Of a stretch of DNA of 64,000 bases, positions 1-64,000 are shown one piece after another. How positions within the stretch are numbered: position 1 is the first letter of the stretch; the number at the start of each line of letters is the position of its first letter. This stretch comes from Niabella yanshanensis (GTDB lineage Bacteria > Bacteroidota > Bacteroidia > Chitinophagales > Chitinophagaceae): NCBI RefSeq assembly GCF_034424215.1, contig NZ_CP139960.1:5456001-5520000 (forward strand), in the 5' to 3' direction. The notes beneath the pieces are model-generated. The model did no database searches. It was not told the origin of the DNA and saw only the letters and a program-made list of their open reading frames with translations. The translations under genes and the position numbers were made by a program.

Positions 1-3
1 TGC

Positions 4-1251
4 TTACCTTAAAATCTTAACTGCTTTAATTAATCCTTCTGCTAATTTATCTACCTCTTCGATAGTGTTATACAAGGCAAAAGAAGCCCTGATCGTGCCC
101 GGAACACAGAACCGGTTCATCAAAGGTTCGGCGCAGTGATGACCCGTTCTGACGGCAATACCTTTATTGTCTAATAGTATGCCTACATCCTGTGGATGCA
201 CACCACTGATCACAAATGAAAGTACACTTACCTTGTGGTCGTTGTTGCCGATGATCTGCAGGCCATCGATCGCTCTCAGCCTTTCCGTGGCATGATTCAA
301 CAGCAGGTCTTCGTGCTTGCGGATATTATCCTTGCCAACCTTATTAATATAGTCAATTGCCGGTTTTAAGGCAATCGCATCAGCAATATTGGGTGTGCCG
401 GCTTCAAACTTGTAAGGCAGTTCATTGTAAGTGGTTTTTTCAAATGTTACTTCTTTGATCATTTCACCACCACCTGCAAATACCGGCATAGCATTCAATA
501 AATCTTTCTTGCCATATAATATGCCCATACCTGTGGGACCGAGTAACTTATGGGAAGAGAACGCAAAGAAATCACAGTCGAGGTCCTGCACGTCAATATC
601 CAGGTGCATGGCGCTTTGGGCCCCATCTATTAATACCACCGCGCCTTTATCATGTGCCAGCTGAATGATCTCTTTAACAGGATTTACGGTTCCCATTGCG
701 TTGGATACATGATTGACTGCAACCAGTTTGGTACGATCGTTTAATAACGCGCTGTACTCATCCATTAGTAACTCCCCCTTGTCGTTAACGGGAATTACTT
801 TTAGTTTGGCGTTGTTTTGTTCGCATATAATCTGCCAGGGAACAATATTGGAATGGTGCTCCATTCCTGATATGATCACCTCATCTCCCTGCTTCAGGTT
901 TTGCCTCGCCCAGGTATAAGCTACCAGGTTAATCCCTTCTGTAGTACCACGGGTATAAATGATCTCTTCACGGGAAGCAGCGTTAATGAAATCCTTAACT
1001 GCATCTCTTGTTGCTTCGAAGTCGGCAGTGGCCTCTTCTGCTAAAGAATGAATGCCCCTGTGCACATTGGCATTATTAAAACTGTAATAATGTACCAGCG
1101 CGTCAATAACCGATTGAGGTTTTTGCGAAGTAGCCGCATTGTCGAAGTACACCAGGGGGTGTCCTTTTACTTCCCGGTTAAGAATGGGGAAGTCTTTCCG
1201 GATAGCTGCTACATCATAAGTATGTATAGCATTTATAGTTGCTGTTTCCAT
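4..1251 (-). CDS. sufS: SufS-type cysteine desulfurase
   Basis: PLP-dependent group II cysteine desulfurase, which takes sulfur from cysteine as an enzyme-bound persulfide and feeds it to the SufBCD scaffold. The 415 residues match the usual family length of about 405-415. Visible landmarks are H132 in the EHHSN motif, the PLP-binding Lys at K235 in FSSHKLLGPTG, and the active-site Cys at C373 in RTGHHCAEP, all expected for SufS. It is the last gene of the suf operon, 76 bp after sufD. No SufE gene is visible nearby, so the sulfur acceptor, if used, must lie elsewhere. Both start and stop codons lie inside the window. The identification is firm. Confidence 0.96.
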   Translation of the reverse strand: METATINAIHTYDVAAIRKDFPILNREVKGHPLVYFDNAATSQKPQSVIDALVHYYSFNNANVHRGIHSLAEEATADFEATRDAVKDFINAASREEIIYTRGTTEGINLVAYTWARQNLKQGDEVIISGMEHHSNIVPWQIICEQNNAKLKVIPVNDKGELLMDEYSALLNDRTKLVAVNHVSNAMGTVNPVKEIIQLAHDKGAVVLIDGAQSAMHLDIDVQDLDCDFFAFSSHKLLGPTGMGILYGKKDLLNAMPVFAGGGEMIKEVTFEKTTYNELPYKFEAGTPNIADAIALKPAIDYINKVGKDNIRKHEDLLLNHATERLRAIDGLQIIGNNDHKVSVLSFVISGVHPQDVGILLDNKGIAVRTGHHCAEPLMNRFCVPGTIRASFALYNTIEEVDKLAEGLIKAVKILR

Positions 1252-1327
1252 AACGACCGATGTTTTTTAATGTCACCCCAACAACCCGGAAATGTTATGA
1301 TACCAGGCCGGATTGCGACGATTAAAT

Positions 1328-2632
1328 TTATAAATCCAGTTTCTTCACAACCAGCTCATCCACGAATGTTCTCACATTTTCGTGCCTGATTTTTTCTATC
1401 ACATCCAATGCAAAACCATGAAGCAGGAGTGAAGTGGCAGTTTTTTCTTCAATGCCGCGTGAACGCATGTAAAAAAGTGCATCTTCATCCAGGCTTCCTA
1501 CAGTACAGCCATGCGAACATTTTACATCATCGGCAAAAATTTCCAGTTGAGGCTTCGTGTTAACGCTGGCATTGTCGGATAATAATATATTCCGATTGCT
1601 TTGGTAAGCATTGGTTTTCTGAGCAATCTGACGTACAAATATCTTGCCGTTGAAAACACCTGTTGAATCACCATTCAACACGCCCTTGTACAATTCGTTG
1701 CTGAGGCAATTAGGCTGGCGGTTATCTACCACCGTGTGGTTGTCAATATGTGTTTGCTGGTCTCCCAGGTACAATCCAAACATGTTCGCCTCGCAATACT
1801 CTGCAGACATGACCATATTCAGGTTATTACGGATCAGGCCTCCATTTAATGAAACGGTAACCACGTTGGCTACACTTTTACCTACCTGGTGTACATGGGT
1901 AGTGCTTACTACCTTCGAATTGGGCTCGTCATTCTGAATTTTATACAAATCCAGGATCGCATCTTTTTCCACCACCAATTCTATTACCTGGTTGGTAAAG
2001 CTTTCATCTGCTCCGAGGGTTACAAATGTTTCTACAATTTGCACCTGCGCATTTTCTGCAACATGCACCAGGCTTCTGGGTTGAGCGAAAATATTCCCGC
2101 TTCGGGCATCTGTAATATTATACAGGTAAATAGGGTGACTGGCAGCTTTGCTTCTGAATACATGTACAAACACACCTTCTTGTATAAAAGCGGTATTCAA
2201 CGCATTAATGCCATCTTTATGGTAAGCAGCACTGTGTCCCAGATGCTCTTTTACAATTGAGCCGTATTGGGTATGAGTCGTTGCTGCCTGCAGAGAGGTG
2301 ATCTCCAATTCTTCAGACCTGGTATGCGACAGCTCCGGATGAAAATGGCCATTGATAAAAACGATCAGGTTGGCTTCTTCATGACCGGGCAATTGTAATT
2401 TTTCCAGGTCGGCAGCCGTAAAAGATTGTTCTTTAAGGTCTGTCGTAAAATGATAATCTTTTCCAAAGAAATCATTGATGCGGGTATATTTCCATTCCTC
2501 GTGCTTTACAGTTGGAATGCCTGTTTGTTCAAATTCAGAGAAAGCTTCATCTCTCATAGCTTTAATATGAGTATCTACAGGATTCGCCTGAAGCTGTTCA
2601 AAACGTTCTTTAAAATAAGTAATTGTATCCAT
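1328..2632 (-). CDS. sufD: Fe-S cluster assembly protein SufD
   Basis: SufD subunit of the SufBC2D scaffold for Fe-S cluster assembly in the cytoplasm. The protein has 434 residues, the usual SufD length, with the right-handed beta-helix core in the second half and the diagnostic CSHGCTVGSLDED stretch around residues 370-385. The Cys and His there belong to the region that meets SufB at the cluster-building interface in known structures. It follows the Uma2 gene by 27 bp and precedes sufS, all on the minus strand, so it is probably part of one transcript. It is distinguished from sufB by shorter length and the SufD-type C-terminus. Confidence 0.95.
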   Translation of the reverse strand: MDTITYFKERFEQLQANPVDTHIKAMRDEAFSEFEQTGIPTVKHEEWKYTRINDFFGKDYHFTTDLKEQSFTAADLEKLQLPGHEEANLIVFINGHFHPELSHTRSEELEITSLQAATTHTQYGSIVKEHLGHSAAYHKDGINALNTAFIQEGVFVHVFRSKAASHPIYLYNITDARSGNIFAQPRSLVHVAENAQVQIVETFVTLGADESFTNQVIELVVEKDAILDLYKIQNDEPNSKVVSTTHVHQVGKSVANVVTVSLNGGLIRNNLNMVMSAEYCEANMFGLYLGDQQTHIDNHTVVDNRQPNCLSNELYKGVLNGDSTGVFNGKIFVRQIAQKTNAYQSNRNILLSDNASVNTKPQLEIFADDVKCSHGCTVGSLDEDALFYMRSRGIEEKTATSLLLHGFALDVIEKIRHENVRTFVDELVVKKLDL

Positions 2633-2659
2633 TAATATTGTTTGCTAATATGATATTTA

Positions 2660-3238
2660 TTATATAGTACGCAACGTTACATTGCTGTAAAGCTCTTTGA
2701 ACGAAAGAGAAAATCCAATTGACGATATTTTTAAACTGCCTTCTGCTCCCTCCGTAACTGCAATATTCCACAATTCATCCTCCTGTCTGCGGTATATTAC
2801 TACCGATCGCAGCGTACTGTCTATTAATATATACTCTTTAAGAGACGGAATGCGCTGGTAAAAAAGGAACTTTTTACTCGTATCGTATTCACGGGTAGTT
2901 GCTGATAAAACCTCAAAAATAACCGTAGGGTTTTTTACAGTGTCACGCTGTTCGTCTGTTACTTCAGGTGAACCACAAATGATCGTAGCATCCGGGTAAG
3001 TGTATGTTGCCGCCGAAGGAATGTTAACTCTAAGGTCGCTAGGAAAAATATTACAGTCTTTTTCCTTTAAAAAAACGCCAACTTCTCTGATCAAATTCGA
3101 TACAATAGTATTGTGAGCGATGCTTGCACCGGCCATAGCTACCACGTCACCATTAAAGTAGTGATGTTTGGTTGATGATCTTCGCTCTTCCGCGAGATAA
3201 ACCTCAGGACTAATGGGTTTTAATGCCGGGTAAGCCAT
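2660..3238 (-). CDS. Uma2 family (DUF820) putative restriction endonuclease-like protein
   Basis: A 192-residue protein of the Uma2/DUF820 family, which has a PD-(D/E)XK nuclease fold. Nuclease-site candidates are D83 in YPDATI, E109 in IFEVLS, and D119 with K123 in REYDTSKK, followed by the family's LKEYILID strand. These keep the catalytic pattern, so the protein is probably folded and active, although biochemical roles in this family are mostly unknown. It sits between sufC (10 bp upstream) and sufD (27 bp downstream), an unusual place for such a gene. The tight spacing implies cotranscription with Fe-S assembly genes. A link in function is not shown; it may simply be an insertion tolerated by the operon. 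Confidence 0.85.
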   Translation of the reverse strand: MAYPALKPISPEVYLAEERRSSTKHHYFNGDVVAMAGASIAHNTIVSNLIREVGVFLKEKDCNIFPSDLRVNIPSAATYTYPDATIICGSPEVTDEQRDTVKNPTVIFEVLSATTREYDTSKKFLFYQRIPSLKEYILIDSTLRSVVIYRRQEDELWNIAVTEGAEGSLKISSIGFSLSFKELYSNVTLRTI

Positions 3239-3248
3239 GTTTTTATTT

Positions 3249-3998
3249 TTACACTAAAGCGCTTTTAATAAAATCGTATCCTTTTTCTTCCAGTTCGTAA
3301 GCCAGCTCTTTGGTACCCGATTTTACAATCTGACCATTATATAATACGTGAACAAAATCCGGAACGATATAATCCAATAAACGCTGGTAGTGCGTGATTA
3401 CCAGAATTCCGTTTTCAGGCGTGCGTAGTTTATTTACACCATTAGCTACAATCCGGATCGCATCGATATCCAGACCTGAGTCTGTTTCATCCAGTATGGC
3501 TAATTTAGGTTCAAGCATCGCCATCTGGAAGATCTCATTACGTTTTTTCTCACCACCTGAGAACCCTTCATTCAAAGAACGGCTTAACATTACCTGATCG
3601 ATTTCTACCAGGGCCATTTTTTCTTTCATTTTTTTCAGGAAAGAAACAGCATCTAATTCTTCTTCACCGCGATATTTGCGTACTTCGTTCACTGCTGTTT
3701 TCATAAAATTGGTGGTACTCAAACCTGGAATTTCAACGGGATATTGAAAGCTCAGGAATACGCCTTCCCCTGCACGCTCTTCAGGATCCAGATCTAAAAG
3801 ATCTTTTCCCAGAAATTCTACTGATCCGCCTAATACTTCATAATCTGCCTTGCCTGCCAATACAGATGCCAATGTACTTTTTCCAGAACCATTAGGGCCC
3901 ATAATTGCATGTACTTCACCTGGGTTTATCTGTAAATTAATTCCTTTAAGTATTTCTCTATCTTCAATACCTGCTTTCAGGTTGTTAATTGTTAACAT
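3249..3998 (-). CDS. sufC: Fe-S cluster assembly ATPase SufC
   Basis: ABC-type ATPase of the SufBC2D complex; it has no membrane partner and powers conformational change in the scaffold. The 249 residues match the family length. Walker A is GPNGSGKS at residues 34-41, the signature is FSGGEKKR around 146-153, and Walker B is AILDE at 167-171, followed by the SufC-typical TDSGLDIDA. It lies downstream of sufB but separated from it by 370 bp holding a gene remnant, and is followed after 10 bp by the Uma2 gene. The call is firm. Confidence 0.96.
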   Translation of the reverse strand: MLTINNLKAGIEDREILKGINLQINPGEVHAIMGPNGSGKSTLASVLAGKADYEVLGGSVEFLGKDLLDLDPEERAGEGVFLSFQYPVEIPGLSTTNFMKTAVNEVRKYRGEEELDAVSFLKKMKEKMALVEIDQVMLSRSLNEGFSGGEKKRNEIFQMAMLEPKLAILDETDSGLDIDAIRIVANGVNKLRTPENGILVITHYQRLLDYIVPDFVHVLYNGQIVKSGTKELAYELEEKGYDFIKSALV

Positions 3999-4045
3999 AT
4001 TTTAATTCAAAGTTTAATGTTTGGGGAGTTTAATGTTGGCCATTG

Positions 4046-4239
4046 TTATCCGGCTTTCTGAGTTTTACTCCTTTTATAGCGATTGTTGTTAAGATAATTT
4101 ATAAAACCGTTTATTTTTCCACTTAGGTGTTCCAGTGAGGATTTTAGTCAGAGGCCAAAGTGATTTTGCGAATCTCGTTACATATCACCCTTGCATCCTT
4201 CCAGATATCAAGGTCTTCAAAACGTCTAACTGTTGCCAT
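4046..4239 (-). pseudogene. Remnant of a four-helix-bundle (S23/IVS-type) protein gene inside the suf operon
   Basis: The 370-bp gap between sufB and sufC is not empty. From the ATG at 4239 a reading frame begins MATVRRFEDLDIWKDAR, the characteristic start of the four-helix-bundle family related to proteins encoded in 23S rRNA intervening sequences, but it stops after 31 residues at 4144. A second frame from 4144 to 4046 reads LSGKINGFINYLNNN, which resembles the C-terminal helix of the same family, in a different frame. The middle of a normal protein of about 115-125 residues is missing. I read this as an internally deleted, frameshifted pseudogene. Flanks carry short A/T-rich direct repeats (two copies of GTTTAATGTT near 4008-4036), also common next to such genes. 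The rest of the gap (4240-4368) is A/T-rich without a gene. Confidence 0.7.
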
Positions 4240-4368
4240 AGGTTTAAAATTTAAGTTGCTAGAATTTATTAATAATCAAAATTTATATATCAAATTTAAT
4301 TTTAGATGATACTCAATAATATTTCAATTCTTTAATCTTGAACTTTAAACCTTAAACGTTTTAAAATT

Positions 4369-5853
4369 TTAGCCTACACTTCCTTCCAGGCTGATTGCCA
4401 GCAATTTCTGTGCTTCAACTGCAAACTCCATGGGTAACTGATTCATTACTTCCTTCGCAAAGCCATTAATGATCAATGCTACTGCAGTTTCTGTATCGAT
4501 ACCACGTTGGTTACAATAAAAGATCTGGTCTTCGCCGATTTTTGAAGTCGTTGCTTCATGCTCCACCATCCCTGTGCTGTTCTTTACTTCTATATAAGGG
4601 AAAGTATGGGCGCCACACTTATCACCTAACAGCAGGGAATCACATTGAGAGAAGTTTCGTGCATTTGCCGCATTCTTACCTACTCTAACTAAACCACGAT
4701 AGCTGTTGTTGCTATAACCTGCTGATATTCCTTTACTTACAATGCGACTTCTCGTATTTTTACCGATGTGTAGCATTTTGGTTCCGGTATCAGCCTGTTG
4801 GCGGTTATTGGTAACCGCTACCGAATAAAATTCTCCGATAGAGTTATCGCCCTGAAGAATAACGCTGGGGTATTTCCAGGTAATAGAAGAACCGGTTTCT
4901 ACCTGCGTCCAGCTTATTTTAGAATTAACACCCTTGCAAATTCCACGTTTGGTAACGAAGTTGTAAATGCCGCCTTTACCATCCTTATCGCCGGGATACC
5001 AGTTTTGCACAGTAGAGTATTTAACTTCTGCGTTATCTAAAGCAACAATTTCGACAACCGCTGCATGTAATTGATTTTCATCTCTCATGGGTGCGGTGCA
5101 CCCTTCCAGGTAGCTTACGTAAGCACCGTCTTCCGCTACAATTAAAGTACGTTCGAACTGCCCTGTATTTTCAGCATTAATACGGAAATAGGTGGACAGT
5201 TCCATCGGGCTGCGAACACCTTTAGGAATGAAGCAGAATGACCCGTCGCTGAACACCGCCGAATTTAAAGCAGAAAAATAGTTGTCAGTAACAGGAACCA
5301 CGCTGCCCAGATATTGGCGAACAAGCTCGGGATGTTCCTGTATAGCTTCACTCATTGAACAGAAAATAATACCTAATTCTGCCAGCTGCTCTTTAAAAGA
5401 AGTTCCGATAGATACGCTATCAATAACAGCATCTACGGCAACCCCCGTAAGGCGCTTTTGCTCTTCCAAAGAGATACCCAGCTTTTCGAAAGTTTTGATC
5501 AATTCAGGATCTACTTCATCAAGACTGTTAGGCTTCACTTTCTGTTTGGGAGCAGAGTAGTATATGACATCCTGGTAGTTGATGGTAGGAAATGTAACGT
5601 TAGCCCAGTTAGGCTCTTTCATTTTAAGCCACTGCGCATAGGCTTTTAACCTCCATTCCAGCATCCACTCCGGTTCGTTCTTTTTTGCTGAAATAAAACG
5701 TACGATATCTTCACTTAACCCTTTGGGAGCCGATTCTGATTCAATTTCTGTTACAAAACCATATTTATATTCACTGTTGACATGGCTTTCTATCGGATCA
5801 AACTCAACCTCTGTGTTTTCGGGCTTTACTAATTGGTCTGTGTCTGTGTTCAT
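4369..5853 (-). CDS. sufB: Fe-S cluster assembly protein SufB
   Basis: Core scaffold subunit SufB, on which the nascent Fe-S cluster is built from SufS-derived sulfur. The protein has 494 residues, close to the usual 470-490, with the beta-helix core and the conserved C-terminal stretch [19 protein letters not shown] at about residues 400-418, including the Cys that is a candidate sulfur acceptor, then [13 protein letters not shown]. It is the first gene of the operon sufB-sufC-Uma2-sufD-sufS. A TACCTTTG element ends four bases before the ATG, so the mRNA may have little or no leader. No IscR/SufR-type regulator gene is adjacent. Confidence 0.96.
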
Positions 5854-5857
5854 TTTG

Positions 5858-5865
5858 CAAAGGTA
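5858..5865 (-). promoter_or_regulatory. Bacteroidota -7 promoter element before sufB
   Basis: On the minus strand TACCTTTG fits the Bacteroidota -7 consensus TAnnTTTG and ends four bases before the sufB ATG. If used, transcription would start at or very near the start codon. No clear TTTG -33 element is seen at the usual 19-21 bp upstream, so this is a motif match only. Confidence 0.45.
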
Positions 5866-5996
5866 GGCTATTTGTACTAAAAAGTATAAATGAAGCCGGG
5901 CTCAAAAGTATAAATTTTGTGAATAAGCCCATTGATGAAAGTGATAGCAGATTGTAAGCTTTATCGAGTGGGTTCAATACAAAATGGGAGGTTATG

Positions 5997-6179
5997 TCAG
6001 GCAAAATAAATTTTCTTTTTATAAAAAAAATCTATTTGGTGGAGTAGCTGCCAGCGTTGAGTTTGCCTGTTGATGTAAACATCTGCTGCAGGTGCAGGTT
6101 CTTTCCTGGAGCAAGGCTTATTACATGCAGCGGAGAGACATAAAAATAGCGCCAGAGCGGATTTTAGATGTAATGGCAT
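5997..6179 (-). CDS. Small putative lipoprotein
   Basis: A 60-residue open frame with a short N-region (MPLHLKS), a hydrophobic core ALALFLCLSAA and a Cys at residue 19 in LSAAC, which resembles a type II signal peptide although the -3 residue is Ser. The mature part would be about 40 residues with two further Cys close to the anchor and a basic, aromatic C-terminus (FFYKKKIYF). No family is recognised. It lies upstream of sufB on the same strand with about 140 bp between, so it could share regulation but is not obviously in the operon. A near-consensus TAATATTG lies just before the ATG. It may be a chance frame; confidence is low. Confidence 0.35.
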   Translation of the reverse strand: MPLHLKSALALFLCLSAACNKPCSRKEPAPAADVYINRQTQRWQLLHQIDFFYKKKIYFA

Positions 6180-6350
6180 ATCAATATTATTTTTGAATCG
6201 GGCAATCGTTTATTGACCGGCAATCAAAGTTGAAAGCTGATTCCGGAATAATCCGGGAATTGATCTGGCCGCTTAAGTTGTATTACGGTTCTGAAAAGAA
6301 AAGCCAGCCCGTATGCCAGGTAGTATCCGGCAATAGCCTATTTTTATACA

Positions 6351-6422
6351 ATGCTTGAATTTATTATTATTCTTTTAGTGATATTGGCCATGGCTGGCTT
6401 CTCGATGAATAAAAAGAAATAG
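6351..6422 (+). CDS. Possible 23-residue membrane peptide
   Basis: A very short frame encodes MLEFIIILLVILAMAGF followed by SMNKKK: one hydrophobic helix and a positively charged C-terminal tail, the layout of many bacterial single-pass microproteins. Support beyond the frame itself comes from position: a near-consensus -7 element TATTTTTA (6339-6346) ends four bases before the ATG, and a GC-rich hairpin (6433-6450) follows the stop by ten bases, so the unit has its own promoter-like and terminator-like signals. No family is recognised. Apart from this frame and the promoter before the ferritin-like gene, the 6180-6664 interval shows no gene. Confidence 0.35.
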   Translation: MLEFIIILLVILAMAGFSMNKKK

Positions 6423-6432
6423 TTTACGACCA

Positions 6433-6450
6433 GGTTCAGTGTTCTGAACC
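6433..6450 (+). terminator. Hairpin after the small membrane peptide frame
   Basis: Perfect 7-bp stem GGTTCAG/CTGAACC with a TGTT loop, ten bases downstream of the small frame's stop codon. The T-run after it is weak (ATCATTTTG), so it may be a terminator or an mRNA-stabilising hairpin. Confidence 0.4.
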
Positions 6451-6614
6451 CGGTGATCATTTTGCCTGCATAAAAGCATTTAAACTGCACGGAAATCGAA
6501 ACCAGTAAATTTTGTGTTGTCAGTTTACCTGAATCTGGCAGGTGTGCAGATTTATTAACGATTGTTATGTCTGGGCAAGGCCCAAAGCCTTTTTAACCGG
6601 ATCTTCAGCGATCG

Positions 6615-6645
6615 TTGGCTTAATAATTGTCCTCTTCTAGTTTTA
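6615..6645 (+). promoter_or_regulatory. Candidate promoter of the ferritin-like gene
   Basis: A TTG at 6615-6617 and TAGTTTTA at 6638-6645 are separated by 20 bp, the spacing of Bacteroidota -33/-7 promoters; the -7 element differs from TAnnTTTG only in its last base. It lies 19 bp upstream of the ATG at 6665. Confidence 0.4.
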
Positions 6646-6664
6646 ACTATCAAAAAAGAAAACT

Positions 6665-6982
6665 ATGGGATTTGATCAGTATCACGAACCGCCTGAAGAG
6701 CTATCGCAACCAGTTAGAACATTTGCGCGTATGATCCAGTCATTAATTGAGGAAGCAGAGGCCATCGACTGGTATGAGCAACGTATTCATGTTGAAAAAG
6801 ACGAGGAAGCAAAAAAAATCATGAAGCAGGCGCAAAAGGAAGAGTTCATTCATTTTGCCATGGACCTCGAATTCCTGTTGCGTAAAAAAGAAGATTGGCG
6901 TACCGTTATGAAAAATGTATTATTTAAACCTGGTGATATTGTAGAGAACGGAGAGAAGGCTGAAGATAAGTTGGAAGAATAA
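6665..6982 (+). CDS. Encapsulated-ferritin-like (EncFtn-type) protein
   Basis: A 105-residue, mostly helical acidic protein that resembles the encapsulin-associated ferritin family, in which two short antiparallel helices per subunit form a ferroxidase centre only on dimerisation. The matching residues are the Glu cluster E29/E30/E32, the IDWYEQR motif at 34-40, and E60 with H63 in KEEFIH, the same E-x2-H spacing as in EncFtn. A purine-rich AAAAAAGAAAAC tract lies just before the ATG. No encapsulin shell gene lies anywhere in the window, and the C-terminus (EKAEDKLEE) does not look like a cargo-loading peptide, so it may act without a compartment or with a shell encoded elsewhere. The next gene downstream, with its own promoter-like element, is a C25-like protease. 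Confidence 0.75.
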   Translation: MGFDQYHEPPEELSQPVRTFARMIQSLIEEAEAIDWYEQRIHVEKDEEAKKIMKQAQKEEFIHFAMDLEFLLRKKEDWRTVMKNVLFKPGDIVENGEKAEDKLEE

Positions 6983-7052
6983 CAGCGTTTAACGGCAACT
7001 CCGGGAACTCACTAAAACAGGTGACCGGGAATTTTCCCATGCTTCTAGCAGG

Positions 7053-7060
7053 TATTTTTG
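7053..7060 (+). promoter_or_regulatory. -7 promoter element TATTTTTG before the C25-like gene
   Basis: TATTTTTG matches TAnnTTTG exactly and lies 27 bases before the ATG at 7088. It overlaps a longer in-frame extension that would begin with TTG at 7058, which argues that translation starts at 7088. Confidence 0.5.
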
Positions 7061-7087
7061 TTTTTTAATAAACCAAAAAATACCGAC

Positions 7088-8872
7088 ATGGCCACCCGAA
7101 AAAATGCCCCAAAGAAATCTGCCGCGCCCCAAAAATCAAAAGTACCGGCAAAAAAAACATCAGGAACACCGAAAACAGCAAAAACCGTAAAAAAGCAACC
7201 GGAAGCGTTGGCCGGTGATGCATTGTCTGCTGCAAAAAATGGTGTGATCACCAGTAAGAAGTTTACCGCAGCTACCGTATTAAAAGACAACACGCTTATC
7301 AACATGCAGGCCATTGGCCGTCACTACAAGCTGAACCATGCGTATAAAAATGTGCGTAACCTGAAGTTAAACGACCCGCTGTATAAAAGGTTTGATTCGT
7401 ACGCAGAACATCGCCTGAAGTTTAAGGATTACTACCAGTTTTTGCCTTTGATAGAGGAAATGCCCCGGCCCTCGTTTAATTCAAATGAGGCCTACCTCAA
7501 TTCTTATAGCTTGTTTCGCTTTTTAAAGGGCCGCGTATTAATACTGGTGCATAAGGATGTATATGCAGCAACCCGTGCCAATGTAGAGCGTTTTGTACTG
7601 GATCTTGCAAGGGATGGATATTGGGCAACTGTTCATGTGGTTCGGGGCGGAGGTCCTTCTTATATCAAAAATTACATTAAAGGTAAGAGCAGGGCAGGTG
7701 TTATTATGGTAGGCGCTGTGGCGCCGGCCTGGTTTGAGATGACAGATGATTTTGACGGCGCGGATACGGAATTCCCGTGCGATTTATACTATACTACGCT
7801 GAACGGAACCTGGGCCGATGCTGATAGTGATGGGAAATTTAATGCCGTTTCGGGAGATATGACGCCAGAAATATGGCTGGGTCGTATATGGACACCAACG
7901 CAAAATGGCAATGATGTCACGCTGATCAATGATTATTTTGACAGAAACCATCGTTTCAGAACCGGCCAATTAGGGCATTCCCGCTCAGCACTGGCTTATG
8001 TTGAAGACGACTGGGTAGATTTTGATGATTGTGAAATGGACCAGATGGTGCCGGCTTCTTTTATTACCAAATTTACTAATCCGGATACAACAGATGCGGA
8101 TTTATACAAAACGGAAATAAATAAGCTGCGTTCATTTGTTCAATTATGCTCGCATTCTTCTCCTCACGTACATTCGTTCAGGATACCCTCAACCAATTCG
8201 AAGGAATGGATTTACAATAGCTACTTCCGGGATGAAAGATCGCCCAACGCCCATTTCTACAACCTGTTCTGCTGCAGCAGCGCCAGATTTACTGAAAGTG
8301 AATATATCGGAGGCTGGTACATCTTTGATAAAGCCGGAGGCGAAATGTCAAATGGGCTGACCGCCATAGGCAGCACTAAAACAGGTTCCATGTTATTTTT
8401 CGCAGACTTTTATAAACCGCTTGGAGAGGGCAAATGTATTGGAGATGCGTTGGTAAGCTGGTGGCAGGCACGGGGGAATATGCACGAGTTATGGCAACGG
8501 CAATGGTTTTATGGGATGAGTATATTGGGTGATCCTACATTAACCTGGTCGAAGGGTGCCGTGCCTGTATTGAATGCTCCTGCAGATGGCAAGGTATTTA
8601 GTAATTATCCACGTAAAACGGATTTTAGCTGGGGTGCAGTAGGTATACCTGGTGCTACTTATAGTATAGAGATAGATGCTTTTGGCGCTGTAAAAGCAGG
8701 GGAATGGGCTGCCCAGTCATTCAAGACTTTTGCAGTTTACCATGATATTCACGGTACCAGTTTCACGCATAATTTTGTTGGCGCGCAGCCGGGCAGGTGG
8801 CGTGTAAGGGCTAAGATTGGCGATCGCTATTGCTCCTGGAGTCCCTGGAGATATTTTAGATATACTATTTGA
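7088..8872 (+). CDS. C25 (gingipain)-like caspase-fold peptidase with Lys/Ala/Pro-rich N-terminus
   Basis: A 594-residue protein. Residues 1-40 are Lys/Ala/Pro/Thr-rich and highly basic, like a histone H1 or HC1 tail, with no signal peptide. The following region has C25 peptidase features: a GRVLILVHKD strand, PEIWLGRI at about 260, a His cluster SHSSPHVH (H356, H360, H362), a Cys pair in LFCCSSARF (C395/C396), and SILGDPTL near 480. A His-to-Cys distance of about 35 residues fits the catalytic dyad of gingipains. The last 90 residues form a fibronectin-III-like beta domain. Unlike gingipains it appears cytoplasmic or nonclassically exported. The ATG at 7088 is chosen because a promoter element lies immediately upstream. 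Its neighbour is the EncFtn-like gene. Substrate unknown. Confidence 0.65.
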   Translation: MATRKNAPKKSAAPQKSKVPAKKTSGTPKTAKTVKKQPEALAGDALSAAKNGVITSKKFTAATVLKDNTLINMQAIGRHYKLNHAYKNVRNLKLNDPLYKRFDSYAEHRLKFKDYYQFLPLIEEMPRPSFNSNEAYLNSYSLFRFLKGRVLILVHKDVYAATRANVERFVLDLARDGYWATVHVVRGGGPSYIKNYIKGKSRAGVIMVGAVAPAWFEMTDDFDGADTEFPCDLYYTTLNGTWADADSDGKFNAVSGDMTPEIWLGRIWTPTQNGNDVTLINDYFDRNHRFRTGQLGHSRSALAYVEDDWVDFDDCEMDQMVPASFITKFTNPDTTDADLYKTEINKLRSFVQLCSHSSPHVHSFRIPSTNSKEWIYNSYFRDERSPNAHFYNLFCCSSARFTESEYIGGWYIFDKAGGEMSNGLTAIGSTKTGSMLFFADFYKPLGEGKCIGDALVSWWQARGNMHELWQRQWFYGMSILGDPTLTWSKGAVPVLNAPADGKVFSNYPRKTDFSWGAVGIPGATYSIEIDAFGAVKAGEWAAQSFKTFAVYHDIHGTSFTHNFVGAQPGRWRVRAKIGDRYCSWSPWRYFRYTI

Positions 8873-8886
8873 GTTCCATAAATATC

Positions 8887-8903
8887 GCTGGTAAAAGGCC
8901 AGC
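8887..8903. terminator. Short hairpin between convergent genes
   Basis: GCTGG/CCAGC stem with a seven-base loop, followed on the plus strand by TTACTTTTT. It sits exactly between the C25-like gene and the convergent DUF6157 gene and could serve as terminator for the former. Confidence 0.4.
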
Positions 8904-9320
8904 TTACTTTTTAGAAGTACGCATGGCCTTTACCTTTTTGATATTATCATCTTTTAACAGTCGTCTGTAATCACCTGTCTCTGCACCAAAAAGGGCGATC
9001 TTTCCGTTTTGATCGGCGTGTACGCCAAAACCATATCTTTTAGTTAGCGGCGATGCTCTCATACAGGGTTGTCCTTTTGAAAAAAATACGTCCCTGGCCG
9101 CTTTGTATTCAGCCTGGGTAATGTCATTGCGTTGTGCATATACCTCAAAAAGCACATCATCCGAAGTGTATTGGTAAGGATGTTTGGCCAACAGTTCGTA
9201 TTGAAGCCGCGCAACTGTTTTCGTATCTCCTTTTGAAGCGGGTATCTCTGCTATCTCTACAGGAGAGTCTTCTGCTATTTCTATCAGTGTATTAGAGTAG
9301 TTGGTAGTATGTTGTTTCAT
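8904..9320 (-). CDS. DUF6157 family protein
   Basis: A 138-residue protein of the DUF6157 family, recognisable by its start with HTTNY, the KGDTKTVARLQYELL and HPYQYTSDDVLFEVYA stretches, FFSKGQPCMRASPLTKRYG, and a C-terminus rich in Lys. Members are widespread in Bacteroidota and Actinobacteria and have no established function. No signal peptide or membrane segment is visible, so it should be cytoplasmic. It follows the GNAT gene after 22 bp on the same strand, so the two are probably cotranscribed. Confidence 0.8.
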   Translation of the reverse strand: MKQHTTNYSNTLIEIAEDSPVEIAEIPASKGDTKTVARLQYELLAKHPYQYTSDDVLFEVYAQRNDITQAEYKAARDVFFSKGQPCMRASPLTKRYGFGVHADQNGKIALFGAETGDYRRLLKDDNIKKVKAMRTSKK

Positions 9321-9342
9321 GTAGAAGTATTAAAATAATGTG

Positions 9343-9792
9343 CTAAGTCAATCTCATTTCTGTTAAGATAGGTTTAAAGCCCACCTTTTCATAAGCGTTG
9401 ATTGCGCTGCTGTTGTCACTATACACCTGTAAACGTATCTCTGATAAACCTTTGCTCTTCGTCCATTCTTTCAATGCATCAATGATCAGGCGGTTCACGC
9501 CTCTGCCTCTAAAAGAAGGATCTACATACATAAATCCTAAAAAGCTGTAAGAACCGTAATTGTTATACGGCTTTGCATCTAAAATACGGGCAGAGCCACT
9601 GCCAATCAGTTGGCCGTTTTCTTCAGCTACAATAATGGCACAGTCATCCCGGTTAAGCATTTCTTTTAAATTATAGTAGTGGAACTGCCCGGTTTTCAAT
9701 GTAACATCGAAAGGCCTTTCAGCTTCGATAATGCCTTGTTCAAATTCCAATAGTGTATCGAGGTCTCCTGAATAAGCTTTTCTTATCTGCAT
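9343..9792 (-). CDS. GNAT family N-acetyltransferase
   Basis: A 149-residue single-domain acetyltransferase of the GNAT fold, using acetyl-CoA to modify an amino group of an unknown substrate. Motif A is FRGRGVNRLIIDAL at about residues 93-106, with R/G positions for the pyrophosphate of CoA, and the typical C-terminal INAYEKVGFKP follows at about 130-140. It opens a two-gene unit with the DUF6157 gene. Specificity cannot be read from sequence. Confidence 0.85.
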   Translation of the reverse strand: MQIRKAYSGDLDTLLEFEQGIIEAERPFDVTLKTGQFHYYNLKEMLNRDDCAIIVAEENGQLIGSGSARILDAKPYNNYGSYSFLGFMYVDPSFRGRGVNRLIIDALKEWTKSKGLSEIRLQVYSDNSSAINAYEKVGFKPILTEMRLT

Positions 9793-9938
9793 TTTAAATG
9801 AAAAATGATGAAGAATGAAGGTATCAAAAGAAAGGATAACGTCCTAATACTAAAATATAATTAATTTTATTTATATTATTTTAAAGCTATTGTTTGAGTA
9901 GCCCAATCACCTCCTCGACACAGATTTATTACAGGTAT

Positions 9939-9970
9939 TTTGATTCGTTGATTTGAACCCTCTATTTTTG
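9939..9970 (+). promoter_or_regulatory. Consensus promoter of the bestrophin gene
   Basis: TTTG at 9939-9942, a 20-bp spacer, and TATTTTTG at 9963-9970 match the Bacteroidota -33/-7 promoter in both elements and spacing. The start codon lies 29 bases downstream. This is the best-matched promoter in the window. Confidence 0.6.
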
Positions 9971-9999
9971 GTGTTTCGTACCAACAAATAGAAACTAAT

Positions 10000-11007
10000 A
10001 TGCACGCAGGCAGACGATTTACACCGGTAGAGTTTATGAAATGGACCATCAGGGACACTTATTGGATGTTGTTCCTGGCCACGATACCCACTTTATTATA
10101 CTTCCTGGGTTTAAAATTCCTGACATTTCCCTGGCAGCCCACCGCCATTGTGGGTACGGCAGTGGCATTTATTGTAGGGTTTAAAAATAACGCCAGTTAT
10201 AACAGGCTATGGGAGGCACGCCAGATTTATGGTACTATTATCAACGATAGCCGCAGCTTTGCTTATACACTGCGCGATGCATTGGGTGGTAAACAATCCA
10301 TTGTTGTGAAACGGATGTTTTACAGGCATTTTGGCTGGCTTACAGCCTTACGTTTCCAATTACGGGAGCCAAGAGTTTGGGAAAATATGAGCGATAAACG
10401 GAATGAGAATTTCAGATCATCTCATTACGAAATACCCGAAACATTAACCAGGGTTGATATAGAACTGGCGAAATACCTGGGGCAGGAGGAGTTAAGCTAT
10501 ATTCTTTCTAAAAAGAACCGGGCTACGCAATTAACTGCCATACAATCAGAGGAGTTAGCTGCCTTGAGAAAGGACGGTCTGATCAATGATTTTCAATGGA
10601 CACAGCTACAACAGGGCCTGATGAAGTTTACCGATCACCAGGGGAAGGCCGAACGTATTAAAAACTTTCCTTATCCCCGTAATTTTTCCTCTATCGCTAC
10701 CTACCTGCTTTTTATATTTATTATTTTAGTACCCTTTGCGTTGCTCCGCGAATTTGATAGACTAGGCGATGGAACCTTTTTGCAAGGTTATTCAATATGG
10801 TTAAATATCCCGTTTTCTGCGGCTATTACCTGGGCTTTTCATACATTGGATACGGTGGGCGAAAGTTCGGTAAATCCCTTTGAAGGAAGCGCTAACGATG
10901 TGCCTATTACTCAAATCAGCCGTACCATCGAAATAGATATGCGCGATATGCTGGATGAAGCGAACCTGCCACCGGCTATTGTGCCGAAGAATAATATTGT
11001 GCTGTAG
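10000..11007 (+). CDS. Bestrophin family (UPF0187) membrane protein
   Basis: A 335-residue membrane protein of the bacterial bestrophin family, whose studied members form pentameric ion channels. The N-terminal part shows two hydrophobic segments (about residues 20-60) with the conserved FKNNASYNRLWEARQ motif at about 65-79. Two further hydrophobic segments lie around 230-275 (LLFIFIILVPFALL and IPFSAAITWAFHTLD), followed by the GESSVNPFEGS motif typical of the family. It is transcribed alone from a consensus promoter. Ion selectivity cannot be judged from sequence. Confidence 0.88.
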   Translation: MHAGRRFTPVEFMKWTIRDTYWMLFLATIPTLLYFLGLKFLTFPWQPTAIVGTAVAFIVGFKNNASYNRLWEARQIYGTIINDSRSFAYTLRDALGGKQSIVVKRMFYRHFGWLTALRFQLREPRVWENMSDKRNENFRSSHYEIPETLTRVDIELAKYLGQEELSYILSKKNRATQLTAIQSEELAALRKDGLINDFQWTQLQQGLMKFTDHQGKAERIKNFPYPRNFSSIATYLLFIFIILVPFALLREFDRLGDGTFLQGYSIWLNIPFSAAITWAFHTLDTVGESSVNPFEGSANDVPITQISRTIEIDMRDMLDEANLPPAIVPKNNIVL

Positions 11008-11057
11008 AGAGCAGGTAAGTAGGGGATGGTAAGTAGTTAGTGGGCAAGGGCGTGGAC

Positions 11058-11912
11058 TTATTTAGTAGATAATTTTTTGCTGGCTTTACTTTCCAAAAGA
11101 GATTTCATTTGGTTAATGGCTACTTTGTTAAGCTGCAGGAGCCTGTCGCCCTGTGACAGTCCTTGCCCGATAAGTAATTCGTTAATGCCTGTCCTCCCAC
11201 AGGCAGGCTTTCCATATTGCTTAACACAACCAACTGCTCTAAAGTTGCATAATCTCTTATGTTGCCAGTTTGCCCGGGATTGTTATCACGCCATTCTTTA
11301 GCCGTAATGCCGAAAAGGGCAACGTTCAGTAAATCGGCCTCACTTGCATATACATGACTGGCTTGCTGTTTGGTAATGGCTTTAGGAATTAAATTTTCCT
11401 TTATGGCATCGGTATGAATATGGTAATTGATCTTAGAGATGGTTCTTTGCAGGTTCCAATCGAGTTGCAGGCGATTGTTTTCATCATCCTTCAGGCGCTG
11501 AAATTCTTTGATCAGGTATAGCTTAAAACTTGCAGAAATCCAGGATGCAAATTCAAATGCAATATCCCCCTATGGGCAAAAGTACCGCCGCCATATCGGC
11601 CCGGTTTTGATATAATGCCAATTGCATTTGTTTTGGTATCCATTGCTTTGACGATAAAACATAGCCATTGCTCCCCGCTTCGCTTTTAATGTTACCGAAT
11701 TCAGTAACATTAAAAGTTGGATTATGAATTTGCTCCCATAAGCCCATAAACTCTACCGTGTATCTTGTACTTAACCAATGTGAGATAACCAGGCCTGTAG
11801 CCTCTTCGTTTTTGTGCTTTGCAATATCTGTCAGCGAAATAAAATCATCCAGCCTATCGGAAATAATTGCTATTTCCCGCCCTTCGACTTCTATCATTTT
11901 ACTCTTTGACAT
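11058..11912 (-). pseudogene. KilA-N domain protein, pseudogene with several frameshifts
   Basis: The intact opening (MSKSKMIEVEGREIAII, then DFISLTDIAKHK) is a KilA-N DNA-binding domain like those of phage and island-encoded proteins. Homologous sequence continues to 11058 but in shifting frames. The frame changes near 11632-11645, where the next frame reads TNAIGIISKPGRYGG, again at the CCCCC run 11566-11570, after which AFEFASWIS and IKEFQRLKDDENN follow, and a third time at an inserted 20-bp palindrome (11186-11205), beyond which GINELLIGQGLSQGDRL leads to the stop. The first open segment alone is 119 residues and would be annotated as a short gene, but a full-length product of about 280 residues cannot be made. 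Such proteins are typical of mobile islands, so this is probably a decayed acquisition. Confidence 0.8.
11186..11205. repeat. Short palindromic element inserted in the KilA-N pseudogene
   Basis: Perfect inverted repeat TGCCTGT-CCTCCC-ACAGGCA followed by a further GGC. It interrupts the reading frame exactly where the conserved protein sequence switches frame, so it looks like a small REP- or MITE-like insertion rather than ancestral coding sequence. Confidence 0.55.
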
Positions 11913-12018
11913 ACTTTTGGTTTCTATAATATAAGTATGGCTTAACTATCTTAAAAATGGAGGAGCCTCACTTTCTATATTTAATTATAGCGAATTCGCC
12001 ATAATTAGCCAGGTTTGC

Positions 12019-12435
12019 TTATTTCTTTTCTATCAACTTCTCCAGCTTATCAATCATTTCTCTTTGCTGTTGCAACATACGCTCGTATAATTCCACCATC
12101 TTATCAAGTGGGTTAAACGTAGGTGAATTGTTTATAACACTTGCAAATTGTGGACTGGAATGATCGTGATTATTAAAAGTATTTGAGATGACATTTATCG
12201 CGGCTTCTTCATCAAAATGCTGAATCGCTTCCACCGGTATTTTCAAAATAGCAGAAATTTGCTGGAGCAGGGGGGTATCGATGGTCTCCTTTTGCTCGAG
12301 TAATGATATGCTCTGCTGGCTCATGTCGAGATCGGCAGCCAGGGCATCTTGCTTTATACCCAGCATTTCCCGAAAACGTTTAATGTTGCGGCCTTCATGT
12401 ACTTTGTGGTTCGGCATAGCAGTATGTGTTGTCAT
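12019..12435 (-). CDS. XRE-family transcriptional regulator
   Basis: A 138-residue DNA-binding protein. An XRE-type helix-turn-helix lies at about residues 18-70 (FREMLGIKQDALAADLDMSQQSISLLEQ), and the C-terminal third is a predicted coiled coil (KMVELYERMLQQQREMIDKL), probably for dimerisation. A frame extension to 12474 exists, but TAAATTTG (12441-12448), a good -7 element, lies inside it and ends five bases before the ATG at 12435, so the shorter start is preferred. The type resembles stand-alone XRE regulators near accessory genes; its neighbour is the KilA-N pseudogene. Target genes are unknown. Confidence 0.82.
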   Translation of the reverse strand: MTTHTAMPNHKVHEGRNIKRFREMLGIKQDALAADLDMSQQSISLLEQKETIDTPLLQQISAILKIPVEAIQHFDEEAAINVISNTFNNHDHSSPQFASVINNSPTFNPLDKMVELYERMLQQQREMIDKLEKLIEKK

Positions 12436-12440
12436 AGGAG

Positions 12441-12448
12441 CAAATTTA
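12441..12448 (-). promoter_or_regulatory. -7 element TAAATTTG before the XRE gene
   Basis: Exact match to TAnnTTTG on the minus strand, five bases upstream of the chosen ATG. As with sufB, it implies an mRNA with almost no leader. Confidence 0.45.
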
Positions 12449-12632
12449 GGTGATCTGTATAGATTAAACTCCATATAAAGTTACGTAAAAAACCGGTAGA
12501 TTAAGTAAATTACAGGAATAGCCAGTGGAAGGAGCGTCTATGGATTATGTATGTGGTTGATTGCAGATACTATGGTGTCAGGATCGGCGAATAACCCCGC
12601 CCTGCCGGTTATGAACGATCCACTACGAGCAC

Positions 12633-14015
12633 CTATTCGGGCAACACAACCTGGCTGGATGCTGCTACCGGTAACGTTAACGTGAAAACACAGCCTGTAC
12701 CTGGTTCGCATTGTATCAGTATTTGTCCACCGTTTTTTTCGGCGAATTCCCTGCTGATCTTTAATCCCATTCCCGTACCTTTTTCATTGGAAGTACCTCT
12801 TTGCGAGGTTACAGCTGCTTCATTAAATAATTTGTCTATAACATCTTTCTTCATTCCAATACCCTTGTCAATAACAGAGAAATGGACAAGTGAATCTCTA
12901 TGTTCTACGAGCAGGTCAATCTTGCTGCCTGCATAACTGAATTTTATGGCATTGGAAATCAGGTTGCGCATAACCAGTTTAATATGATCTGGGTCGGCAT
13001 ATATCATTGCATCGGTATCAAAACTGGTATTGATACTGATGTTTTTATTGGCCAGGTTATATTGCAATAATCCGATAGTATCAGCTATCAGGGAGGCTAT
13101 CATTATTTTTTGCGGCTGCAGTTCTATTCCCGTCATCTGCCGGTTACTCCATTTCAATAAATTGTCCATACTGTCCTGTAGCTGGTCTAACTGTGAAGAA
13201 AGTTCATGCGAAAGCTCGGTAAAAGTTTCTCTTGATAATGCTTTTTCATTGAGCAGATCCAGTGAGGTTTTCAAGCCGGCAATTGGGCTGCGTACGTCGT
13301 GCGCCAGTATAGAGAATAGCTTTTCTTTGGTGCTGTTTAGCACCGCCAGCTTACGATTGCTGATCTCCAGTTCTTCGGTTTGTTCAATGAGACGGGCTTG
13401 CTGCTGCCGGAGTTGATGATTCCGCTCTTCAATATTTGCGAGGTACAAACGGTTTATTTTTCCTGAATACCTGAAAAAAACGAGGTAAAACATTACCAGT
13501 AACACCAGGTTAACGAAATAAATATTACCCGGCGTTGGTGTATAAAATTCGGCCGACCGCTTTATAAGAACCAGAAATATAATACAGTTGATGATAGATA
13601 AAGTTCGTAAAAACCAGCTCCTTTTCATAATAGTAGCCATTAGCGCTGTCAACAGCAACAGGTAAAATTCCATACCATCATGATAAAGAAAGCTGGTGGC
13701 GGTGAAAACAATACTTAACGCGATGCTGACCGCTAGCTGGCCAAAATAGTAGGAATGTTTGTAATTGGCAATGACAACAGTTCCTGTGGACAGCATCGTT
13801 ACTACATTAAGCAGGCCCAGTGTAACGCGATCATTAGAAAAGTGAATGATGACAAAAATAGTTGATATGAGAAGGCCCATCATTCCCATCACATTGAAAA
13901 TCTGAACTCTTCTGGCTTCTTCAAAACTAAGGTCTGGAGTTAACCCTATATTGACAATATTATTGAACCATTGACGCGTTTGGGCATATTTTCTCAGATA
14001 CAGCTTTTTGTGCAT
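12633..14015 (-). CDS. Membrane sensor histidine kinase, six-helix sensor
   Basis: A 460-residue kinase. The N-terminal half has about six hydrophobic segments (residues 40-190) with no large periplasmic loop, so it probably senses a membrane or intracellular signal. A coiled coil (about 200-230, NHQLRQQQARLIEQTEELE) leads to a HisKA domain with the phospho-acceptor H239 in FSILAHDVRSP. The ATPase domain shows the N-box NLISNAIKFS, the G1 box IDKGIGMKKD and the G2 motif GTGMGLKIS. No response regulator gene is adjacent, so it is an orphan kinase. It is monocistronic as far as the sequence shows. Confidence 0.9.
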   Translation of the reverse strand: MHKKLYLRKYAQTRQWFNNIVNIGLTPDLSFEEARRVQIFNVMGMMGLLISTIFVIIHFSNDRVTLGLLNVVTMLSTGTVVIANYKHSYYFGQLAVSIALSIVFTATSFLYHDGMEFYLLLLTALMATIMKRSWFLRTLSIINCIIFLVLIKRSAEFYTPTPGNIYFVNLVLLVMFYLVFFRYSGKINRLYLANIEERNHQLRQQQARLIEQTEELEISNRKLAVLNSTKEKLFSILAHDVRSPIAGLKTSLDLLNEKALSRETFTELSHELSSQLDQLQDSMDNLLKWSNRQMTGIELQPQKIMIASLIADTIGLLQYNLANKNISINTSFDTDAMIYADPDHIKLVMRNLISNAIKFSYAGSKIDLLVEHRDSLVHFSVIDKGIGMKKDVIDKLFNEAAVTSQRGTSNEKGTGMGLKISREFAEKNGGQILIQCEPGTGCVFTLTLPVAASSQVVLPE

Positions 14016-14213
14016 TATTTGGTTCCGGGGTTTAGGGGGAGATACAAAGAGTAGCTTTCAACCACTCTGAATGCATCTCAAACTTGTTTTGAGAAATAAA
14101 AGTATTCATTTTATGTAGCGTGGCAAATTTTTAAACAGGTTAGTACTTTTTTCGATATCAATCCAGTCTGCCAATCACATGGATGAAACAGCAATTCCAC
14201 GCATTTTCCAATA

Positions 14214-14243
14214 AAAAATGCCGCAGGTTATTGCGACATTTTT
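14214..14243. terminator. Bidirectional terminator-like hairpin downstream of nagB
   Basis: AAAAATGCCGC pairs with GCGACATTTTT around an eight-base loop, with one C/A mismatch; the A and T runs make it work in either direction. It lies 45 bp after the nagB stop and ends the GH20-nagB transcript. The rest of 14016-14288 shows no gene. Confidence 0.6.
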
Positions 14244-14288
14244 AAATATCAGAACGAATGCTTATACAGGTTCGGCACTTATATTATT

Positions 14289-16217
14289 TTAATATTGCCA
14301 TCTTACAAATGCTTCCATGGCGGCATAATGTGTAAGTCCGAGGTCTGCAAATATTTTAGCAGTAGCAGCATTTCTTTCTTCAGCTCTCTGCCAGAACTCG
14401 CGGTCATCACTGCCCTGGAAAGGTACACTGTCTTTCTGGGACTGGTGGATAAAAATACCGAAACGTTTTTTAAGCACCTGTGCGGGGCTCATAGGGATGG
14501 CCATTTCAATATCCTCGATATCCCATTCCTGCCAGGCGCCTTTATACAGCCATAGCCAGCAGTCATGGATCCACTCATCTCCATCAGCTTTGATACGTTG
14601 TAAGGCTTTCAACACTGCATTAAAACATACCAGGTGGGTGCCGTGCGGATCTGCGAAGTCGCCGGCACAAAATACCTGCTGGGGTTTTACCTCGCGTAGC
14701 AGTTGAATGGTCAACTCCACATCTTCTTCTCCCAAAGGTTTCTTTTCAATTGTACCTGTTTCATAAAAAGGCAGGTTTTGAAAATGTACATTATTGGGAT
14801 CGATGCCTACATAGTTACAGGTGGCTTTGGCTTCGCCGCGCCGGATTAAACCCTTTAAAGAGCGAATGGTGGGCGAGTCAACCTGGCCGGGTTTTTTGCC
14901 GGATATATACGTTTTTGCTTCGCTCAGGATCTGTCCGGGTTTATCAGAATTAATATCGGCGATCTGGTTAAACCCTACTGCAAAATCTAAAAAGCGGGTG
15001 ACAAATTCATCGGTAACAGCAATATTACCCGAGGTTTGATAAGCCACATGCACTTCATGCCCCTGGTCGTGCAGCCGTTGAAAAGTACCTCCCATGCTGA
15101 TGATGTCATCATCGGGGTGGGGAGAGAAGATGATGCATTTTTTAGGATAGGGTTCCGATCTTTCGGGGTGGGCCGGAATTACTGCATTGGGCTTACCACC
15201 GGGCCAGCCGGTAATACTGTCGCGCAGCATATAGTACACTTCGAGATTGATCTCGTAGGCATCACCTTTTTCCACCAACAGGTCACTGAGTCCATTGTCA
15301 TTATAATCTTCGTTGGTCAGGCTCAGTACGGTTTTGCCGAGTTGTAAGGCCATATTCACAACGGCCTTTTTTATGGTTTTAGCAGTCCATTCACAATCGC
15401 CGGTAAGCCAGGGCGACTTGATACGGGTGAGGCCCGCTGCCGCCGCTTCATCGAGTACGAAACTTACATTATCGTGGTTTTGCAGGAAAGAGGCGGGAAC
15501 GATCTCGGAATCTTCGTCTTCCACTGCTTTTTTTACCGCTATGGCTTTAGCCGGCCCCCAGGCCATCAGAATGATCTGCCTGGATTTCATAATGGTGCTG
15601 ATACCCATAGTAATGGCCATGCGCGGGACTTCAGAAATATTGGCAAACTCATAGGCATTGGCCAGGCGGGTGCTGTTGGTCAGATTTACCAGGCGGGTAC
15701 GGGTATAAATGCCCGATCCGGGTTCGTTGAAACCAATATGCCCATTATTACCAATACCGAGTATCTGCAGGTCAATACCGCCCGCTGCCTCTATTTGCTT
15801 TTCATAATCAGCACAGGCAGCTTTGATATCTTCTTTTTTAATTTCTCCGTTAGGAATATGAATGTTCTCCGGTTTTATGTCCACCTGGTCGAACAGGTGA
15901 TTATGCATAAAGCGGTTATAGCTTTGTGGCGCTTCTTTGCTGATGGGGTAATACTCATCCAGGTTAAAGGAAATTACATTGCCGAAGCTTAAGCCTTCTT
16001 CTTTATGCATGCGTGCCAGCTCTGCGTAAAGGGTTTTAGGACTGGATCCTGTAGCCAGTCCCAGCACGCAATTTTGTCCCTGCTGCTGTTTCTGCCTGAT
16101 CAGGTTGGCAATAGTTTGAGCAATTACCTTTGAACCACTTTTTACATCAGCCTGGATATTTACACTGATCTTTTCAAGACTATCTATATAATTGCCTGAA
16201 GTTTGTTGTTTACTCAT
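14289..16217 (-). CDS. nagB: Glucosamine-6-phosphate deaminase fused to PIG-L (LmbE) deacetylase-like domain
   Basis: A 642-residue two-domain protein. Residues 1-270 are the NagB aldose-ketose isomerase/deaminase domain, with FNLDEYYPISKE and IGNNGHIGFNEPGS motifs that bind and convert glucosamine-6-phosphate to fructose-6-phosphate and ammonia. From about residue 360 a PIG-L domain follows, with the metal-binding SPHPDDDIISMGG motif at about 365-377 and a distal PHGTH. The long form of NagB is found in many Bacteroidota, where the second domain may act on acetylated sugars; this is inferred. It lies 48 bp after the GH20 gene on the same strand, so the pair would release and then catabolise N-acetylglucosamine. 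Confidence 0.9.
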   Translation of the reverse strand: MSKQQTSGNYIDSLEKISVNIQADVKSGSKVIAQTIANLIRQKQQQGQNCVLGLATGSSPKTLYAELARMHKEEGLSFGNVISFNLDEYYPISKEAPQSYNRFMHNHLFDQVDIKPENIHIPNGEIKKEDIKAACADYEKQIEAAGGIDLQILGIGNNGHIGFNEPGSGIYTRTRLVNLTNSTRLANAYEFANISEVPRMAITMGISTIMKSRQIILMAWGPAKAIAVKKAVEDEDSEIVPASFLQNHDNVSFVLDEAAAAGLTRIKSPWLTGDCEWTAKTIKKAVVNMALQLGKTVLSLTNEDYNDNGLSDLLVEKGDAYEINLEVYYMLRDSITGWPGGKPNAVIPAHPERSEPYPKKCIIFSPHPDDDIISMGGTFQRLHDQGHEVHVAYQTSGNIAVTDEFVTRFLDFAVGFNQIADINSDKPGQILSEAKTYISGKKPGQVDSPTIRSLKGLIRRGEAKATCNYVGIDPNNVHFQNLPFYETGTIEKKPLGEEDVELTIQLLREVKPQQVFCAGDFADPHGTHLVCFNAVLKALQRIKADGDEWIHDCWLWLYKGAWQEWDIEDIEMAIPMSPAQVLKKRFGIFIHQSQKDSVPFQGSDDREFWQRAEERNAATAKIFADLGLTHYAAMEAFVRWQY

Positions 16218-16265
16218 TGCTTGGGTTTGTTTGATTGGAGTAGCCTTATTAATATAATGAATAAG

Positions 16266-17924
16266 TTATTGATTTTTTCCGAAATAATTAGTGCCCCAAA
16301 GGTTATACCGTTTTTTCTGAACCTCTAATCGTTTGCTGAAGTTATCCCAGTTTTTCTGTTCCTGGGGCGTCCATAACACTTCGCTTACTGCAGCTACACG
16401 CGGGAATATCATGTATTCAACTTTGGACGAATTATTGATATATTCAGTCCAGAGATTGGCTTGTCCGCCTTGCACGTATTTTTTTTCCTCTGCTGACAGG
16501 GCATCAGGGAATATCTTCCAGCTATATACTTTCTCAATTGGCAGGAAGCCTCTATTATCGCTGATTGTAACCGAATCTTCTTTTTTCGCCTGCTGGTAAT
16601 CGATATAAGCGTAGGTTGTAGGGGTCATAATAACATTATGGTGTTCTTTTGCCGCTTGTATACCGCCCGCTTCGCCACGCCAACTCATTACCCAGGCATT
16701 AGGGGCTAGACCTCCTTCCAGTATTTCATCCCAGCCCAAAAGGGTTTTACCTTTGGCGTTTAGATACTTTTCCATTCGCTGTACAAAATAACTTTGCAGG
16801 TAGTGTTCGGCTTTGTGCTTATCGTCGCCTTTAATATTAAGTTCTTTGATTCTTTTTTGACAATTAGGGCAATTTTGCCAATTGGTCTTAGGTGCTTCAT
16901 CGCCTCCTATATGTACAATTTTGGAAGGGAATAAAGGTAGCACCTCGTCTAACACATCTTGCAGGAATTTAAATGTTGATTCTTTGCCGGCACAAAAAAT
17001 ATCATCATATACTCCCCAGCTTTGCATTACTGCTTTAGTGGTGGTGTCTCCGGCCCAGTTGGCGGGTTTATTACCTACTTTTTTAAAGAAATAATAAGTG
17101 GGTTTTTCGGGGAAACAGCTCAGGAACGGGTAGGCCGCAATGGCCGCACTGCCATGCCCGGGCATTTCAATTTCGGGAACCACGGTTATAAAGCGGTCGG
17201 CAGCGTATTTAACAATTTCCTTTACCTGCTCCTGTGTGTAAAAACCGCCATATTTTTCATTTGTATTGCCGGTGCCAGGGTATCTGCCGGTGATGGTGCC
17301 ATTACGGTAAGCACCTACCTGTGTTAATTTAGGATACTTTTTTATTTCGATACGCCATCCCTGGTCCTCGGTGAGGTGCCAATGGAAATAGTTCATTTTA
17401 TGCAATGCGATATAATCAATATATTTTTTAATAAAGCTTAATGGAAACACATGCCTGCCTACATCAAGCATCAGGCCCCGGTATTGTACTGTAGGCGCAT
17501 CTGTGATGCTTACCGAAGGGATCAATAATGTACTGCTCTTTTCGGTTGGTAATAACTGAATTAGCGATTGTATACCATAAAAAGCACCCGGAGCTGTAAG
17601 GCCGGTTATAGCAGCGGTACTTTTATTGATATTTAAAGTATAGCCGTCTTTAGCACCGTTGCCGGATTTGATCATAATACCTGTTGTTCCCTTAGATTTT
17701 ACCGGTAAGGTAAAGCCATAGCAATTTTTAAGATATTCATTCAGAAAGTTTGCAGATTTTATTTCATCTTTGGTTTGAGCAATAATAGCTGTTTTAGCGG
17801 TAAGTGTAAAGAAACCTTCTTTTTCGGTAATGCTAGTGGGTTGAGGGATGATGTTTACCTTTTGTGCGATAGATAACGCACATGCAGCAAGCAATAGCAG
17901 TGTGAAAGAAAATGATTTAAGCAT
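16266..17924 (-). CDS. GH20 beta-N-acetylhexosaminidase, secreted
   Basis: A 552-residue enzyme of glycoside hydrolase family 20 that cleaves terminal beta-linked GlcNAc or GalNAc by substrate-assisted catalysis. A signal peptide (residues 1-20, ending ALSIAQ) is followed by a GH20b domain and the TIM barrel, which includes RGLMLDVGRHVF and HLTEDQGWR. The catalytic pair is D342-E343 in HIGGDEAP. A frame extension to 18032 exists but overlaps the divergent NTF2-like gene and places the signal peptide inside the protein, so the ATG at 17924 is used. It is followed by nagB, with which it forms an amino-sugar salvage unit. Confidence 0.93.
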   Translation of the reverse strand: MLKSFSFTLLLLAACALSIAQKVNIIPQPTSITEKEGFFTLTAKTAIIAQTKDEIKSANFLNEYLKNCYGFTLPVKSKGTTGIMIKSGNGAKDGYTLNINKSTAAITGLTAPGAFYGIQSLIQLLPTEKSSTLLIPSVSITDAPTVQYRGLMLDVGRHVFPLSFIKKYIDYIALHKMNYFHWHLTEDQGWRIEIKKYPKLTQVGAYRNGTITGRYPGTGNTNEKYGGFYTQEQVKEIVKYAADRFITVVPEIEMPGHGSAAIAAYPFLSCFPEKPTYYFFKKVGNKPANWAGDTTTKAVMQSWGVYDDIFCAGKESTFKFLQDVLDEVLPLFPSKIVHIGGDEAPKTNWQNCPNCQKRIKELNIKGDDKHKAEHYLQSYFVQRMEKYLNAKGKTLLGWDEILEGGLAPNAWVMSWRGEAGGIQAAKEHHNVIMTPTTYAYIDYQQAKKEDSVTISDNRGFLPIEKVYSWKIFPDALSAEEKKYVQGGQANLWTEYINNSSKVEYMIFPRVAAVSEVLWTPQEQKNWDNFSKRLEVQKKRYNLWGTNYFGKNQ

Positions 17925-18017
17925 AGCAAGATTGTTTAAGAAGGTGCCAAGATAAGTAATTTTGGAAGAGCTGATAACGCAAACGCAGTGCAAACGATTG
18001 CCTTTTAAAAAGTATTT

Positions 18018-18506
18018 ATGACAAATAAACAAATGGTAGAACGGTTTTATGAGGCCTTTAGCAGAAGGGATTTTGAAACGATGAATAGCTGTTATGCTGA
18101 GGACATTGTATTTAGTGATCCGGTATTCGGTTTTTTGCGCGGAGACGAAGTGCGTGCAATGTGGAAAATGCTTTGTATGAACGCAAAGGACTTTATGTTA
18201 ACCTTTGACGAGATCACCGAAATAGACCATGAGTACCTGACCTGCAAATGGGTAGCTTCCTATACATTTTCTGGTACGGGTCGGAAGATTGTTAACAGGG
18301 CAAAAGGCTTCATGCGGATAAATGAAGGCCTGATTGTAGAGCATAGTGACGGCTTTCGCTTGAGCACCTGGCTGGCTCAGGCATTTGGGGTTACGGGGAA
18401 ATTATTCGGCTGGACTAATTTTATGAAACGTAAGGTACAGAACAGGGCCCGGAAGAATTTGGGAATTTTTATGGATGAGGAAGATAAACTAGTGGGGAAT
18501 AACTAG
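18018..18506 (+). CDS. NTF2-like (SnoaL-type) family protein
   Basis: A 162-residue protein whose first 110 residues fit an NTF2-like alpha+beta barrel (VERFYEAFSRRDFETMNSCYAEDIVFSDPVFG), the fold used by SnoaL-type cyclases and many small binding proteins. Catalytic or ligand residues cannot be assigned. The basic C-terminal part (FMKRKVQNRARKNLG) goes beyond the usual domain. It is transcribed away from the GH20 gene with 93 bp between the start codons. Function unknown. Confidence 0.75.
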   Translation: MTNKQMVERFYEAFSRRDFETMNSCYAEDIVFSDPVFGFLRGDEVRAMWKMLCMNAKDFMLTFDEITEIDHEYLTCKWVASYTFSGTGRKIVNRAKGFMRINEGLIVEHSDGFRLSTWLAQAFGVTGKLFGWTNFMKRKVQNRARKNLGIFMDEEDKLVGNN

Positions 18507-18912
18507 TGGTGCGTAGGAGGAAAATGTTTAATGTTTAAAAAGCTGTGCCTCCATTCCTCGGCGAGTTCTGCATGAAATAAAAGGCTAGCAGGGAGTAGCT
18601 GGTGGTAAGGAGGAGGAGACTGTTTAATATCCAGTGTTCGAGACTGGATGCTCTGCGCTTCTGTTTTTTGCGTGCTTGGCGTGAAATGAAGGCTAGCAGG
18701 GGCTGGCTGGTGGTTAGAAGGAAAGGGACGTTTAATAACCAGTGTTCAACAATGGATGCTCTGTGCTTCTGTCTCTTTGCGCGCTTGGCTTGAAATGAAA
18801 ACTAGCAGCGGCTGGCTGGGGGTTAGAAGAAGGAGACTGTTTAATATCCCATATTCAAGAATGAATGCTCTGCGCCTCCGTTCCTCTGCGGGCTCTGCGT
18901 GAAATAAAAGGC
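18501..18912. repeat. Tandem repeat array, about 109 bp per unit, roughly four copies
   Basis: Between the NTF2-like gene and the methyltransferase the sequence repeats itself. The anchors GCTAGCAG or variants occur near 18501, 18583, 18691, 18800 and 18909, giving a period of 108-109 bp and a first, shorter unit of about 82 bp. Each unit contains a purine-rich GGAGACTGTTTAATA tract, a CCAGTGTTC-type stretch that in the second unit forms a hairpin (TCCAGT/ACTGGA), then CTCTGCG-type text and TGAAATAAAA. The CTCTGCG..GCGTGAAA text resembles widespread bacterial intergenic repeats. Units differ by point changes and small indels, so the array is not recent. No convincing coding frame runs through it. 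Confidence 0.8.
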
Positions 18913-18919
18913 TGTCTGC

Positions 18920-19624
18920 TTATTTAATTCCTCCAAATGCAGCGAAACAAAGATTTTTGTGCAGTATTTCTGTTGTACTGAAGCCTACTTCTTTCATCAG
19001 GTTTAGCTGATAGGTTACCGAACGGGGGGAATCTTCTTTAGCAATATAATCCAATACTTTCTGGCGATACTCTTTTCCGCCCAGGCTTTCCAGGTAATTG
19101 CCATATTCGTTCCAGATATAATCATCCAACCGTTGATCATCCTGGGTAACCAGGTCGCTGATCATCAGGCAACCGCCTGGTTTCAATAAACTATACAACT
19201 TGCTAAAAGTAGTTTGCCAGTCTTCATCATCCCGCAAGTGATGTAATACGGCACCTGCTAAAATGATATCAAAGCCATTTTGAGGCAAGGAAAGTTCACG
19301 GATATCTCCATGGTGAGTTTGTACACCTCCGGTAGTTTGTACGGATACTCTTTCGAAAGCTTTGTTAAGCATAGGCTGGCTTAGGTCAGCCAATGTACAA
19401 TGCAGTCCGGGCAGTTTCGAAAGCATTTTCAATGAATAGTTGCCGGCGCCACAGCCAATATCCAGTAAATGTGTTGCTGTCGGCACAATGTTTTTAGCTG
19501 CTTCAGTAATCAACTCCAGTGAAACAGTAGCGTCAATAGTGGACTGCTGACCGGTTTCAAGGTTTGCAAATCTTTCTACGTCGTTATCAAAGCGCTCGCG
19601 TATTTCAGCTACAGTTGATTTCAT
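18920..19624 (-). CDS. Class I SAM-dependent methyltransferase
   Basis: A 234-residue Rossmann-fold methyltransferase. The SAM-binding motif I is LLDIGCGAGNYSLKML at about residues 54-69, an acidic end of strand 2 follows (CTLADLS), and motif post-I/II is FDIILAGAVLHHL at about 120-132. The substrate is unknown; the small-molecule methyltransferase type 11/25 pattern with LKPGGCLMISDL suggests a metabolite rather than nucleic acid. It appears monocistronic, 77 bp downstream of the FMN reductase gene on the same strand. Confidence 0.85.
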   Translation of the reverse strand: MKSTVAEIRERFDNDVERFANLETGQQSTIDATVSLELITEAAKNIVPTATHLLDIGCGAGNYSLKMLSKLPGLHCTLADLSQPMLNKAFERVSVQTTGGVQTHHGDIRELSLPQNGFDIILAGAVLHHLRDDEDWQTTFSKLYSLLKPGGCLMISDLVTQDDQRLDDYIWNEYGNYLESLGGKEYRQKVLDYIAKEDSPRSVTYQLNLMKEVGFSTTEILHKNLCFAAFGGIK

Positions 19625-19701
19625 AAATAGATGCTTTCAAAAAAAAATAATGGGGAGACCTGGATCCTTGAACTAACGGACCCCCGGTGTCCGGGTAATA
19701 A

Positions 19702-20247
19702 TTATTTAGAGGCGATCTTTTCAGCCAGCCAAAGGTATTCGGATGCGAAATTATGGATGCTTTTTTCGAAAGCAAGATCAATCAGATCGCCATTTTCATC
19801 AATTTTTTTATCGATAGTGGGGATCACCAGTAATTGAGGACAAACCACGGTAAACAGTCCAGCGCCCAATAAGATCAATTGCTGGGCTGCCCGCATACCT
19901 CCGAATCCGCCATTGGAAGCCGTAACAACGCCTAATGTTTTGTGCAGTTGTTTTGGAAAATGATCTACCATGTTTTTTAATGAAGGAGAGTAGCTGCCAT
20001 TATATTCCGGGGTAACGAAAATAAAAGCGTCTGCTTTAAATATACGCTCGAACAACGGCTTCCACTGGTCAGGCGTATTGTCAATAGAATTGAATACTTT
20101 TTCCACCCAGGGCAACTGGTGTTCGCGGCAATCAATGATGCCTACATTATGTTGGGTATTTTTTTGAAACCATTTTTGCACCGCATATGCTGCTCTTACG
20201 GTTAAGCTCTGTTGGCGGGGACTGCCGGATATTATTTCAATGTTCAT
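19702..20247 (-). CDS. NAD(P)H-dependent FMN reductase family flavoprotein
   Basis: A 181-residue flavodoxin-fold oxidoreductase. The N-terminus MNIEIISGSPRQQSLT is the FMN phosphate loop of this family, and VTPEYNGSYSPSLKNMVDHF at about 82-101 is its second hallmark, with GGFGGMRAA after it. Such enzymes reduce free flavin, quinones or azo compounds with NAD(P)H. The frame is open to 20391, but the conserved N-terminus begins at 20247, so this ATG is used. No neighbour indicates a specific substrate. Confidence 0.88.
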   Translation of the reverse strand: MNIEIISGSPRQQSLTVRAAYAVQKWFQKNTQHNVGIIDCREHQLPWVEKVFNSIDNTPDQWKPLFERIFKADAFIFVTPEYNGSYSPSLKNMVDHFPKQLHKTLGVVTASNGGFGGMRAAQQLILLGAGLFTVVCPQLLVIPTIDKKIDENGDLIDLAFEKSIHNFASEYLWLAEKIASK

Positions 20248-20436
20248 CAAATCAAAATTTAAAAATAACAACGAAGTAAAGCAATTGTTGGCATACCTGA
20301 GCGGGTAGGCGGGAACGACTTTTTTTTTGATGCACGATCTGGTAGAAAAGATAGCCGGATAATTTAAAAAGTTATTGAAAGCAGATACCATTATTTTAGG
20401 GTCATAAATGCTATTTTCGATATTAAAATTTGCGGT

Positions 20437-21465
20437 ATGATGAATCGTAAGCGTTTTTTGCAGTTAGGAGCATTGGCAGGGGCTGTAACATCTATGGGGG
20501 GAAGAGGAGCGTATGCACGGCAGTTAACGAAGGTAAACGGACCTGTGGTAGTCTCTACCTGGGATGCGGGCCTGAGAGCCAATAAAGGAGCCTGGGAGGT
20601 ATTAGGCAAAGGTGGAACTGCCCTTGACGCGGTTGAAAAAGGCGTTATGGTTACCGAAAACGAAATTAATTGTTGTGTGGGCCTGGGAGCTAATCCCGAT
20701 AGAGATGGATTTGTAACGCTGGATGCCTGCATAATGGATCATCGTTTTAATTGTGGCAGCGTAGCGTTCCTGGAAAGAATTAAGCATCCCGTTTCGGTAG
20801 CCAGGCGGGTAATGGAGAAAACGCCGCATGTAATGCTGGTAGGAAGCGGCGCTCAGCAATTTGCTTTAGCTGAAGGTTTCTCCCTTGAATCGGCGGAGTT
20901 ATCGCCCGATGCCAAAAAAGCTTACCAGGATTGGCTGAAGAATGAAAAGTATGAGCCACAGATTAACCGGGAAAACAAAGAAAATCAAGGGCATGGCCCG
21001 TTTGCTCCGTCGCAGATTAACGGCGGGTGGAATCACGACACGATTGGAATGGTGGCACTGGATACAAATGGAAATCTCGGCGGCAGCTGTACTACCAGCG
21101 GGATGGGCTTTAAGATGCGTGGCCGCCTGGGCGATTCACCGATTATCGGCGCAGGACTATATGTGGATGGCGACGTGGGCGCCTGTACCGCAACGGGCCA
21201 GGGCGAGGATGTAATACGGGTAGCGGGTTCACATAGCGTAGTAGAAATGATGCGCCAGGGATATGGTCCGGAGGTGGCATGCAGGAAGGTAATTGAACGG
21301 ATCGTTAAAATAAAAGGGCCTGATGTAAACAAGATACAGGTGGCATTTCTGGCTATCAACAAGCACGGCGTGGTAGGCTCTTTTGCCATACACAAAGGGT
21401 TTAGCTATGCATTGAAAACAAATACAGCGGAGAAATTAGTGGAGGCGAATAGCTGGTTTAAGTGA
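20437..21465 (+). CDS. N4-(beta-N-acetylglucosaminyl)-L-asparaginase (glycosylasparaginase)
   Basis: Ntn-hydrolase that cleaves the GlcNAc-asparagine bond left after N-glycan removal. The 342-residue precursor carries the autoproteolysis site: the nucleophile T202 in WNHDTIGMVALD becomes the first residue of the beta chain, and GSCTTSGMGFKMRGRLGD follows, lining the substrate pocket. The N-terminus (MNRKRFLQLGALAGAV) is a signal peptide of Tat-like type with an RK rather than RR pair, so export is likely. Nearby GH20 and NagB genes point to a common role in glycoprotein or chitobiose salvage, although the strands differ. Confidence 0.92.
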   Translation: MMNRKRFLQLGALAGAVTSMGGRGAYARQLTKVNGPVVVSTWDAGLRANKGAWEVLGKGGTALDAVEKGVMVTENEINCCVGLGANPDRDGFVTLDACIMDHRFNCGSVAFLERIKHPVSVARRVMEKTPHVMLVGSGAQQFALAEGFSLESAELSPDAKKAYQDWLKNEKYEPQINRENKENQGHGPFAPSQINGGWNHDTIGMVALDTNGNLGGSCTTSGMGFKMRGRLGDSPIIGAGLYVDGDVGACTATGQGEDVIRVAGSHSVVEMMRQGYGPEVACRKVIERIVKIKGPDVNKIQVAFLAINKHGVVGSFAIHKGFSYALKTNTAEKLVEANSWFK

Positions 21466-21553
21466 ACGGGTAAGCGTGGGAATAGAAAATAGTGAATATT
21501 GAATAGTGAGTTGTAAATAGGCGTTACAAATATCTTGGGATTAATATTGATAA

Positions 21554-22303
21554 ATGGCATATATGGGGCAGGAGTATACTTTAGAAATTGCAACATCAGA
21601 TTTTGAATCTACCAAAAATGCCGTGGCTGGGGGAGCGGACCGTATAGAGCTCTGTGCCAACCTGGGAGAAGGAGGTACCACCCAATCTTACGGGGTAATT
21701 AAAAAATGCAGGGAAAGTTTTGATGTGAAAATCTACCCGATTATCCGGGTGCGGGGCGGTGATTTTTTTTATACGGAAGAAGAGTTTGAATGTATGCTGT
21801 ATGATGCGATGCAATGCAAAGCGCTTGGATGTGATGGTATCGTGATCGGTTTTTTAAACAGGGATGCATCCATTGATATAAAGCGAACAGCGCGATTAGT
21901 GGAAGCGGTTTATCCGCTTGGTGTTACTTTTCACCGGGCCTTCGATCGCTGTATAGCACCGTTTGAAGCCTTAGAGCAATTGGTAGATATTGGGTGTGAG
22001 CGCGTGTTAACCAGTGGTCAGCAGCTCACGGCTCCTCAGGGAGCCGCATTGATAGCCGAATTGAACATGGTGGCTAATGGGCGTATCGGCATCATGCCCG
22101 GAAGCGGAGTACGTGCGAATAATCTATTGGTGCTGGCTGCACAAACCCGATGTTATGAATTTCACACTTCACTGAGGGAGTTAAAGAAAAGCGATATGTC
22201 TTTTTTTCCTCTTGCTTTTGAAAGCAGTGTAGAAAATGATCATTACAGCATTAATGAAGCAGCAGTAAAGGAAATGAAAAGTGTTTTGAGCAAGCTTTCA
22301 TAA
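21554..22303 (+). CDS. cutC: CutC family protein
   Basis: A 249-residue TIM-barrel protein of the CutC family, historically called copper homeostasis protein but of uncertain biochemical role. Landmarks are GGADRIELCANLGEGG at about residues 24-39, IIRVRGGDFFYT at about 62-73, VTFHRAFDR at about 122-130, and RVLTSGQ at about 149-155. It lies 88 bp after the glycosylasparaginase gene on the same strand and may be cotranscribed. A second ATG three codons in is equally possible as start. Confidence 0.9.
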   Translation: MAYMGQEYTLEIATSDFESTKNAVAGGADRIELCANLGEGGTTQSYGVIKKCRESFDVKIYPIIRVRGGDFFYTEEEFECMLYDAMQCKALGCDGIVIGFLNRDASIDIKRTARLVEAVYPLGVTFHRAFDRCIAPFEALEQLVDIGCERVLTSGQQLTAPQGAALIAELNMVANGRIGIMPGSGVRANNLLVLAAQTRCYEFHTSLRELKKSDMSFFPLAFESSVENDHYSINEAAVKEMKSVLSKLS

Positions 22304-22324
22304 AATAGCGACGGGGTTGCCGGG

Positions 22325-22512
22325 TTATTTTACACCGAACTTTTCCCCGTAGTAGGACATACCATTTTTTGAAATACCGTATATCATTACCCTAAACCTT
22401 CCGGTTAAATCAGACGTGGAGCATTCTATGGAGTGAGTTTGCCCATTTTGAAGTGATACGGACGGTTACCTTTGTGCCGTGAACAATCGGGGATATAGAA
22501 CTCCCTCTGGGT
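22325..22512 (-). pseudogene. 3' remnant of an extracellular beta-domain gene
   Basis: The spacer between cutC and the histidine kinase shows decayed coding sequence on the minus strand. One frame reads IVHGTKVTVRITS and, after a shift at an A-run near 22450-22460, the next reads QTHSIECSTSDLTGRFRV and then YGISKNGMSYYGEKFGVK before a stop at 22325. This resembles the last strands of a secreted beta-sandwich domain, but no family can be named. It begins right after the kinase stop codon, as if the 3' end of a deleted gene was left behind. The reading is tentative. Confidence 0.3.
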
Positions 22513-22514
22513 GC

Positions 22515-23288
22515 TTATAAGATAATGTTAATCTGCGTGCCCTCTTTCAGCTTACTGGTTAGTGTAAATTGGGCTCCGATGGTTTTTGCGCGGCTTTCCA
22601 TATTAATTAACCCTACGCCGGCTTTTTCGTTACTGCTGGTATCAAATCCCTGCCCGGTATCTTTAATGCTGATTTTTAGTTGGTCTTCTTCTTTTTGGAT
22701 GCTGATGTGAATTTCACTTTCAGGTGCATGCTTGGTTGCATTGTTGACCGCTTCCTGTACAATTCTGAATAAGATGATCTCCTTTCGGGGGTCTAGTTCC
22801 AGGGATTCATCACTGGTGTGAAGTGTGGCGCTGCCAATACCGAGTTTATTGATTTTAGACAGCTCTAATCTCAAGGAAGCGATAAAGCCAACCTGCGTTA
22901 TTTTATCTCCCAAAAGTGTTTGCGATATATGGCGGATGTCCTGCAGGCTATTGGAAATGATTTCCCGGCAGGTTTGCAGTTTTACATTTTGATCCTGGCC
23001 AGCTTCCTGCATCAAGAGGTTAAGGTATATGGAAGCTGCGGATAATTGTTGTCCAACGTTATCATGCAATTCCCGGCTAATGTCGTCAAAGGCCTTTTCC
23101 TGTATTTCTATGGTACTGGTTAAAAGATCTTCGTTGAATTTTGTCTGGAGCAGCTGTTTTTCCCTCGAATTTTGTTGTTGTTTTTTATAATAGGCGACCA
23201 CAAAAAAGATGATGAATCCCGCCAGCAATCCGAAAAGAAGAATTCCTGTGATAATAAATACATATATTTCAGATACATTATTGTTCAT
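22515..23288 (-). CDS. NarL-type (HisKA_3) histidine kinase, module B
   Basis: A 257-residue kinase with a single N-terminal transmembrane segment (about 8-32), a coiled linker, the HisKA_3 dimerisation box with H75 in SRELHDNVGQQLS, and an HATPase_c domain with NNATKHA, DTGQGFDT and GVGLINMESRA. It has no sensor domain of its own. Its start overlaps the stop of the upstream membrane-protein gene by 11 bp, so the two are probably translated together and may form a split receptor. It is closely related in layout to the kinase at 25180-25962, sharing E-K-x-LL, FN-x2-LL-x-S-x-IE-x-QE and ELHDNVGQ. A longer frame to 23321 exists but is not preferred. Confidence 0.88.
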   Translation of the reverse strand: MNNNVSEIYVFIITGILLFGLLAGFIIFFVVAYYKKQQQNSREKQLLQTKFNEDLLTSTIEIQEKAFDDISRELHDNVGQQLSAASIYLNLLMQEAGQDQNVKLQTCREIISNSLQDIRHISQTLLGDKITQVGFIASLRLELSKINKLGIGSATLHTSDESLELDPRKEIILFRIVQEAVNNATKHAPESEIHISIQKEEDQLKISIKDTGQGFDTSSNEKAGVGLINMESRAKTIGAQFTLTSKLKEGTQINIIL

Positions 23289-23916
23289 TTGGTCTGCGCC
23301 TGCTGTCCAAATATATAACAATCCCTGTAGTGAGGTAGTATTGCATATTAAGAATATAGGTTATGTCAGACAAATTCAGTGTGCTGTTGTTAGTTCTCAA
23401 AAGAAAATTATAGAAGCTCCAGCAGAAGAAATTAAAAGTGTATAGTATTAATGTGGATGTGTTATACCAAAATAAGCCTTGCCGGAGCAATTGCTTTTCT
23501 TCTGTATTTTGCAGCATGTTTTTGAATAAAAGCAACGAGCAGAGAACATATATAATATTAGATGGCAGCATCGCATTGGTTGGTACCGTCCAAACGCTCT
23601 GCATCAGACCTGTGTTGATCATGGAAAATATAATAAACGCAACCCAGGACCAACAAATTATAATTCTTGATTTTTTTAAATAATGGAAATAAAAAAGGGT
23701 GATAAAAAAGTACTGTAGCGGCTGGTAAATATGATAGGGCGGGCAGCTGTTTCTATACTCTTTAATAAAAATACGAGTTATTGATTCGCTAATAAAAGTA
23801 ACCAGAATAAAAATGGTCAGGACTCTGTAAGGATTACTTAACTTTTTAAAGTTATAAAACCCCATCATCCATGTGATTAGTAAAACGATGAGATATACTA
23901 GGAAGCGCGTGCTCAT
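23278..23916 (-). CDS. Multi-pass membrane protein, module B
   Basis: A 212-residue protein made almost only of hydrophobic helices, about six or seven, with short polar loops and no recognised domain. The third segment begins PYHIYQPLQYFFITLF, and the sixth contains GLFWYNTSTLILYTF. The layout parallels the 226-residue protein at 25932-26612, which has NYWVYKLNATASFLVILT and SIFWCVVGIFTYYAG at matching places. It overlaps the following kinase gene by 11 bp and follows the Cys-tail gene by 18 bp. I infer that it is the signal-receiving part of a split sensor. Function unknown. Confidence 0.7.
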   Translation of the reverse strand: MSTRFLVYLIVLLITWMMGFYNFKKLSNPYRVLTIFILVTFISESITRIFIKEYRNSCPPYHIYQPLQYFFITLFYFHYLKKSRIIICWSWVAFIIFSMINTGLMQSVWTVPTNAMLPSNIIYVLCSLLLFKNMLQNTEEKQLLRQGLFWYNTSTLILYTFNFFCWSFYNFLLRTNNSTLNLSDITYILNMQYYLTTGIVIYLDSRRRPNEQ

Positions 23917-23934
23917 ATTTACTCAACTGTATTA

Positions 23935-24501
23935 TTATGGTTGAGGCGTTGGCTCCGGTTCTCCGCAACGATCGGGGCATGCGTCAGTATGATCGTAAAA
24001 ATCGCCTTCATCTTCCACTTCATCATCAGTGAGTTTTAGTGTTTTCTGTACTGTAGTACCCTTCTGTCCACTTTTCCCGGGCACCGTACCCCGAATGATA
24101 AGGGTTAAAGCCTGGTTTTTATTTTTACTATAAGGTTCAGCTTTGCCAAAATAAACGCTGTACCCGACTATATTAGATAATTTATCGATCTTTCTTATAG
24201 ATTCATCCATGCCTCTTAAGGCCTGCCTCGAAATCCAGAAGCCACGTAAAGTAGTTTTACCATCAGCGGTTACCAGTTTATAAGCATCACCCAATGAATC
24301 CTGAGCTGCCAGGTAGTTGGATATGTATGCGTCTGCAACTTCTTTTGTAATAGGCCCGGCTTTAGTGGGGATAGGATTGGCCGTTCCGTCATTATCTCTT
24401 TTTATAACCCGGTCGTAAACATAGAAGGATAAAAAGCCTAATAATATTAAAAATAAATAGAAAGGAATACGCTTTACAGATATCGTTTCGTTTTGGGCCA
24501 T
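23935..24501 (-). CDS. Membrane-anchored small protein with C-terminal CPxxC tail, module B
   Basis: A 188-residue protein. One N-terminal transmembrane segment (about residues 13-30) anchors it; residues 52-140 form an alpha/beta domain with LRGFWISRQALRGM (85-98) and SVYFGK..QALTLIIRGTV (115-140); an acidic stretch (159-170) leads to the tail DACPDRCGEPEP with C175 and C179. Residues 88-138 resemble the smaller protein at 26628-26897 (FYFTREKIESL, then KVRFS and NVIEICARA), so the two are probably paralogues. The frame is open to 24588, but the ATG at 24501 avoids overlap with the response regulator gene. Function unknown; the Cys pair could bind metal or take part in redox chemistry. Confidence 0.65.
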   Translation of the reverse strand: MAQNETISVKRIPFYLFLILLGFLSFYVYDRVIKRDNDGTANPIPTKAGPITKEVADAYISNYLAAQDSLGDAYKLVTADGKTTLRGFWISRQALRGMDESIRKIDKLSNIVGYSVYFGKAEPYSKNKNQALTLIIRGTVPGKSGQKGTTVQKTLKLTDDEVEDEGDFYDHTDACPDRCGEPEPTPQP

Positions 24502-24548
24502 GTGGTAGTGTTTAAATTGCGGTAAATGTATATATTTATAAGTTATAA

Positions 24549-25190
24549 TTATAGTTTTACCAATTCTTTTCTTATTGCTTCCAGGCAAAGTCCCACACGG
24601 CTCTGTACGTTAAATTTTTTAAATAATGCCTCCCTGTAACCATCAATGGTGCGTTCACTGAGGTTCATCTCTGATGCGATTTGCTTGTAAGTAAGTTCGC
24701 TACAGGCATATTGTAGAAAAATAGCTTCTTTGGGACTTAAGAGCGGCCCTTCTCTTTCATCGGCTTTCATCAATATTCTGCGAAAATTGATATTACCTGC
24801 ATCGGCATTGTAATAGCCCTTTTTATTAATCTCATCCAATGCTTTTTCAAGCTCGTTGGGGTGCGTGTCTTTTAAAAGATAGCCGCAACAGCCTGCCCTG
24901 AACATCGATATGATAGCATCATCGTCGGCATTCATTGATAATGCCACTGGTTTGATTTGGGGATAGCTATCCGTAAGCCATTTAACTGTTTCAATGCCAT
25001 TCATAACAGGCATATTCACATCTATGAGCATGATTTCCGGTAACTCTTTTTTGTGTTTTATTTTTTCCTGGAGGTCTTTACCATTACTTGCTTCCAGTAT
25101 TACTTCATATACGTTGAAGCTCTCCAGCATCAGGCTTAACGATTTTAAGAAAAGCTGATGGTCATCTACAAGACCTATTTTAGTTTTCAT
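24549..25190 (-). CDS. LuxR/NarL-family response regulator
   Basis: A 213-residue regulator with a receiver domain (acidic pocket D9-D10, phospho-acceptor D57 in IMLIDVNMPVMNG, and Lys in the KDTHPNE region) and a C-terminal GerE/LuxR helix-turn-helix (LTYKQIASEMNLSERTIDGYREALFKKF). It is the only response regulator in the seven-gene cluster and lies between the two modules. Its start overlaps the end of the module A kinase gene by 11 bp. It is therefore the likely phosphorylation target of one or both kinases. Its own operon may be among its targets. Confidence 0.92.
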   Translation of the reverse strand: MKTKIGLVDDHQLFLKSLSLMLESFNVYEVILEASNGKDLQEKIKHKKELPEIMLIDVNMPVMNGIETVKWLTDSYPQIKPVALSMNADDDAIISMFRAGCCGYLLKDTHPNELEKALDEINKKGYYNADAGNINFRRILMKADEREGPLLSPKEAIFLQYACSELTYKQIASEMNLSERTIDGYREALFKKFNVQSRVGLCLEAIRKELVKL

Positions 25191-25962
25191 CGGTTTCTAA
25201 AGTTTGGGGTATAACAATAACGATACTGGTGCCTTTAATGGAGGATTCGTGATGGATGGTACCTCCTAAAAGTTTGGTACGGTATTGCATGTTTTTTAAA
25301 CCCATTCCTTTGTTTTCTTTGTTTTGGAATCCGGTTCCGTTATCCGCCACTGTAATTTCAGCATCAGTACCTTTTCTGTAAAAATAAATATCTATCACTT
25401 TACAATTGCTATGTTTTAAGGCATTTTGTACAGCCTCCTGTATAATTCGAAAAAGAATGATCTGTTTGGAAGAGGGGAGAACGGGCTCAGCATGTATATG
25501 AAGGTTAGCGCTTATGGCATTTCCTGCATTTACCCTTAATACTTCAGCTTTCAGGTTGTCCAACAGGTTAAATTGAGATAGCCAGTCTTTATCAAGAGAT
25601 TTAGACAAAGACCTCAATTCCGTAATAGCTTTTCCTATAGTGGCGTTTGCAGTCAGCAAAGTGTCTGGCGGCGTTTGGAGGCTTCGTTCTGCCAATCCGA
25701 TCAGCATACGGGAAGTACTTAAAAGCTGACCTACATTATCATGCAGTTCTTTGCCGATCTGGGAGAATGTTTGTTCCTGCACCTCTATCTGGGAACGTAA
25801 CAATTGGCTGTTAAAATCTTCTTCAAGCAACCGCTTTTCTTTGAGGTGTTTATAATCTCTGCGTTTGTAAGCCATTAATAGAACAACTATAAATAAAGTA
25901 ATTAAAAGAAAAAAGACTGAAGCACCCAGTATTACGACAATATCGTTCGATAATTTTTGCAT
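25180..25962 (-). CDS. NarL-type (HisKA_3) histidine kinase, module A
   Basis: A 260-residue kinase with one transmembrane segment (about 8-31), a linker, the HisKA_3 box with H74 in GKELHDNVGQLLS, and an HATPase_c domain with QNALKHS, DNGTGFQN and GMGLKNMQYRT. It lacks a sensor domain. Its 5' end overlaps the 3' end of the membrane-protein gene by 31 bp and its 3' end overlaps the response regulator gene by 11 bp, so the three are translationally linked. It pairs naturally with the response regulator and is a paralogue of the kinase at 22515-23288. Confidence 0.9.
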   Translation of the reverse strand: MQKLSNDIVVILGASVFFLLITLFIVVLLMAYKRRDYKHLKEKRLLEEDFNSQLLRSQIEVQEQTFSQIGKELHDNVGQLLSTSRMLIGLAERSLQTPPDTLLTANATIGKAITELRSLSKSLDKDWLSQFNLLDNLKAEVLRVNAGNAISANLHIHAEPVLPSSKQIILFRIIQEAVQNALKHSNCKVIDIYFYRKGTDAEITVADNGTGFQNKENKGMGLKNMQYRTKLLGGTIHHESSIKGTSIVIVIPQTLETDEN

Positions 25963-26612
25963 AAGATGCCATAGCTGATATACAGGCTACAAATAAATAA
26001 AAGAATATTGTGAAATCGCCATAAAGCACCCAGCGTGCTGCTGCTGGTGTCTATTACATATTTATAGGATATAAATATAAAGAATGCTCCGGCATAATAT
26101 GTGAAAATACCTACTACACACCAAAAAATACTTGTTTCGGGAATACTGACCTCCTCATGGGTATTGATGAGCTTGGAATAGAAAAAGTACAGACTAAGAG
26201 CAACAATAACAATGCTTTCAAAGGCTGAGCTCCCCGAGCTGAATTGTGAGATACCGTCACCATTTACAATCAATAATATGGAAACAGCAGCATATGAAAT
26301 TAATGCGGCGTACATTACCTGAGGGCTGCAATGCAACAGATATTTTAAAAAGAGCGTCAGAATAACAAGAAAAGATGCGGTGGCATTAAGCTTATATACC
26401 CAATAATTATTTTGCAGAAGAATAAATTTTGTGGGAACTGCCAGGCGCTCGATAATGGAAGCTGTACAATTACAGATTAATTGAATCAGGCAGAAGATCA
26501 GAATTAGAAGGACCTCTTTAGAAAGCATTTTCTTACTTCTTAAAAGAAATGCAACTGCTATAGCAGGACCAACAGTATCCAATATGTTTAATATTTGAGA
26601 AAGGGTTTTCAC
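25932..26612 (-). CDS. Multi-pass membrane protein, module A
   Basis: A 226-residue integral membrane protein with about seven hydrophobic helices and short loops. No known domain is recognised. The arrangement of aromatic residues in the third helix (NYWVYKLNATASFL) and the sixth (SIFWCVVGIFTYYAGAFF) parallels the 212-residue protein of module B. It follows the small Cys-tail gene by 15 bp and overlaps the kinase gene by 31 bp. I infer that it supplies the sensory membrane part for the kinase, which has only one helix of its own. Confidence 0.7.
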   Translation of the reverse strand: MKTLSQILNILDTVGPAIAVAFLLRSKKMLSKEVLLILIFCLIQLICNCTASIIERLAVPTKFILLQNNYWVYKLNATASFLVILTLFLKYLLHCSPQVMYAALISYAAVSILLIVNGDGISQFSSGSSAFESIVIVALSLYFFYSKLINTHEEVSIPETSIFWCVVGIFTYYAGAFFIFISYKYVIDTSSSTLGALWRFHNILLFICSLYISYGILCKNYRTILS

Positions 26613-26627
26613 ACTGATTGTCTCAGA

Positions 26628-26897
26628 TTATTGTTCTACTTCTTCGGCTTTATTATCGCATCCGGGAGGGTAAGGGCATCCATGTGCCGGCCTTTCCACA
26701 CCGCGGTTTTTTGCCTTCCCGTTATCGGCACGGGCGCATATCTCTATTACATTCAGCTTTTCATTGTCAGCAGAAAAACGCACTTTTATTTCCTGGCTGA
26801 TGATGATGCCCTTTGCCTGAGGGTTCTCCTTTAGGAGGCTTTCGATTTTTTCTCTGGTGAAGTAAAATTCGAGCTTGCACTGATTATTTTCTAACAT
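26628..26897 (-). CDS. Small soluble protein with C-terminal CPx4C tail, module A
   Basis: An 89-residue protein and the first gene of the seven-gene operon. Residues 9-57 form a compact alpha/beta unit, FYFTREKIESLLKENP then IIISQEIKVRF and NVIEICARA, that resembles residues 88-138 of the module B protein at 23935-24501. A Gly/Lys/Pro-rich linker leads to the tail HGCPYPPGCDNK with C74 and C80. It has no signal or membrane segment in the chosen form; a longer frame to 26933 would add a short hydrophobic start. Function unknown. The shared domain and cysteine tail are the main reason to see the two modules as duplicates. Confidence 0.6.
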   Translation of the reverse strand: MLENNQCKLEFYFTREKIESLLKENPQAKGIIISQEIKVRFSADNEKLNVIEICARADNGKAKNRGVERPAHGCPYPPGCDNKAEEVEQ

Positions 26898-26959
26898 TTT
26901 TAAGGTGTTTATAATACACAGAATGATCAGCAAACCTACAAAGCCGGATGAATATGCAG

Positions 26960-26977
26960 TACGGGAAAAATCCCGTA
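26960..26977. promoter_or_regulatory. Perfect inverted repeat upstream of the signalling operon
   Basis: TACGGGA and TCCCGTA are separated by AAAA, giving an 18-bp perfect inverted repeat 62 bases upstream of the first gene's ATG. The position fits an operator for a dimeric LuxR-type regulator, possibly the response regulator encoded in the same operon. A hairpin in the mRNA leader is the alternative, since no strong T-run follows on either strand. The rest of 26898-27119 shows no gene. Confidence 0.4.
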
Positions 26978-27119
26978 TTTATTCCTGTAAATCCCCGTTG
27001 TGCTTGCCTGCGTTGGCTTTTATTTTTGACTCATTAAAATTATTAGACCTTAATACGGCTAATTTATGCAACGCACCACTTCCATCTATGAACGATCCAC
27101 CGGGCGGGGTTAGAAAATG

Positions 27120-28106
27120 CTACAATTGTAATTTTCCAACCCTGCCATTATTTCCAACAAAGTATACAGCATTATTGGCCTTATCGTAGGCGCAGGTATT
27201 AAAACCTTCTTTGCTTATTTGTTTCCAATGCCTGCCACCGTCTTTACTGATGTCAATGCCCGTTATACCGCAGGTAATAGCCATGTTTCTACCGGTAAAG
27301 CAAACAGCACTTCTATAACCGGCTGGCATAATATCTGGTAGCCGCCAGGTCTTTCCTCCGTCGTGACTGTATACAAAGGCGCTATCCCTTTTATCGCGAT
27401 CATTATAATTTCCGCTGGCTACCAGCAATAGGTTGTCCTGTGCCGCAATGCCGTTGGCGCCGGTCATTTGCTGTCCCTGGGTAGTGGGTAAGTTTATAGC
27501 TTTATTTTTGGTGAAAAAACGGGAAGCGGCGCCACCGCTTACGATACAGTATCCCAATCGCGACCATATAATATTGGAGCCGCTGGCTGCAAAAAAAGCT
27601 TCACCGGGTTGGGCATTAGGCAAACTTAGTTGATTGGTTGGCTGCCAGCTGTTGCCGCCATCTTTTGTTTGAGCCACAAATATTTTATTATTGATGGGGT
27701 CGCCTACCACCATTCCTTCTTTCGCATTTTTAAAAGTCATGGCATCTAAAAACATAGCGCTATCCCGGTTCTCGTATACTTTGGTCCAATTTTGCCCTCC
27801 ATCCGATGTTTTTAAGATATACGCGGGTGATGCTATCCCCATAACAACAGCAGTTTTTTCATCCAGTGCTTCTATATCCCGAAATTCAGTTTTTTCATAA
27901 CCCCCGATAATTTGCCATTGCCATGTTTCTCCTTCGTCAACAGACCGGCCAACGGTGCCACCGCTACCGCTTACCCAAATGGATTTGCCTTTAATGCTGA
28001 GCCCCCGTAAACTGGTCTTGGAGCCTTGTACAACTATTTGAACCTGCTGGGCCTGTACCTGTATAATGGCGAAGGCAGCCAGCAAGAGGAGTAATGATTT
28101 TTTCAT
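27120..28106 (-). CDS. YCF48-related beta-propeller protein, secreted
   Basis: A 328-residue protein with an N-terminal signal peptide (about 1-19, ending IQVQAQ) and repeated BNR/YCF48-type motifs: SVDEGETWQWQ, TSDGGQNWTKV, TKDGGNSWQPT, SHDGGKTWRLP and SKDGGRHWKQI, each ending a propeller blade. Plant and cyanobacterial YCF48 helps photosystem II assembly, but in Bacteroidota such proteins are generally uncharacterised exported propellers. It is transcribed on the minus strand, 49 bp after the SDR-DUF2867 gene. Confidence 0.85.
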   Translation of the reverse strand: MKKSLLLLLAAFAIIQVQAQQVQIVVQGSKTSLRGLSIKGKSIWVSGSGGTVGRSVDEGETWQWQIIGGYEKTEFRDIEALDEKTAVVMGIASPAYILKTSDGGQNWTKVYENRDSAMFLDAMTFKNAKEGMVVGDPINNKIFVAQTKDGGNSWQPTNQLSLPNAQPGEAFFAASGSNIIWSRLGYCIVSGGAASRFFTKNKAINLPTTQGQQMTGANGIAAQDNLLLVASGNYNDRDKRDSAFVYSHDGGKTWRLPDIMPAGYRSAVCFTGRNMAITCGITGIDISKDGGRHWKQISKEGFNTCAYDKANNAVYFVGNNGRVGKLQL

Positions 28107-28155
28107 TCTCTAAATTTATGAAAGATGGAATTAAATTGCAGAGAACCCAACCGGC

Positions 28156-29586
28156 TTATTTTTCGGCGCCTGTTAGTTGATGGATCATAGAATTAAAAAT
28201 GAAAAAGTGGAACGGGTAAACTGCATACCAATAAAGGCGGCCCGCTAGTCCGCTGGGACGGAAGGTGGCAGTTTGATAAAGTATATCGTTTTTGATGGTA
28301 AACTCCAGCCAGGCTTCGCCCGGCATCTTCATTTCTGCAAAAAGAAGCAACCTCTTTTCCACGCGGTTGGCATATAGTACGCGCCAGAAATCAACGCTGT
28401 CGCCAGGTTCCAGGATTCGTATATCTCTTCTGCCCCTGCTTAATCCCACACCGCCGAATAGTTTATCCATAAGGCCTCTTAATCTCCAGAGCATGGAAGA
28501 AGAGTACCATCCCTTTGAGCCCCCGATACCAAATATGCGGTCCAGCGTTTCAGGTTCATTCGTTACTGCAGCTTGCTTCTTATCTCTGAAACAACCTTTT
28601 TCCGGCACTTCCAGGTACTGCCAAACATTTTTCTTGTGAAAGTGATCAGGAAATGAATCATGCCAGCTGGACAGCACATCGTTTTGTTCAATCTTATCAA
28701 AAGCCAGTTGAATCGCATTGGGATAACTGATCAATTGTATGCCTAATTGCCAGTTAAGGTTATTGGGTTGGGCTACCACATCCACTTTCATACTTTCCAC
28801 CAGGTTTTTTGCCAGTGTATAACTGGTAGATGTGATAAAATATAGCCAATAGGAAGAAAGACGCGGAGAGAAAAAAGGCACTGTTATAATGCTTCTCTTC
28901 AGCTTTCTTGCGCGGGCATATTGAAGGATCATTTCTTTATAGGTCAGTATTTCTTTGCCTGCTATGTCAAAATGTTGATGGTAAGTAAACGCTTTTAGCT
29001 TTACACCGGTCAAAAATTCAATCACATTCCGTATGGCAATGGGTTGGCACCTGGTTTTGATCCATACGGGCGCCACCATCACCGGAAGCTTTTCTGCGAG
29101 ATCCCTGATAATTTCAAAGGAGGCACTTCCTGAACCAACAATAATACCGGCTCTTAAGGCGGTTAATGCATATTGGCTGCTTTGAAGCGCTTCCTCAACC
29201 GCTTTTCTTGAATAAAGATGCCTGGATAGCTTTTCTTCATTTACAATCCCGGTTAAATAAATGACCTGGACAGCAGTTGTATCTTCTATAGCCTCCCGGA
29301 AATTCTGGGCGCTTTGCTTTTCGGTTTTAGAAAAATCGCCGCCTTCTGCCATCGAATGTATGAGATAGTATGCAACATCCAACTCCCTTGGAATAACTGA
29401 TAAGCTTGCCTTATCCGAAAGATCACACTCAACAACCTCCAGCGTTCCTTTAGCATCTTTATATTTTGAGGTACTGAAACGGCGTTGATCCCTGACAGCG
29501 CAAACAATATGATGTCCTTCTTTCAATAACTGAATTAAAAGACGTTTTCCAATATAACCTGTGGCGCCGGTCAGGAGGATTTTCAT
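28156..29586 (-). CDS. SDR-family NAD(P)-binding protein with C-terminal DUF2867 domain
   Basis: A 476-residue fusion. Residues 1-260 form an extended SDR Rossmann domain with the nucleotide-binding motif GATGYIGKRLL at 7-17, then VECDLSD and a degenerate YSRK active site at about 125-128. The C-terminal DUF2867 domain (about 340-470) has GGSKGWYSSSMLW and EPGDSVDFWRVLY, ending with a hydrophobic YWYAVYPFHFFIFNSM segment. It resembles uncharacterised complex I NDUFA9-like atypical SDRs. It is 37 bp downstream of the HTCS gene's stop, on the same strand, but is probably not part of the PUL. Confidence 0.85.
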   Translation of the reverse strand: MKILLTGATGYIGKRLLIQLLKEGHHIVCAVRDQRRFSTSKYKDAKGTLEVVECDLSDKASLSVIPRELDVAYYLIHSMAEGGDFSKTEKQSAQNFREAIEDTTAVQVIYLTGIVNEEKLSRHLYSRKAVEEALQSSQYALTALRAGIIVGSGSASFEIIRDLAEKLPVMVAPVWIKTRCQPIAIRNVIEFLTGVKLKAFTYHQHFDIAGKEILTYKEMILQYARARKLKRSIITVPFFSPRLSSYWLYFITSTSYTLAKNLVESMKVDVVAQPNNLNWQLGIQLISYPNAIQLAFDKIEQNDVLSSWHDSFPDHFHKKNVWQYLEVPEKGCFRDKKQAAVTNEPETLDRIFGIGGSKGWYSSSMLWRLRGLMDKLFGGVGLSRGRRDIRILEPGDSVDFWRVLYANRVEKRLLLFAEMKMPGEAWLEFTIKNDILYQTATFRPSGLAGRLYWYAVYPFHFFIFNSMIHQLTGAEK

Positions 29587-29622
29587 GATTGGAACCTGTC
29601 AAAAGTCCTGCCACAAAAAACT

Positions 29623-32600
29623 TTAACCTTCCGATAGGCCTGCAGCGTCGGCTCCGTCATCAGGATGATTATTGCGAGTGTCCATTGCATATTGCTTAGG
29701 ACTGCTTCCAAATTTCTTTTTGAATTCGGTACTGAAATGCTTTCGATCCTGGAAACCTACCGCATAACAAACCTCATAAACAGCCATGTTGGTACTTCTC
29801 AGCAGCGCTGCTGCTTTTTGTAGTTTCACTGACTTGATAAAATCATTTACTGACAGGTTGGTTACGGCCTTCATTTTTTTATAAAGCACCGGGACACTCA
29901 TGGCCACCTTTTGTGCCAGCATGGGGACATTGAACTCCCCGTCGTCCAGATGACTTTCGATGATTGCTAAAACGTTCTTCAGGAATTCATCATCCAGTGG
30001 AGTGACTACGGGCCCGTTGGCTGTATTGCGGTCGGAACCGGTGAGTATGCCTTTTCGAATGCGAAGCTCCACATATTGACGAACCCTTTCACTGGTGGTC
30101 AGCAGGTTGCCTACATTCAGTTCGAGAATGGTACGATTAAAAGGTTTTGTAAGATACAAGTCGGCTCCTTTATGCAATCCTTCAATATGGTCCTGCTGCG
30201 TGGATTTGGCAGTAAGTAATATAACCGGAATATGACAGGTTCTCACATCCGACTTGATCCTGTTACAGAAGCTTAGCCCATCTTCCTCGGGCATCATTAC
30301 ATCGCTGATGATGATATCAGGCAGGTACTCACTTGCATAGCTCCAGCCTTCAGCAGCATTGTCTTTTACTACTACCGCATGCGTTTGCTCCAGTATTTCC
30401 TGGATATTTTGCCGGATACCCGGATTGTCGTCAACCACCAGTACTGTGAATTTTTTAAGACTGGTTTGCTTTTCATCAATGACGACCACGGGCGCTGCCT
30501 GGCTGTCTGGTTCTGAAGGCAGCGTTTCCGGCAATGCTTTATCTAAAGTTACGTGGGGAGATGGTGTATGGATCCGCTGGTTAAAATGTTCGGATCCTTT
30601 TTGCAGGAATACTGAAAAAGTCGTGCGCCGTTCGTCTGGTTTATTTTCAGAAAGTTCGCTTTCCACTTCAATACGTGCGCCATGAAGCGCGGCTATTTTG
30701 GCAGATAAAGCCAGGCCGATACCATAGCCTTTATTTTGCGATCCGCTATCGTTTACCTGGAAGAAGTTATTGAATAGCTTATCCTTATATTCGGGAGCGA
30801 TTCCTCGCCCGTTATCAGACACTGATACCTTGATATAATGCTGCACATCTTCTATATGCACTGCTATCTTGCCTCCATCGGGCGTGAACTTAAATGCATT
30901 GCTGATCAGGTTAAAAAAAACTTTTTCCAGCTGCTCTGTATCAAAATACAGGATATGATGTTGAATATTATGGGTAAAAGAAATATGCATATCCCGCACC
31001 AGCGATATTTCGGTGAAATGCTCATAAATATTTTTAATAAAGGCTATAATATCATGAGGTGCTATTTGCAGGCGCATGTTTTCAGTTTCTGCCTTCCTGA
31101 AATCCATGAGTTCCTCAGATAAGCGTAACAGATTGTTGGCATTCTTCTTAATATGTTGAAACTGTTGTTGCAGGTAACCGTCGCTGGCCCTGTCGGTGAT
31201 CATTTTGTCAACCGGCGACAGGATTAATGTTAAATGTGTTCTTATCTCATGCGTAACATTGGTGAAAAAATCAAGTTTATGCTGATGTAAGGCCTCCTCT
31301 TTTTTTATGAGTTCCCTTAAATAGAAAAAACGGATCACAACAAACAAAACGCCTGCAAACAATAATATATAGATGAGATAAGCCCACCAGGTGCGCCAAA
31401 AAGGAGGTAATACTACAATCGACAATTCTTTGACCTCGCTCCATATACCATCATTATTTGCTCCTTTTACGGCCAGTATATACTTACCGGGCTTCAAATT
31501 CATGTAGGTGGCAGATGGGTTATCTGTTTCAGTCCACTGCTCATCAAATCCTTTTAGTTGGTAAGCATACTTGTTTTTTTCAGGCTTCAGGTAATTTAAT
31601 AATGCAAATCCTACCGTGAAAATATTCTGATCGTAACTGAGTTTTAACCCGGCAGAGGTTACAATATCTGTTATGCCGGGGTGGTTTAAAGTAGTTAGTC
31701 CGGTGAATTGTATCGGTGCGGGTATGTTATTGGAGCGAAAAGATGCCGGATCAAAACTTACCAGGCCATTAAAGCCTCCGAAATAAAACCGTCCGTCATC
31801 CCCTTTAAAATAGGCATTATAATTAAAGGTATTGGATGGTAATCCGTCTGTCTTTGTGTAACGTTGATATTTTGAAGTAGCGGCGTTGAGCTTTATAAGC
31901 CCGTTGCCTGAGCTCAGCCATATATATCCTTTGATATCTTCCAGTATGCCATAAATGGTAGTTTGCTCGCCGGGCTTGCTGAATCTGAATGAATAGACTT
32001 TTCCGGTGAAAGGGTTGTATTTTCGCAGCCCGCTTTTTTCTATACCAAACCAGATATTTCCCTTCTTATCTTCCTGTATACAATTAAAATAAGCATGAGA
32101 CGAATCCGGTAGTCCGGCAAAACGGTTGGCCGGTTTTACTATTTTTTCCCCCGCGCGTATTAAAAATAATCCCGATGAAGTGGCCATCCATATATTATTT
32201 TTTGAATCGGGGAATATCTTTTTGATGTCCCGGCCCTTTAACGCTGATCTATTGTAACGATGGCTTATGTCAGAGAGTGTTATACCACTTCTATTAAAAA
32301 CCTGCACATCTTTCAGGCCGCCCTGCACCCCTAACCACAAATTATTTTCTTTGTCTTCAGCAATAGTGGGGATTTCTGATCTTAAAAAGAGTGGGTCCTC
32401 AGGATGATAAAAATATTTTTTAAAGGAACGGCCTTCCCATAAATTCAGCCCGCCTGCATGGGTGCCTATCCACATATTCCCGTCTCTATCCCTGAAAATA
32501 GATTTTATTAAATTAGACCCAATTGCGCTGTTTCCATACGTATAATAAGTAAAAGTATCCTGTTGCTTATTGTATTGATTCATGCCGCCACCTTCTGTAC

Positions 32601-33744
32601 CGATCCATAAGTTTCCTGTTTTGTCAGAGGCGATAGAGCTTACTACATTATTACTCAGCCCGGCAGCTGTGCCATTATTTTGCCAGGTACGGAATTGCGA
32701 GGAAAAAGGGTCAATTACATTAATGCCTCCGAAAAAAGTGCCCACCCATACCAGCTTATTTTTATCTATATAAATGCTATGTACGGAGTTTTGGCTGAGA
32801 CTGTGTTTGTCTTTCGGATCGTTCCGGTAGTTTTCGATGGTTTGGGACACCCAGTTTATTCTGGATAACCCCTCCTGGGTTCCTACCCATATATTACCAT
32901 CCATATCCGGCTTAATCACCCTGATGATATTATTGGTTAATTGTAGACGGGTTGAATGGGTGTTAATACGGGTAAAAGTTCCGTCGCTTTTATTCAACAG
33001 GTTGATGCCCTGGCTTTGCGTACCTATCCAGAGATTATGATACTTGTCGGTATTGATGGTGGTGACAATATTGCTGCTGATGCTCAACGGGTTTAAGGGA
33101 TCATGGCTGAAATGTTGGTATTGAAGTCCCTGCCGCGTTGCTGACATGCGGGTAAGACCGGCATAAGTGCCTACCCAAACCGTATTTTCATGGTCTACAA
33201 ATATAGATCGTATCCGCTGCTCGAAAACTCCATCCTTTTTTGAACTGCCCCATTGTTCAAAAACAAAGTCCTCCCTGTTTTTTATTTTGAAAATACCGGT
33301 ATCGGTTCCTGCCCAGATATTGGACTGCTGATCCTCGAACAGGCATAAAATGGAGGGCTGTCGTCCGTTGCCGAATCTGGCCCGGTGATATTTATTGTTC
33401 TCGATATCGTAGATCCACAAGCCATTACTGCTTCCCATCCACAATAGATTCTTTCGATCGATCAACAATGAATTGATGTCATTTTCGGCGGCGATGCGAT
33501 CCTGCGTTGGCGGTTTGTATGTCCTGAATTCTCTTCCGTCGAACCTGTTTAAAACATCGCCCGCAGCCAGCCATATAAACCCCGATCGATCCTGGGCTAT
33601 GGCATAAACGCTGTTGCGCGAAAGACCTGCTTCTGTATTCCAGCTATTGAAGGTTGGTTTTTGAGCTTTTGCGTTCATTGTAAACGCGAATACACTTAAA
33701 ATCCTGAAAGCAGTAAATAAAATGTTTAAAAAAGTAGAGGCCAT
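29623..33744 (-). CDS. Hybrid two-component system regulator (HTCS) of the polysaccharide utilization locus
   Basis: A 1373-residue one-protein signalling system: signal peptide (about 1-28), two-component-regulator propeller repeats (about 30-650, many W-x-GT-x2-GL/GI motifs), a Y_Y_Y domain (about 690-765), a transmembrane helix (about 775-800), HisKA with H832, HATPase_c, a receiver domain with D1148 in DIIISDVMMP, and a C-terminal AraC-type helix-turn-helix (about 1255-1360). Periplasmic oligosaccharide binding is expected to switch on the divergent PUL at 34226. One oddity: the H-box reads HEIRTHLTLI, with His837 where a Pro is almost always found. The rest of the kinase core looks intact, so it is probably functional. 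Confidence 0.95.
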   Translation of the reverse strand: MASTFLNILFTAFRILSVFAFTMNAKAQKPTFNSWNTEAGLSRNSVYAIAQDRSGFIWLAAGDVLNRFDGREFRTYKPPTQDRIAAENDINSLLIDRKNLLWMGSSNGLWIYDIENNKYHRARFGNGRQPSILCLFEDQQSNIWAGTDTGIFKIKNREDFVFEQWGSSKKDGVFEQRIRSIFVDHENTVWVGTYAGLTRMSATRQGLQYQHFSHDPLNPLSISSNIVTTINTDKYHNLWIGTQSQGINLLNKSDGTFTRINTHSTRLQLTNNIIRVIKPDMDGNIWVGTQEGLSRINWVSQTIENYRNDPKDKHSLSQNSVHSIYIDKNKLVWVGTFFGGINVIDPFSSQFRTWQNNGTAAGLSNNVVSSIASDKTGNLWIGTEGGGMNQYNKQQDTFTYYTYGNSAIGSNLIKSIFRDRDGNMWIGTHAGGLNLWEGRSFKKYFYHPEDPLFLRSEIPTIAEDKENNLWLGVQGGLKDVQVFNRSGITLSDISHRYNRSALKGRDIKKIFPDSKNNIWMATSSGLFLIRAGEKIVKPANRFAGLPDSSHAYFNCIQEDKKGNIWFGIEKSGLRKYNPFTGKVYSFRFSKPGEQTTIYGILEDIKGYIWLSSGNGLIKLNAATSKYQRYTKTDGLPSNTFNYNAYFKGDDGRFYFGGFNGLVSFDPASFRSNNIPAPIQFTGLTTLNHPGITDIVTSAGLKLSYDQNIFTVGFALLNYLKPEKNKYAYQLKGFDEQWTETDNPSATYMNLKPGKYILAVKGANNDGIWSEVKELSIVVLPPFWRTWWAYLIYILLFAGVLFVVIRFFYLRELIKKEEALHQHKLDFFTNVTHEIRTHLTLILSPVDKMITDRASDGYLQQQFQHIKKNANNLLRLSEELMDFRKAETENMRLQIAPHDIIAFIKNIYEHFTEISLVRDMHISFTHNIQHHILYFDTEQLEKVFFNLISNAFKFTPDGGKIAVHIEDVQHYIKVSVSDNGRGIAPEYKDKLFNNFFQVNDSGSQNKGYGIGLALSAKIAALHGARIEVESELSENKPDERRTTFSVFLQKGSEHFNQRIHTPSPHVTLDKALPETLPSEPDSQAAPVVVIDEKQTSLKKFTVLVVDDNPGIRQNIQEILEQTHAVVVKDNAAEGWSYASEYLPDIIISDVMMPEEDGLSFCNRIKSDVRTCHIPVILLTAKSTQQDHIEGLHKGADLYLTKPFNRTILELNVGNLLTTSERVRQYVELRIRKGILTGSDRNTANGPVVTPLDDEFLKNVLAIIESHLDDGEFNVPMLAQKVAMSVPVLYKKMKAVTNLSVNDFIKSVKLQKAAALLRSTNMAVYEVCYAVGFQDRKHFSTEFKKKFGSSPKQYAMDTRNNHPDDGADAAGLSEG

Positions 33745-33947
33745 TTCCTGGCCTGAAACTACAATTTGTTGGGGACTTTAAAATACTTTTCCTGAATATC
33801 CTGTCAGAACGCGGATTTGATCTTATTATGTAAATCAGCATTTTATAGTACCCTTTATAAAAACCTCCTGATTTATTTAAGAAAACCCCCGATTTTTTTG
33901 AGCTGGAAAATACCTGCTTCTGACCAGTTCGCCATATATATAGTAGA

Positions 33948-34041
33948 TATCAGACTGTATCAGCCTGATAGTAATTAAAAAAGTCTTCTTTTTTAGACTT
34001 GTTCATCGGGTTATTCAACCAGATGAATAATTTTTTTATTG
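33948..34041 (+). ncRNA. Structured leader or small RNA with three hairpins upstream of the PUL
   Basis: In the 481-bp spacer between HTCS and first SusC, three inverted repeats follow one another: TATCAG/CTGATA (33948-33970), AAGTCT/AGACTT with an eight-base loop (33981-34000), and TTCATCgGGTT-ATTC-AACCaGATGAA (34002-34027), a ten-pair stem with one mismatch followed by TAATTTTTTTATT. The last has the form of an intrinsic terminator on the plus strand, yet it lies about 185 bp before the SusC start with no plus-strand gene upstream. It could be an attenuator in the PUL leader or the 3' end of a small RNA. The rest of the spacer is A/T-rich with imperfect direct repeats (CTCCTGATTTATTT and CCCCCGATTTTTTT near 33870-33898) that may bind the regulator. 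No promoter could be assigned. Confidence 0.45.
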
Positions 34042-34225
34042 AATATCAGTCTTTTACCCGGCGTGTTTATAATTACCCCCTTTTTTATTTAAAAGAGCCG
34101 CCTGTACCATTTTAAAACCGGATCTACATTCATCACCTGATGAGCGATCCGCGTTAACGATTGATATACCAACCGGAGCTGCGCATTCAAACCAATATTA
34201 ACAGACTCTTCAAACGCAAGTGCAA

Positions 34226-37000
34226 ATGGAAAAATTAACGGGTATTCTATTTTTTAAGCGGGTTATGGTTGTCTCGCTGGCTTTGATGCTACCTTATCTG
34301 TCGTTTTCGCAGGACGAGGATACAGTAACATCCGTTCAATATAAAAGTCCATTCCAGACTTTTCTACCTCCAACCGGATCTCTGGACTCAGTTAACGGAT
34401 CGCGGCTTTTATCTTTTCCGGTAACAAATATAGAAACGGCTTTACACGGACTGCTTTCCGGTTTGGACATCCGCATGTCGTCGGGTGAACGGTTCAGTGG
34501 AGGTGCACTGAACCTGAGAGGGCAAACACCTTTAGTTGTAATAGATGGCATAGTAAGGTCCTGGTCTTCCATTAATCCCGAGCAGGTGGAGCATGTTACT
34601 GTATTAAAAGATGCGGTTAGTTTAAGCCGTTACGGGATGCGGGGTGCCAATGGCGTACTGCTCATTACCACCCGGCGCGGAGGAATTTCCAAACCAAGAA
34701 TTTCTGCAACCGCACAAGCCGGTGTACAGCAGCAGCTTTTCCAGGCAAAATACCTGGATGCTTATAATTATTCCTTATTGTTGAATGAGGCAATAGTGAA
34801 CCAGGGCGGTACCGCCCGCTACACCCAGTCTGACCTGGACTTATATAAATCGGGTGCCGATAAATTCGGGCATCCTAACGTTGACTGGCGGGATCTGCTG
34901 ACCAACAGGAATGCGGGCATGCAGCGCTACAACGTCAATATTGATGGAGGAGGGGCCGCCGCCCGCTATCATCTCGATTTTGACTATCTGAACCAAAATG
35001 GCTTTTTGAAATCGGGAAAAGATCTGAACTCCTACGAAACCAACGATTATGCAGAGCGCTATCTGATAAGAGCTAACGTAGATGTGAAAGCCACTAAAAC
35101 AACAACCCTGGGTGTGAACATCTTTACACGGATACGCGAACTGAATCAGCCGGGTGCAACGGTAGCCACGATATACAATAATCTTTATTACACGCCTAAT
35201 AGCGCTTACCCGGTTTTTGATCCGCGCGATTCCCTGGCTGGTACACTTCAGTACCGGGATAACCTTTATGGTAGCGCCTTTAATTCAGGCTATAGGAGAA
35301 CTTTTGACAGGATACTCTATTCTGATGTAGCCTTAAGACAGGAATTACCCTTTATTAAAGGCTTGTATGCCAAAGGTATTGCATCGTTTAACTATTCATT
35401 CGGGCAAACGATCAATCGCTCCAAAACATTCCCGGTATACTCCATGTCCATTGGAACGGTTAATGACACCACTTACTCCCAGATCGCGACAGCGGGTGCC
35501 CAGGCCAACAGTATTACTTATAATGGTCAGAACCGGCAATTTTACATGGAAGGAGGGCTGGGCTATGATTGGTCAGGAGATAAGCATCAGCTTCATAGCG
35601 AGTTATTATACAATATTGACCGGTCGGATATCGGTGGATTCGGAGATCTGCCTGTTTTAAACAAAAACATCCTGAATACCTATTCTTATAATTATAGCGA
35701 TAAATATTTTGGAGATGTATCTATTGCCTATTCTTACTTTAACCGTTTGCCCGAGGCCAATCAGTGGGGATTATTTCCTTCTGTAGGATTGGGATGGAAA
35801 CTGTCATCTGAAAATTGGTTTACCTCTAATGCAATAGACCTTCTTAAACTAAGGGCCTCCTATGGTAAAGTAGGTAATAATCTGAATATTGGCAATTTCA
35901 CCTACCTGGTAGAATATGCTGAAAGTGGTCCTTTGTTCTATACCGGAACATCTACGACACCCACGTCAAGTGCAACCATCAGGGAGCCGGCTTTGGTGAA
36001 CAAAGATTTGAGATGGGAAAGTTCCTGCAATCTGAACCTGGGAGTAGATATGGGTTTGCTGAACAACCGGTTGTCGCTGTCTGCCGATTACTTTAACAAT
36101 ACTATTACTGACAATCTTATTTTACGGAGGAGCGGTGCCAGCACTGTTCTGGGCTCAGCTTTAACCGTAGAGAACCTGGGTGAATTGAAATATTCCGGTG
36201 TTGATATCAGCGCTGACTATAATAACGGGGCAGAGAAAAAGTTTAACTACTTCATTAACGCCAACGTAGGAATAGCACAGTCCAAATTAGTGTTTGATGA
36301 TGAATTACCGGTCTCTTATTCATACATGGCGAGAACAGGCCAGCCGGTGAACCAGGCTTTTGGTTACGTAGCTGATGGCTTCTACAACACGCAAAGCGAT
36401 TTGGATAATGCTCCTGTTATTGAAGGTTACACGCCTCAACTGGGCGATATAAAGTATAAAGATCTCAATAACGACGGATGTATCGACATCTTTGACGAAA
36501 CTGCCTTAGGCAACAAAGGACCCCGGTTTTTTTACGGATTATCTTTTATGGCCAGGTGGTCGGGTATAGAATTTTCGATGTTGTGGAACGGCTCTCAAAA
36601 TAATAATGTGTGGACGAATGTATTGAATAACCTGGAGTTTCAAACAGGCGCTAACAATAGTATTGGCCAGGCATCAGAAATGCATTTAAACCGATGGACC
36701 GCAGCTACCGCTGCAACTGCTACTTACCCCCGGTTGAGTTTAGGCTATAACCCCAATAATCACCGGGCCTCCAGTTTCTGGCTGAAAGATGGTAGTTACA
36801 TAAGGCTCAAAAATGTAGAGCTGGCTTATAACCTTCCTCAAAACTGGATCAATACCATTAAGCTAAAGGGAGCCAGGATTTTTATCAATGGCCTCAACCT
36901 GCTCACGTTTACCAAACTCGAAAATATGGATCCCGAAGTAACCGCATCCTTGTTACCTAATACCCGGGTGTTTAACTGTGGTTTAAACCTGAAATTTTAA
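34226..37000 (+). CDS. SusC-like TonB-dependent outer membrane transporter, short form
   Basis: A 924-residue SusC-family transporter that imports oligosaccharides across the outer membrane with its SusD lid. After a signal peptide (about 1-30, ending YLSFSQ) the protein goes almost directly to the plug domain (LRGQTPLVVIDGIVRSW, then VTVLKDAVSLSRYGMRGANGVLLITTRRG) and the barrel. The CarboxypepD-regulatory-like N-terminal domain of about 90 residues that most SusC proteins carry, and which the second SusC here has, is missing; no TonB-box-like GEVVVTG is seen. The annotated start is the ATG at 34226; a GTG two codons earlier is possible. It opens the PUL and is followed by SusD after 45 bp. 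Confidence 0.92.
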   Translation: MEKLTGILFFKRVMVVSLALMLPYLSFSQDEDTVTSVQYKSPFQTFLPPTGSLDSVNGSRLLSFPVTNIETALHGLLSGLDIRMSSGERFSGGALNLRGQTPLVVIDGIVRSWSSINPEQVEHVTVLKDAVSLSRYGMRGANGVLLITTRRGGISKPRISATAQAGVQQQLFQAKYLDAYNYSLLLNEAIVNQGGTARYTQSDLDLYKSGADKFGHPNVDWRDLLTNRNAGMQRYNVNIDGGGAAARYHLDFDYLNQNGFLKSGKDLNSYETNDYAERYLIRANVDVKATKTTTLGVNIFTRIRELNQPGATVATIYNNLYYTPNSAYPVFDPRDSLAGTLQYRDNLYGSAFNSGYRRTFDRILYSDVALRQELPFIKGLYAKGIASFNYSFGQTINRSKTFPVYSMSIGTVNDTTYSQIATAGAQANSITYNGQNRQFYMEGGLGYDWSGDKHQLHSELLYNIDRSDIGGFGDLPVLNKNILNTYSYNYSDKYFGDVSIAYSYFNRLPEANQWGLFPSVGLGWKLSSENWFTSNAIDLLKLRASYGKVGNNLNIGNFTYLVEYAESGPLFYTGTSTTPTSSATIREPALVNKDLRWESSCNLNLGVDMGLLNNRLSLSADYFNNTITDNLILRRSGASTVLGSALTVENLGELKYSGVDISADYNNGAEKKFNYFINANVGIAQSKLVFDDELPVSYSYMARTGQPVNQAFGYVADGFYNTQSDLDNAPVIEGYTPQLGDIKYKDLNNDGCIDIFDETALGNKGPRFFYGLSFMARWSGIEFSMLWNGSQNNNVWTNVLNNLEFQTGANNSIGQASEMHLNRWTAATAATATYPRLSLGYNPNNHRASSFWLKDGSYIRLKNVELAYNLPQNWINTIKLKGARIFINGLNLLTFTKLENMDPEVTASLLPNTRVFNCGLNLKF

Positions 37001-37045
37001 CAGACAGGGATACCTGGCAAACCAACACGACAAATTTAAAAACTG

Positions 37046-38713
37046 ATGAAAGCTATTATATATACATTATTGATTGTAGTGCTGATGGCATTGGCAACTA
37101 CATCTTGTAAAAAGGAAGTGGAGAAAATTCCTTTTGAAAGAAATGACCTCGACAATATTTTCGATGTGCGCGATTCGAATGCCGATCAGGCCAAGAAATA
37201 TCTGTACGGAATTTATACCTATCTCCCCGAAATTTATGGCCGTCTCAATGGTGGGTTTTTGGAGTCGGCGACAGACGACGGCGTTCATATTAATTTCGAT
37301 AATACCACGGGCTCATTTCGTCAGAACTGGGTGTCTTCACGAAATGTGTTTGAAGGAACACTATGGGCACAGAACTATGAAGGCATCAGAAGGGCTAATG
37401 TTTTTTTGGCCAATATTGATAAAGTACCGGTGCGACCTGCTGTTTTAAAACCGCAGATGAAATCCGAGGCCCGCTTTTTAAGAGCCTACTTTTATTTTGA
37501 ATTATTGAAGCGATGGGGCGGTGTACCGGTAGTGAATGATGCTGTTTATGAATTCGATTCCAAAATTGATATTCCCAGGAAAACTGCCGGTGAAACTTTT
37601 GATTACATTATAAGTGAGCTAGATGCAGCGGTGGAGGACGCGCTGCCATTGGCCCAACCCGATGTTACCTGGGGTATGGTATCCCGTGGCGGTATTATGG
37701 CCCTTAAGTCGAGGGTGCTTTTATATAAAGCAAGTCCATTATTTAACACTGGTAACAACGTGGACTACTGGCGTGAAGCATCGGTAGCCGCTAAGCAGAT
37801 TTTAGATGCTAACTATTACAGTTTAGCCAGCAACTACATCACTTTGTTTAATTCTGTGAGACTAACCGGTACCGCCCGTGAAATCATTTTCACAAAGATA
37901 AAAACCGCAGGTATAGGTATAGAAACGCTCAATGGACCGGTTAGTTATGTACAGGGTTCGGGAGGCGCCAACAATCCCTCTCAAAACCTGGTAGATGCTT
38001 ACCTAATGAAAACGACTGGTAAAAGAATCAACGAAGCCGGGTCGGGCTATGATCCTGCCCATCCTTACGCTGACAGGGATGACCGGTTTGCTGCCAGTAT
38101 TTTTTACAATGGGAAAAGCTGGTTCAACCGGCCGGTGCAAACTTATGATGGCGGATTGGATAACCCGTTCAATACGCAAAACAAAACCAGAACGGGTTAT
38201 TACCTGCGAAAATTCATGGGAGCTTTTGAAACATCGGCCTCTATATCCAACCAAACACACAACCATATCCTGTTTAGGCTGGGTGAGATAATGCTGAACT
38301 ATGCGGAAGCTGAAAATGAATTAAATGGTCCGGGAGAAACTTCTTCACCGGTATACCAGCAACTGATCAATATACGTAAAAGAGCAGGTGTTGCCGCCGG
38401 TGTTGATGCGCTGTATGGATTACCCGTTGCGGCAACCAAAGACGAAATGCGTGAAATTATCAGGAATGAAAGGCGTATTGAATTGGCTTTTGAAGAGCAT
38501 AGATTCTGGGATATAAGAAGATGGAAGATTGCTGAAACGGTGATGAATCAACCAGTGAAGGGAATGAGAATCACCAATGGCTCTACCTTAACGTATAATA
38601 TATTCAATGTAGAACAATCCACGTTCGACGCATCGAAGATGTACTGGTATCCCATACCATTTTCAGAAATACAGCGGAATCCATCATTAACCCAAAATCC
38701 TAATTGGAACTAA
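37046..38713 (+). CDS. SusD-like outer membrane glycan-binding lipoprotein
   Basis: A 555-residue SusD/RagB-family surface lipoprotein that caps the SusC pore and binds oligosaccharide. The lipoprotein signal is MKAIIYTLLIVVLMALATTSC with the acylated Cys at 21. Conserved features are KSEARFLRAYFYFELLKRWGGVPVV (about 136-160), ILFRLGEIMLNYAEAENEL in the TPR region, RKRAGV, and the C-terminal MREIIRNERRIELAFEEHRFWDIRRWK followed by YPIPFSEI. It pairs with the upstream SusC and precedes the second SusC by 17 bp. Confidence 0.94.
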   Translation: MKAIIYTLLIVVLMALATTSCKKEVEKIPFERNDLDNIFDVRDSNADQAKKYLYGIYTYLPEIYGRLNGGFLESATDDGVHINFDNTTGSFRQNWVSSRNVFEGTLWAQNYEGIRRANVFLANIDKVPVRPAVLKPQMKSEARFLRAYFYFELLKRWGGVPVVNDAVYEFDSKIDIPRKTAGETFDYIISELDAAVEDALPLAQPDVTWGMVSRGGIMALKSRVLLYKASPLFNTGNNVDYWREASVAAKQILDANYYSLASNYITLFNSVRLTGTAREIIFTKIKTAGIGIETLNGPVSYVQGSGGANNPSQNLVDAYLMKTTGKRINEAGSGYDPAHPYADRDDRFAASIFYNGKSWFNRPVQTYDGGLDNPFNTQNKTRTGYYLRKFMGAFETSASISNQTHNHILFRLGEIMLNYAEAENELNGPGETSSPVYQQLINIRKRAGVAAGVDALYGLPVAATKDEMREIIRNERRIELAFEEHRFWDIRRWKIAETVMNQPVKGMRITNGSTLTYNIFNVEQSTFDASKMYWYPIPFSEIQRNPSLTQNPNWN

Positions 38714-38730
38714 AATAATAATCCAATATT

Positions 38731-41700
38731 ATGAGAAATATTTTCCTGTTGCTGTTTATATTTTTTCTGAATATGGCCAGCGCTCAAAATACAAAAACGA
38801 TAAACGGGCGTACCGTAAATCAGGACGGGTCGCCGGTTATTTATGCTACTATTAAAATAGCGGGAGCTGGATCCAAACAAGTGCTGTCATCAGAGGACGG
38901 ATCTTTTGCCATGGAAGTGAGCAATTGGGACCTACTCGAGGTAAGCTCGGTTGGTTATAATGCTACGAAGATTACGATAAAGCCAGATTCCAGCTATTAC
39001 TTGATCAGGTTACAGTCTAACAATACAGAAATGGGCGAAGTGGTGGTAACCGGCTTTCAGAAGCAACGAAAACTTACCGTTACAGGAGCTATCAGTACGG
39101 TTAGCGGAGCGGAGCTGGCACAAAGTCCTTCGGCCAGTTTTCAAAACGCATTGGTAGGCCGTATGCCGGGTATTTTTCAGCAACAAACTACGGGGCAACC
39201 TGGAAGAGATGCTGCCAACGTATTCATCAGGGGCGTTAGTACTTATGCTACTACCGGAGGCATCAATACACCCCTGGTTATAGTAGATAACATGGAGTTC
39301 GATTATTCCAAGCTCAGCCAGATAGACGTAAACGAGCTGGAAAGCTTTTCTATTTTAAAGGATGCCGCCAGCACCGCAGTATATGGGATAAGAGGGGCCA
39401 ATGGTGTGATTGTGATTACTACTAAAAGAGGTAAAGAAAGCAAACCCGTTATCAACGTTACCATTAACAACGGTTTACAGTCGCCCACATTTTTGAGAAA
39501 GCCGCTGGGCTCTGCAGATGCATTGTCATTGATACGGGAACAGCTCATACAGCAGGGTGCCAATGCAGATGTGGAAGAAGGCGGCCTTTATTCCCAGGCA
39601 TCTATCGATAGTTTCAGGTATAGCACCAATCGCTACAAGTATCCTAGCGTGAACTGGTACGATGAGTTGATCAGGAAATACGCGGCGCAAAATAACCAGA
39701 ACATTGATATGTCGGGTGGTAATCGTATTATGCGTTACTTCTTTACCTTATCGCATTGGTTCCAGGATGGTATATTAACCGAAGTACCCAAAAGTGAGCC
39801 TTTTAATAGTAACTACTATTTAAGGAGGTTCAATTTGCGTACCAACCTTGATTTTACCGTTACTAAAACGTTGACTGTAAAAACCGACCTGAGGGCCAAT
39901 TTCAGCGAGATCAACGAACCTAATTTGCCCGATGTAATGACTGGCGGGGCCTGGCCAATGTGGAGGCGTATTACAAGTGGTGTGTTAACACCCTGGTTGT
40001 ACCCGGTAAACAACCCAGATGGAAGCTATGGCGGAAGGATCGGTAACTATAGCCTGAACCCCAAAGGAATACTGGAATATGCCGGTTATAGCAGGGAATT
40101 CAACAACGACTTTAATATAAATATTACCGGTAACCAGAAACTAGGCTTCATAACGAACGGCCTTGAGATAAGCGGCGCCTACTCATTTGCGCAAAACACA
40201 GGTTTCACCAGGAATTTAACCCGGCCCAGATTTCCAACTTATATCTATAATGATGACGGATCATATACCCCGGTATTCAGTGATCTGACTAGGTTGGCTC
40301 CTTTGAGTAGGTCGGCAGGCATTACAAGGCCGGTGAGAAGAACGAATAAGCAACTGCAACTTTCTTACAACAGGAGCTTTGCTTCCTTACACAGCATATC
40401 CGCTAACCTGGTGGGTATGGAAGTCATCACCCGAACCATTAATGGAGCTTCAGGTCAACCTAACAGAACTGAAGTGTATAAAGGTGTCAACGGGCAGTTT
40501 GTCTATACCTATGACAATAAATACATCGTAGGTTATACGGGTTCTTACAGCGGAACAGATAAGTTTAAATCTTCGCAGAAATTTGGTTATTTTCCAGCTT
40601 ACTCTGCTGGATGGATCCTCTCTGAAGAAAGTTTTTTCAGGGATCATGTAAAATTTGTAAACCTGTTTAAGATACGTGGTTCTTATGGTACAACCGGTAC
40701 AGATAATATTGCAGCAACCGATTATCTGTATGTAGACCGTTACAACAGATCAACCAATAGCTATTTATTTGGCGAAGTACCCAGTGGTATAGCTACTATC
40801 TCCCCGGCGTCCATTGCTAATGAAACTATTACCTGGGAAAAGAAGCGCGCTTATAATATCGGGGCAGATATAAAGCTGTTTAATAATAAGATTGATATTG
40901 TAGTAGACAGATTTGACGAATTACGTTACGATATTTTGTCTACCCGTGCTACCGTACCCACTTTCGCTTCCATTGAACTAACGCCTACCAATATCGGGCG
41001 GGTATCCAACAAAGGCTGGGAATTTGAATTAAAATATAAAGATATGGCAGGTAGCAACCTAAGCTATTTTGTTGGAGGCAATCTGTCTATTGCCAAAAAT
41101 ACCATTGTATTCAGAGACGAACCCTTTAATTTTCGGAACCCTTTAAACATGACAACAGGCAATCCGGTAGGCCAGATATTTGGATATAGAGCTTTAGGCT
41201 TTTTTCAAACCCAGGAAGAAATTGACAATGGACCTAAAGATTTCAGGAGTAACCTAAAGCCTGGCGATCTGAAGTATGAAGACATAAATGGAGACGGTGT
41301 TATAAGCGACCAGGATATTGTCCCTATCGGTTTGCCCGGGGTACCGCCTTATACTTTTGGTATTTCTGCCGGCTTTAGTTACAAAGGCTTTGATCTTTCC
41401 GTATTATTCCAGGGAGCAACCGGTAATAATCTGGCTGCTAATACTATGCTGCAGATTGGTAATGTTAACGGTGCTCCGCAGGAAATACATCAGCAAAGAT
41501 GGACGCCCGAAACCGCAGCCACGGCCGAGCTCCCCAGGCTAGGCGGGCCCAACTGGGACCTGTCCTCGTTTTGGTTAAGAGACGCAAGTTACCTGAGGTT
41601 TAAAAATTTTGAACTGGGATATACGCTTAAAAGCAAGCTCTTAAATAAGGCAGGCATCAAAGCATTCCGGATTTTTGGAAACGGTCAGAATCTGATTACC

Positions 41701-41820
41701 TGGTATAGGTTAAAGATCTATGATGTAGATCCGGAATCACAGAATAACAATACGGTTGCAGCCTATTCTGATTATCCGCAAATGAAAGTGGTAAACCTGG
41801 GCTTACGCGCTACATTTTAA
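38731..41820 (+). CDS. SusC-like TonB-dependent outer membrane transporter
   Basis: A 1029-residue SusC-family transporter with a full set of parts: signal peptide (about 1-18), a CarboxypepD_reg-like domain (about 22-95, NGRTVNQDGSPVIYATIKI), a TonB-box-like MGEVVVTGF, the plug (PGRDAANVFIRGV, FSILKDAASTAVYGIRGANGVIVITTKRG) and the barrel ending NLGLRATF with a terminal Phe. A DINGDGVISDQD stretch near 850 is the calcium-binding-like loop common in SusC proteins. It forms the second SusCD pair of this PUL and probably serves a different oligosaccharide from the short SusC. Confidence 0.95.
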   Translation: MRNIFLLLFIFFLNMASAQNTKTINGRTVNQDGSPVIYATIKIAGAGSKQVLSSEDGSFAMEVSNWDLLEVSSVGYNATKITIKPDSSYYLIRLQSNNTEMGEVVVTGFQKQRKLTVTGAISTVSGAELAQSPSASFQNALVGRMPGIFQQQTTGQPGRDAANVFIRGVSTYATTGGINTPLVIVDNMEFDYSKLSQIDVNELESFSILKDAASTAVYGIRGANGVIVITTKRGKESKPVINVTINNGLQSPTFLRKPLGSADALSLIREQLIQQGANADVEEGGLYSQASIDSFRYSTNRYKYPSVNWYDELIRKYAAQNNQNIDMSGGNRIMRYFFTLSHWFQDGILTEVPKSEPFNSNYYLRRFNLRTNLDFTVTKTLTVKTDLRANFSEINEPNLPDVMTGGAWPMWRRITSGVLTPWLYPVNNPDGSYGGRIGNYSLNPKGILEYAGYSREFNNDFNINITGNQKLGFITNGLEISGAYSFAQNTGFTRNLTRPRFPTYIYNDDGSYTPVFSDLTRLAPLSRSAGITRPVRRTNKQLQLSYNRSFASLHSISANLVGMEVITRTINGASGQPNRTEVYKGVNGQFVYTYDNKYIVGYTGSYSGTDKFKSSQKFGYFPAYSAGWILSEESFFRDHVKFVNLFKIRGSYGTTGTDNIAATDYLYVDRYNRSTNSYLFGEVPSGIATISPASIANETITWEKKRAYNIGADIKLFNNKIDIVVDRFDELRYDILSTRATVPTFASIELTPTNIGRVSNKGWEFELKYKDMAGSNLSYFVGGNLSIAKNTIVFRDEPFNFRNPLNMTTGNPVGQIFGYRALGFFQTQEEIDNGPKDFRSNLKPGDLKYEDINGDGVISDQDIVPIGLPGVPPYTFGISAGFSYKGFDLSVLFQGATGNNLAANTMLQIGNVNGAPQEIHQQRWTPETAATAELPRLGGPNWDLSSFWLRDASYLRFKNFELGYTLKSKLLNKAGIKAFRIFGNGQNLITWYRLKIYDVDPESQNNNTVAAYSDYPQMKVVNLGLRATF

Positions 41821-41860
41821 AATTCAGTTCCCTGGTTATCTAAATTAAAAAAACAAGCTG

Positions 41861-43606
41861 ATGAAAGCAAAATATGTACTATTGACCATACCTGTTTGGA
41901 TTAGTCTCTTGATAGGCTCATGCAGGAAAGATTCGGAGAGCAGTCTCTTTGATGTAAACCCGGATGATATTCCATACAATGAACAGAAGGTTTTTTCGGA
42001 CAGTATCCAGACAATGGAGTTCGTTACCTCTATTTATAGAAATCTTTCTTATAACTACTTTTTAGACAATGCGGAACACAGTGGAGGTGGCTACTGGAGC
42101 TTCGCCGATATCACAGACGATGCCGAAAACCGGTGGAGTGGTAACGCCCAGATTGCTCCGATGTTTAATCTTAATACTTTTCCTTCAGAGTCTGGCTGGT
42201 CGCGCTTCAACAATGCCTGGACCATGGGGTATAGGAATATACGGTGGTGTAATATTTTTTTAAAGAACAGCGGGCGGGTACCTATTTCTGGCCCTGTTAA
42301 GAGCCGCTTGGCGGGCGAAGTTAAATTTTTAAGGGCCTATTATTATCTGCATCTGTTTAGGTTATATAGTGGTATTCCCCTGGTTGGGGATAGTGTGTAT
42401 ACACTTACAGATCCTATAAAAGCAACCCGCGCAACTTTTGCAGAAACTGTTAATTATCTCAGTAAGGAGCTGGATGAAGCCGCTGCAGCGCTGCCTTTAA
42501 AGCACCAGGCCAGCGATTTTGGAAAGCCCACAAAGGGAGCTGCCTTAGCATTGAAGTCTAAATTGCTCTTGTATGCGGCAAGTCAACTCTTTAATGGCAA
42601 CAATATAGCAACCGATCCCACCGTGGCTCCACTGATAGGGTATACGGATTCAGACCCTCAACGCTGGAAAAAAGCAGCTGATGCCGCAAAAGCCGTGATC
42701 GATCTGGGCCAATATAGTCTTTTACAGGGGAACCCTGCAATCACCTCACAACACGGATTATACCTTGCAACAACGCAAAGGGTGAACGATGAGCTGATAT
42801 TTTCCATTCTTCCAACTTCGGGCAGATTTACTGAGAACAGGTTATTACCACCAAGCAGGGGAGGCCAATACTATTCCTTTCCTTCACATGCTTTGGTGGA
42901 TGCGTTTGATATGAGTAATGGAAAACCGATTGCCGATCCGCAATCTGGCTATAGTGAGACGAGCCCGTTTGTCAATCGTGACCCAAGGTTTTATGTTACC
43001 ATTTTGTACCAGGGGGCTTTGTGGCTCAACAATAATCTTACTACATCTTCGGCAATCAATTTTGCGGTAAATTCTACAACAGGCGATGTTTTTGGCACTT
43101 CTACAAGGACAGGCTTTTTATTCAGAAAGCTTTGTAATGAAAGTGCCACAGGGGGCGGGGGACTCTCTACCAATGCAGGGCTAATTGTAAGCAGGTATGC
43201 AGAGGTGTTATTGAATTACGCCGAGGCGCTTAACGAGTTTCAAGGTCCCGGCCAGGAAGTATACCAGGCAGTAGAAGCGATACGTCAACGTGGGGGACTG
43301 AATCCCTACACATTACCGGTTTCTTTAAATAAAGATCAAATGCGTGCTGTTATCCGAAATGAAAGAAGAGTAGAGCTGGCTCTCGAAGAAGCGCATCGTT
43401 TTTTTGACATCAAAAGATGGAAGATTGCCGAAGATGTTAATAAAGGACCATTGGTAGGAAGACGCTATGCTACCCCGGCTTCAACCGGTGAAAGGGTAAC
43501 GGCTGAAACCCGCGTGTTTATAACACCCAAAATGTATAATTTCCCCATACCGCTAACTGAAGTAAATAAAGCCGGAGGTGCCATATTACAGAATCCCGGG
43601 TGGTAA
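41861..43606 (+). CDS. SusD-like outer membrane glycan-binding lipoprotein
   Basis: A 581-residue SusD/RagB protein, partner of the second SusC. The signal peptide ends LLIGSCRKD with the lipidated Cys at 20. TPR and SusD landmarks are GEVKFLRAYYYLHLFRLYSGIPLV, VSRYAEVLLNYAEALNEF and MRAVIRNERRVELALEEAHRFFDIKRWKIAED, then FPIPLTEV near the end. It differs clearly from the first SusD outside these motifs, which suggests separate ligands. GH88 follows after a 44-bp gap. Confidence 0.94.
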   Translation: MKAKYVLLTIPVWISLLIGSCRKDSESSLFDVNPDDIPYNEQKVFSDSIQTMEFVTSIYRNLSYNYFLDNAEHSGGGYWSFADITDDAENRWSGNAQIAPMFNLNTFPSESGWSRFNNAWTMGYRNIRWCNIFLKNSGRVPISGPVKSRLAGEVKFLRAYYYLHLFRLYSGIPLVGDSVYTLTDPIKATRATFAETVNYLSKELDEAAAALPLKHQASDFGKPTKGAALALKSKLLLYAASQLFNGNNIATDPTVAPLIGYTDSDPQRWKKAADAAKAVIDLGQYSLLQGNPAITSQHGLYLATTQRVNDELIFSILPTSGRFTENRLLPPSRGGQYYSFPSHALVDAFDMSNGKPIADPQSGYSETSPFVNRDPRFYVTILYQGALWLNNNLTTSSAINFAVNSTTGDVFGTSTRTGFLFRKLCNESATGGGGLSTNAGLIVSRYAEVLLNYAEALNEFQGPGQEVYQAVEAIRQRGGLNPYTLPVSLNKDQMRAVIRNERRVELALEEAHRFFDIKRWKIAEDVNKGPLVGRRYATPASTGERVTAETRVFITPKMYNFPIPLTEVNKAGGAILQNPGW

Positions 43607-43650
43607 GATTGATCAATTAATAATCAGAAATTTTAGTGGACAAACAAAGT

Positions 43651-44829
43651 ATGTATAGAACCTTATTGACAATTGGATTACATCTCATTGTTGCGCAGGC
43701 TGGTGCCCAGGAAGATATGGCCCGGTTAATTAAAGAAAATTTTGCCTTTGCCGATTCGCAGTATCAGTATATGATGAAGCAACTGCCGCCGGATAAAATG
43801 CCCCAGTCTTACGATGAGAAGAATAAAAAATTTATAGCTTATCAACGCACCTGGTGGTGTACCGGCTTTTATCCCGGCTCTCTCTGGTATATTTATGAAC
43901 AAACCGGCGACCCTGTTATCAAAAACGAAGCTGAAAGGGCTTTGAAAGTAATTGAGCCTAATAAAACCTATACCGGCAATCACGACCTGGGCTTTATGAT
44001 GTACTGTAGCTTTGGTAATGCTTACCGGATAACAAAGAATGGATCGTATAAAAATATTATTATTCAGTCTGCGGCGGCTTTGGCAAGCCGTTACCGGCCC
44101 AGGGCAAAAGTCATACAATCCTGGAATACCAATCAGTATTTTAAAGGCCCGGTGATCATAGATAACATGATGAACCTCGAGCTGCTGTACTGGACAAGCC
44201 TCAATGGCGGAGACGCAAAGTATAAAGAGATTGCGGTAACGCATTCCAATACTACGCTCCAACATCACTTCAGACCTGATTTTAGTTCCTTTCATGTTAT
44301 CGACTATAATATGGAGACGGGTGATGTCATCCGCAAAGCTACCTGGCAGGGTGCAGCCGATTGCTCGGCCTGGTCGCGCGGGCAGGGCTGGGGTTTATAT
44401 GGTTATGTAATGATGTACCGGTTTTCCAAAGACAAACGCTATTTGGATCAAGCCAGGAAAGTGGCTGGTTTTATATTAAATCATGTCAACCTTCCAAAGG
44501 ATAAAATACCCTACTGGGATTTTGATGCGCCGTATATTCCTCATGCGAAAAGAGATGCTTCAGCCGGCGCTGTAATTGCTTCCGCTTTATTGGAGCTGGG
44601 GCAATACACTAAAGGAGCTGAAAAGGAAGGATATGTGAGTAACGCAAAGGATATGATTATTTCATTATCAGGTGAAAAGTATAAAGCAAAAGTGGGTGAG
44701 AATGGTGGTTTTCTGTTAAAGCACAGTACGGGCGCACTGCCTTCCAATTCTGAAGTGGATGTGCCATTGATTTATGCTGATTATTATTATCTTGAAGCCC
44801 TGAAACGCTATAAAGACTGGTACTTATAA
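43651..44829 (+). CDS. GH88 unsaturated glucuronyl hydrolase
   Basis: A 392-residue (alpha/alpha)6-barrel enzyme of family GH88, which removes a 4,5-unsaturated uronic acid from the non-reducing end of oligosaccharides made by polysaccharide lyases. A signal peptide (about 1-20, ending AQAGAQ) indicates export. The catalytic Asp candidates are in GNHDLGFMMY and VIIDNMMNLELL, and WSRGQGWGLYGY, IPYWDFDAP and RDASAGAVIASALLEL are family hallmarks. It resembles GH88 more than the related GH105 rhamnogalacturonyl hydrolases. The ATG at 43651 is chosen over an upstream GTG at 43636. A lyase would be needed to make its substrate, but none is present in the window. Confidence 0.92.
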   Translation: MYRTLLTIGLHLIVAQAGAQEDMARLIKENFAFADSQYQYMMKQLPPDKMPQSYDEKNKKFIAYQRTWWCTGFYPGSLWYIYEQTGDPVIKNEAERALKVIEPNKTYTGNHDLGFMMYCSFGNAYRITKNGSYKNIIIQSAAALASRYRPRAKVIQSWNTNQYFKGPVIIDNMMNLELLYWTSLNGGDAKYKEIAVTHSNTTLQHHFRPDFSSFHVIDYNMETGDVIRKATWQGAADCSAWSRGQGWGLYGYVMMYRFSKDKRYLDQARKVAGFILNHVNLPKDKIPYWDFDAPYIPHAKRDASAGAVIASALLELGQYTKGAEKEGYVSNAKDMIISLSGEKYKAKVGENGGFLLKHSTGALPSNSEVDVPLIYADYYYLEALKRYKDWYL

Positions 44830-44866
44830 CTATACTGATATATTAAGCAACTCATAAACCATCAGG

Positions 44867-46363
44867 ATGAAAAAAAGAATATATAAAGTAACGGCTATAT
44901 TATTTTGGATTGTTTCCTGTACCAGTAGCCAGGCCCAATCCTGGGAAGGTCCTAAAGAAAAACCCAATGATCACATTGATGTAAAATTTGGTCCGCTAAA
45001 CAAAGGAAAAAGAACCGACGCCGATATGCAGCGGTTTCGTGAATATGGCCTGGGACAATTTATACATTGGGGGGTATATGCCATTGCAGGTGGCGAATGG
45101 AATGGCGTAAAAGCTCCTACAGCCTCGGAATGGATAAGAGTATGGTCGGGTAATACCGCTCCCCCCAACTGGCAGCAGACCTATGATAATCTGTACAAGC
45201 AGTTCAACCCAAAAAATTTTGATGCGAAGCGATGGGCTAGCCAGGCAAAGCAAATGGGTGCCCGCTATATGATCATCACCACCAAACACCATGATGGTTT
45301 TTGCCTGTGGCCGAGCAAGTATACCGGTTATACGATTGCACAAACACCTTACAAAAAAGATATCGTTAAGCAATTGATAGATGCGTATACTGCCGAAGGA
45401 ATCGACGTATATCTTTATTTTTCAATCATCGACTGGAACAATAAAGATTACAGAACTTCTGCACCTAAAACAGAAGAAGAAAAAGAATCCTATAATCGTT
45501 TTTTAACTTTTACACGCAACCAGTTATTTGAGTTAATGGATAATTATCCGAAGATGAAAGGATTTTGGTTCGACGGTACATGGGATAAGGCATGGATCAA
45601 TGCTTATGAGTGGACCTACCAACTGGAAAAGGATTTGCGTAATGCGCATCCTGGTCTAATTATCGGGAGCCGTTTTAGAAACGATGAGCATGGTAAAAGA
45701 CATTTTGACTCAAATGGCGACCTGTTGGGTGATTATGAGCAGGGTTGGGAGCGTAAGCTGCCGGCCCAGTACGAATGGCTGAATGGTAATGATTGGGATT
45801 GTGTAATGACCATACCGCCTAATGGTTGGGGATATATCAAAGACTGGTCGCGGTTTTATACCAAAACATCCTATGATTTAATTGATATGCTGATGCATTC
45901 GGTATCAATGGGTGGCAATTTTGTGCTTAATTTCGGTCCGGATGGAAACGGGAAAATGCATACCGGGGAAGATAAGCTGGCTAAAGAGCTGGGTGATTGG
46001 ATGAAGCTCAATGGCGAGGCTGTTTACGGAGCTACCCACGCGGCACTGGCGCCTTCCCCGTATGGCTATTACACGCAAAAAGTAAATGCGTTATATCTAA
46101 CTGTTTTTAACCGTCCGGTTAATAACCAGATCAGGTTAAAAATTCCAAGATCGGCAACCCAGGTGCCCGAGGCGGCAAGTCTATTGGCAAATAAAACATC
46201 TTTAAAAATGAAGTTCGTTGATATAGGTATCGATTTAGATAAAAATGTTTATTTTGATATTACCCTTCCCGCAAGCTTTATGAGTAAAGATCCTTTTGTA
46301 ATTAAAATAGATACCAAAACGGGGAAGATCAATGCCCTTGAGCTGGAAAAAGCCCATATGTAG
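44867..46363 (+). CDS. GH29 alpha-L-fucosidase
   Basis: A 498-residue enzyme of family GH29, a retaining alpha-L-fucosidase. After a signal peptide (about 1-24, ending SSQAQ) come the barrel motifs GLGQFIHWGVYAI, MIITTKHHDGFCLWPSKYT and the nucleophile D236 in FWFDGTWDKAW. The acid/base residue is not readily assigned, as usual for this family. A C-terminal beta-sandwich (about 400-498) completes it. It lies 37 bp after the GH88 gene, so fucose is probably a side chain or cap on the target glycan. Confidence 0.94.
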   Translation: MKKRIYKVTAILFWIVSCTSSQAQSWEGPKEKPNDHIDVKFGPLNKGKRTDADMQRFREYGLGQFIHWGVYAIAGGEWNGVKAPTASEWIRVWSGNTAPPNWQQTYDNLYKQFNPKNFDAKRWASQAKQMGARYMIITTKHHDGFCLWPSKYTGYTIAQTPYKKDIVKQLIDAYTAEGIDVYLYFSIIDWNNKDYRTSAPKTEEEKESYNRFLTFTRNQLFELMDNYPKMKGFWFDGTWDKAWINAYEWTYQLEKDLRNAHPGLIIGSRFRNDEHGKRHFDSNGDLLGDYEQGWERKLPAQYEWLNGNDWDCVMTIPPNGWGYIKDWSRFYTKTSYDLIDMLMHSVSMGGNFVLNFGPDGNGKMHTGEDKLAKELGDWMKLNGEAVYGATHAALAPSPYGYYTQKVNALYLTVFNRPVNNQIRLKIPRSATQVPEAASLLANKTSLKMKFVDIGIDLDKNVYFDITLPASFMSKDPFVIKIDTKTGKINALELEKAHM

Positions 46364-46456
46364 CATGAGTCAGCCGGTTACATTTGGTGACGCTACTTTC
46401 AGAGTTACCCTAACAAAAATGAAAGGCTCAGCTATTTCAATCCTTTTAAAAAGTAA

Positions 46457-47731
46457 ATGCCCGATATGCAAAGAAGGAATTTTTTAAGATTATCATCTTT
46501 ATTAGGCTTAGCAGGCTCCATACCTTTTTCCAGGAGCGTAGCCGCAGAAAAAGAAAATGCATCCTCTTTAGCAGCACCCGCCAATGACCGAGCTTATTGG
46601 GTTTCGCTTTTAGATAAGATCGCAACACCGGTATTGCTGAACATGAGTAAAGGTGAACTGCGGAAAAATATGCCAGTGGAATATAGCGCTACATGGGACG
46701 GGCGCAATAAGCAGGTGGCTTATATGGAAGCGTTTGGGCGTTTGATCGGCGGTATTGCTCCCTTCCTGGCCTTACCTGTTGATGGCACTGCTGAGGGTAA
46801 AGTGCGTGCGCGATTATTAAAACAAACGCAGGAAAGTCTTGCTCATTCTGTAGATCCGGAGAGTCCCGATTATTTGTTTTGGGGAGAAGGAAAAACAGCT
46901 CAGCCGCTGGTAGATGCAGCACATATTGCACAGGCATTTTTATATGCACCCGATGCATTATGGAAACCGTTAGACGAGAAAACCAAACAGCATTATATTC
47001 ATGAATTTAAAACGATCCGCCGGATAAAACCTTTTAAAAGCAACTGGTTATTATTTGCTGCCATTATTGAAAGCTTTTTGCTAAGCATTGGAGAAGATAT
47101 AGATGCCTCAAGAATAGATAATGCTATTGACCAGGTGAACCAATGGTATGTGGGTGATGGCTGGTATAGCGACGGGGATCAGTTTCATTTTGATCATTAC
47201 AACGGGTTTGTAATGCATCCCATGTTGGTAGATGTGTTGCGGGTAAATGTAGCACATGGCCGACGCACTGCAAAAGAATATGAGACCGCTTATAAACGTA
47301 TGCAGCGTTATGCGTCGTTCCAGGAGCGTTATATATCACCCGAGGGGTCTTATCTTGTGGTAGGTCGATCCTCTACTTACCGGGTAGGCGCTTTTCAACC
47401 CCTGGTTAAATTAGCTTTAGAGCAAAAATTACCTAAGGAAATTCAACCGGCCCAGGTTCGTTGTGCGCTTAGCAGGGTAATGCGGCGTATGTTTATTCCA
47501 TCAACTTTTACTAAAACAGGCTGGCTTACCATGGGCCTCGTTGGCGGCGCACAAGCTGATCTGGCCGATTATTATTCTAACACGGGTAGCATGTACGTAA
47601 CATCTTTGGTGTTTCTCGCATTAGGACTTCCTGTTACCGATGCATTCTGGTCGGCTCCTTTTACAGAATGGACGCAGCTAAAAGCATGGTCGGGCAAGCC
47701 TTTTCCGAAGGACTATGCTGTGGGATATTAA
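46457..47731 (+). CDS. DUF2264 family protein, exported (possible uronate-active glycosidase)
   Basis: A 424-residue protein covering the DUF2264 domain, an (alpha/alpha)6-type fold. The N-terminus MQRRNFLRLSSLLGLAGS carries a twin-arginine motif, so it is likely exported folded. Recognisable stretches are PVEYSATWDGRNKQVAYMEAFGRL, DYLFWGEGKTAQPLVDAAHIAQA, WYSDGDQFHFDHYNGFVMHP and PEGSYLVVGRSSTYRVGAFQPL. Members occur widely in uronate-glycan PULs, and to my knowledge some have been linked to beta-glucuronidase activity (family GH154); that assignment is not tested here. The neighbours GH88 and GH29 support a role in uronate-containing glycan breakdown. Confidence 0.82.
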   Translation: MPDMQRRNFLRLSSLLGLAGSIPFSRSVAAEKENASSLAAPANDRAYWVSLLDKIATPVLLNMSKGELRKNMPVEYSATWDGRNKQVAYMEAFGRLIGGIAPFLALPVDGTAEGKVRARLLKQTQESLAHSVDPESPDYLFWGEGKTAQPLVDAAHIAQAFLYAPDALWKPLDEKTKQHYIHEFKTIRRIKPFKSNWLLFAAIIESFLLSIGEDIDASRIDNAIDQVNQWYVGDGWYSDGDQFHFDHYNGFVMHPMLVDVLRVNVAHGRRTAKEYETAYKRMQRYASFQERYISPEGSYLVVGRSSTYRVGAFQPLVKLALEQKLPKEIQPAQVRCALSRVMRRMFIPSTFTKTGWLTMGLVGGAQADLADYYSNTGSMYVTSLVFLALGLPVTDAFWSAPFTEWTQLKAWSGKPFPKDYAVGY

Positions 47732-47787
47732 TATCGGAGGTTGATTTTATCGTAATATGACCTGTCTTGCAGGTTCAATCTGTTTAT

Positions 47788-48354
47788 ATGCCGGCATCTA
47801 ATCCTGGTATTGCTTTTAAAAAAGAACTGGTTAGAGTTCTGAACCGGTTAGAGGGTGACTGGAGTTACCGGGAAGCTGCTGCTGTAATAAAGCCTGTGCT
47901 GGCAGGATACATAACACCATCCTACCTTATTGATATGTCGATAATGGAAGATCTCTTTTTTGAGGAGCACAGGCATATCTACATATCTATACAGCAAAAG
48001 CTATCACCGTTGGAAACAATGGATTACAGGATCCATTTTTTTACGCAGCCTCATTCTATTTCCGATGATTTGATTCCTTATTTGCAGGTGTTGGATATGA
48101 TCCTGATTTTTCAAAGAAGGGAGGAGTTACAGCATAGCTCCGTTACAAAAAGATTGGAACTGGTCATTAGTCGCTTAACTTATGATGAACAGAAATTAAC
48201 GATCCGGCTGGCCAGGAAATATCCGGTAGCAGTAAGGGCCTGCCTGGGCTTCTTCCTGGCAGGAATGAATCAGGTTCTGTTATCTTCTAAAACACTGCAG
48301 ACGCTTAGCCCGGCCACTTTAAGCCGCTATAAAAAGGAGTATAGCAGGTTATAG
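47788..48354 (+). CDS. Uncharacterised helical protein at the PUL end
   Basis: A 188-residue protein without signal peptide or membrane segment. It is rich in helix-forming residues and in Leu and Ile, with YREAAAVIKPVLAGYITPSYLIDMS near the start, RLTYDEQKLTIRLARKYPVAVRACLGFFLAGM near 150, and a basic end (RYKKEYSRL). No family is recognised. It lies 56 bp after the DUF2264 gene on the same strand and before the amine oxidase, so it is probably transcribed with the PUL. The frame is open to a TTG at 47767, but the ATG at 47788 is preferred. It may be cytoplasmic; role unknown. Confidence 0.55.
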   Translation: MPASNPGIAFKKELVRVLNRLEGDWSYREAAAVIKPVLAGYITPSYLIDMSIMEDLFFEEHRHIYISIQQKLSPLETMDYRIHFFTQPHSISDDLIPYLQVLDMILIFQRREELQHSSVTKRLELVISRLTYDEQKLTIRLARKYPVAVRACLGFFLAGMNQVLLSSKTLQTLSPATLSRYKKEYSRL

Positions 48355-48464
48355 CTCAAATCCTGGCCTTACATTACCTGGCCATTGTTTCCTGCATGCA
48401 TCCCTCATAATAGGGAGGATGAGACTGGGTAACTTGTTTCATTTTTGCAGTGAAACTTTTTATC

Positions 48465-49820
48465 ATGATCTCACGCCGGAACTTTGTCAAAAAATCTGCT
48501 TTAATCTCAGCGGGACTTATCATACAACAGCATGTGAGTGCTGTTGCAACAATCAAAAAGAAACCAGCCGTTATTTGTATCGGCGCCGGGCTGGCCGGCC
48601 TTTCCGCTGCATATGCTTTAAAGCAAAAAGGCTACGAGGTTGCGTTGTTAGAATCGAGAGACCGGATAGGGGGGCGTGTGTTTTCGCATCAAATTACTGA
48701 TCAGCTGGTGATTGAGCTGGGTGGCGAATGGGTAGGCAATTCGCATAGTCGTATCCGGGAACTATGCGGACAGTTTAAGCTGGATCTGGTCAATAATCAA
48801 ATGAATACCCATTTGATTTATAAAGGCACTTATGCTCCTGCAGGAAGTTGGGATTTTAGCGAAGCCTGGAATAAAAAATGGGATCAATTGCTAAAAGGCT
48901 ATGCTGATTTAACCGATAAGGATAAGCAGTATCTGGACCAGTATGACTGGTGGCGCTACCTGGTGAATAATGGATGTGATGGCCGGGATCTGGAGATTAA
49001 GGAATTGCTCGATAGCACTGATTTTGGAGAGAGCATCCGTCAGGTATCAGCTTTTGCAGCGCTGGCAGAATACGCAGAAAGCAGTGAGAAGAACGAAATG
49101 GATTTAAAAATTAAAGGCGGTAATCAGCAATTGGCTATAAAGCTGGCCAATGCTATTGGCCGGGAAAATATCCTGTTAGGTTGTACGGTTATGAAGGTGG
49201 ATCAAGCTGATAAAGTAACGATTACCAGCGCTGATGGAAGACAATTTACCGCAGATAAATTAATCTGTGCCATCCCGACGTTTGCAATGTCGAAAATTAA
49301 CTGGAGCCCGGTTTTGCCGCCAGAAAAATTACAGGCCATAAATGCTTTACAATATGCCCGCATCAATAAACACGCCGTGTTGTTTAAACGGCGGTTTTGG
49401 AAGGAAGATGGGTTTGATATGGTTACAGATCAGCTGCCCCATTATTTTTATCATGCAACAAAGGGGCAACCGGGTGCTGAAGGTGTATTAATTTCTTACA
49501 GCATAGGTGATAAGGCTGCGGTAGTAGCGAACCAGAATGATATAATGAATGCTCGCACCATCGCAGATACGCTCCAACCTCTTACAAAAGATGCAGCTTA
49601 CCTCATACGTAAGCAGGTGAATTATTACTGGGGTAATGATGCTGTTTCCAGAGGAGCCTATGCTTTGTACGGTCCCGGTCAATGGTTTTCTTTGCGTCCC
49701 ATATTGAGTCGCCCGTTCAAACATGTACATTTTGCCGGCGAACACCTGGCCGATTGGCAGGGCTTTATGGAAGGAGCTATTAATACCGGTGAAGAAGCAG
49801 CTTTCCAGATTATGAGTTAG
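48465..49820 (+). CDS. Flavin-containing amine oxidase family protein, Tat-exported
   Basis: A 451-residue FAD-dependent oxidase. The N-terminus MISRRNFVKKSALISAG carries a twin-arginine signal, as does the DUF2264 protein. The dinucleotide-binding GAGLAGLSAAYALKQKG (about 43-59), ESRDRIGGRVFS (about 65-76), and the C-terminal FAGEHLADWQGFMEGAINTGEEAA are the standard flavin amine oxidase signatures. Substrate unknown; a periplasmic amine oxidase is an unusual member of a glycan-degrading PUL. The start at 48465 is chosen as the Tat signal begins there; an ATG at 48450 is also in frame. Confidence 0.88.
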   Translation: MISRRNFVKKSALISAGLIIQQHVSAVATIKKKPAVICIGAGLAGLSAAYALKQKGYEVALLESRDRIGGRVFSHQITDQLVIELGGEWVGNSHSRIRELCGQFKLDLVNNQMNTHLIYKGTYAPAGSWDFSEAWNKKWDQLLKGYADLTDKDKQYLDQYDWWRYLVNNGCDGRDLEIKELLDSTDFGESIRQVSAFAALAEYAESSEKNEMDLKIKGGNQQLAIKLANAIGRENILLGCTVMKVDQADKVTITSADGRQFTADKLICAIPTFAMSKINWSPVLPPEKLQAINALQYARINKHAVLFKRRFWKEDGFDMVTDQLPHYFYHATKGQPGAEGVLISYSIGDKAAVVANQNDIMNARTIADTLQPLTKDAAYLIRKQVNYYWGNDAVSRGAYALYGPGQWFSLRPILSRPFKHVHFAGEHLADWQGFMEGAINTGEEAAFQIMS

Positions 49821-49835
49821 CCGGTTGTTGTGTAT

Positions 49836-50009
49836 TTAGTCATCTTTTTTATTACGGCTCCATTTAGTTTGCATGTCTTCGTAAGCTTTTTTGCTGATGG
49901 TAGAATCATCTTTGCTTCTGCTCACGCCTTTTTCTTTGCGGGCGTTGATATTATTCACCAGCGAGTTTTTTACGCCCAACTTGTTAGTCGCACTTTTAGC
50001 TTTTGCCAT
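49836..50009 (-). CDS. Small basic Lys/Ser-rich protein
   Basis: A 57-residue protein that starts MAKAKSATNKLGVKNSLVNNIN, strongly basic throughout (ARKEKGVSRSKDDSTISKKAYEDMQ). Similar short proteins are common in Bacteroidota and are annotated as hypothetical. No enzyme motif is present; a nucleic-acid-binding or ribosome-associated role is plausible but unsupported. The frame extends to 50063, but the shorter start matches the usual N-terminus. It is convergent with the amine oxidase, with 15 bp between the stops. Confidence 0.6.
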   Translation of the reverse strand: MAKAKSATNKLGVKNSLVNNINARKEKGVSRSKDDSTISKKAYEDMQTKWSRNKKDD

Positions 50010-50116
50010 TGTTTTTTGGAGTGAAAAACAAATAGTGTGCCCCGAAATTTTACTCCTGATCACAGATGGTGCGCTGATAGAACGCTATTCAACCTAAGGA
50101 TCTGCCCATAAAGATT

Positions 50117-51376
50117 TTATAGGATCTCGTAAGCATCCCAGAGGTCTGCATCATTTTTTCGTTCTTTCATCTGGCTCATGAAAATATGACTTCCGTTACA
50201 ACGGAGGTTGATCATTCCAAATAGTATTTTGTTACTGTTGATATCTGTAGACCGGGCCAGTTCGGTAGAATATACCAGTGGGCGCTTGCTTTTCGAATAT
50301 TTACCGGCGCAGCCAATGGCATCCGCTCGCGGGTGACTATACCCTTCGTTGTCGCCGGATGAAATGACCGTGGCGTAAGGATTTACCAGTTGCATGAACT
50401 TTTCGGTAAAGTCGGAAGCTCCATGATGGCAGGATTTGGCTACATCTACTTCGAAGGGATGATCATTTCCGTATTGGTTTATGAGATATTCCTGGGAAAG
50501 CGTATTGAGGTCGCCGCCCAGCAAAACGGTTCTGTTGCCAAAATAAAGTTTAATCACCAGGCTGTGACCGTTGATGGTTTTGCCAACGTCTTTCCAATAC
50601 ATAAAGCCTTTTCCATTGGGTGTATTTTCCGTAAAAGGAGCAAGCACTTCGATGTTAAAAGGTTTCCCTTCGACGGTTGTATTGAGTATAGAGGATCCTT
50701 GCTCATATCTTTGAGTAGCCGTGATTCTACCTTCGCTGTGCGCTTTATGTAAAGCTTCCATGAAATTGGAGGTATCGCGGTTAAAGGGATGGGGTTCATT
50801 GATGTTCAGCAGATCGTCGAAAACATGGGTGAGTATGGTTTTGCCTGAATGTTTAATGGTGTTACCCAACCCCGTGGTATAGGGATTGTCTTTGGTCGCA
50901 AACTTTAGGATGCCGGGATGAATCAGGGTACCAAAGGTAAAGTTGTTGTCGTCCAGTATTTTGATAAGGCCTTTATAATGATCGGTATCAAAATGACTGA
51001 TAATTACATAATCTATATGGATCTTTTTATCGGAATCCAGCAGGTACCTGAACTGCCATTTAGTGAGATAGCTATGCATGCTGTTATCGGGACCCGCGTC
51101 AATCAACAGGCGATATTTGCCTGTTTCTATCAGTACGCCATCTCCCTGTCCGACGTCCAGGAAGAATATTTTAAGACCCATATAGTCGGTTAGATTATCT
51201 GAGTGTATCCATCCATCAGGACCAGCTGTAGCAACCCTGTACCAGTTGCCCTGCTGTTCCAGTATCGTGACATAAGTGCCCATCAATATTTTATTGATGA
51301 TTTTTTTACCTTTATCGTTGACTACCGATTCATATATTGGCGCTGCATTTTTTGCAGCGTATTTAAAGGAACTCAT
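50117..51376 (-). CDS. SH3-MBL protein: ComEC/Rec2-like metallo-hydrolase with N-terminal SH3 domain
   Basis: A 419-residue protein. An SH3-like domain (about 15-70, PIYESVVN...GTYVTILEQQGNWYRVATAGPDGWIHSD) is followed by a metallo-beta-lactamase fold (about 80-400) with DVGQGDGVLIE, the metal site SHFDTDHYKG and a later CHHGASDF, all expected for the hydrolase domain found in ComEC/Rec2. It has no signal peptide and no membrane segments, so it is a stand-alone, probably cytoplasmic enzyme, as found in some accessory islands. The start is uncertain: ATG at 51409 or at 51376; the latter is used as the protein sequence before it looks nonhomologous. Substrate unknown. Confidence 0.8.
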   Translation of the reverse strand: MSSFKYAAKNAAPIYESVVNDKGKKIINKILMGTYVTILEQQGNWYRVATAGPDGWIHSDNLTDYMGLKIFFLDVGQGDGVLIETGKYRLLIDAGPDNSMHSYLTKWQFRYLLDSDKKIHIDYVIISHFDTDHYKGLIKILDDNNFTFGTLIHPGILKFATKDNPYTTGLGNTIKHSGKTILTHVFDDLLNINEPHPFNRDTSNFMEALHKAHSEGRITATQRYEQGSSILNTTVEGKPFNIEVLAPFTENTPNGKGFMYWKDVGKTINGHSLVIKLYFGNRTVLLGGDLNTLSQEYLINQYGNDHPFEVDVAKSCHHGASDFTEKFMQLVNPYATVISSGDNEGYSHPRADAIGCAGKYSKSKRPLVYSTELARSTDINSNKILFGMINLRCNGSHIFMSQMKERKNDADLWDAYEIL

Positions 51377-51687
51377 TTTGATTGGTTTAGTTGCTATAAA
51401 GCTAGCCATTTGCTGGTTGCCGGGTATATCTGATAGATACCTAATTCAGGTGGTTGTTGCTCTCCCGTAAAGCCTGACCTGAACTATGCATAGTTTAAGT
51501 GTTATTCTTCTATCCCAGAGGCAATCAGATATTTTTTAAGGCCAAACACCTTACCAGAGCCAAGGCCGGATAGCGGCTATGTATGTATGTTCGGCTTTGC
51601 ATACAAAAATTCCCCACCGGTCAAAAAATATGCTATTTTGCATGCCCTTTTTTAAACTCTAAACGAATCAATAACGAAAAGCTGACA
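51377..51687. other. Intergenic region between divergent SH3-MBL and UvrA-like genes
   Basis: These 311 bp separate two divergently transcribed genes. I see no gene. A partial -7 element CTATTTTG, one base short of TAnnTTTG spacing, lies near 51631-51638 and could drive the UvrA-like gene; no clear operator or hairpin is apparent. A run-on frame from 51583 was considered noncoding. Confidence 0.5.
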
Positions 51688-53928
51688 ATGGATAAAGGAT
51701 TTATACATATAAAAGGCGCCCGTGAAAACAACCTCAGGAACATTTCACTAAGCGTACCTAAACAAAAGATCACCATCTTTACCGGGGTATCCGGTTCAGG
51801 TAAATCATCCATTGTGTTTGATACTATTGCGTCGGAAGCACAGCGCCAGCTCTATGAGAACTTCACGATGTTTGTGCGCAATTTCCTGCCGCGGTATGCA
51901 CCACCACATGCAGATGCAATTGAAAATTTAAGCATGCCGATTGTAGTGGACCAGAAGCGGTTAGGCGGAGGATCTCATTCAACCGTTGGTACGATCACCG
52001 ATATAGCGCCTGTATTGCGATTGTTATTCTCCCGGGTGGGACAGCCTTTCGTTGGCAACTCAAATGTCTTTTCTTTTAATGATCCTGAAGGTATGTGCCC
52101 TGAATGTAGCGGCCTCGGTAAAAAAATGGGTGTAAAGGCAGACTCTTTTTTGGATAAGGATAAATCTTTGAATGAAGGCGCTGTTCAGGTGCCCGTGTTT
52201 GCTGCCTGGGAAAATGCGATGTACCAGGGATCGGGATTGTTCGATAACGATAAGAAACTGCGTGATTATTCTGCTGAAGAAATGGACTTGTTGTTGTATA
52301 GCAAACCTCTTAAGGTTAAAATGGCTTTTGGCGGTGGTGAAATGAATGTGACTTACCAGGGAGTTATCGAAAAATTCACCAAAGCGTTTATCAAGCGCGA
52401 TCTTAAAACAATGTCGGAGCGCACCCAAAAAAAGGTGGCGCCCTATATCGGATTGCAGGAATGTCCGCTGTGCAAAGGAGCCCGTTTAAACCAGGCGGTA
52501 TTGAACTGCAGGATCGCCGGCAAAAATATAGCGGAATTAGCTGCTTTGGAAGTGACGGAATTGATCAGCATTCTAAAAGATATTGAAGAACCGATCGCAG
52601 GTCCTATGCTGCACACCCTGAAAGAGCGCCTACAGCACCTGGTTGATATAGGATTGGATTATCTGAGCCTTGACCGGGAAACCAGCACACTTTCGGGCGG
52701 AGAATCACAGCGTATCAAAATGGTAAAGCACCTGAGCAGCAGCCTGGTAGACGTGATGTATATTTTTGATGAGCCCAGCGTTGGGTTGCATCCCCGGGAT
52801 GTGCACCGGCTCACCGATCTGCTGAAAAAACTAAGGGACAAAGGCAATACGGTAATAGTGGTAGAGCATGACCCTGATGTTATAAAAGTGGCTGATCATA
52901 TTGTAGACGTGGGGCCACATGCAGGTAAAAGGGGAGGAACCATTATGTTTGAAGGCAGCTTTGAAGGATTGTTGAGTTCAGCTACACTAACGGGGCAATA
53001 TATGACGCAGGATGCTGTTGTTAAAAAAGATATTCGTAAGGCTACAGGCTTCTTACCTGTAGTTGATGCTCATGCCAATAACCTGCACCATGTAAATGTA
53101 AGTATTCCGGTGGGTGTACTCACGGCAGTTACCGGTGTAGCCGGATCAGGTAAAAGCTCTCTCATCCATCATGCTTTCCTGCAGCAATATCCGGATGCAA
53201 TAGTGATTAATCAATCAGCTGTGGGTACGTCTACCCGTTCTAATCCTGCCACCTATACGGGTATAATGGATGATGTCCGTAAGGTGTTTGCTGCAACCAA
53301 CCAGGTGAGTGCTTCTCTGTTCAGTTTTAATTCGGAAGGCGCCTGCGAAAACTGTCAGGGTGCCGGAGTAGTCTATACCGACCTGGCTTTCCTGGATGGA
53401 ATTAAAATACCCTGTGAGATTTGCCAGGGCCGCCGTTTTAAGGAAGCTGTATTAGCTTATACGGTCGATGATAAATCTATAGCGGATGTGTTGGACATGA
53501 CTATACGGGAAGCATCCGGCTTCTTTCAGCAAAAAGAAATCCAGAAAAAGCTAAAGGCATTGTTAGATGTAGGCTTGGAATACCTGAGTTTGGGACAGCC
53601 TTTGAGTACTTTGTCAGGGGGAGAGTGTCAGCGTATAAAACTGGCCAGCGAGCTGCATAAAAAGGGGAGCATTTATGTGATGGATGAGCCCACAACAGGT
53701 CTGCATATGTCAGATATTGAACACCTGTTAGCGATTATGAACCGGTTGGTGGATGCGGGTAACACCGTAATTGTTATCGAGCATAATGTAAGTGTGATCA
53801 GAAATGCCGATTGGATCATCGATATGGGACCTGAAGGAGGACATAAGGGCGGGCGGGTAATGTTTGAAGGAACACCGGAAGCTTTATTAAAGGCAGACGA
53901 CTCTCTAACCAGCCAGTATCTCCGGTAA
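51688..53928 (+). CDS. UvrA-like ABC ATPase, short (UvrA2-type) paralogue
   Basis: A 746-residue member of the UvrA family, shorter than repair UvrA (about 940). It has two ABC ATPase units: Walker A GVSGSGKSS near 35 and GVAGSGKSS near 490, signatures TLSGGESQRIKM and TLSGGECQRIKL, Walker B YIFDEPSVGLHPRD and YVMDEPTTGLHMSD. Zinc-finger Cys pairs are CPECSGLG, CPLCKGARL, CENCQGAG and CEICQGRR. The shorter length suggests loss of the UvrB-binding region, as in UvrA2 proteins of drug-resistance loci, so it need not take part in excision repair. The ATG at 51688 starts the conserved IHIKGARENNLRN text; an upstream ATG at 51583 is rejected. Confidence 0.88.
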   Translation: MDKGFIHIKGARENNLRNISLSVPKQKITIFTGVSGSGKSSIVFDTIASEAQRQLYENFTMFVRNFLPRYAPPHADAIENLSMPIVVDQKRLGGGSHSTVGTITDIAPVLRLLFSRVGQPFVGNSNVFSFNDPEGMCPECSGLGKKMGVKADSFLDKDKSLNEGAVQVPVFAAWENAMYQGSGLFDNDKKLRDYSAEEMDLLLYSKPLKVKMAFGGGEMNVTYQGVIEKFTKAFIKRDLKTMSERTQKKVAPYIGLQECPLCKGARLNQAVLNCRIAGKNIAELAALEVTELISILKDIEEPIAGPMLHTLKERLQHLVDIGLDYLSLDRETSTLSGGESQRIKMVKHLSSSLVDVMYIFDEPSVGLHPRDVHRLTDLLKKLRDKGNTVIVVEHDPDVIKVADHIVDVGPHAGKRGGTIMFEGSFEGLLSSATLTGQYMTQDAVVKKDIRKATGFLPVVDAHANNLHHVNVSIPVGVLTAVTGVAGSGKSSLIHHAFLQQYPDAIVINQSAVGTSTRSNPATYTGIMDDVRKVFAATNQVSASLFSFNSEGACENCQGAGVVYTDLAFLDGIKIPCEICQGRRFKEAVLAYTVDDKSIADVLDMTIREASGFFQQKEIQKKLKALLDVGLEYLSLGQPLSTLSGGECQRIKLASELHKKGSIYVMDEPTTGLHMSDIEHLLAIMNRLVDAGNTVIVIEHNVSVIRNADWIIDMGPEGGHKGGRVMFEGTPEALLKADDSLTSQYLR

Positions 53929-53940
53929 GCATATTTGACA

Positions 53941-54285
53941 TCATGAGGATTTCCGTAAAATTGTTTTGCGATGCTTCCTGCCCCAATCGATCATAGATTG
54001 AATGATTGCTCCAAAAGTCCGGCAGTATTCCGTAGGTTCGTATTCCACGAGAACCGGCGTGTCGGGATACACGGTTCTTTTCACCAGCTTGTTCAGCTCC
54101 ATGTCTTTTAATTCCTTTGATAACATGCGCGTGGTAATGCCTGGTATGCTGCGCTCTATTTCACGAAAGCGCCTGTTGCCATTGCACAGCGCATTAATAA
54201 CAGGTATGCGCCATTTACCCCCGATAAAGTACAGGGTGTCCTGGAGCGCTTTTAATTCTTCTTCCTGGTTCCGCGTAATTGCCAT
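53941..54285 (-). CDS. HxlR-family transcriptional regulator
   Basis: A 114-residue winged-helix regulator of the HxlR type. The core is LYFIGGKWRIPVINALCNGNRRFREIERSIPGITTRMLSKELKDMELNKLV, with the wing RTVYPDTPVLVEYEPTEY. Family members often respond to reactive electrophiles or quinones through Cys, here C35 or C88, though this is unproven. It is divergent from an SDR gene with 76 bp between the starts, holding a perfect inverted repeat, so it probably controls that gene and itself. Confidence 0.92.
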   Translation of the reverse strand: MAITRNQEEELKALQDTLYFIGGKWRIPVINALCNGNRRFREIERSIPGITTRMLSKELKDMELNKLVKRTVYPDTPVLVEYEPTEYCRTFGAIIQSMIDWGRKHRKTILRKSS

Positions 54286-54293
54286 AATATAAC

Positions 54294-54330
54294 TGGTATA
54301 CTCTGTGATACTGGTTACAAAAGTATACCA
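54294..54330. promoter_or_regulatory. Candidate HxlR operator
   Basis: TGGTATAC at 54294-54301 and GTATACCA at 54323-54330 form a perfect inverted repeat separated by 21 bp, about two helical turns. A weaker ATACTGGTTAC lies between. Its place between the divergent HxlR and SDR genes, just upstream of the SDR -7 element, fits an autoregulatory operator. Confidence 0.5.
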
Positions 54331-54339
54331 TTTAGCTGG

Positions 54340-54347
54340 TAGTTTTG
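54340..54347 (+). promoter_or_regulatory. -7 element TAGTTTTG of the SDR gene
   Basis: Exact match to TAnnTTTG, 14 bases upstream of the SDR ATG at 54362; the right half of the candidate HxlR operator overlaps the place where the -33 element should be. Confidence 0.5.
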
Positions 54348-54361
54348 TAAAAAATTATACG

Positions 54362-55108
54362 ATGAATCATACATTACAACACAAAGTAGCAGTCATTACA
54401 GGTGGTAACAGCGGTATCGGCCTGGCTGCAGCGAAAGAGCTGGTAGCGCGGGAGGCAACCGTATTGATTACCGGAAGAAGGAAAGAGGCTGTATATAAAG
54501 CGGCCGCAGAAACAGGGACCATCCCTTTTATAGCCGATCAGGCCAGTTTGGAGGATATTGAAAAATTGAAAGAGGAGCTGCAGGAGCGATTTGGTAAAAT
54601 TGATATCCTGTTTATTAACGCGGGCATCACCGGCGGCTTTGCATCTATAGCAGACGTTTCTGTTGAAAATTTTGATTCGGTAATGAATATCAATTTCAGA
54701 GGGGCCTATTTTACATTGAGTAAGTTAATTCCCCTGTTGAGTGATGGCGCTTCGGTAGTGATCTTGTCGTCCATTGTAGCAGCTACTTACCACCCCAATA
54801 GTTCGGTTTACCAGGCCAGCAAAGCGGCGCTTAACTCCATAGCCAAAACGGCAGCAGCAGAACTGGCTTCCAGGAATATCAGGGTGAATATTATCAGTCC
54901 GGGGCCCCATAAAACAGAAGTGATGAAAAAAGCAGGACTAGATGCGACAACCCTGGAGCAGATCAATGATCAGCTGGTAAATTCCATCCCGTTGAAAAAA
55001 ATGGGAGACCCTGCAGATATCGCAAAGCTGGTTGCTTATCTCTCCGGTCCTGAAGCTGGTTTTATTACCGGTTCGGAAATTATTGTAGATGGCGGTATGA
55101 TGTTATAG
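54362..55108 (+). CDS. SDR family oxidoreductase
   Basis: A 248-residue classical short-chain dehydrogenase/reductase. The nucleotide-binding motif is TGGNSGIGLA at about 12-21, NAG is in FINAGITGGF, the active site has Ser in ILSSIVAA and YQASK at about 147-151 (Tyr and Lys), and the C-terminus ends GSEIIVDGGMML. Substrate unknown. It is divergent from the HxlR regulator and likely under its control, possibly for detoxifying a carbonyl compound. An upstream frame to 54305 is rejected because it crosses the promoter region. Confidence 0.93.
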   Translation: MNHTLQHKVAVITGGNSGIGLAAAKELVAREATVLITGRRKEAVYKAAAETGTIPFIADQASLEDIEKLKEELQERFGKIDILFINAGITGGFASIADVSVENFDSVMNINFRGAYFTLSKLIPLLSDGASVVILSSIVAATYHPNSSVYQASKAALNSIAKTAAAELASRNIRVNIISPGPHKTEVMKKAGLDATTLEQINDQLVNSIPLKKMGDPADIAKLVAYLSGPEAGFITGSEIIVDGGMML

Positions 55109-55121
55109 CCAATAGCATCTG

Positions 55122-55153
55122 CAGGAACCGGGATTGGTCGGCCGGTATTCCTG
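55122..55153. terminator. Hairpin between convergent SDR and thioesterase genes
   Basis: CAGGAACCGG pairs with CCGGTATTCCTG, with a two-base bulge and a ten-base loop, then AAAACAGGG. It sits between two convergent stop codons and could act in both directions. Confidence 0.45.
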
Positions 55154-55162
55154 AAAACAGGG

Positions 55163-55546
55163 TCAAATAATTTTTACAGGTTTATGGTGTTCGTTGATCG
55201 CAACCAAAGTAAATGAACCGGTGACAACCTTATCCCTGCCTTCCTCCAGCATTTTTTCAAGAAATATATCTACACGAATACGCAGGCTTGTTGTACCTAC
55301 CCGCTCTACGCTTCCTATCAGTTCAATTAAAGATGAAGCTGGAATTGGCCGCATAAATTCTACCTGCTCGCTGCTTTTAATAACAAAGCCTTTCCTGGCA
55401 AACCGGGTGGCCGTCATAAAAGCGGTTTCCGTCATCATCAGCAATATCTTTCCACCAAACATCGTGTTATGATGGTTGGTACTATCGGGAAAAACGGTTT
55501 TAAAAACATGGGTTTCTGCCTGTGCTAACTTTTCTTCAAGGGTCAT
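55163..55546 (-). CDS. Acyl-CoA thioesterase, hotdog fold (YciA-like)
   Basis: A 127-residue single-hotdog thioesterase. FPDSTNHHNTMFGGKILLMMTETAFMTATRFA is the family's central helix region, with the catalytic-site His/Asn/Asp/Gly positions, and VIKSSEQVEFMRPI follows. It hydrolyses acyl-CoA to free acid and CoA; chain-length preference is unknown. The frame is open to 55567 through a TTG, but TTATTTTG, a near-consensus -7 element, overlaps that part, so the ATG at 55546 is used. Confidence 0.88.
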   Translation of the reverse strand: MTLEEKLAQAETHVFKTVFPDSTNHHNTMFGGKILLMMTETAFMTATRFARKGFVIKSSEQVEFMRPIPASSLIELIGSVERVGTTSLRIRVDIFLEKMLEEGRDKVVTGSFTLVAINEHHKPVKII

Positions 55547-55673
55547 ACTAAATGGATTACCCTGCAAAATAACTGTTTTACAGCATTAGCTCCTTATACT
55601 TAACTTAATGGCGCTTTTGTAAAGGTTTGTATGGGTAGGCTATAGTTAGAAGGTATGGCACTATATATAAATG

Positions 55674-55705
55674 CCGGTAAGGAGATGCACAGATCTCCTT
55701 ACCGG
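55674..55705. terminator. Strong terminator-like hairpin after the SWIB gene
   Basis: A perfect 13-bp stem CCGGTAAGGAGAT/ATCTCCTTACCGG with a six-base loop, 27 bp after the SWIB gene's stop codon and in the spacer toward the thioesterase gene. This is the most stable short inverted repeat noticed in the window. Confidence 0.65.
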
Positions 55706-55731
55706 TTAAATTATTACTGGGAGGGAAAACT

Positions 55732-56178
55732 TTATTTACTTACGTTGCTGCTTACAATCTTAGCCAGGTCAAACATAGATACCTGTGTTTTGCCGGCAAA
55801 TAGTGCTTTAAGTTTGTCATCGGCATTGATCATACGCTTGTTAACCGTATCCTGCAGCCCTTGTTTTTTAATATAAGCCCATACTTTTTTGATAATATCG
55901 GGTCTTGATGCAGGTTTGTTACCTATTACCGCAGCCAACACAGCACTAGGTGTTAGTGGCACTAATAATGCAGGATTGATTTTTCTCTTCTTTTTCGCTG
56001 CTGCTTTCTTAGGAGCCGCTTTTTTGGGCGCCGCCTTTTTTGCCGGAGCTTTCTTGGGGGCTGCCGCAGGTTTTGCCGCTGCCTGTTTTTTTGCTGGAGC
56101 CGCTTTTTTAGGGGCTGCTTTTGCCGGAGCGGACTTTTTAGCTGCCGCCTTCTTCACGGCTGCTTTTTTTGTTGCCAT
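55732..56178 (-). CDS. SWIB/MDM2-domain protein with histone-H1-like Lys/Ala tail
   Basis: A 148-residue protein in two parts. Residues 1-66 are nearly only Lys, Ala and Pro (KKAAPKKA-type repeats), like histone H1 or chlamydial HC proteins, and should bind DNA nonspecifically. Residues 70-148 form a SWIB domain (SAVLAAVIGNKPASRPDIIKKVWAYIKKQGLQD, then NKRMINADDKLKALF), a fold known from eukaryotic chromatin remodelers and present in some bacteria. It is probably a nucleoid protein. Repeat-rich DNA makes the tail length prone to variation. The gene is transcribed alone and ends in a strong hairpin. Confidence 0.9.
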   Translation of the reverse strand: MATKKAAVKKAAAKKSAPAKAAPKKAAPAKKQAAAKPAAAPKKAPAKKAAPKKAAPKKAAAKKKRKINPALLVPLTPSAVLAAVIGNKPASRPDIIKKVWAYIKKQGLQDTVNKRMINADDKLKALFAGKTQVSMFDLAKIVSSNVSK

Positions 56179-56288
56179 ATCAGAGTTTTATGTTGAATTA
56201 TAAACGGGTTAACCTACTAAAGTTAGGAAGAAATCAAATGCACCAACAAAATGTTGAAATAATATTTTAAAATCCAGGTATTTTATTT

Positions 56289-57275
56289 TCACCGGGTATC
56301 AGATTCTTTTTCCTGCTCCTTCTGCTGAACTGTTTTTCTGCCGGTTTCCACCTCTATTTCTCTGGTGGTAACCGCATAATCATTTGGATGGATATCATCC
56401 CCGTATGCCACAGCATAAGCTTTGGTGAACTCGGCGCCAAGGTAAAGAATAATGGAGGAGTAGTAGATCCATACAATCAATACGACCAGAGATCCTGCTG
56501 CACCGTAAGTACTGCCTACCTGGGTTTGGGAAATATAGATTGAAATGCCAAATTTACCCAGCATGAATAAAACGGCTGTAACGAATGCGCCTGCTATCAC
56601 ATCGCGCCAGCGGATCCTGGCGTCTGGCAGCACTTTAAAAATAACTGCGAATATAATGGCGCTGATTACCAGGGTTAATACCAGGTTGATAATGTAAAAA
56701 GCCACCACTGTCACATCCGGATACCTTGCCTGCAGGGCATTGCTGATACCCTCAATGACTCCCGACAAAGTCAATGATACCAGCAATAAAAATCCCAGGC
56801 TTACAATAACGGAGAAGGACAGGAACCGGTTCTGCAGCATTTTTAGCCAACCTTTTTTCGGTTTGGCTTTCAGTCCCCATATAGAATTAATAGAGTCCTG
56901 GATCTCGCCGAAGACGGTGGTGGCGCCTATCAGCAGTGTTATACCGCCAATAATGGCAGCAATCCTGCTTTTGCCGGCAAGCGATGCGTTTTTAATGATC
57001 TCCTGAAGCTGAATGGCTGTATCCTCACCAACAAATCCATTTAAAACCGCAAAAACTTCGCCTTCTACTGCCTCTTTCTTCAGGAAAAGTCCGCAGAGCG
57101 AAATGATCATCACCAACAACGGACCCATCGAAAAAACGGTGTAGTAAGCCAGTGATCCGCTTAATTTGGTGATCTTATGTTCTGAAAAACCTTTGAAGGT
57201 TTCTTTTAGTACATTCCAGATCCCTTTAAAAGTAAGGGGTTTTCTTTTACGGGCTGCCGCCGATAATATTGCCAT
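56289..57275 (-). CDS. YihY/virulence factor BrkB family membrane protein
   Basis: A 328-residue integral membrane protein of the YihY family (once called ribonuclease BN by mistake). About six hydrophobic segments are visible, with SGSLAYYTVFSMGPLLVMIISLCGLF at about 42-67, the loop SINSIWGLKAKPKKGWLKMLQNRFLS, and the C-terminal GAAGSLVVLIVWIYYSSIILYLGAEFTKAYA. The last 35 residues are polar and acidic. Function unknown; some members are discussed as transporters. It appears monocistronic. Confidence 0.88.
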   Translation of the reverse strand: MAILSAAARKRKPLTFKGIWNVLKETFKGFSEHKITKLSGSLAYYTVFSMGPLLVMIISLCGLFLKKEAVEGEVFAVLNGFVGEDTAIQLQEIIKNASLAGKSRIAAIIGGITLLIGATTVFGEIQDSINSIWGLKAKPKKGWLKMLQNRFLSFSVIVSLGFLLLVSLTLSGVIEGISNALQARYPDVTVVAFYIINLVLTLVISAIIFAVIFKVLPDARIRWRDVIAGAFVTAVLFMLGKFGISIYISQTQVGSTYGAAGSLVVLIVWIYYSSIILYLGAEFTKAYAVAYGDDIHPNDYAVTTREIEVETGRKTVQQKEQEKESDTR

Positions 57276-57469
57276 ACGGTATCAATTTAGGGCTGACTAT
57301 TTATGAATGAGTAACCTGCTTTTTGTCAAAGCTTAAAAGGTGTGGTTGCATAATAAATAAGCATGCCAAATATCAATTTGGCAGAAGGGAATATGATGTC
57401 TTGAAAATAGTTGTGTTTATGATAGGCTGGGGTACAGGTTTAGAGCAAACAGATCATATCTTGTTGTAC

Positions 57470-57664
57470 TTATGTATTTACCTGTGTAATTAAAATATAA
57501 CCTTCGTCATATTGGGTGAAAATAAAGTCTTGTTTATTTAAAGATTTTTCCTCCATTACTTCATGTACCAGCGTTAAAAGAAGCGTACCCCTGTTGAACG
57601 GGTCATCGCTGTTCGATAAACGCATAGTATGCAGTAACTCGTCATAGTTCAGTTGTTTTCTCAT
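57470..57664 (-). CDS. Small uncharacterised protein
   Basis: A 64-residue frame, soluble and acidic, starting MRKQLNYDELLHTMRLSNSD and ending with a short beta-like stretch FIFTQYDEGYILITQVNT. No family is recognised. There is no overlapping larger gene on either strand, and the amino acid make-up is ordinary, so a real gene is likely though not certain. Confidence 0.5.
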   Translation of the reverse strand: MRKQLNYDELLHTMRLSNSDDPFNRGTLLLTLVHEVMEEKSLNKQDFIFTQYDEGYILITQVNT

Positions 57665-57765
57665 ATATAAACAATGTGGAGTATTCTATAAAGATACTAA
57701 AACTTCCATTTTTTCGATCAGCAGCATTATAATTTAGACAATTAATAATAACTAAAAGCAATATA

Positions 57766-57858
57766 TTAATTATTGAAAAGAAAATCGTTGTTTCCTGTCA
57801 AAAGACGAAGCTTACGCTCCTGTGCCCCCAGGCTAACGGGCTGCTTGAAGTCCGTCAT
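57766..57858 (-). other. Short open frame of 30 codons in an otherwise empty spacer
   Basis: In the 305-bp gap before the DUF3325 operon, a minus-strand frame encodes MTDFKQPVSLGAQERKLR and a short end. It may be a remnant or chance frame. Apart from it and the -7 element at 57932, the gap 57665-57969 is A/T-rich and shows nothing. Confidence 0.2.
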
Positions 57859-57931
57859 CTCTATGATCAATGCAGGAATAATAGCCTAAAGAAATTCCGC
57901 ATTTAGTAAACAACCTCGGTGCAGTCGCAGG

Positions 57932-57939
57932 TACTTTTG
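57932..57939 (+). promoter_or_regulatory. -7 element TACTTTTG before the DUF3325 operon
   Basis: Exact match to TAnnTTTG, 30 bases before the ATG at 57970. It lies inside a longer frame that begins with GTG at 57919, which supports the shorter start. Confidence 0.5.
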
Positions 57940-57969
57940 TACGCGATTCTTTTAATTTATCAAAAAGCT

Positions 57970-58305
57970 ATGTATACATTACTGGCCGTTTGTTGTCTTT
58001 TAGGTTTTTTTCAGCAGTATAATACCTCCGCTAAAGCTAGGCTTGCAGTTGCGGGAAATTATGAGAAATGGCTCCGTTCCAATCCGGCCAAAGCCAGGTG
58101 GATCGGGCTGTTGCTGATGCTGTTTGGCCTTGCCATGTTAATAATAGCCGATGGTTGGATGCTGGGTATTTTTACCTTTATCCTGCTGCTAATGGCAGGG
58201 GCCTGTTATACCATTGTATTGGCGCCCCTGGGGTTTGTTAAACTCAAACATATCCTGCTTATGGCTACCCTGAGTTTATTGATTGAATTAATGATATTGA
58301 AATAA
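57970..58305 (+). CDS. DUF3325-like small membrane protein
   Basis: A 111-residue protein with three to four hydrophobic segments and a basic first loop (SAKARLAVAGNYEKWLRSNPAKARW). The pattern and genetic place, directly before a DUF3649 and a PepSY gene, match DUF3325 proteins of siderophore-uptake clusters. The ATG at 57970 is chosen because a promoter element lies upstream. Its stop overlaps the next start by one base (TAATG), so translation is coupled. Function unknown; probably linked to iron uptake. Confidence 0.65.
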   Translation: MYTLLAVCCLLGFFQQYNTSAKARLAVAGNYEKWLRSNPAKARWIGLLLMLFGLAMLIIADGWMLGIFTFILLLMAGACYTIVLAPLGFVKLKHILLMATLSLLIELMILK

Positions 58306-58580
58306 TGCCCGCCAACAAAAAATACCTGAGCGCACCTGGTCAAAGAGTTTTGAAAATTACCGCTGCATTCATAGGTGGCTACCTGGTCACACTCAGTTTT
58401 CACCAGTTGTTAATGCGGCTTTTTGATGCAAAGGCTATTGCCGTTACTGCTTCTTTTTCAACTTATCTTCTATGGTGTGCCCTGATGATACTGGCTTTTC
58501 TTTCTAAAAGCGGATGGAAGATCTGGCTTTGGTATATCATCCTAACCTTACTGTTTGCAGCACCTTTCCTTCTAAAATAG
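58305..58580 (+). CDS. DUF3649-like small membrane protein
   Basis: A 91-residue protein with three hydrophobic segments (about 18-40, 45-65 and 71-90) after a basic start. The FIGGYLVTLSFHQLLMRLFDAKAIAVTASFSTYLLWCALMI stretch fits the DUF3649 pattern, a family that travels with DUF3325 and PepSY membrane proteins in iron-uptake loci. It begins in the stop codon of the previous gene and ends 18 bp before the next. Confidence 0.6.
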   Translation: MPANKKYLSAPGQRVLKITAAFIGGYLVTLSFHQLLMRLFDAKAIAVTASFSTYLLWCALMILAFLSKSGWKIWLWYIILTLLFAAPFLLK

Positions 58581-58598
58581 TTTTAAAGTCTAATTTGA

Positions 58599-60179
58599 AT
58601 GAACAATCGTAATTATAATATCTATTTTCATACCCATACGATTAGCGGAATTATCATCAGTGCGATACTGTTCGTAATTTTTTTTGCCGGGTCATTTGCC
58701 TTTTTCAAAAGCGAAATATCCAACTGGCAGAAGAACGTTTCCAACCCGGCTGCTTCGAGGTATAACCTGGATTTTAATACCATAACGGATTCATTGGATC
58801 AACAATACGGGTTGTATGGCCGCAATGTTTCCTTTTATGTATATCCTCATACACCACGCCTGGGTGTTTCAGTCTCCGAATCAAAGGATACGACTAATAA
58901 AGCAAAGGGTGGTTTTTTCTATTACGATATTCAAAAGCATACAAGAGCTGATTATAAAGAGTCGTACGACCTGGGAGAATTTTTATACCGGCTTCATTTT
59001 CTGGCACAGGTAAATAGTATTGCTAACCTGGGTTTCCCTCTGGGTTATTATATTGCCGGTCTGGTGGCCTTTATATTCCTTTTCGCATTGATCACGGGGC
59101 TTTTGTTGCATTGGAATAAGATTGTATCCAATTTTTATGTGTTCAGGCCATGGGAGAAATTAAAGACAGTATGGACGGACCTGCATACCGCATTAGGTGT
59201 CATTAGCTTTCCGTTCCTGTTGATCTTTGCGGTTACCGGCAGTTTTTTCCTGGTAAGCTATCCCTTGTTTACACAGCCTACGGCTAAAATTCAGTATGCA
59301 GGAAATGAAGATTCATTAAATACGGTGCTGGGATACGGCCAAAGAAAAATAGATTTTTTGAACCAGCCATTACGGGATAAGGCTGATGTTAATTATTTCC
59401 TGCAGCAGGCTGCTGGCAAATGGGATCATACCCGCTTGTCTGGCCTTCAATTGGTTAATTACGGCGATGCCTCAATGGAAGTTATCATTGAAAATATATT
59501 GCCCACTCAACAAAAATTTGTAGGCAGCGGCGAAGTTATTTATAGTGCAGCTTCTAAGCAGGTAGTAGAAAGCAAGGACCCCGGCAGACCAGCCGGCTAT
59601 ACTGATGTGGTGCAAAACCTGGTTTATAACCTGCATTTTGGTAACTATGGCGGGTATGCAGTAAAAATACTGTACTTTTTCCTGGGCATATGCGGCTGTG
59701 TAGTGATCATATCCGGGGTATTGATATGGCTGACGGCCCGGAATAAAAAGAATATCCCTGAAAAGAAAAAAAGATTTAACGAGTGGTTGACGCATATCTA
59801 CCTGGCTGTAAGTCTCGCTATGTTCCCGGTTACTGCCGCGGCCTTTATCGCAGTTAAAATTTACCCGGGGGGTGGTATGGCTTTTATATACCCGTTTTAT
59901 TTCTGGAGCTGGCTGGTGGTAGCAGTTTTGCTGAGCATTCGGAAAAACAATTACAAAACGAACCGGGACTGTATGCTTTCAGGCGCATTGATCGGGTTGG
60001 CCATACCTATAGTAAATGGTATAGTAACCGGCAACTGGATATGGATAACTTATAGTAAAGGATATTCGGATATTTTATTGATCGACCTGTTCTGGATCAT
60101 TCTATCTGCGGCTTCTTTTACCTGCTGGTGGTTGATTGTGAAAAAGCAAAAGCCGGTTGAAAGTGCCGGATTTGCATAG
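58599..60179 (+). CDS. PepSY-associated TM domain protein
   Basis: A 526-residue inner-membrane protein of the PepSY_TM family. A first helix at about 15-35 (ISGIIISAILFVIFFAGSFAFF), then a periplasmic part, helices at about 150-175 and 197-222, a large loop with GEVIYSAASKQVVE, and four more helices in the last third. Conserved His residues (HTHT at 11-14, YRLHF near 130, LHW near 170, DLHTALG near 192, NLHFG near 347) may bind heme. Relatives act as ferric-siderophore reductases. No TonB-dependent siderophore receptor is adjacent here, which is unusual for this gene set. Confidence 0.85.
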   Translation: MNNRNYNIYFHTHTISGIIISAILFVIFFAGSFAFFKSEISNWQKNVSNPAASRYNLDFNTITDSLDQQYGLYGRNVSFYVYPHTPRLGVSVSESKDTTNKAKGGFFYYDIQKHTRADYKESYDLGEFLYRLHFLAQVNSIANLGFPLGYYIAGLVAFIFLFALITGLLLHWNKIVSNFYVFRPWEKLKTVWTDLHTALGVISFPFLLIFAVTGSFFLVSYPLFTQPTAKIQYAGNEDSLNTVLGYGQRKIDFLNQPLRDKADVNYFLQQAAGKWDHTRLSGLQLVNYGDASMEVIIENILPTQQKFVGSGEVIYSAASKQVVESKDPGRPAGYTDVVQNLVYNLHFGNYGGYAVKILYFFLGICGCVVIISGVLIWLTARNKKNIPEKKKRFNEWLTHIYLAVSLAMFPVTAAAFIAVKIYPGGGMAFIYPFYFWSWLVVAVLLSIRKNNYKTNRDCMLSGALIGLAIPIVNGIVTGNWIWITYSKGYSDILLIDLFWIILSAASFTCWWLIVKKQKPVESAGFA

Positions 60180-60250
60180 ATACCAATCTGTCAATTTTTT
60201 ACAGATGTAACTACAGTGACTGGTGATTATATATTGTTGTTCAAGAATAT

Positions 60251-61804
60251 CTAAGTAATATTCGTCTTTTCATTGATCTTTTTTACAACCTGGTCCAGGT
60301 CTTCTACTGAAGCTACCATCATATTCAGTATTTCCTGTAACTCAGCCGAGATGCCGGCTTCCATATCCTTTATCAGGCTGGCAAGTCCCAGCAGTCTCAT
60401 TAATGGGGCACGTACCTCATGCGATTGCGACCAGGCTATATCTCTCAGTGTTTTGTTATATTGCTCAATTGAATTAATATAGCGAACCTGCTCGGTAATA
60501 TCCCGGAAAAATATGGATAATCCGGTTGAAGAAGGAAATGCTCCAACATCGAACCAGGAGCAGGTACCTTCATAGTAAGCCTTAAAATATTGCGATTGTC
60601 CCGTCTTCATCGCTTCCTGGTAGTTATAATAAAAAGGCGTATCGACGGCATCTGCATATACTTCCCATAAATTGTGATTGATGATGTCTTTTCTTTTACG
60701 TCCCAATATTTGTTCGGCGCGATTATTCCAATAGGTGACTTTCCAGGCCTGATCCACCGCAAAAAAAGCATCTCCGATCCGCTCCAGTACCATTTCCTTT
60801 TCCAGTAAGGCTTCCACAGCAGCCAGTTCTGCTTTTTTAGTAGCATCAATGTCCTGTAAAGTGCCTTCAACGCAAAACGGTTTGCCCGTGGCGTCTTTTT
60901 TTAACCGGCCTTTACCATGCACCCACTTCACGATCCCATTTGCCAGAACAATGCGATGCTCTTTATCGTAGCCGGGAAACATACGAATTGATGGTGAAGC
61001 TGGAGGGGGAAACAGGTTACGGTCGTCGGGGTGAATGGAGTTCAAAAATGTCTCATACTGTGGAGAAAAATGCCGTTTGTCTACGCCCAATATTTCATAT
61101 ATCTCATCAGACCAGAATAATTTGCCGGTGTCAAAATTGTATTGCCAGTACCCGATGCGCGCGATCTTTTGCGCCGCTACCAGCTTAGCCTGCAAATCAG
61201 TAAGGGTTTCTAATGCTTCTTCGCGTTGTGTGACATCAACACATAACAATAGGGTGTGATTGACTCCGCGGCTATTAAACAAAAATGAAGAAGCCTCCAA
61301 CTTTACGACCGCCTTATCGGGCCTGAGGTAAGCGAGTATCGATGTGGTCGAATCGACGGGATATGCCTTATAGTTAAGGGTATTAAGTTCGGGCAATAAA
61401 GTAAAGATGTTTTTGCCGATAATTTTTTCCTTTGTAAAACCTAAAAGGTTAACTGCTTTCTGATTGATATCCAATAAAATCCCGGTATCAGTCTCATATA
61501 TCAAATTCGCAATGGGCCCCAGGCGGAATAGTAGCTGGTGACTCTGTTGAATGTCTTGCAGTACCTCATCTTTTGCTCTTAGCTCGTTATACTTCCGGAG
61601 TTGGCCTTTTGAAAAGCGCTGCATAATGAAGTATAGCAATAAAGCAGTGAAGCAAACAAGCAAAAATCCTTTTGCGGTTTGATACCATAATACTAACTGG
61701 CCTGAGGGAAAGAAGAATGCTATTATGCGATCGCTCAGGTAGATCCATAACATTCCTGTTCCCAGGTAAAGTAGGGTTAAAGGGAGGGCTTTTAGGAATT
61801 TCAT
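60251..61804 (-). CDS. PAS-domain sensor protein with truncated kinase core (HisKA only)
   Basis: A 517-residue protein: two N-terminal transmembrane helices (about 5-24 and 38-60), three PAS domains (about 95-200, 215-335 and 340-455), then a HisKA-like helix pair with SHEVRAPLMRLLGLASLI and a C-terminal coiled end. The protein stops at about 40 residues after the H-box; no ATPase domain (N- or G-box) is present in it or adjacent. It may be a pseudokinase, a phosphotransfer adaptor, or a receptor working with a separate ATPase. The ATG at 61804 begins at the first membrane helix; the frame to 61927 is not needed. Confidence 0.82.
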   Translation of the reverse strand: MKFLKALPLTLLYLGTGMLWIYLSDRIIAFFFPSGQLVLWYQTAKGFLLVCFTALLLYFIMQRFSKGQLRKYNELRAKDEVLQDIQQSHQLLFRLGPIANLIYETDTGILLDINQKAVNLLGFTKEKIIGKNIFTLLPELNTLNYKAYPVDSTTSILAYLRPDKAVVKLEASSFLFNSRGVNHTLLLCVDVTQREEALETLTDLQAKLVAAQKIARIGYWQYNFDTGKLFWSDEIYEILGVDKRHFSPQYETFLNSIHPDDRNLFPPPASPSIRMFPGYDKEHRIVLANGIVKWVHGKGRLKKDATGKPFCVEGTLQDIDATKKAELAAVEALLEKEMVLERIGDAFFAVDQAWKVTYWNNRAEQILGRKRKDIINHNLWEVYADAVDTPFYYNYQEAMKTGQSQYFKAYYEGTCSWFDVGAFPSSTGLSIFFRDITEQVRYINSIEQYNKTLRDIAWSQSHEVRAPLMRLLGLASLIKDMEAGISAELQEILNMMVASVEDLDQVVKKINEKTNIT

Positions 61805-61982
61805 CACTTTTCTTTTTCTCTTCGGGGCTGGAAATATACTGCAAGAAATGATAACACAAAAAGTCTGCCCTAATGTACTGACGATCAAATATGCTTCACG
61901 CTCCAACCGTGGGAATAAAATAAGCAATGTGTTCTATTTGCTTTGGCGCGGCATTTGCATACATCTAATCTGTAAAATTCAA

Positions 61983-62321
61983 ATGATGAGAAGTGAAGTG
62001 GAAAAAGCCGATGTCAGATTATTGTATCAGCTAAAAGATCAGAAGAGAAGATTTATTATACTGGCCCCTTGTCAAAACACAACCTCCCTGACCAATGGAT
62101 CTCAAAAAACAGTGTTAACCCTCCATCACTATGACGCGCTGATAACAGCGCGGGCACATAGCAATACTTTAAAGGGAAAGTATACATTTATATTTGACCT
62201 GGAAAATGAAACCCATTTGTACAAGCTGGAGCAATTGTTGACCAGTGATACGCTTTATGATATTTGTATACAACCTAATGTCATAAAGTGGGGTGGTGAG
62301 CCGGTTGATTCGTTTCAGTAA
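61983..62321 (+). CDS. Uncharacterised 112-residue protein
   Basis: A soluble protein starting MMRSEVEKADVRLLYQLKDQ, then RRFIILAPCQNTTSL and KGKYTFIFDLENETHLYKLEQLLTSD. No family is recognised; the mix of strands and helices suggests one small alpha/beta domain. It is divergent from the PAS protein with 178 bp between the starts. The frame is open to 61848, but the later ATG is preferred since the upstream part reads into the spacer. Confidence 0.5.
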   Translation: MMRSEVEKADVRLLYQLKDQKRRFIILAPCQNTTSLTNGSQKTVLTLHHYDALITARAHSNTLKGKYTFIFDLENETHLYKLEQLLTSDTLYDICIQPNVIKWGGEPVDSFQ

Positions 62322-62528
62322 AGTGTGATAAACTACCATTTGTTATGCTGGGTTTTGAAGGTTTGGTCCTTTAAACAGGGTTTAAATGCATTTAATCGGA
62401 ATTAAATAAATTATTTTTTTGTTAATAACGATAAAGATTGTATATTGGGTCTAGTAATTTAAGTTATTGATTTTTTGCTTTTTAGATGCCGAAGGAATTT
62501 ATTTAATCATGATTTTTTTAGTTGTTTG

Positions 62529-62553
62529 AAATGACGGGTTTTACCCGTCATTT
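62529..62553. terminator. Bidirectional terminator hairpin between convergent genes
   Basis: AAATGACGGG and CCCGTCATTT form a perfect ten-bp stem around TTTTA, followed by TTATTG. It lies between the convergent 112-residue gene and SDR gene. Its core ACGGG-N5-CCCGT resembles the inverted repeat at 26960-26977. The rest of 62322-62582 is A/T-rich without a gene. Confidence 0.7.
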
Positions 62554-62582
62554 TTATTGTTCAGGCAGTGCAAAAGTGTCGA

Positions 62583-63605
62583 TCATTGACTGCTGCCTGA
62601 TTTGCGTTGCTTTTTTTCTATTTTCATACGTTCCCGGATGCCGCCATCTACTCCCGGAGTGGGTAGCGATTCATAAAGGTTTCCTTTTGTGGGAGGCATC
62701 GGCGGCGTTATTTCGGCCTGGTATTTATGTACAATATTTGATCCTGCTCGTTCTATCATACCTGGAAAGCCCCGATGAGCGTTGATGCTTAATCTTGCTT
62801 TCCAACCAACAGCTAATTCCCTTCGATTAGAAAATATGGCGTGCATAACGGTATTGACTGCCTTTTGCGGATCGTCCATAGCGATCATGCGGGGAGCATG
62901 GCCCGTGAACACGCCTGCATGGTCCCAAAGAGGTGTGTCCAGAGCATAAGGTAAAATGGTGACCACTTTAATGTTTTTATAACCGGCCAGTCTTAACTCC
63001 TGTCGCAACGTATTGCCCAGCGTTCTGACACCTGATTTGGATATGGAGTATGCGGCCTGGTATGCGGTGGGAATCTCAGCTTCAACAGACGAAATATTAA
63101 TGAGTACACCTGCATTTTGTTTTTTGAACTGATTCAATGCGTAATAACTGCCCGACATAACACCTTTTAAATTAACGTTTACCACACGTAGCTGATCCTC
63201 AAGAGGTATTTCCCAATACCTGCCTAACACAGCGATACCTGCATTATTGATCCATACATCTATACGCCCAAAGCGGTCAACTACCTGTTCCGACAGGGAT
63301 TTTATATCTGCCTCGATGCTTACATCGGTTGGTGCTACCAGGGCCTTACCTCCCAGTACCGTTATCTCTTCCGCTACTTTTTCCAACTCTGCTTTATTAC
63401 GCGATGCCAGAACTACCGTTGCTTTGGATCGGCCCGCCTCCAATGCGATGCCTCTGCCCAAACCACTGGACGCACCGGTGATGACAATCACCTTTCCGGA
63501 TAATTGCTGCCGTTTCGCCGTACCGGGGCTTTGGGTTTTACAGGCCGTAAAAGCGGAGCCCAGTAGTATTAATAACAATATGTTGAATAAGGATACATGT
63601 TTCAT
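62583..63605 (-). CDS. SDR family oxidoreductase with lipoprotein-like leader
   Basis: A 340-residue short-chain dehydrogenase/reductase of the DltE/classical type. The start MKHVSLFNILLLILLGSAFTAC resembles a type II signal peptide with Cys at about 22, which is unusual since SDR enzymes need cytosolic NAD(P)H. The enzyme part has TGASSGLGRG (about 43-52), NNAG, an active-site Ser in INISSVEAEI and YSISK (Tyr and Lys) at about 186-190. The C-terminal tail is basic (RERMKIEKKQRKSGSSQ). It may be anchored at the inner membrane. Substrate unknown. Confidence 0.85.
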   Translation of the reverse strand: MKHVSLFNILLLILLGSAFTACKTQSPGTAKRQQLSGKVIVITGASSGLGRGIALEAGRSKATVVLASRNKAELEKVAEEITVLGGKALVAPTDVSIEADIKSLSEQVVDRFGRIDVWINNAGIAVLGRYWEIPLEDQLRVVNVNLKGVMSGSYYALNQFKKQNAGVLINISSVEAEIPTAYQAAYSISKSGVRTLGNTLRQELRLAGYKNIKVVTILPYALDTPLWDHAGVFTGHAPRMIAMDDPQKAVNTVMHAIFSNRRELAVGWKARLSINAHRGFPGMIERAGSNIVHKYQAEITPPMPPTKGNLYESLPTPGVDGGIRERMKIEKKQRKSGSSQ

Positions 63606-64000
63606 TGCCTGTGTTTATAAATAATGTGTACCCATCAAATGGCAAGCACTATGCCGCAGCGGCGTTATGACCTGCCCGATGCCCGCACAGACGGAAAAGT
63701 ACAGCTGGCTGCCGGTTAGGCGCTGCCACTGCTGATTCTGCAACGCAGGATCCATTAAAAATGGCTGCAATTGCTTTCACAAACTGTAGAAAAAAACTGC
63801 CCGGTTCCACAATGCGCCCGACGGTACTGTTTTTCGAAAGACGGCTGATGCTGGTAAAAATCAAAAAAATAGAAAAGGGTATTGCCTGTGGCACTGCCTT
63901 TGGACCGGCAGGCTATAAGAGGCCTTGTTGACTGTTCTGCTTTCGACGGTAATGTTTTATGATGGTGCAGCTCATCACTTCAACGGATACAGACAGGTTG
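63606..64000. other. End of window without a recognisable complete gene
   Basis: These 395 bases hold only short frames. A minus-strand frame from the window edge reads LSVSVEVMSCTIIKHYRRKQ and stops at 63913; it could be the 3' end of a gene lying outside the window, but cannot be judged. No terminator, repeat or RNA gene is apparent. Confidence 0.35.

Follow-up and report, generated by a model that had tools for sequence, protein, structure and literature searches.

What do seven adjoining genes that encode two kinases, two membrane proteins, two small cysteine-tailed proteins and a single response regulator do together in Niabella yanshanensis? The genes lie in the window, which is the whole 64,000-nucleotide stretch of DNA that was analysed. 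An ORF check confirmed all seven with the positions and lengths given in the original prediction, which had described two paralogous sensory trios converging on one regulator. The cluster spans 22515-26897, entirely on the minus strand, in the order S1-M1-K1-RR-S2-M2-K2, where S is a small protein with a Cys-Pro tail, M a seven-helix protein, K a kinase and RR the response regulator:

26628..26897, minus strand: S1, 89 aa, soluble Cys-tail protein, a divergent member of family S
26658-26678, minus strand: C-terminal Cys tail of S1, CPYPPGC
25932..26612, minus strand: M1, 226 aa, GTG start, family M membrane protein with seven predicted helices
25180..25962, minus strand: K1, 260 aa, minimal NarL-type kinase (HisKA_3/HATPase_c) with one N-terminal hydrophobic stretch
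24549..25190, minus strand: RR, 213 aa, NarL/LuxR-type response regulator (Response_reg and GerE), module-1 lineage
23935..24501, minus strand: S2, 188 aa, Cys-tail protein with a hydrophobic N-terminal anchor
23965-23979, minus strand: C-terminal Cys tail of S2, CPDRC
23278..23916, minus strand: M2, 212 aa, family M membrane protein with seven predicted helices
22515..23288, minus strand: K2, 257 aa, minimal NarL-type kinase

Both kinases match HisKA_3 and HATPase_c above both Pfam cut-offs, and the regulator matches Response_reg and GerE above both. The kinases of these modules have one hydrophobic stretch each, and no sensor domain was recognised in them. Neither S1, S2, M1 nor M2 has a Pfam match above cut-off. 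Frames overlap by 31 nt (M1/K1), 11 nt (K1/RR) and 11 nt (M2/K2), and M and K are separate overlapping ORFs rather than one fused chain. The earlier description of the module as a split receptor would fit. S1 and S2 both carry the S domain and a C-terminal Cys-Pro tail and stand upstream of an M gene, as is characteristic of family S; the CPx2-4C type of tail proposed for them is present in both. Where about seven helices had been counted in M1 and six to seven in M2, seven are predicted in each.

The two trios are related at all three positions, as had been proposed. K1 and K2 share 36% identity (E 1e-45), M1 and M2 match by BLASTP with E 4e-5 across 63 aa, and M1 scores 84 bits against an M profile made without M1-type rows. 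The small proteins have no BLASTP match to each other (best E 20), and their relationship is seen at the profile level. An S profile made without S1-type rows gives 16 bits to S1 and 14-18 to three relatives, compared with a maximum of 5.9 bits for 1000 shuffled sequences. Alignment of S1 with the S family by hhalign gave 91% probability and placed the F-[YW]-[FI]-[ST]-R-x2-[LI] motif of the original prediction on the family's F-x6-L stretch.

The idea that the pair arose by local duplication is not supported. The closest kin of K1 outside the genus, the kinases of loci L137 and L014, are nearer to K1 than K2 is. Among 17 genomes of the genus, three have module 1 alone with its own regulator, and four have the seven-gene cluster, module 1 followed by module 2. 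A single clade of module-1 and module-2 types is disfavoured by AU tests, short of formal rejection (p = 0.074 for K and 0.072 for M). A recent tandem duplication is rejected on the lineage evidence, though these tests remain at p ~0.07, and the two modules of the window appear to stem from separate lineages. The regulator groups with the K1 lineage, and module 2 would have come to stand behind module 1 in this genus. No relative of M2 that might point to a mobile origin was found in the viral contigs or plasmids searched.

Outside the window, the S-M-K-RR arrangement is the usual unit, and it is common in Bacteroidota and more widespread than was first supposed. The S profile matches 144 of 195 sampled genomes of the same family and 57 of 395 sampled across the phylum; the M profile matches 165 and 79, respectively, with up to nine matches per genome in the family sample. 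The trio proposed from the window recurs as a unit: S lies directly upstream in 103 of 113 distinct M ORFs and a NarL-type kinase directly downstream in 102 of 113, counts in which 31 M ORFs, including M2, come from the loci that mostly trained the profiles (L006-L037) and from which three (L129, L140, L169) were excluded by an overlap filter. In loci L117-L144, which were retrieved by M only and took no part in training the profiles, S is upstream in 24 of 29 cases and K downstream in 24 of 29. When S and M were searched for separately, 57 of 121 non-training S places among the best 150 had an M among the listed matches between -60 and 600 nt downstream. Among 20 regions with S and no listed M, 15 contained a labelled M downstream, two an unlabelled multi-helix ORF followed by a kinase, one the order M-K-RR-S, and two (L101, L116) neither. 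The regulator is next after the kinase in 56 of 69 cases with sequence remaining. Distance matrices for 54 modules correlate at 0.59 (S-M), 0.68 (M-K) and 0.85 (K-R), against 0.201 for the best of 500 permutations, values to which common descent of the operon as a whole, and of the species, also contributes.

These could still be ordinary two-component operons with conserved neighbours, S and M performing an unrelated membrane job as targets or passengers. S and M are tied to the kinases here by the order and co-occurrence of their genes, and some S genes occur without M. This explanation is nevertheless considered very unlikely: the M-K order is kept across families, often with overlapping frames, and a labelled K directly behind M is absent in only 11 of 113 cases, five of which continue with another S or M and two of which end with the locus. 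In addition, the class of kinase switches while S-M remains. PAS-HisKA_3 kinases stand behind S-M in L142, L188 and L189, and L133 has a PAS-HATPase_c kinase whose HisKA match is under cut-off. Such PAS-containing kinases occur outside the class, and one of them is not NarL-type, which suggests that S-M is an input cassette that can be exchanged.

Family M gives few clues to its ancestry. Its predicted topology is N-out/C-in with seven helices, and Lys and Arg are densest in the alignment after helices 1, 3, 5 and 7. No accepted family match was found for 34 members in Pfam and NCBIfam, known 7TM receptor Pfam families included. Weak matches to DUF4345 (1/34, E 0.0016) and mraY (1/34, E 0.0043) were not accepted. 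The best match of the M profile to solved structures in the PDB (E 0.31) was partial and unconvincing, as was that of the S profile (E 0.034). Family S, which had been called uncharacterised, likewise lacks an accepted match in Pfam and NCBIfam. Weak hits of lipoprotein-type NCBIfam models (up to 4/35, best E 5e-4) were set aside together with those of M, all being put down to likeness of signal peptides or membrane helices.

Of 114 distinct S ORFs, 95 carry CPx1-5C within their final 60 residues, compared with 2 of the 431 other ORFs at these loci, an enrichment that is partly circular since the S ORFs were chosen with a profile containing the tail. Cys-Pro is also a heme-regulatory motif, and its presence in that terminal stretch in 105 of the 114 S ORFs could make S a sensor of thiol redox state or of metal or heme, with M relaying the state of the tail to K. 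A precedent in Bacteroidota is SprF, which serves the gliding machine as an outer-membrane carrier and whose C-terminal twin-cysteine tail (Cys-Xaa-Cys) is described as making disulfides (PMC12635249). S differs from SprF (compared here together with PorG of the gliding/T9SS system) in being small, often soluble, encoded beside a kinase and tailed by Cys-Pro-x2-Cys. CPx1-5C is absent from 19 of the 114 S ORFs, ten of which keep Cys-Pro, and additional forms from Niabella terminate with ACPPP or ICPPP, so that a CxxC pair is not essential; the loss of the second cysteine weakens the case for an obligatory redox pair. A crude classifier sorted the 114 S ORFs into 63 soluble, 36 lipoprotein-like and 15 otherwise hydrophobic at the N-terminus. 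S would thus face both sides of the membrane, where thiol chemistry is very different, and the sensor explanation seems improbable.

A fixed membrane side for S is unsupported by this mixture of forms. The S class changed at least 16 times on the K tree, which is hard to reconcile with one direct S-M contact. M topology is the same across the S classes. Free variation in side and anchor would suit S as a signal or precursor, its Cys-Pro tail peptide being set free or presented and then recognised by M, in the style of an autoinducer precursor with its receptor and kinase. The tails, of which CPxxC-x3-4-SPLN and CPxxCP-x2-GTA are types, are short and subgroup-specific and form the extreme C-terminus, the small gene lies immediately 5' of genes for a membrane protein, a kinase and a regulator, and S-M is stacked upon S-M in L141 and L148. 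The agr system similarly holds a small protein, a membrane protein, a kinase and a regulator in one operon. However, the agr kinase itself carries receptor helices, whereas the kinases here have their single hydrophobic stretch, and S retains a conserved domain in addition to its tail. In soluble S no leader could be recognised, the AgrB family was not found among the Pfam and NCBIfam matches of the 34 M members, and no protease or exporter is among the recognised recurrent neighbour families (flanks mostly 1.5 kb). S as a signal is therefore judged unlikely.

Other known systems share features with the M-K pair. In LiaFSR and VraTSR of Firmicutes, the gene of an accessory membrane protein adjoins that of the kinase, as M directly precedes K here. 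LiaS and VraS are NarL-type kinases with little sensor domain. LiaF is described as a negative regulator and VraT as needed for full activity. The present modules differ by the extra S gene before M, by kinases with one hydrophobic stretch and by the occurrence of S-M before PAS-containing kinases as well; no catalogued LiaF/VraT family was found among the Pfam and NCBIfam matches of the 34 M members. In UhpABC, a separate membrane protein feeds a NarL-type kinase, and UhpB is the top NCBIfam match of K2 and the second of K1, both far under its cut-off. UhpC is a transporter homologue, whereas M is about 215 aa long with no accepted family match.

The best explanation of the cluster as a whole, with a probability of about 60%, is two members of a widespread module standing head to tail, in which S and M control K and the regulator is shared. 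M would be the membrane input subunit of each module and S a small accessory domain with a Cys-Pro tail acting together with M. The two would set the kinase/phosphatase balance of K, a kinase that has a single membrane helix, shows no recognised sensor domain and would phosphorylate the NarL/LuxR regulator. The physical S-M-K complex, the direction of control and the nature of the signal in this scheme are what we infer. Both window kinases would act through the single adjacent regulator. Judged from position, one regulator for K1 and K2 is most likely, since elsewhere the regulator usually follows the kinase and in the ORF map of the window its gene lies directly behind K1, with none directly after K2. 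Against this counts that the phosphoacceptor helix of K2 shows no clear convergence on that of K1 relative to four comparison kinases (identity 0.34, against 0.27-0.33 for L006, L010, L012 and L033). More tentatively, S-M may be an undescribed, phylum-wide exchangeable cassette, a seven-helix receptor with a side-switching Cys-Pro partner that plugs into unrelated kinases. The S tail would then be a handle that is gated by ligand or redox state and sensed by M, and paralogous cassettes could be combined on a single regulator, as in the window.

The genes around the modules offer a lead only as to what is regulated. Besides pairs, the non-module neighbours that recur are genes for phage tail collars, a lipid A acyltransferase gene present in genomes G084, G003 and G091, and a dnaB-like and an AraC-like gene, both of these identified by eye. 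Collar genes (PF07484) stand divergent beside S in at least 5 of another 20 regions (L174-L178), these five having been included because collars had shown there. Of 70 collar clusters among the matches listed for the family sample, two, from a single genus, have within 8 kb an S or M that is among the best 150 places for its profile. None of the three collar genes of the organism's own genome is near a module.

No description of the S-M-K-RR module was found in the titles and abstract starts of the open-licence papers listed. The NarL-type two-component system is known; the S and M families are uncatalogued in Pfam and NCBIfam as far as found. Family M is present in 165 of 195 family genomes and 79 of 395 phylum genomes sampled, yet both partner families are without an accepted entry. 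If S-M is a sensor, a set of NarL-type kinases with no recognised input domain would gain an input, and a four-gene system would allow a direct test of how kinases of this sort perceive their environment.

The cluster comprises two runs of genes for a small Cys-Pro-tail protein (S), a seven-helix membrane protein (M) and a NarL-type kinase (K), with one regulator (RR):

22515-26897, minus strand: seven consecutive ORFs in the order S1, M1, K1, RR (module 1), S2, M2, K2 (module 2)
21554-22303: cutC, convergent with the cluster, on its downstream side

Frames overlap at M1/K1 (31 nt), K1/RR (11 nt) and M2/K2 (11 nt). Both kinases are of the HisKA_3/HATPase_c type, about 260 aa long, and each has a single N-terminal hydrophobic stretch; except for a second ATPase-type match in K2, Pfam gave no further accepted domains in them, and it identifies RR as a receiver plus GerE regulator. 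S1, S2, M1 and M2 fall below every Pfam and NCBIfam cut-off. The genome is one contig of 5.54 Mb; a YCF48/BNR-type gene lies upstream of the cluster on the same strand, and nothing indicates membership of cutC in it. Named S2 relatives come from Niabella throughout (family Chitinophagaceae).

The relatedness of the two modules differs in strength from gene to gene. K1 and K2 match at E 1e-45 with 36% identity, M1 and M2 at BLASTP E 4e-5 across 63 aa, and S1 and S2 have no BLASTP match. Against profiles made without module-1-type rows, M1 reaches 84 bits and S1 16, where 1000 shuffled sequences give at most 5.9 bits for S; hhalign probabilities for the module-1 type versus the rest are 99% (M) and 91% (S). 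The 16 bits and the 91% therefore bear out the original prediction, which had paired the S motifs by eye, although S1 is a short, divergent member of family S.

Recurrence was examined in 195 Chitinophagaceae and 395 Bacteroidota genomes. As sole query, M2 has matches in 68/195 family genomes (E 0.01), and the 1.5-kb flanks of its best matches already display S-M-K-RR; S2 alone reaches only 3/195 (E 0.01), so family S is detectable mainly through a profile. Profiles of 35 S rows and 34 M rows matched 144 and 165 family genomes (E 0.001) and 57 and 79 phylum genomes (E 1e-5), the latter including two families beyond the window's class. Within the 150 top-ranked S and 150 top-ranked M places, a listed M stands right behind S in 57 of 121 non-training S places. 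When 20 remaining S places were fetched, 15 had a labelled M downstream, two an unlabelled multi-helix ORF plus kinase, one the order M-K-RR-S and two nothing of this arrangement. S lies directly upstream of 103 and K directly downstream of 102 of 113 distinct M ORFs, of which 31, including the window's M2, come from loci L006-L037, the majority of which contributed profile rows; further batches were fetched using S, and three M ORFs (L129, L140, L169) are absent through an overlap filter. The regulator comes next after K in 56 of the 69 M loci with enough sequence remaining. The cleanest figure is therefore that of the non-training loci fetched with M only (L117-L144), where S upstream and K downstream are each found in 24/29; the trio recurs as a unit. 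The exceptions among M ORFs either follow an unlabelled ORF, stand in an M-M pair, or belong to a stack of two S-M units. The window's own genome holds a third S-M-K-RR module (L191 7206-9704; C1:913205-915703), with a soluble S ending CPPLCPQPSELNQ; the S profile, despite containing S1 as a row, omits S1 from its two own-genome matches.

Family S has a core, read by eye as F-x6-L, roughly G-[IV]-R-[IVL]-Y-x-G and a strand T-L-V-[LI]-V in that order, and a C-terminal tail. Among 114 distinct S ORFs, the final 60 residues contain CPx1-5C in 95, Cys-Pro only in 10 and neither in nine; CPx1-5C occupies that position in 2/431 other ORFs of the same loci. Forms with tails like CPPASDPESPLNS lack the second cysteine, as do Niabella forms that close with ACPPP and a few further residues; the latter were assigned to S by eye, the profile missing most of them. 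A 294-aa ORF (L113 2615-3499) ends in the S core and Cys tail and sits after the regulator, not before M. Leaders, classed by rule of thumb rather than a trained predictor and with start codons uncertain, are soluble in 63 of the 114, lipoprotein-like in 36 and otherwise hydrophobic in 15. In the window S2 is anchored and S1 soluble, and parsimony on a K tree of 97 labelled rows gives at least 16 changes of side. Two Niabella assemblies (L002, L003) have a break in the S2 frame at nearly the same position (near 6120); both show other frame breaks and the shared one is probably assembly error, though its coincident position is curious.

An alignment of 107 family M sequences fits seven helices, N-out/C-in, by its hydrophobic stretches and K/R density. 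Mean K/R in soluble-S/lipoprotein-S modules is 3.1/3.2, 3.2/2.6 and 2.0/2.3 in loops 1, 3 and 5 and 2.3/2.2 at the C-terminus, against 1.1/1.1, 0.9/0.4 and 1.5/1.5 in loops 2, 4 and 6, the contrast being weakest at loop 6. The predicted outer face holds some of the top-conserved residues (the E that ends helix 2, N-N, two Y, N, S); others are F-W before helix 6, on the inner side, or within helix 7. PDB sequences gave no convincing relative of S or M.

Among 17 genus genomes, S1-M1-K1-RR occurs as a four-gene unit in three (G022, G119, G581; regulator identity 85-88%) and is followed by S2-M2-K2 in four (the window's own, G588, G583, G579; 84-100%). No sign of module 2 appeared in the former three at E 1e-5: G022 and G119 each gave a single M match, and G581 just two fragments of an M1-type gene. 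K1 groups with L118, L014, L112 and L137 (seven rows, SH-aLRT 100) and K2 is placed elsewhere; M1 and M2 are likewise far apart. Forcing both types into one clade costs 27 log units for K (AU p 0.074) and 35 for M (AU p 0.072), which falls short of formally rejecting a single clade. RR shares the lineage of K1. A regulator of its own accompanies the G084 module (L006/L009), which in S and M is one of the closest to S2 and M2. The simplest history would be that module 2 joined module 1 and lost its regulator, and the simplest reading that K2 now works through RR.

One to three divergent phage-tail-collar genes (PF07484) adjoin S in several lineages (L174-L178, G001 C2 and G101 C20), some arrays also including genes that resemble those for a formyltransferase and a periplasmic binding protein; these arrays are a possible regulon. 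One Chitinophagaceae genome carries 18 tandem collar-domain matches (G136 C4:489334-500177) with no listed module nearby. In G084, G003 and G091 (L006 2210-3088, PF03279; L012; L052), S is immediately preceded by a lipid A acyltransferase gene, which may hint at a role in the envelope.

Beyond the class the kinase after S-M differs, with PAS and HisKA_3 in L142, L188 and L189, PAS and HATPase_c in L133 (HisKA just below cut-off), and PAS domains only in the L167 ORF, which is truncated by the locus end. Where kinase type varies, S-M is constant; stacked forms are S-M-S-M-K (L148) and S-M-M-K (L134), and by eye the S of L142 has two core stretches. Across 54 modules the S, M, K and R distance matrices correlate at 0.29-0.85, far above permuted rows, as would be expected of a co-inherited unit and by itself no proof of contact.

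K carries no recognised sensor; M, whose frame precedes and overlaps that of K, would be the obvious membrane input, with S as an accessory going together with M; we give this reading a probability of about 60%. S may be a partner domain, a signal precursor, or a redox or ligand sensor, and the oddest fact, that it appears to switch side freely while M topology is fixed, is poorly explained by all three. The module would work like LiaFSR/VraTSR, of which it is at most a putative member: its accessory proteins had no accepted match in Pfam or NCBIfam. No description of an S-M-K-RR module was found among the matches listed from open-licence papers. The module is a two-component system whose partners S and M are two new families.
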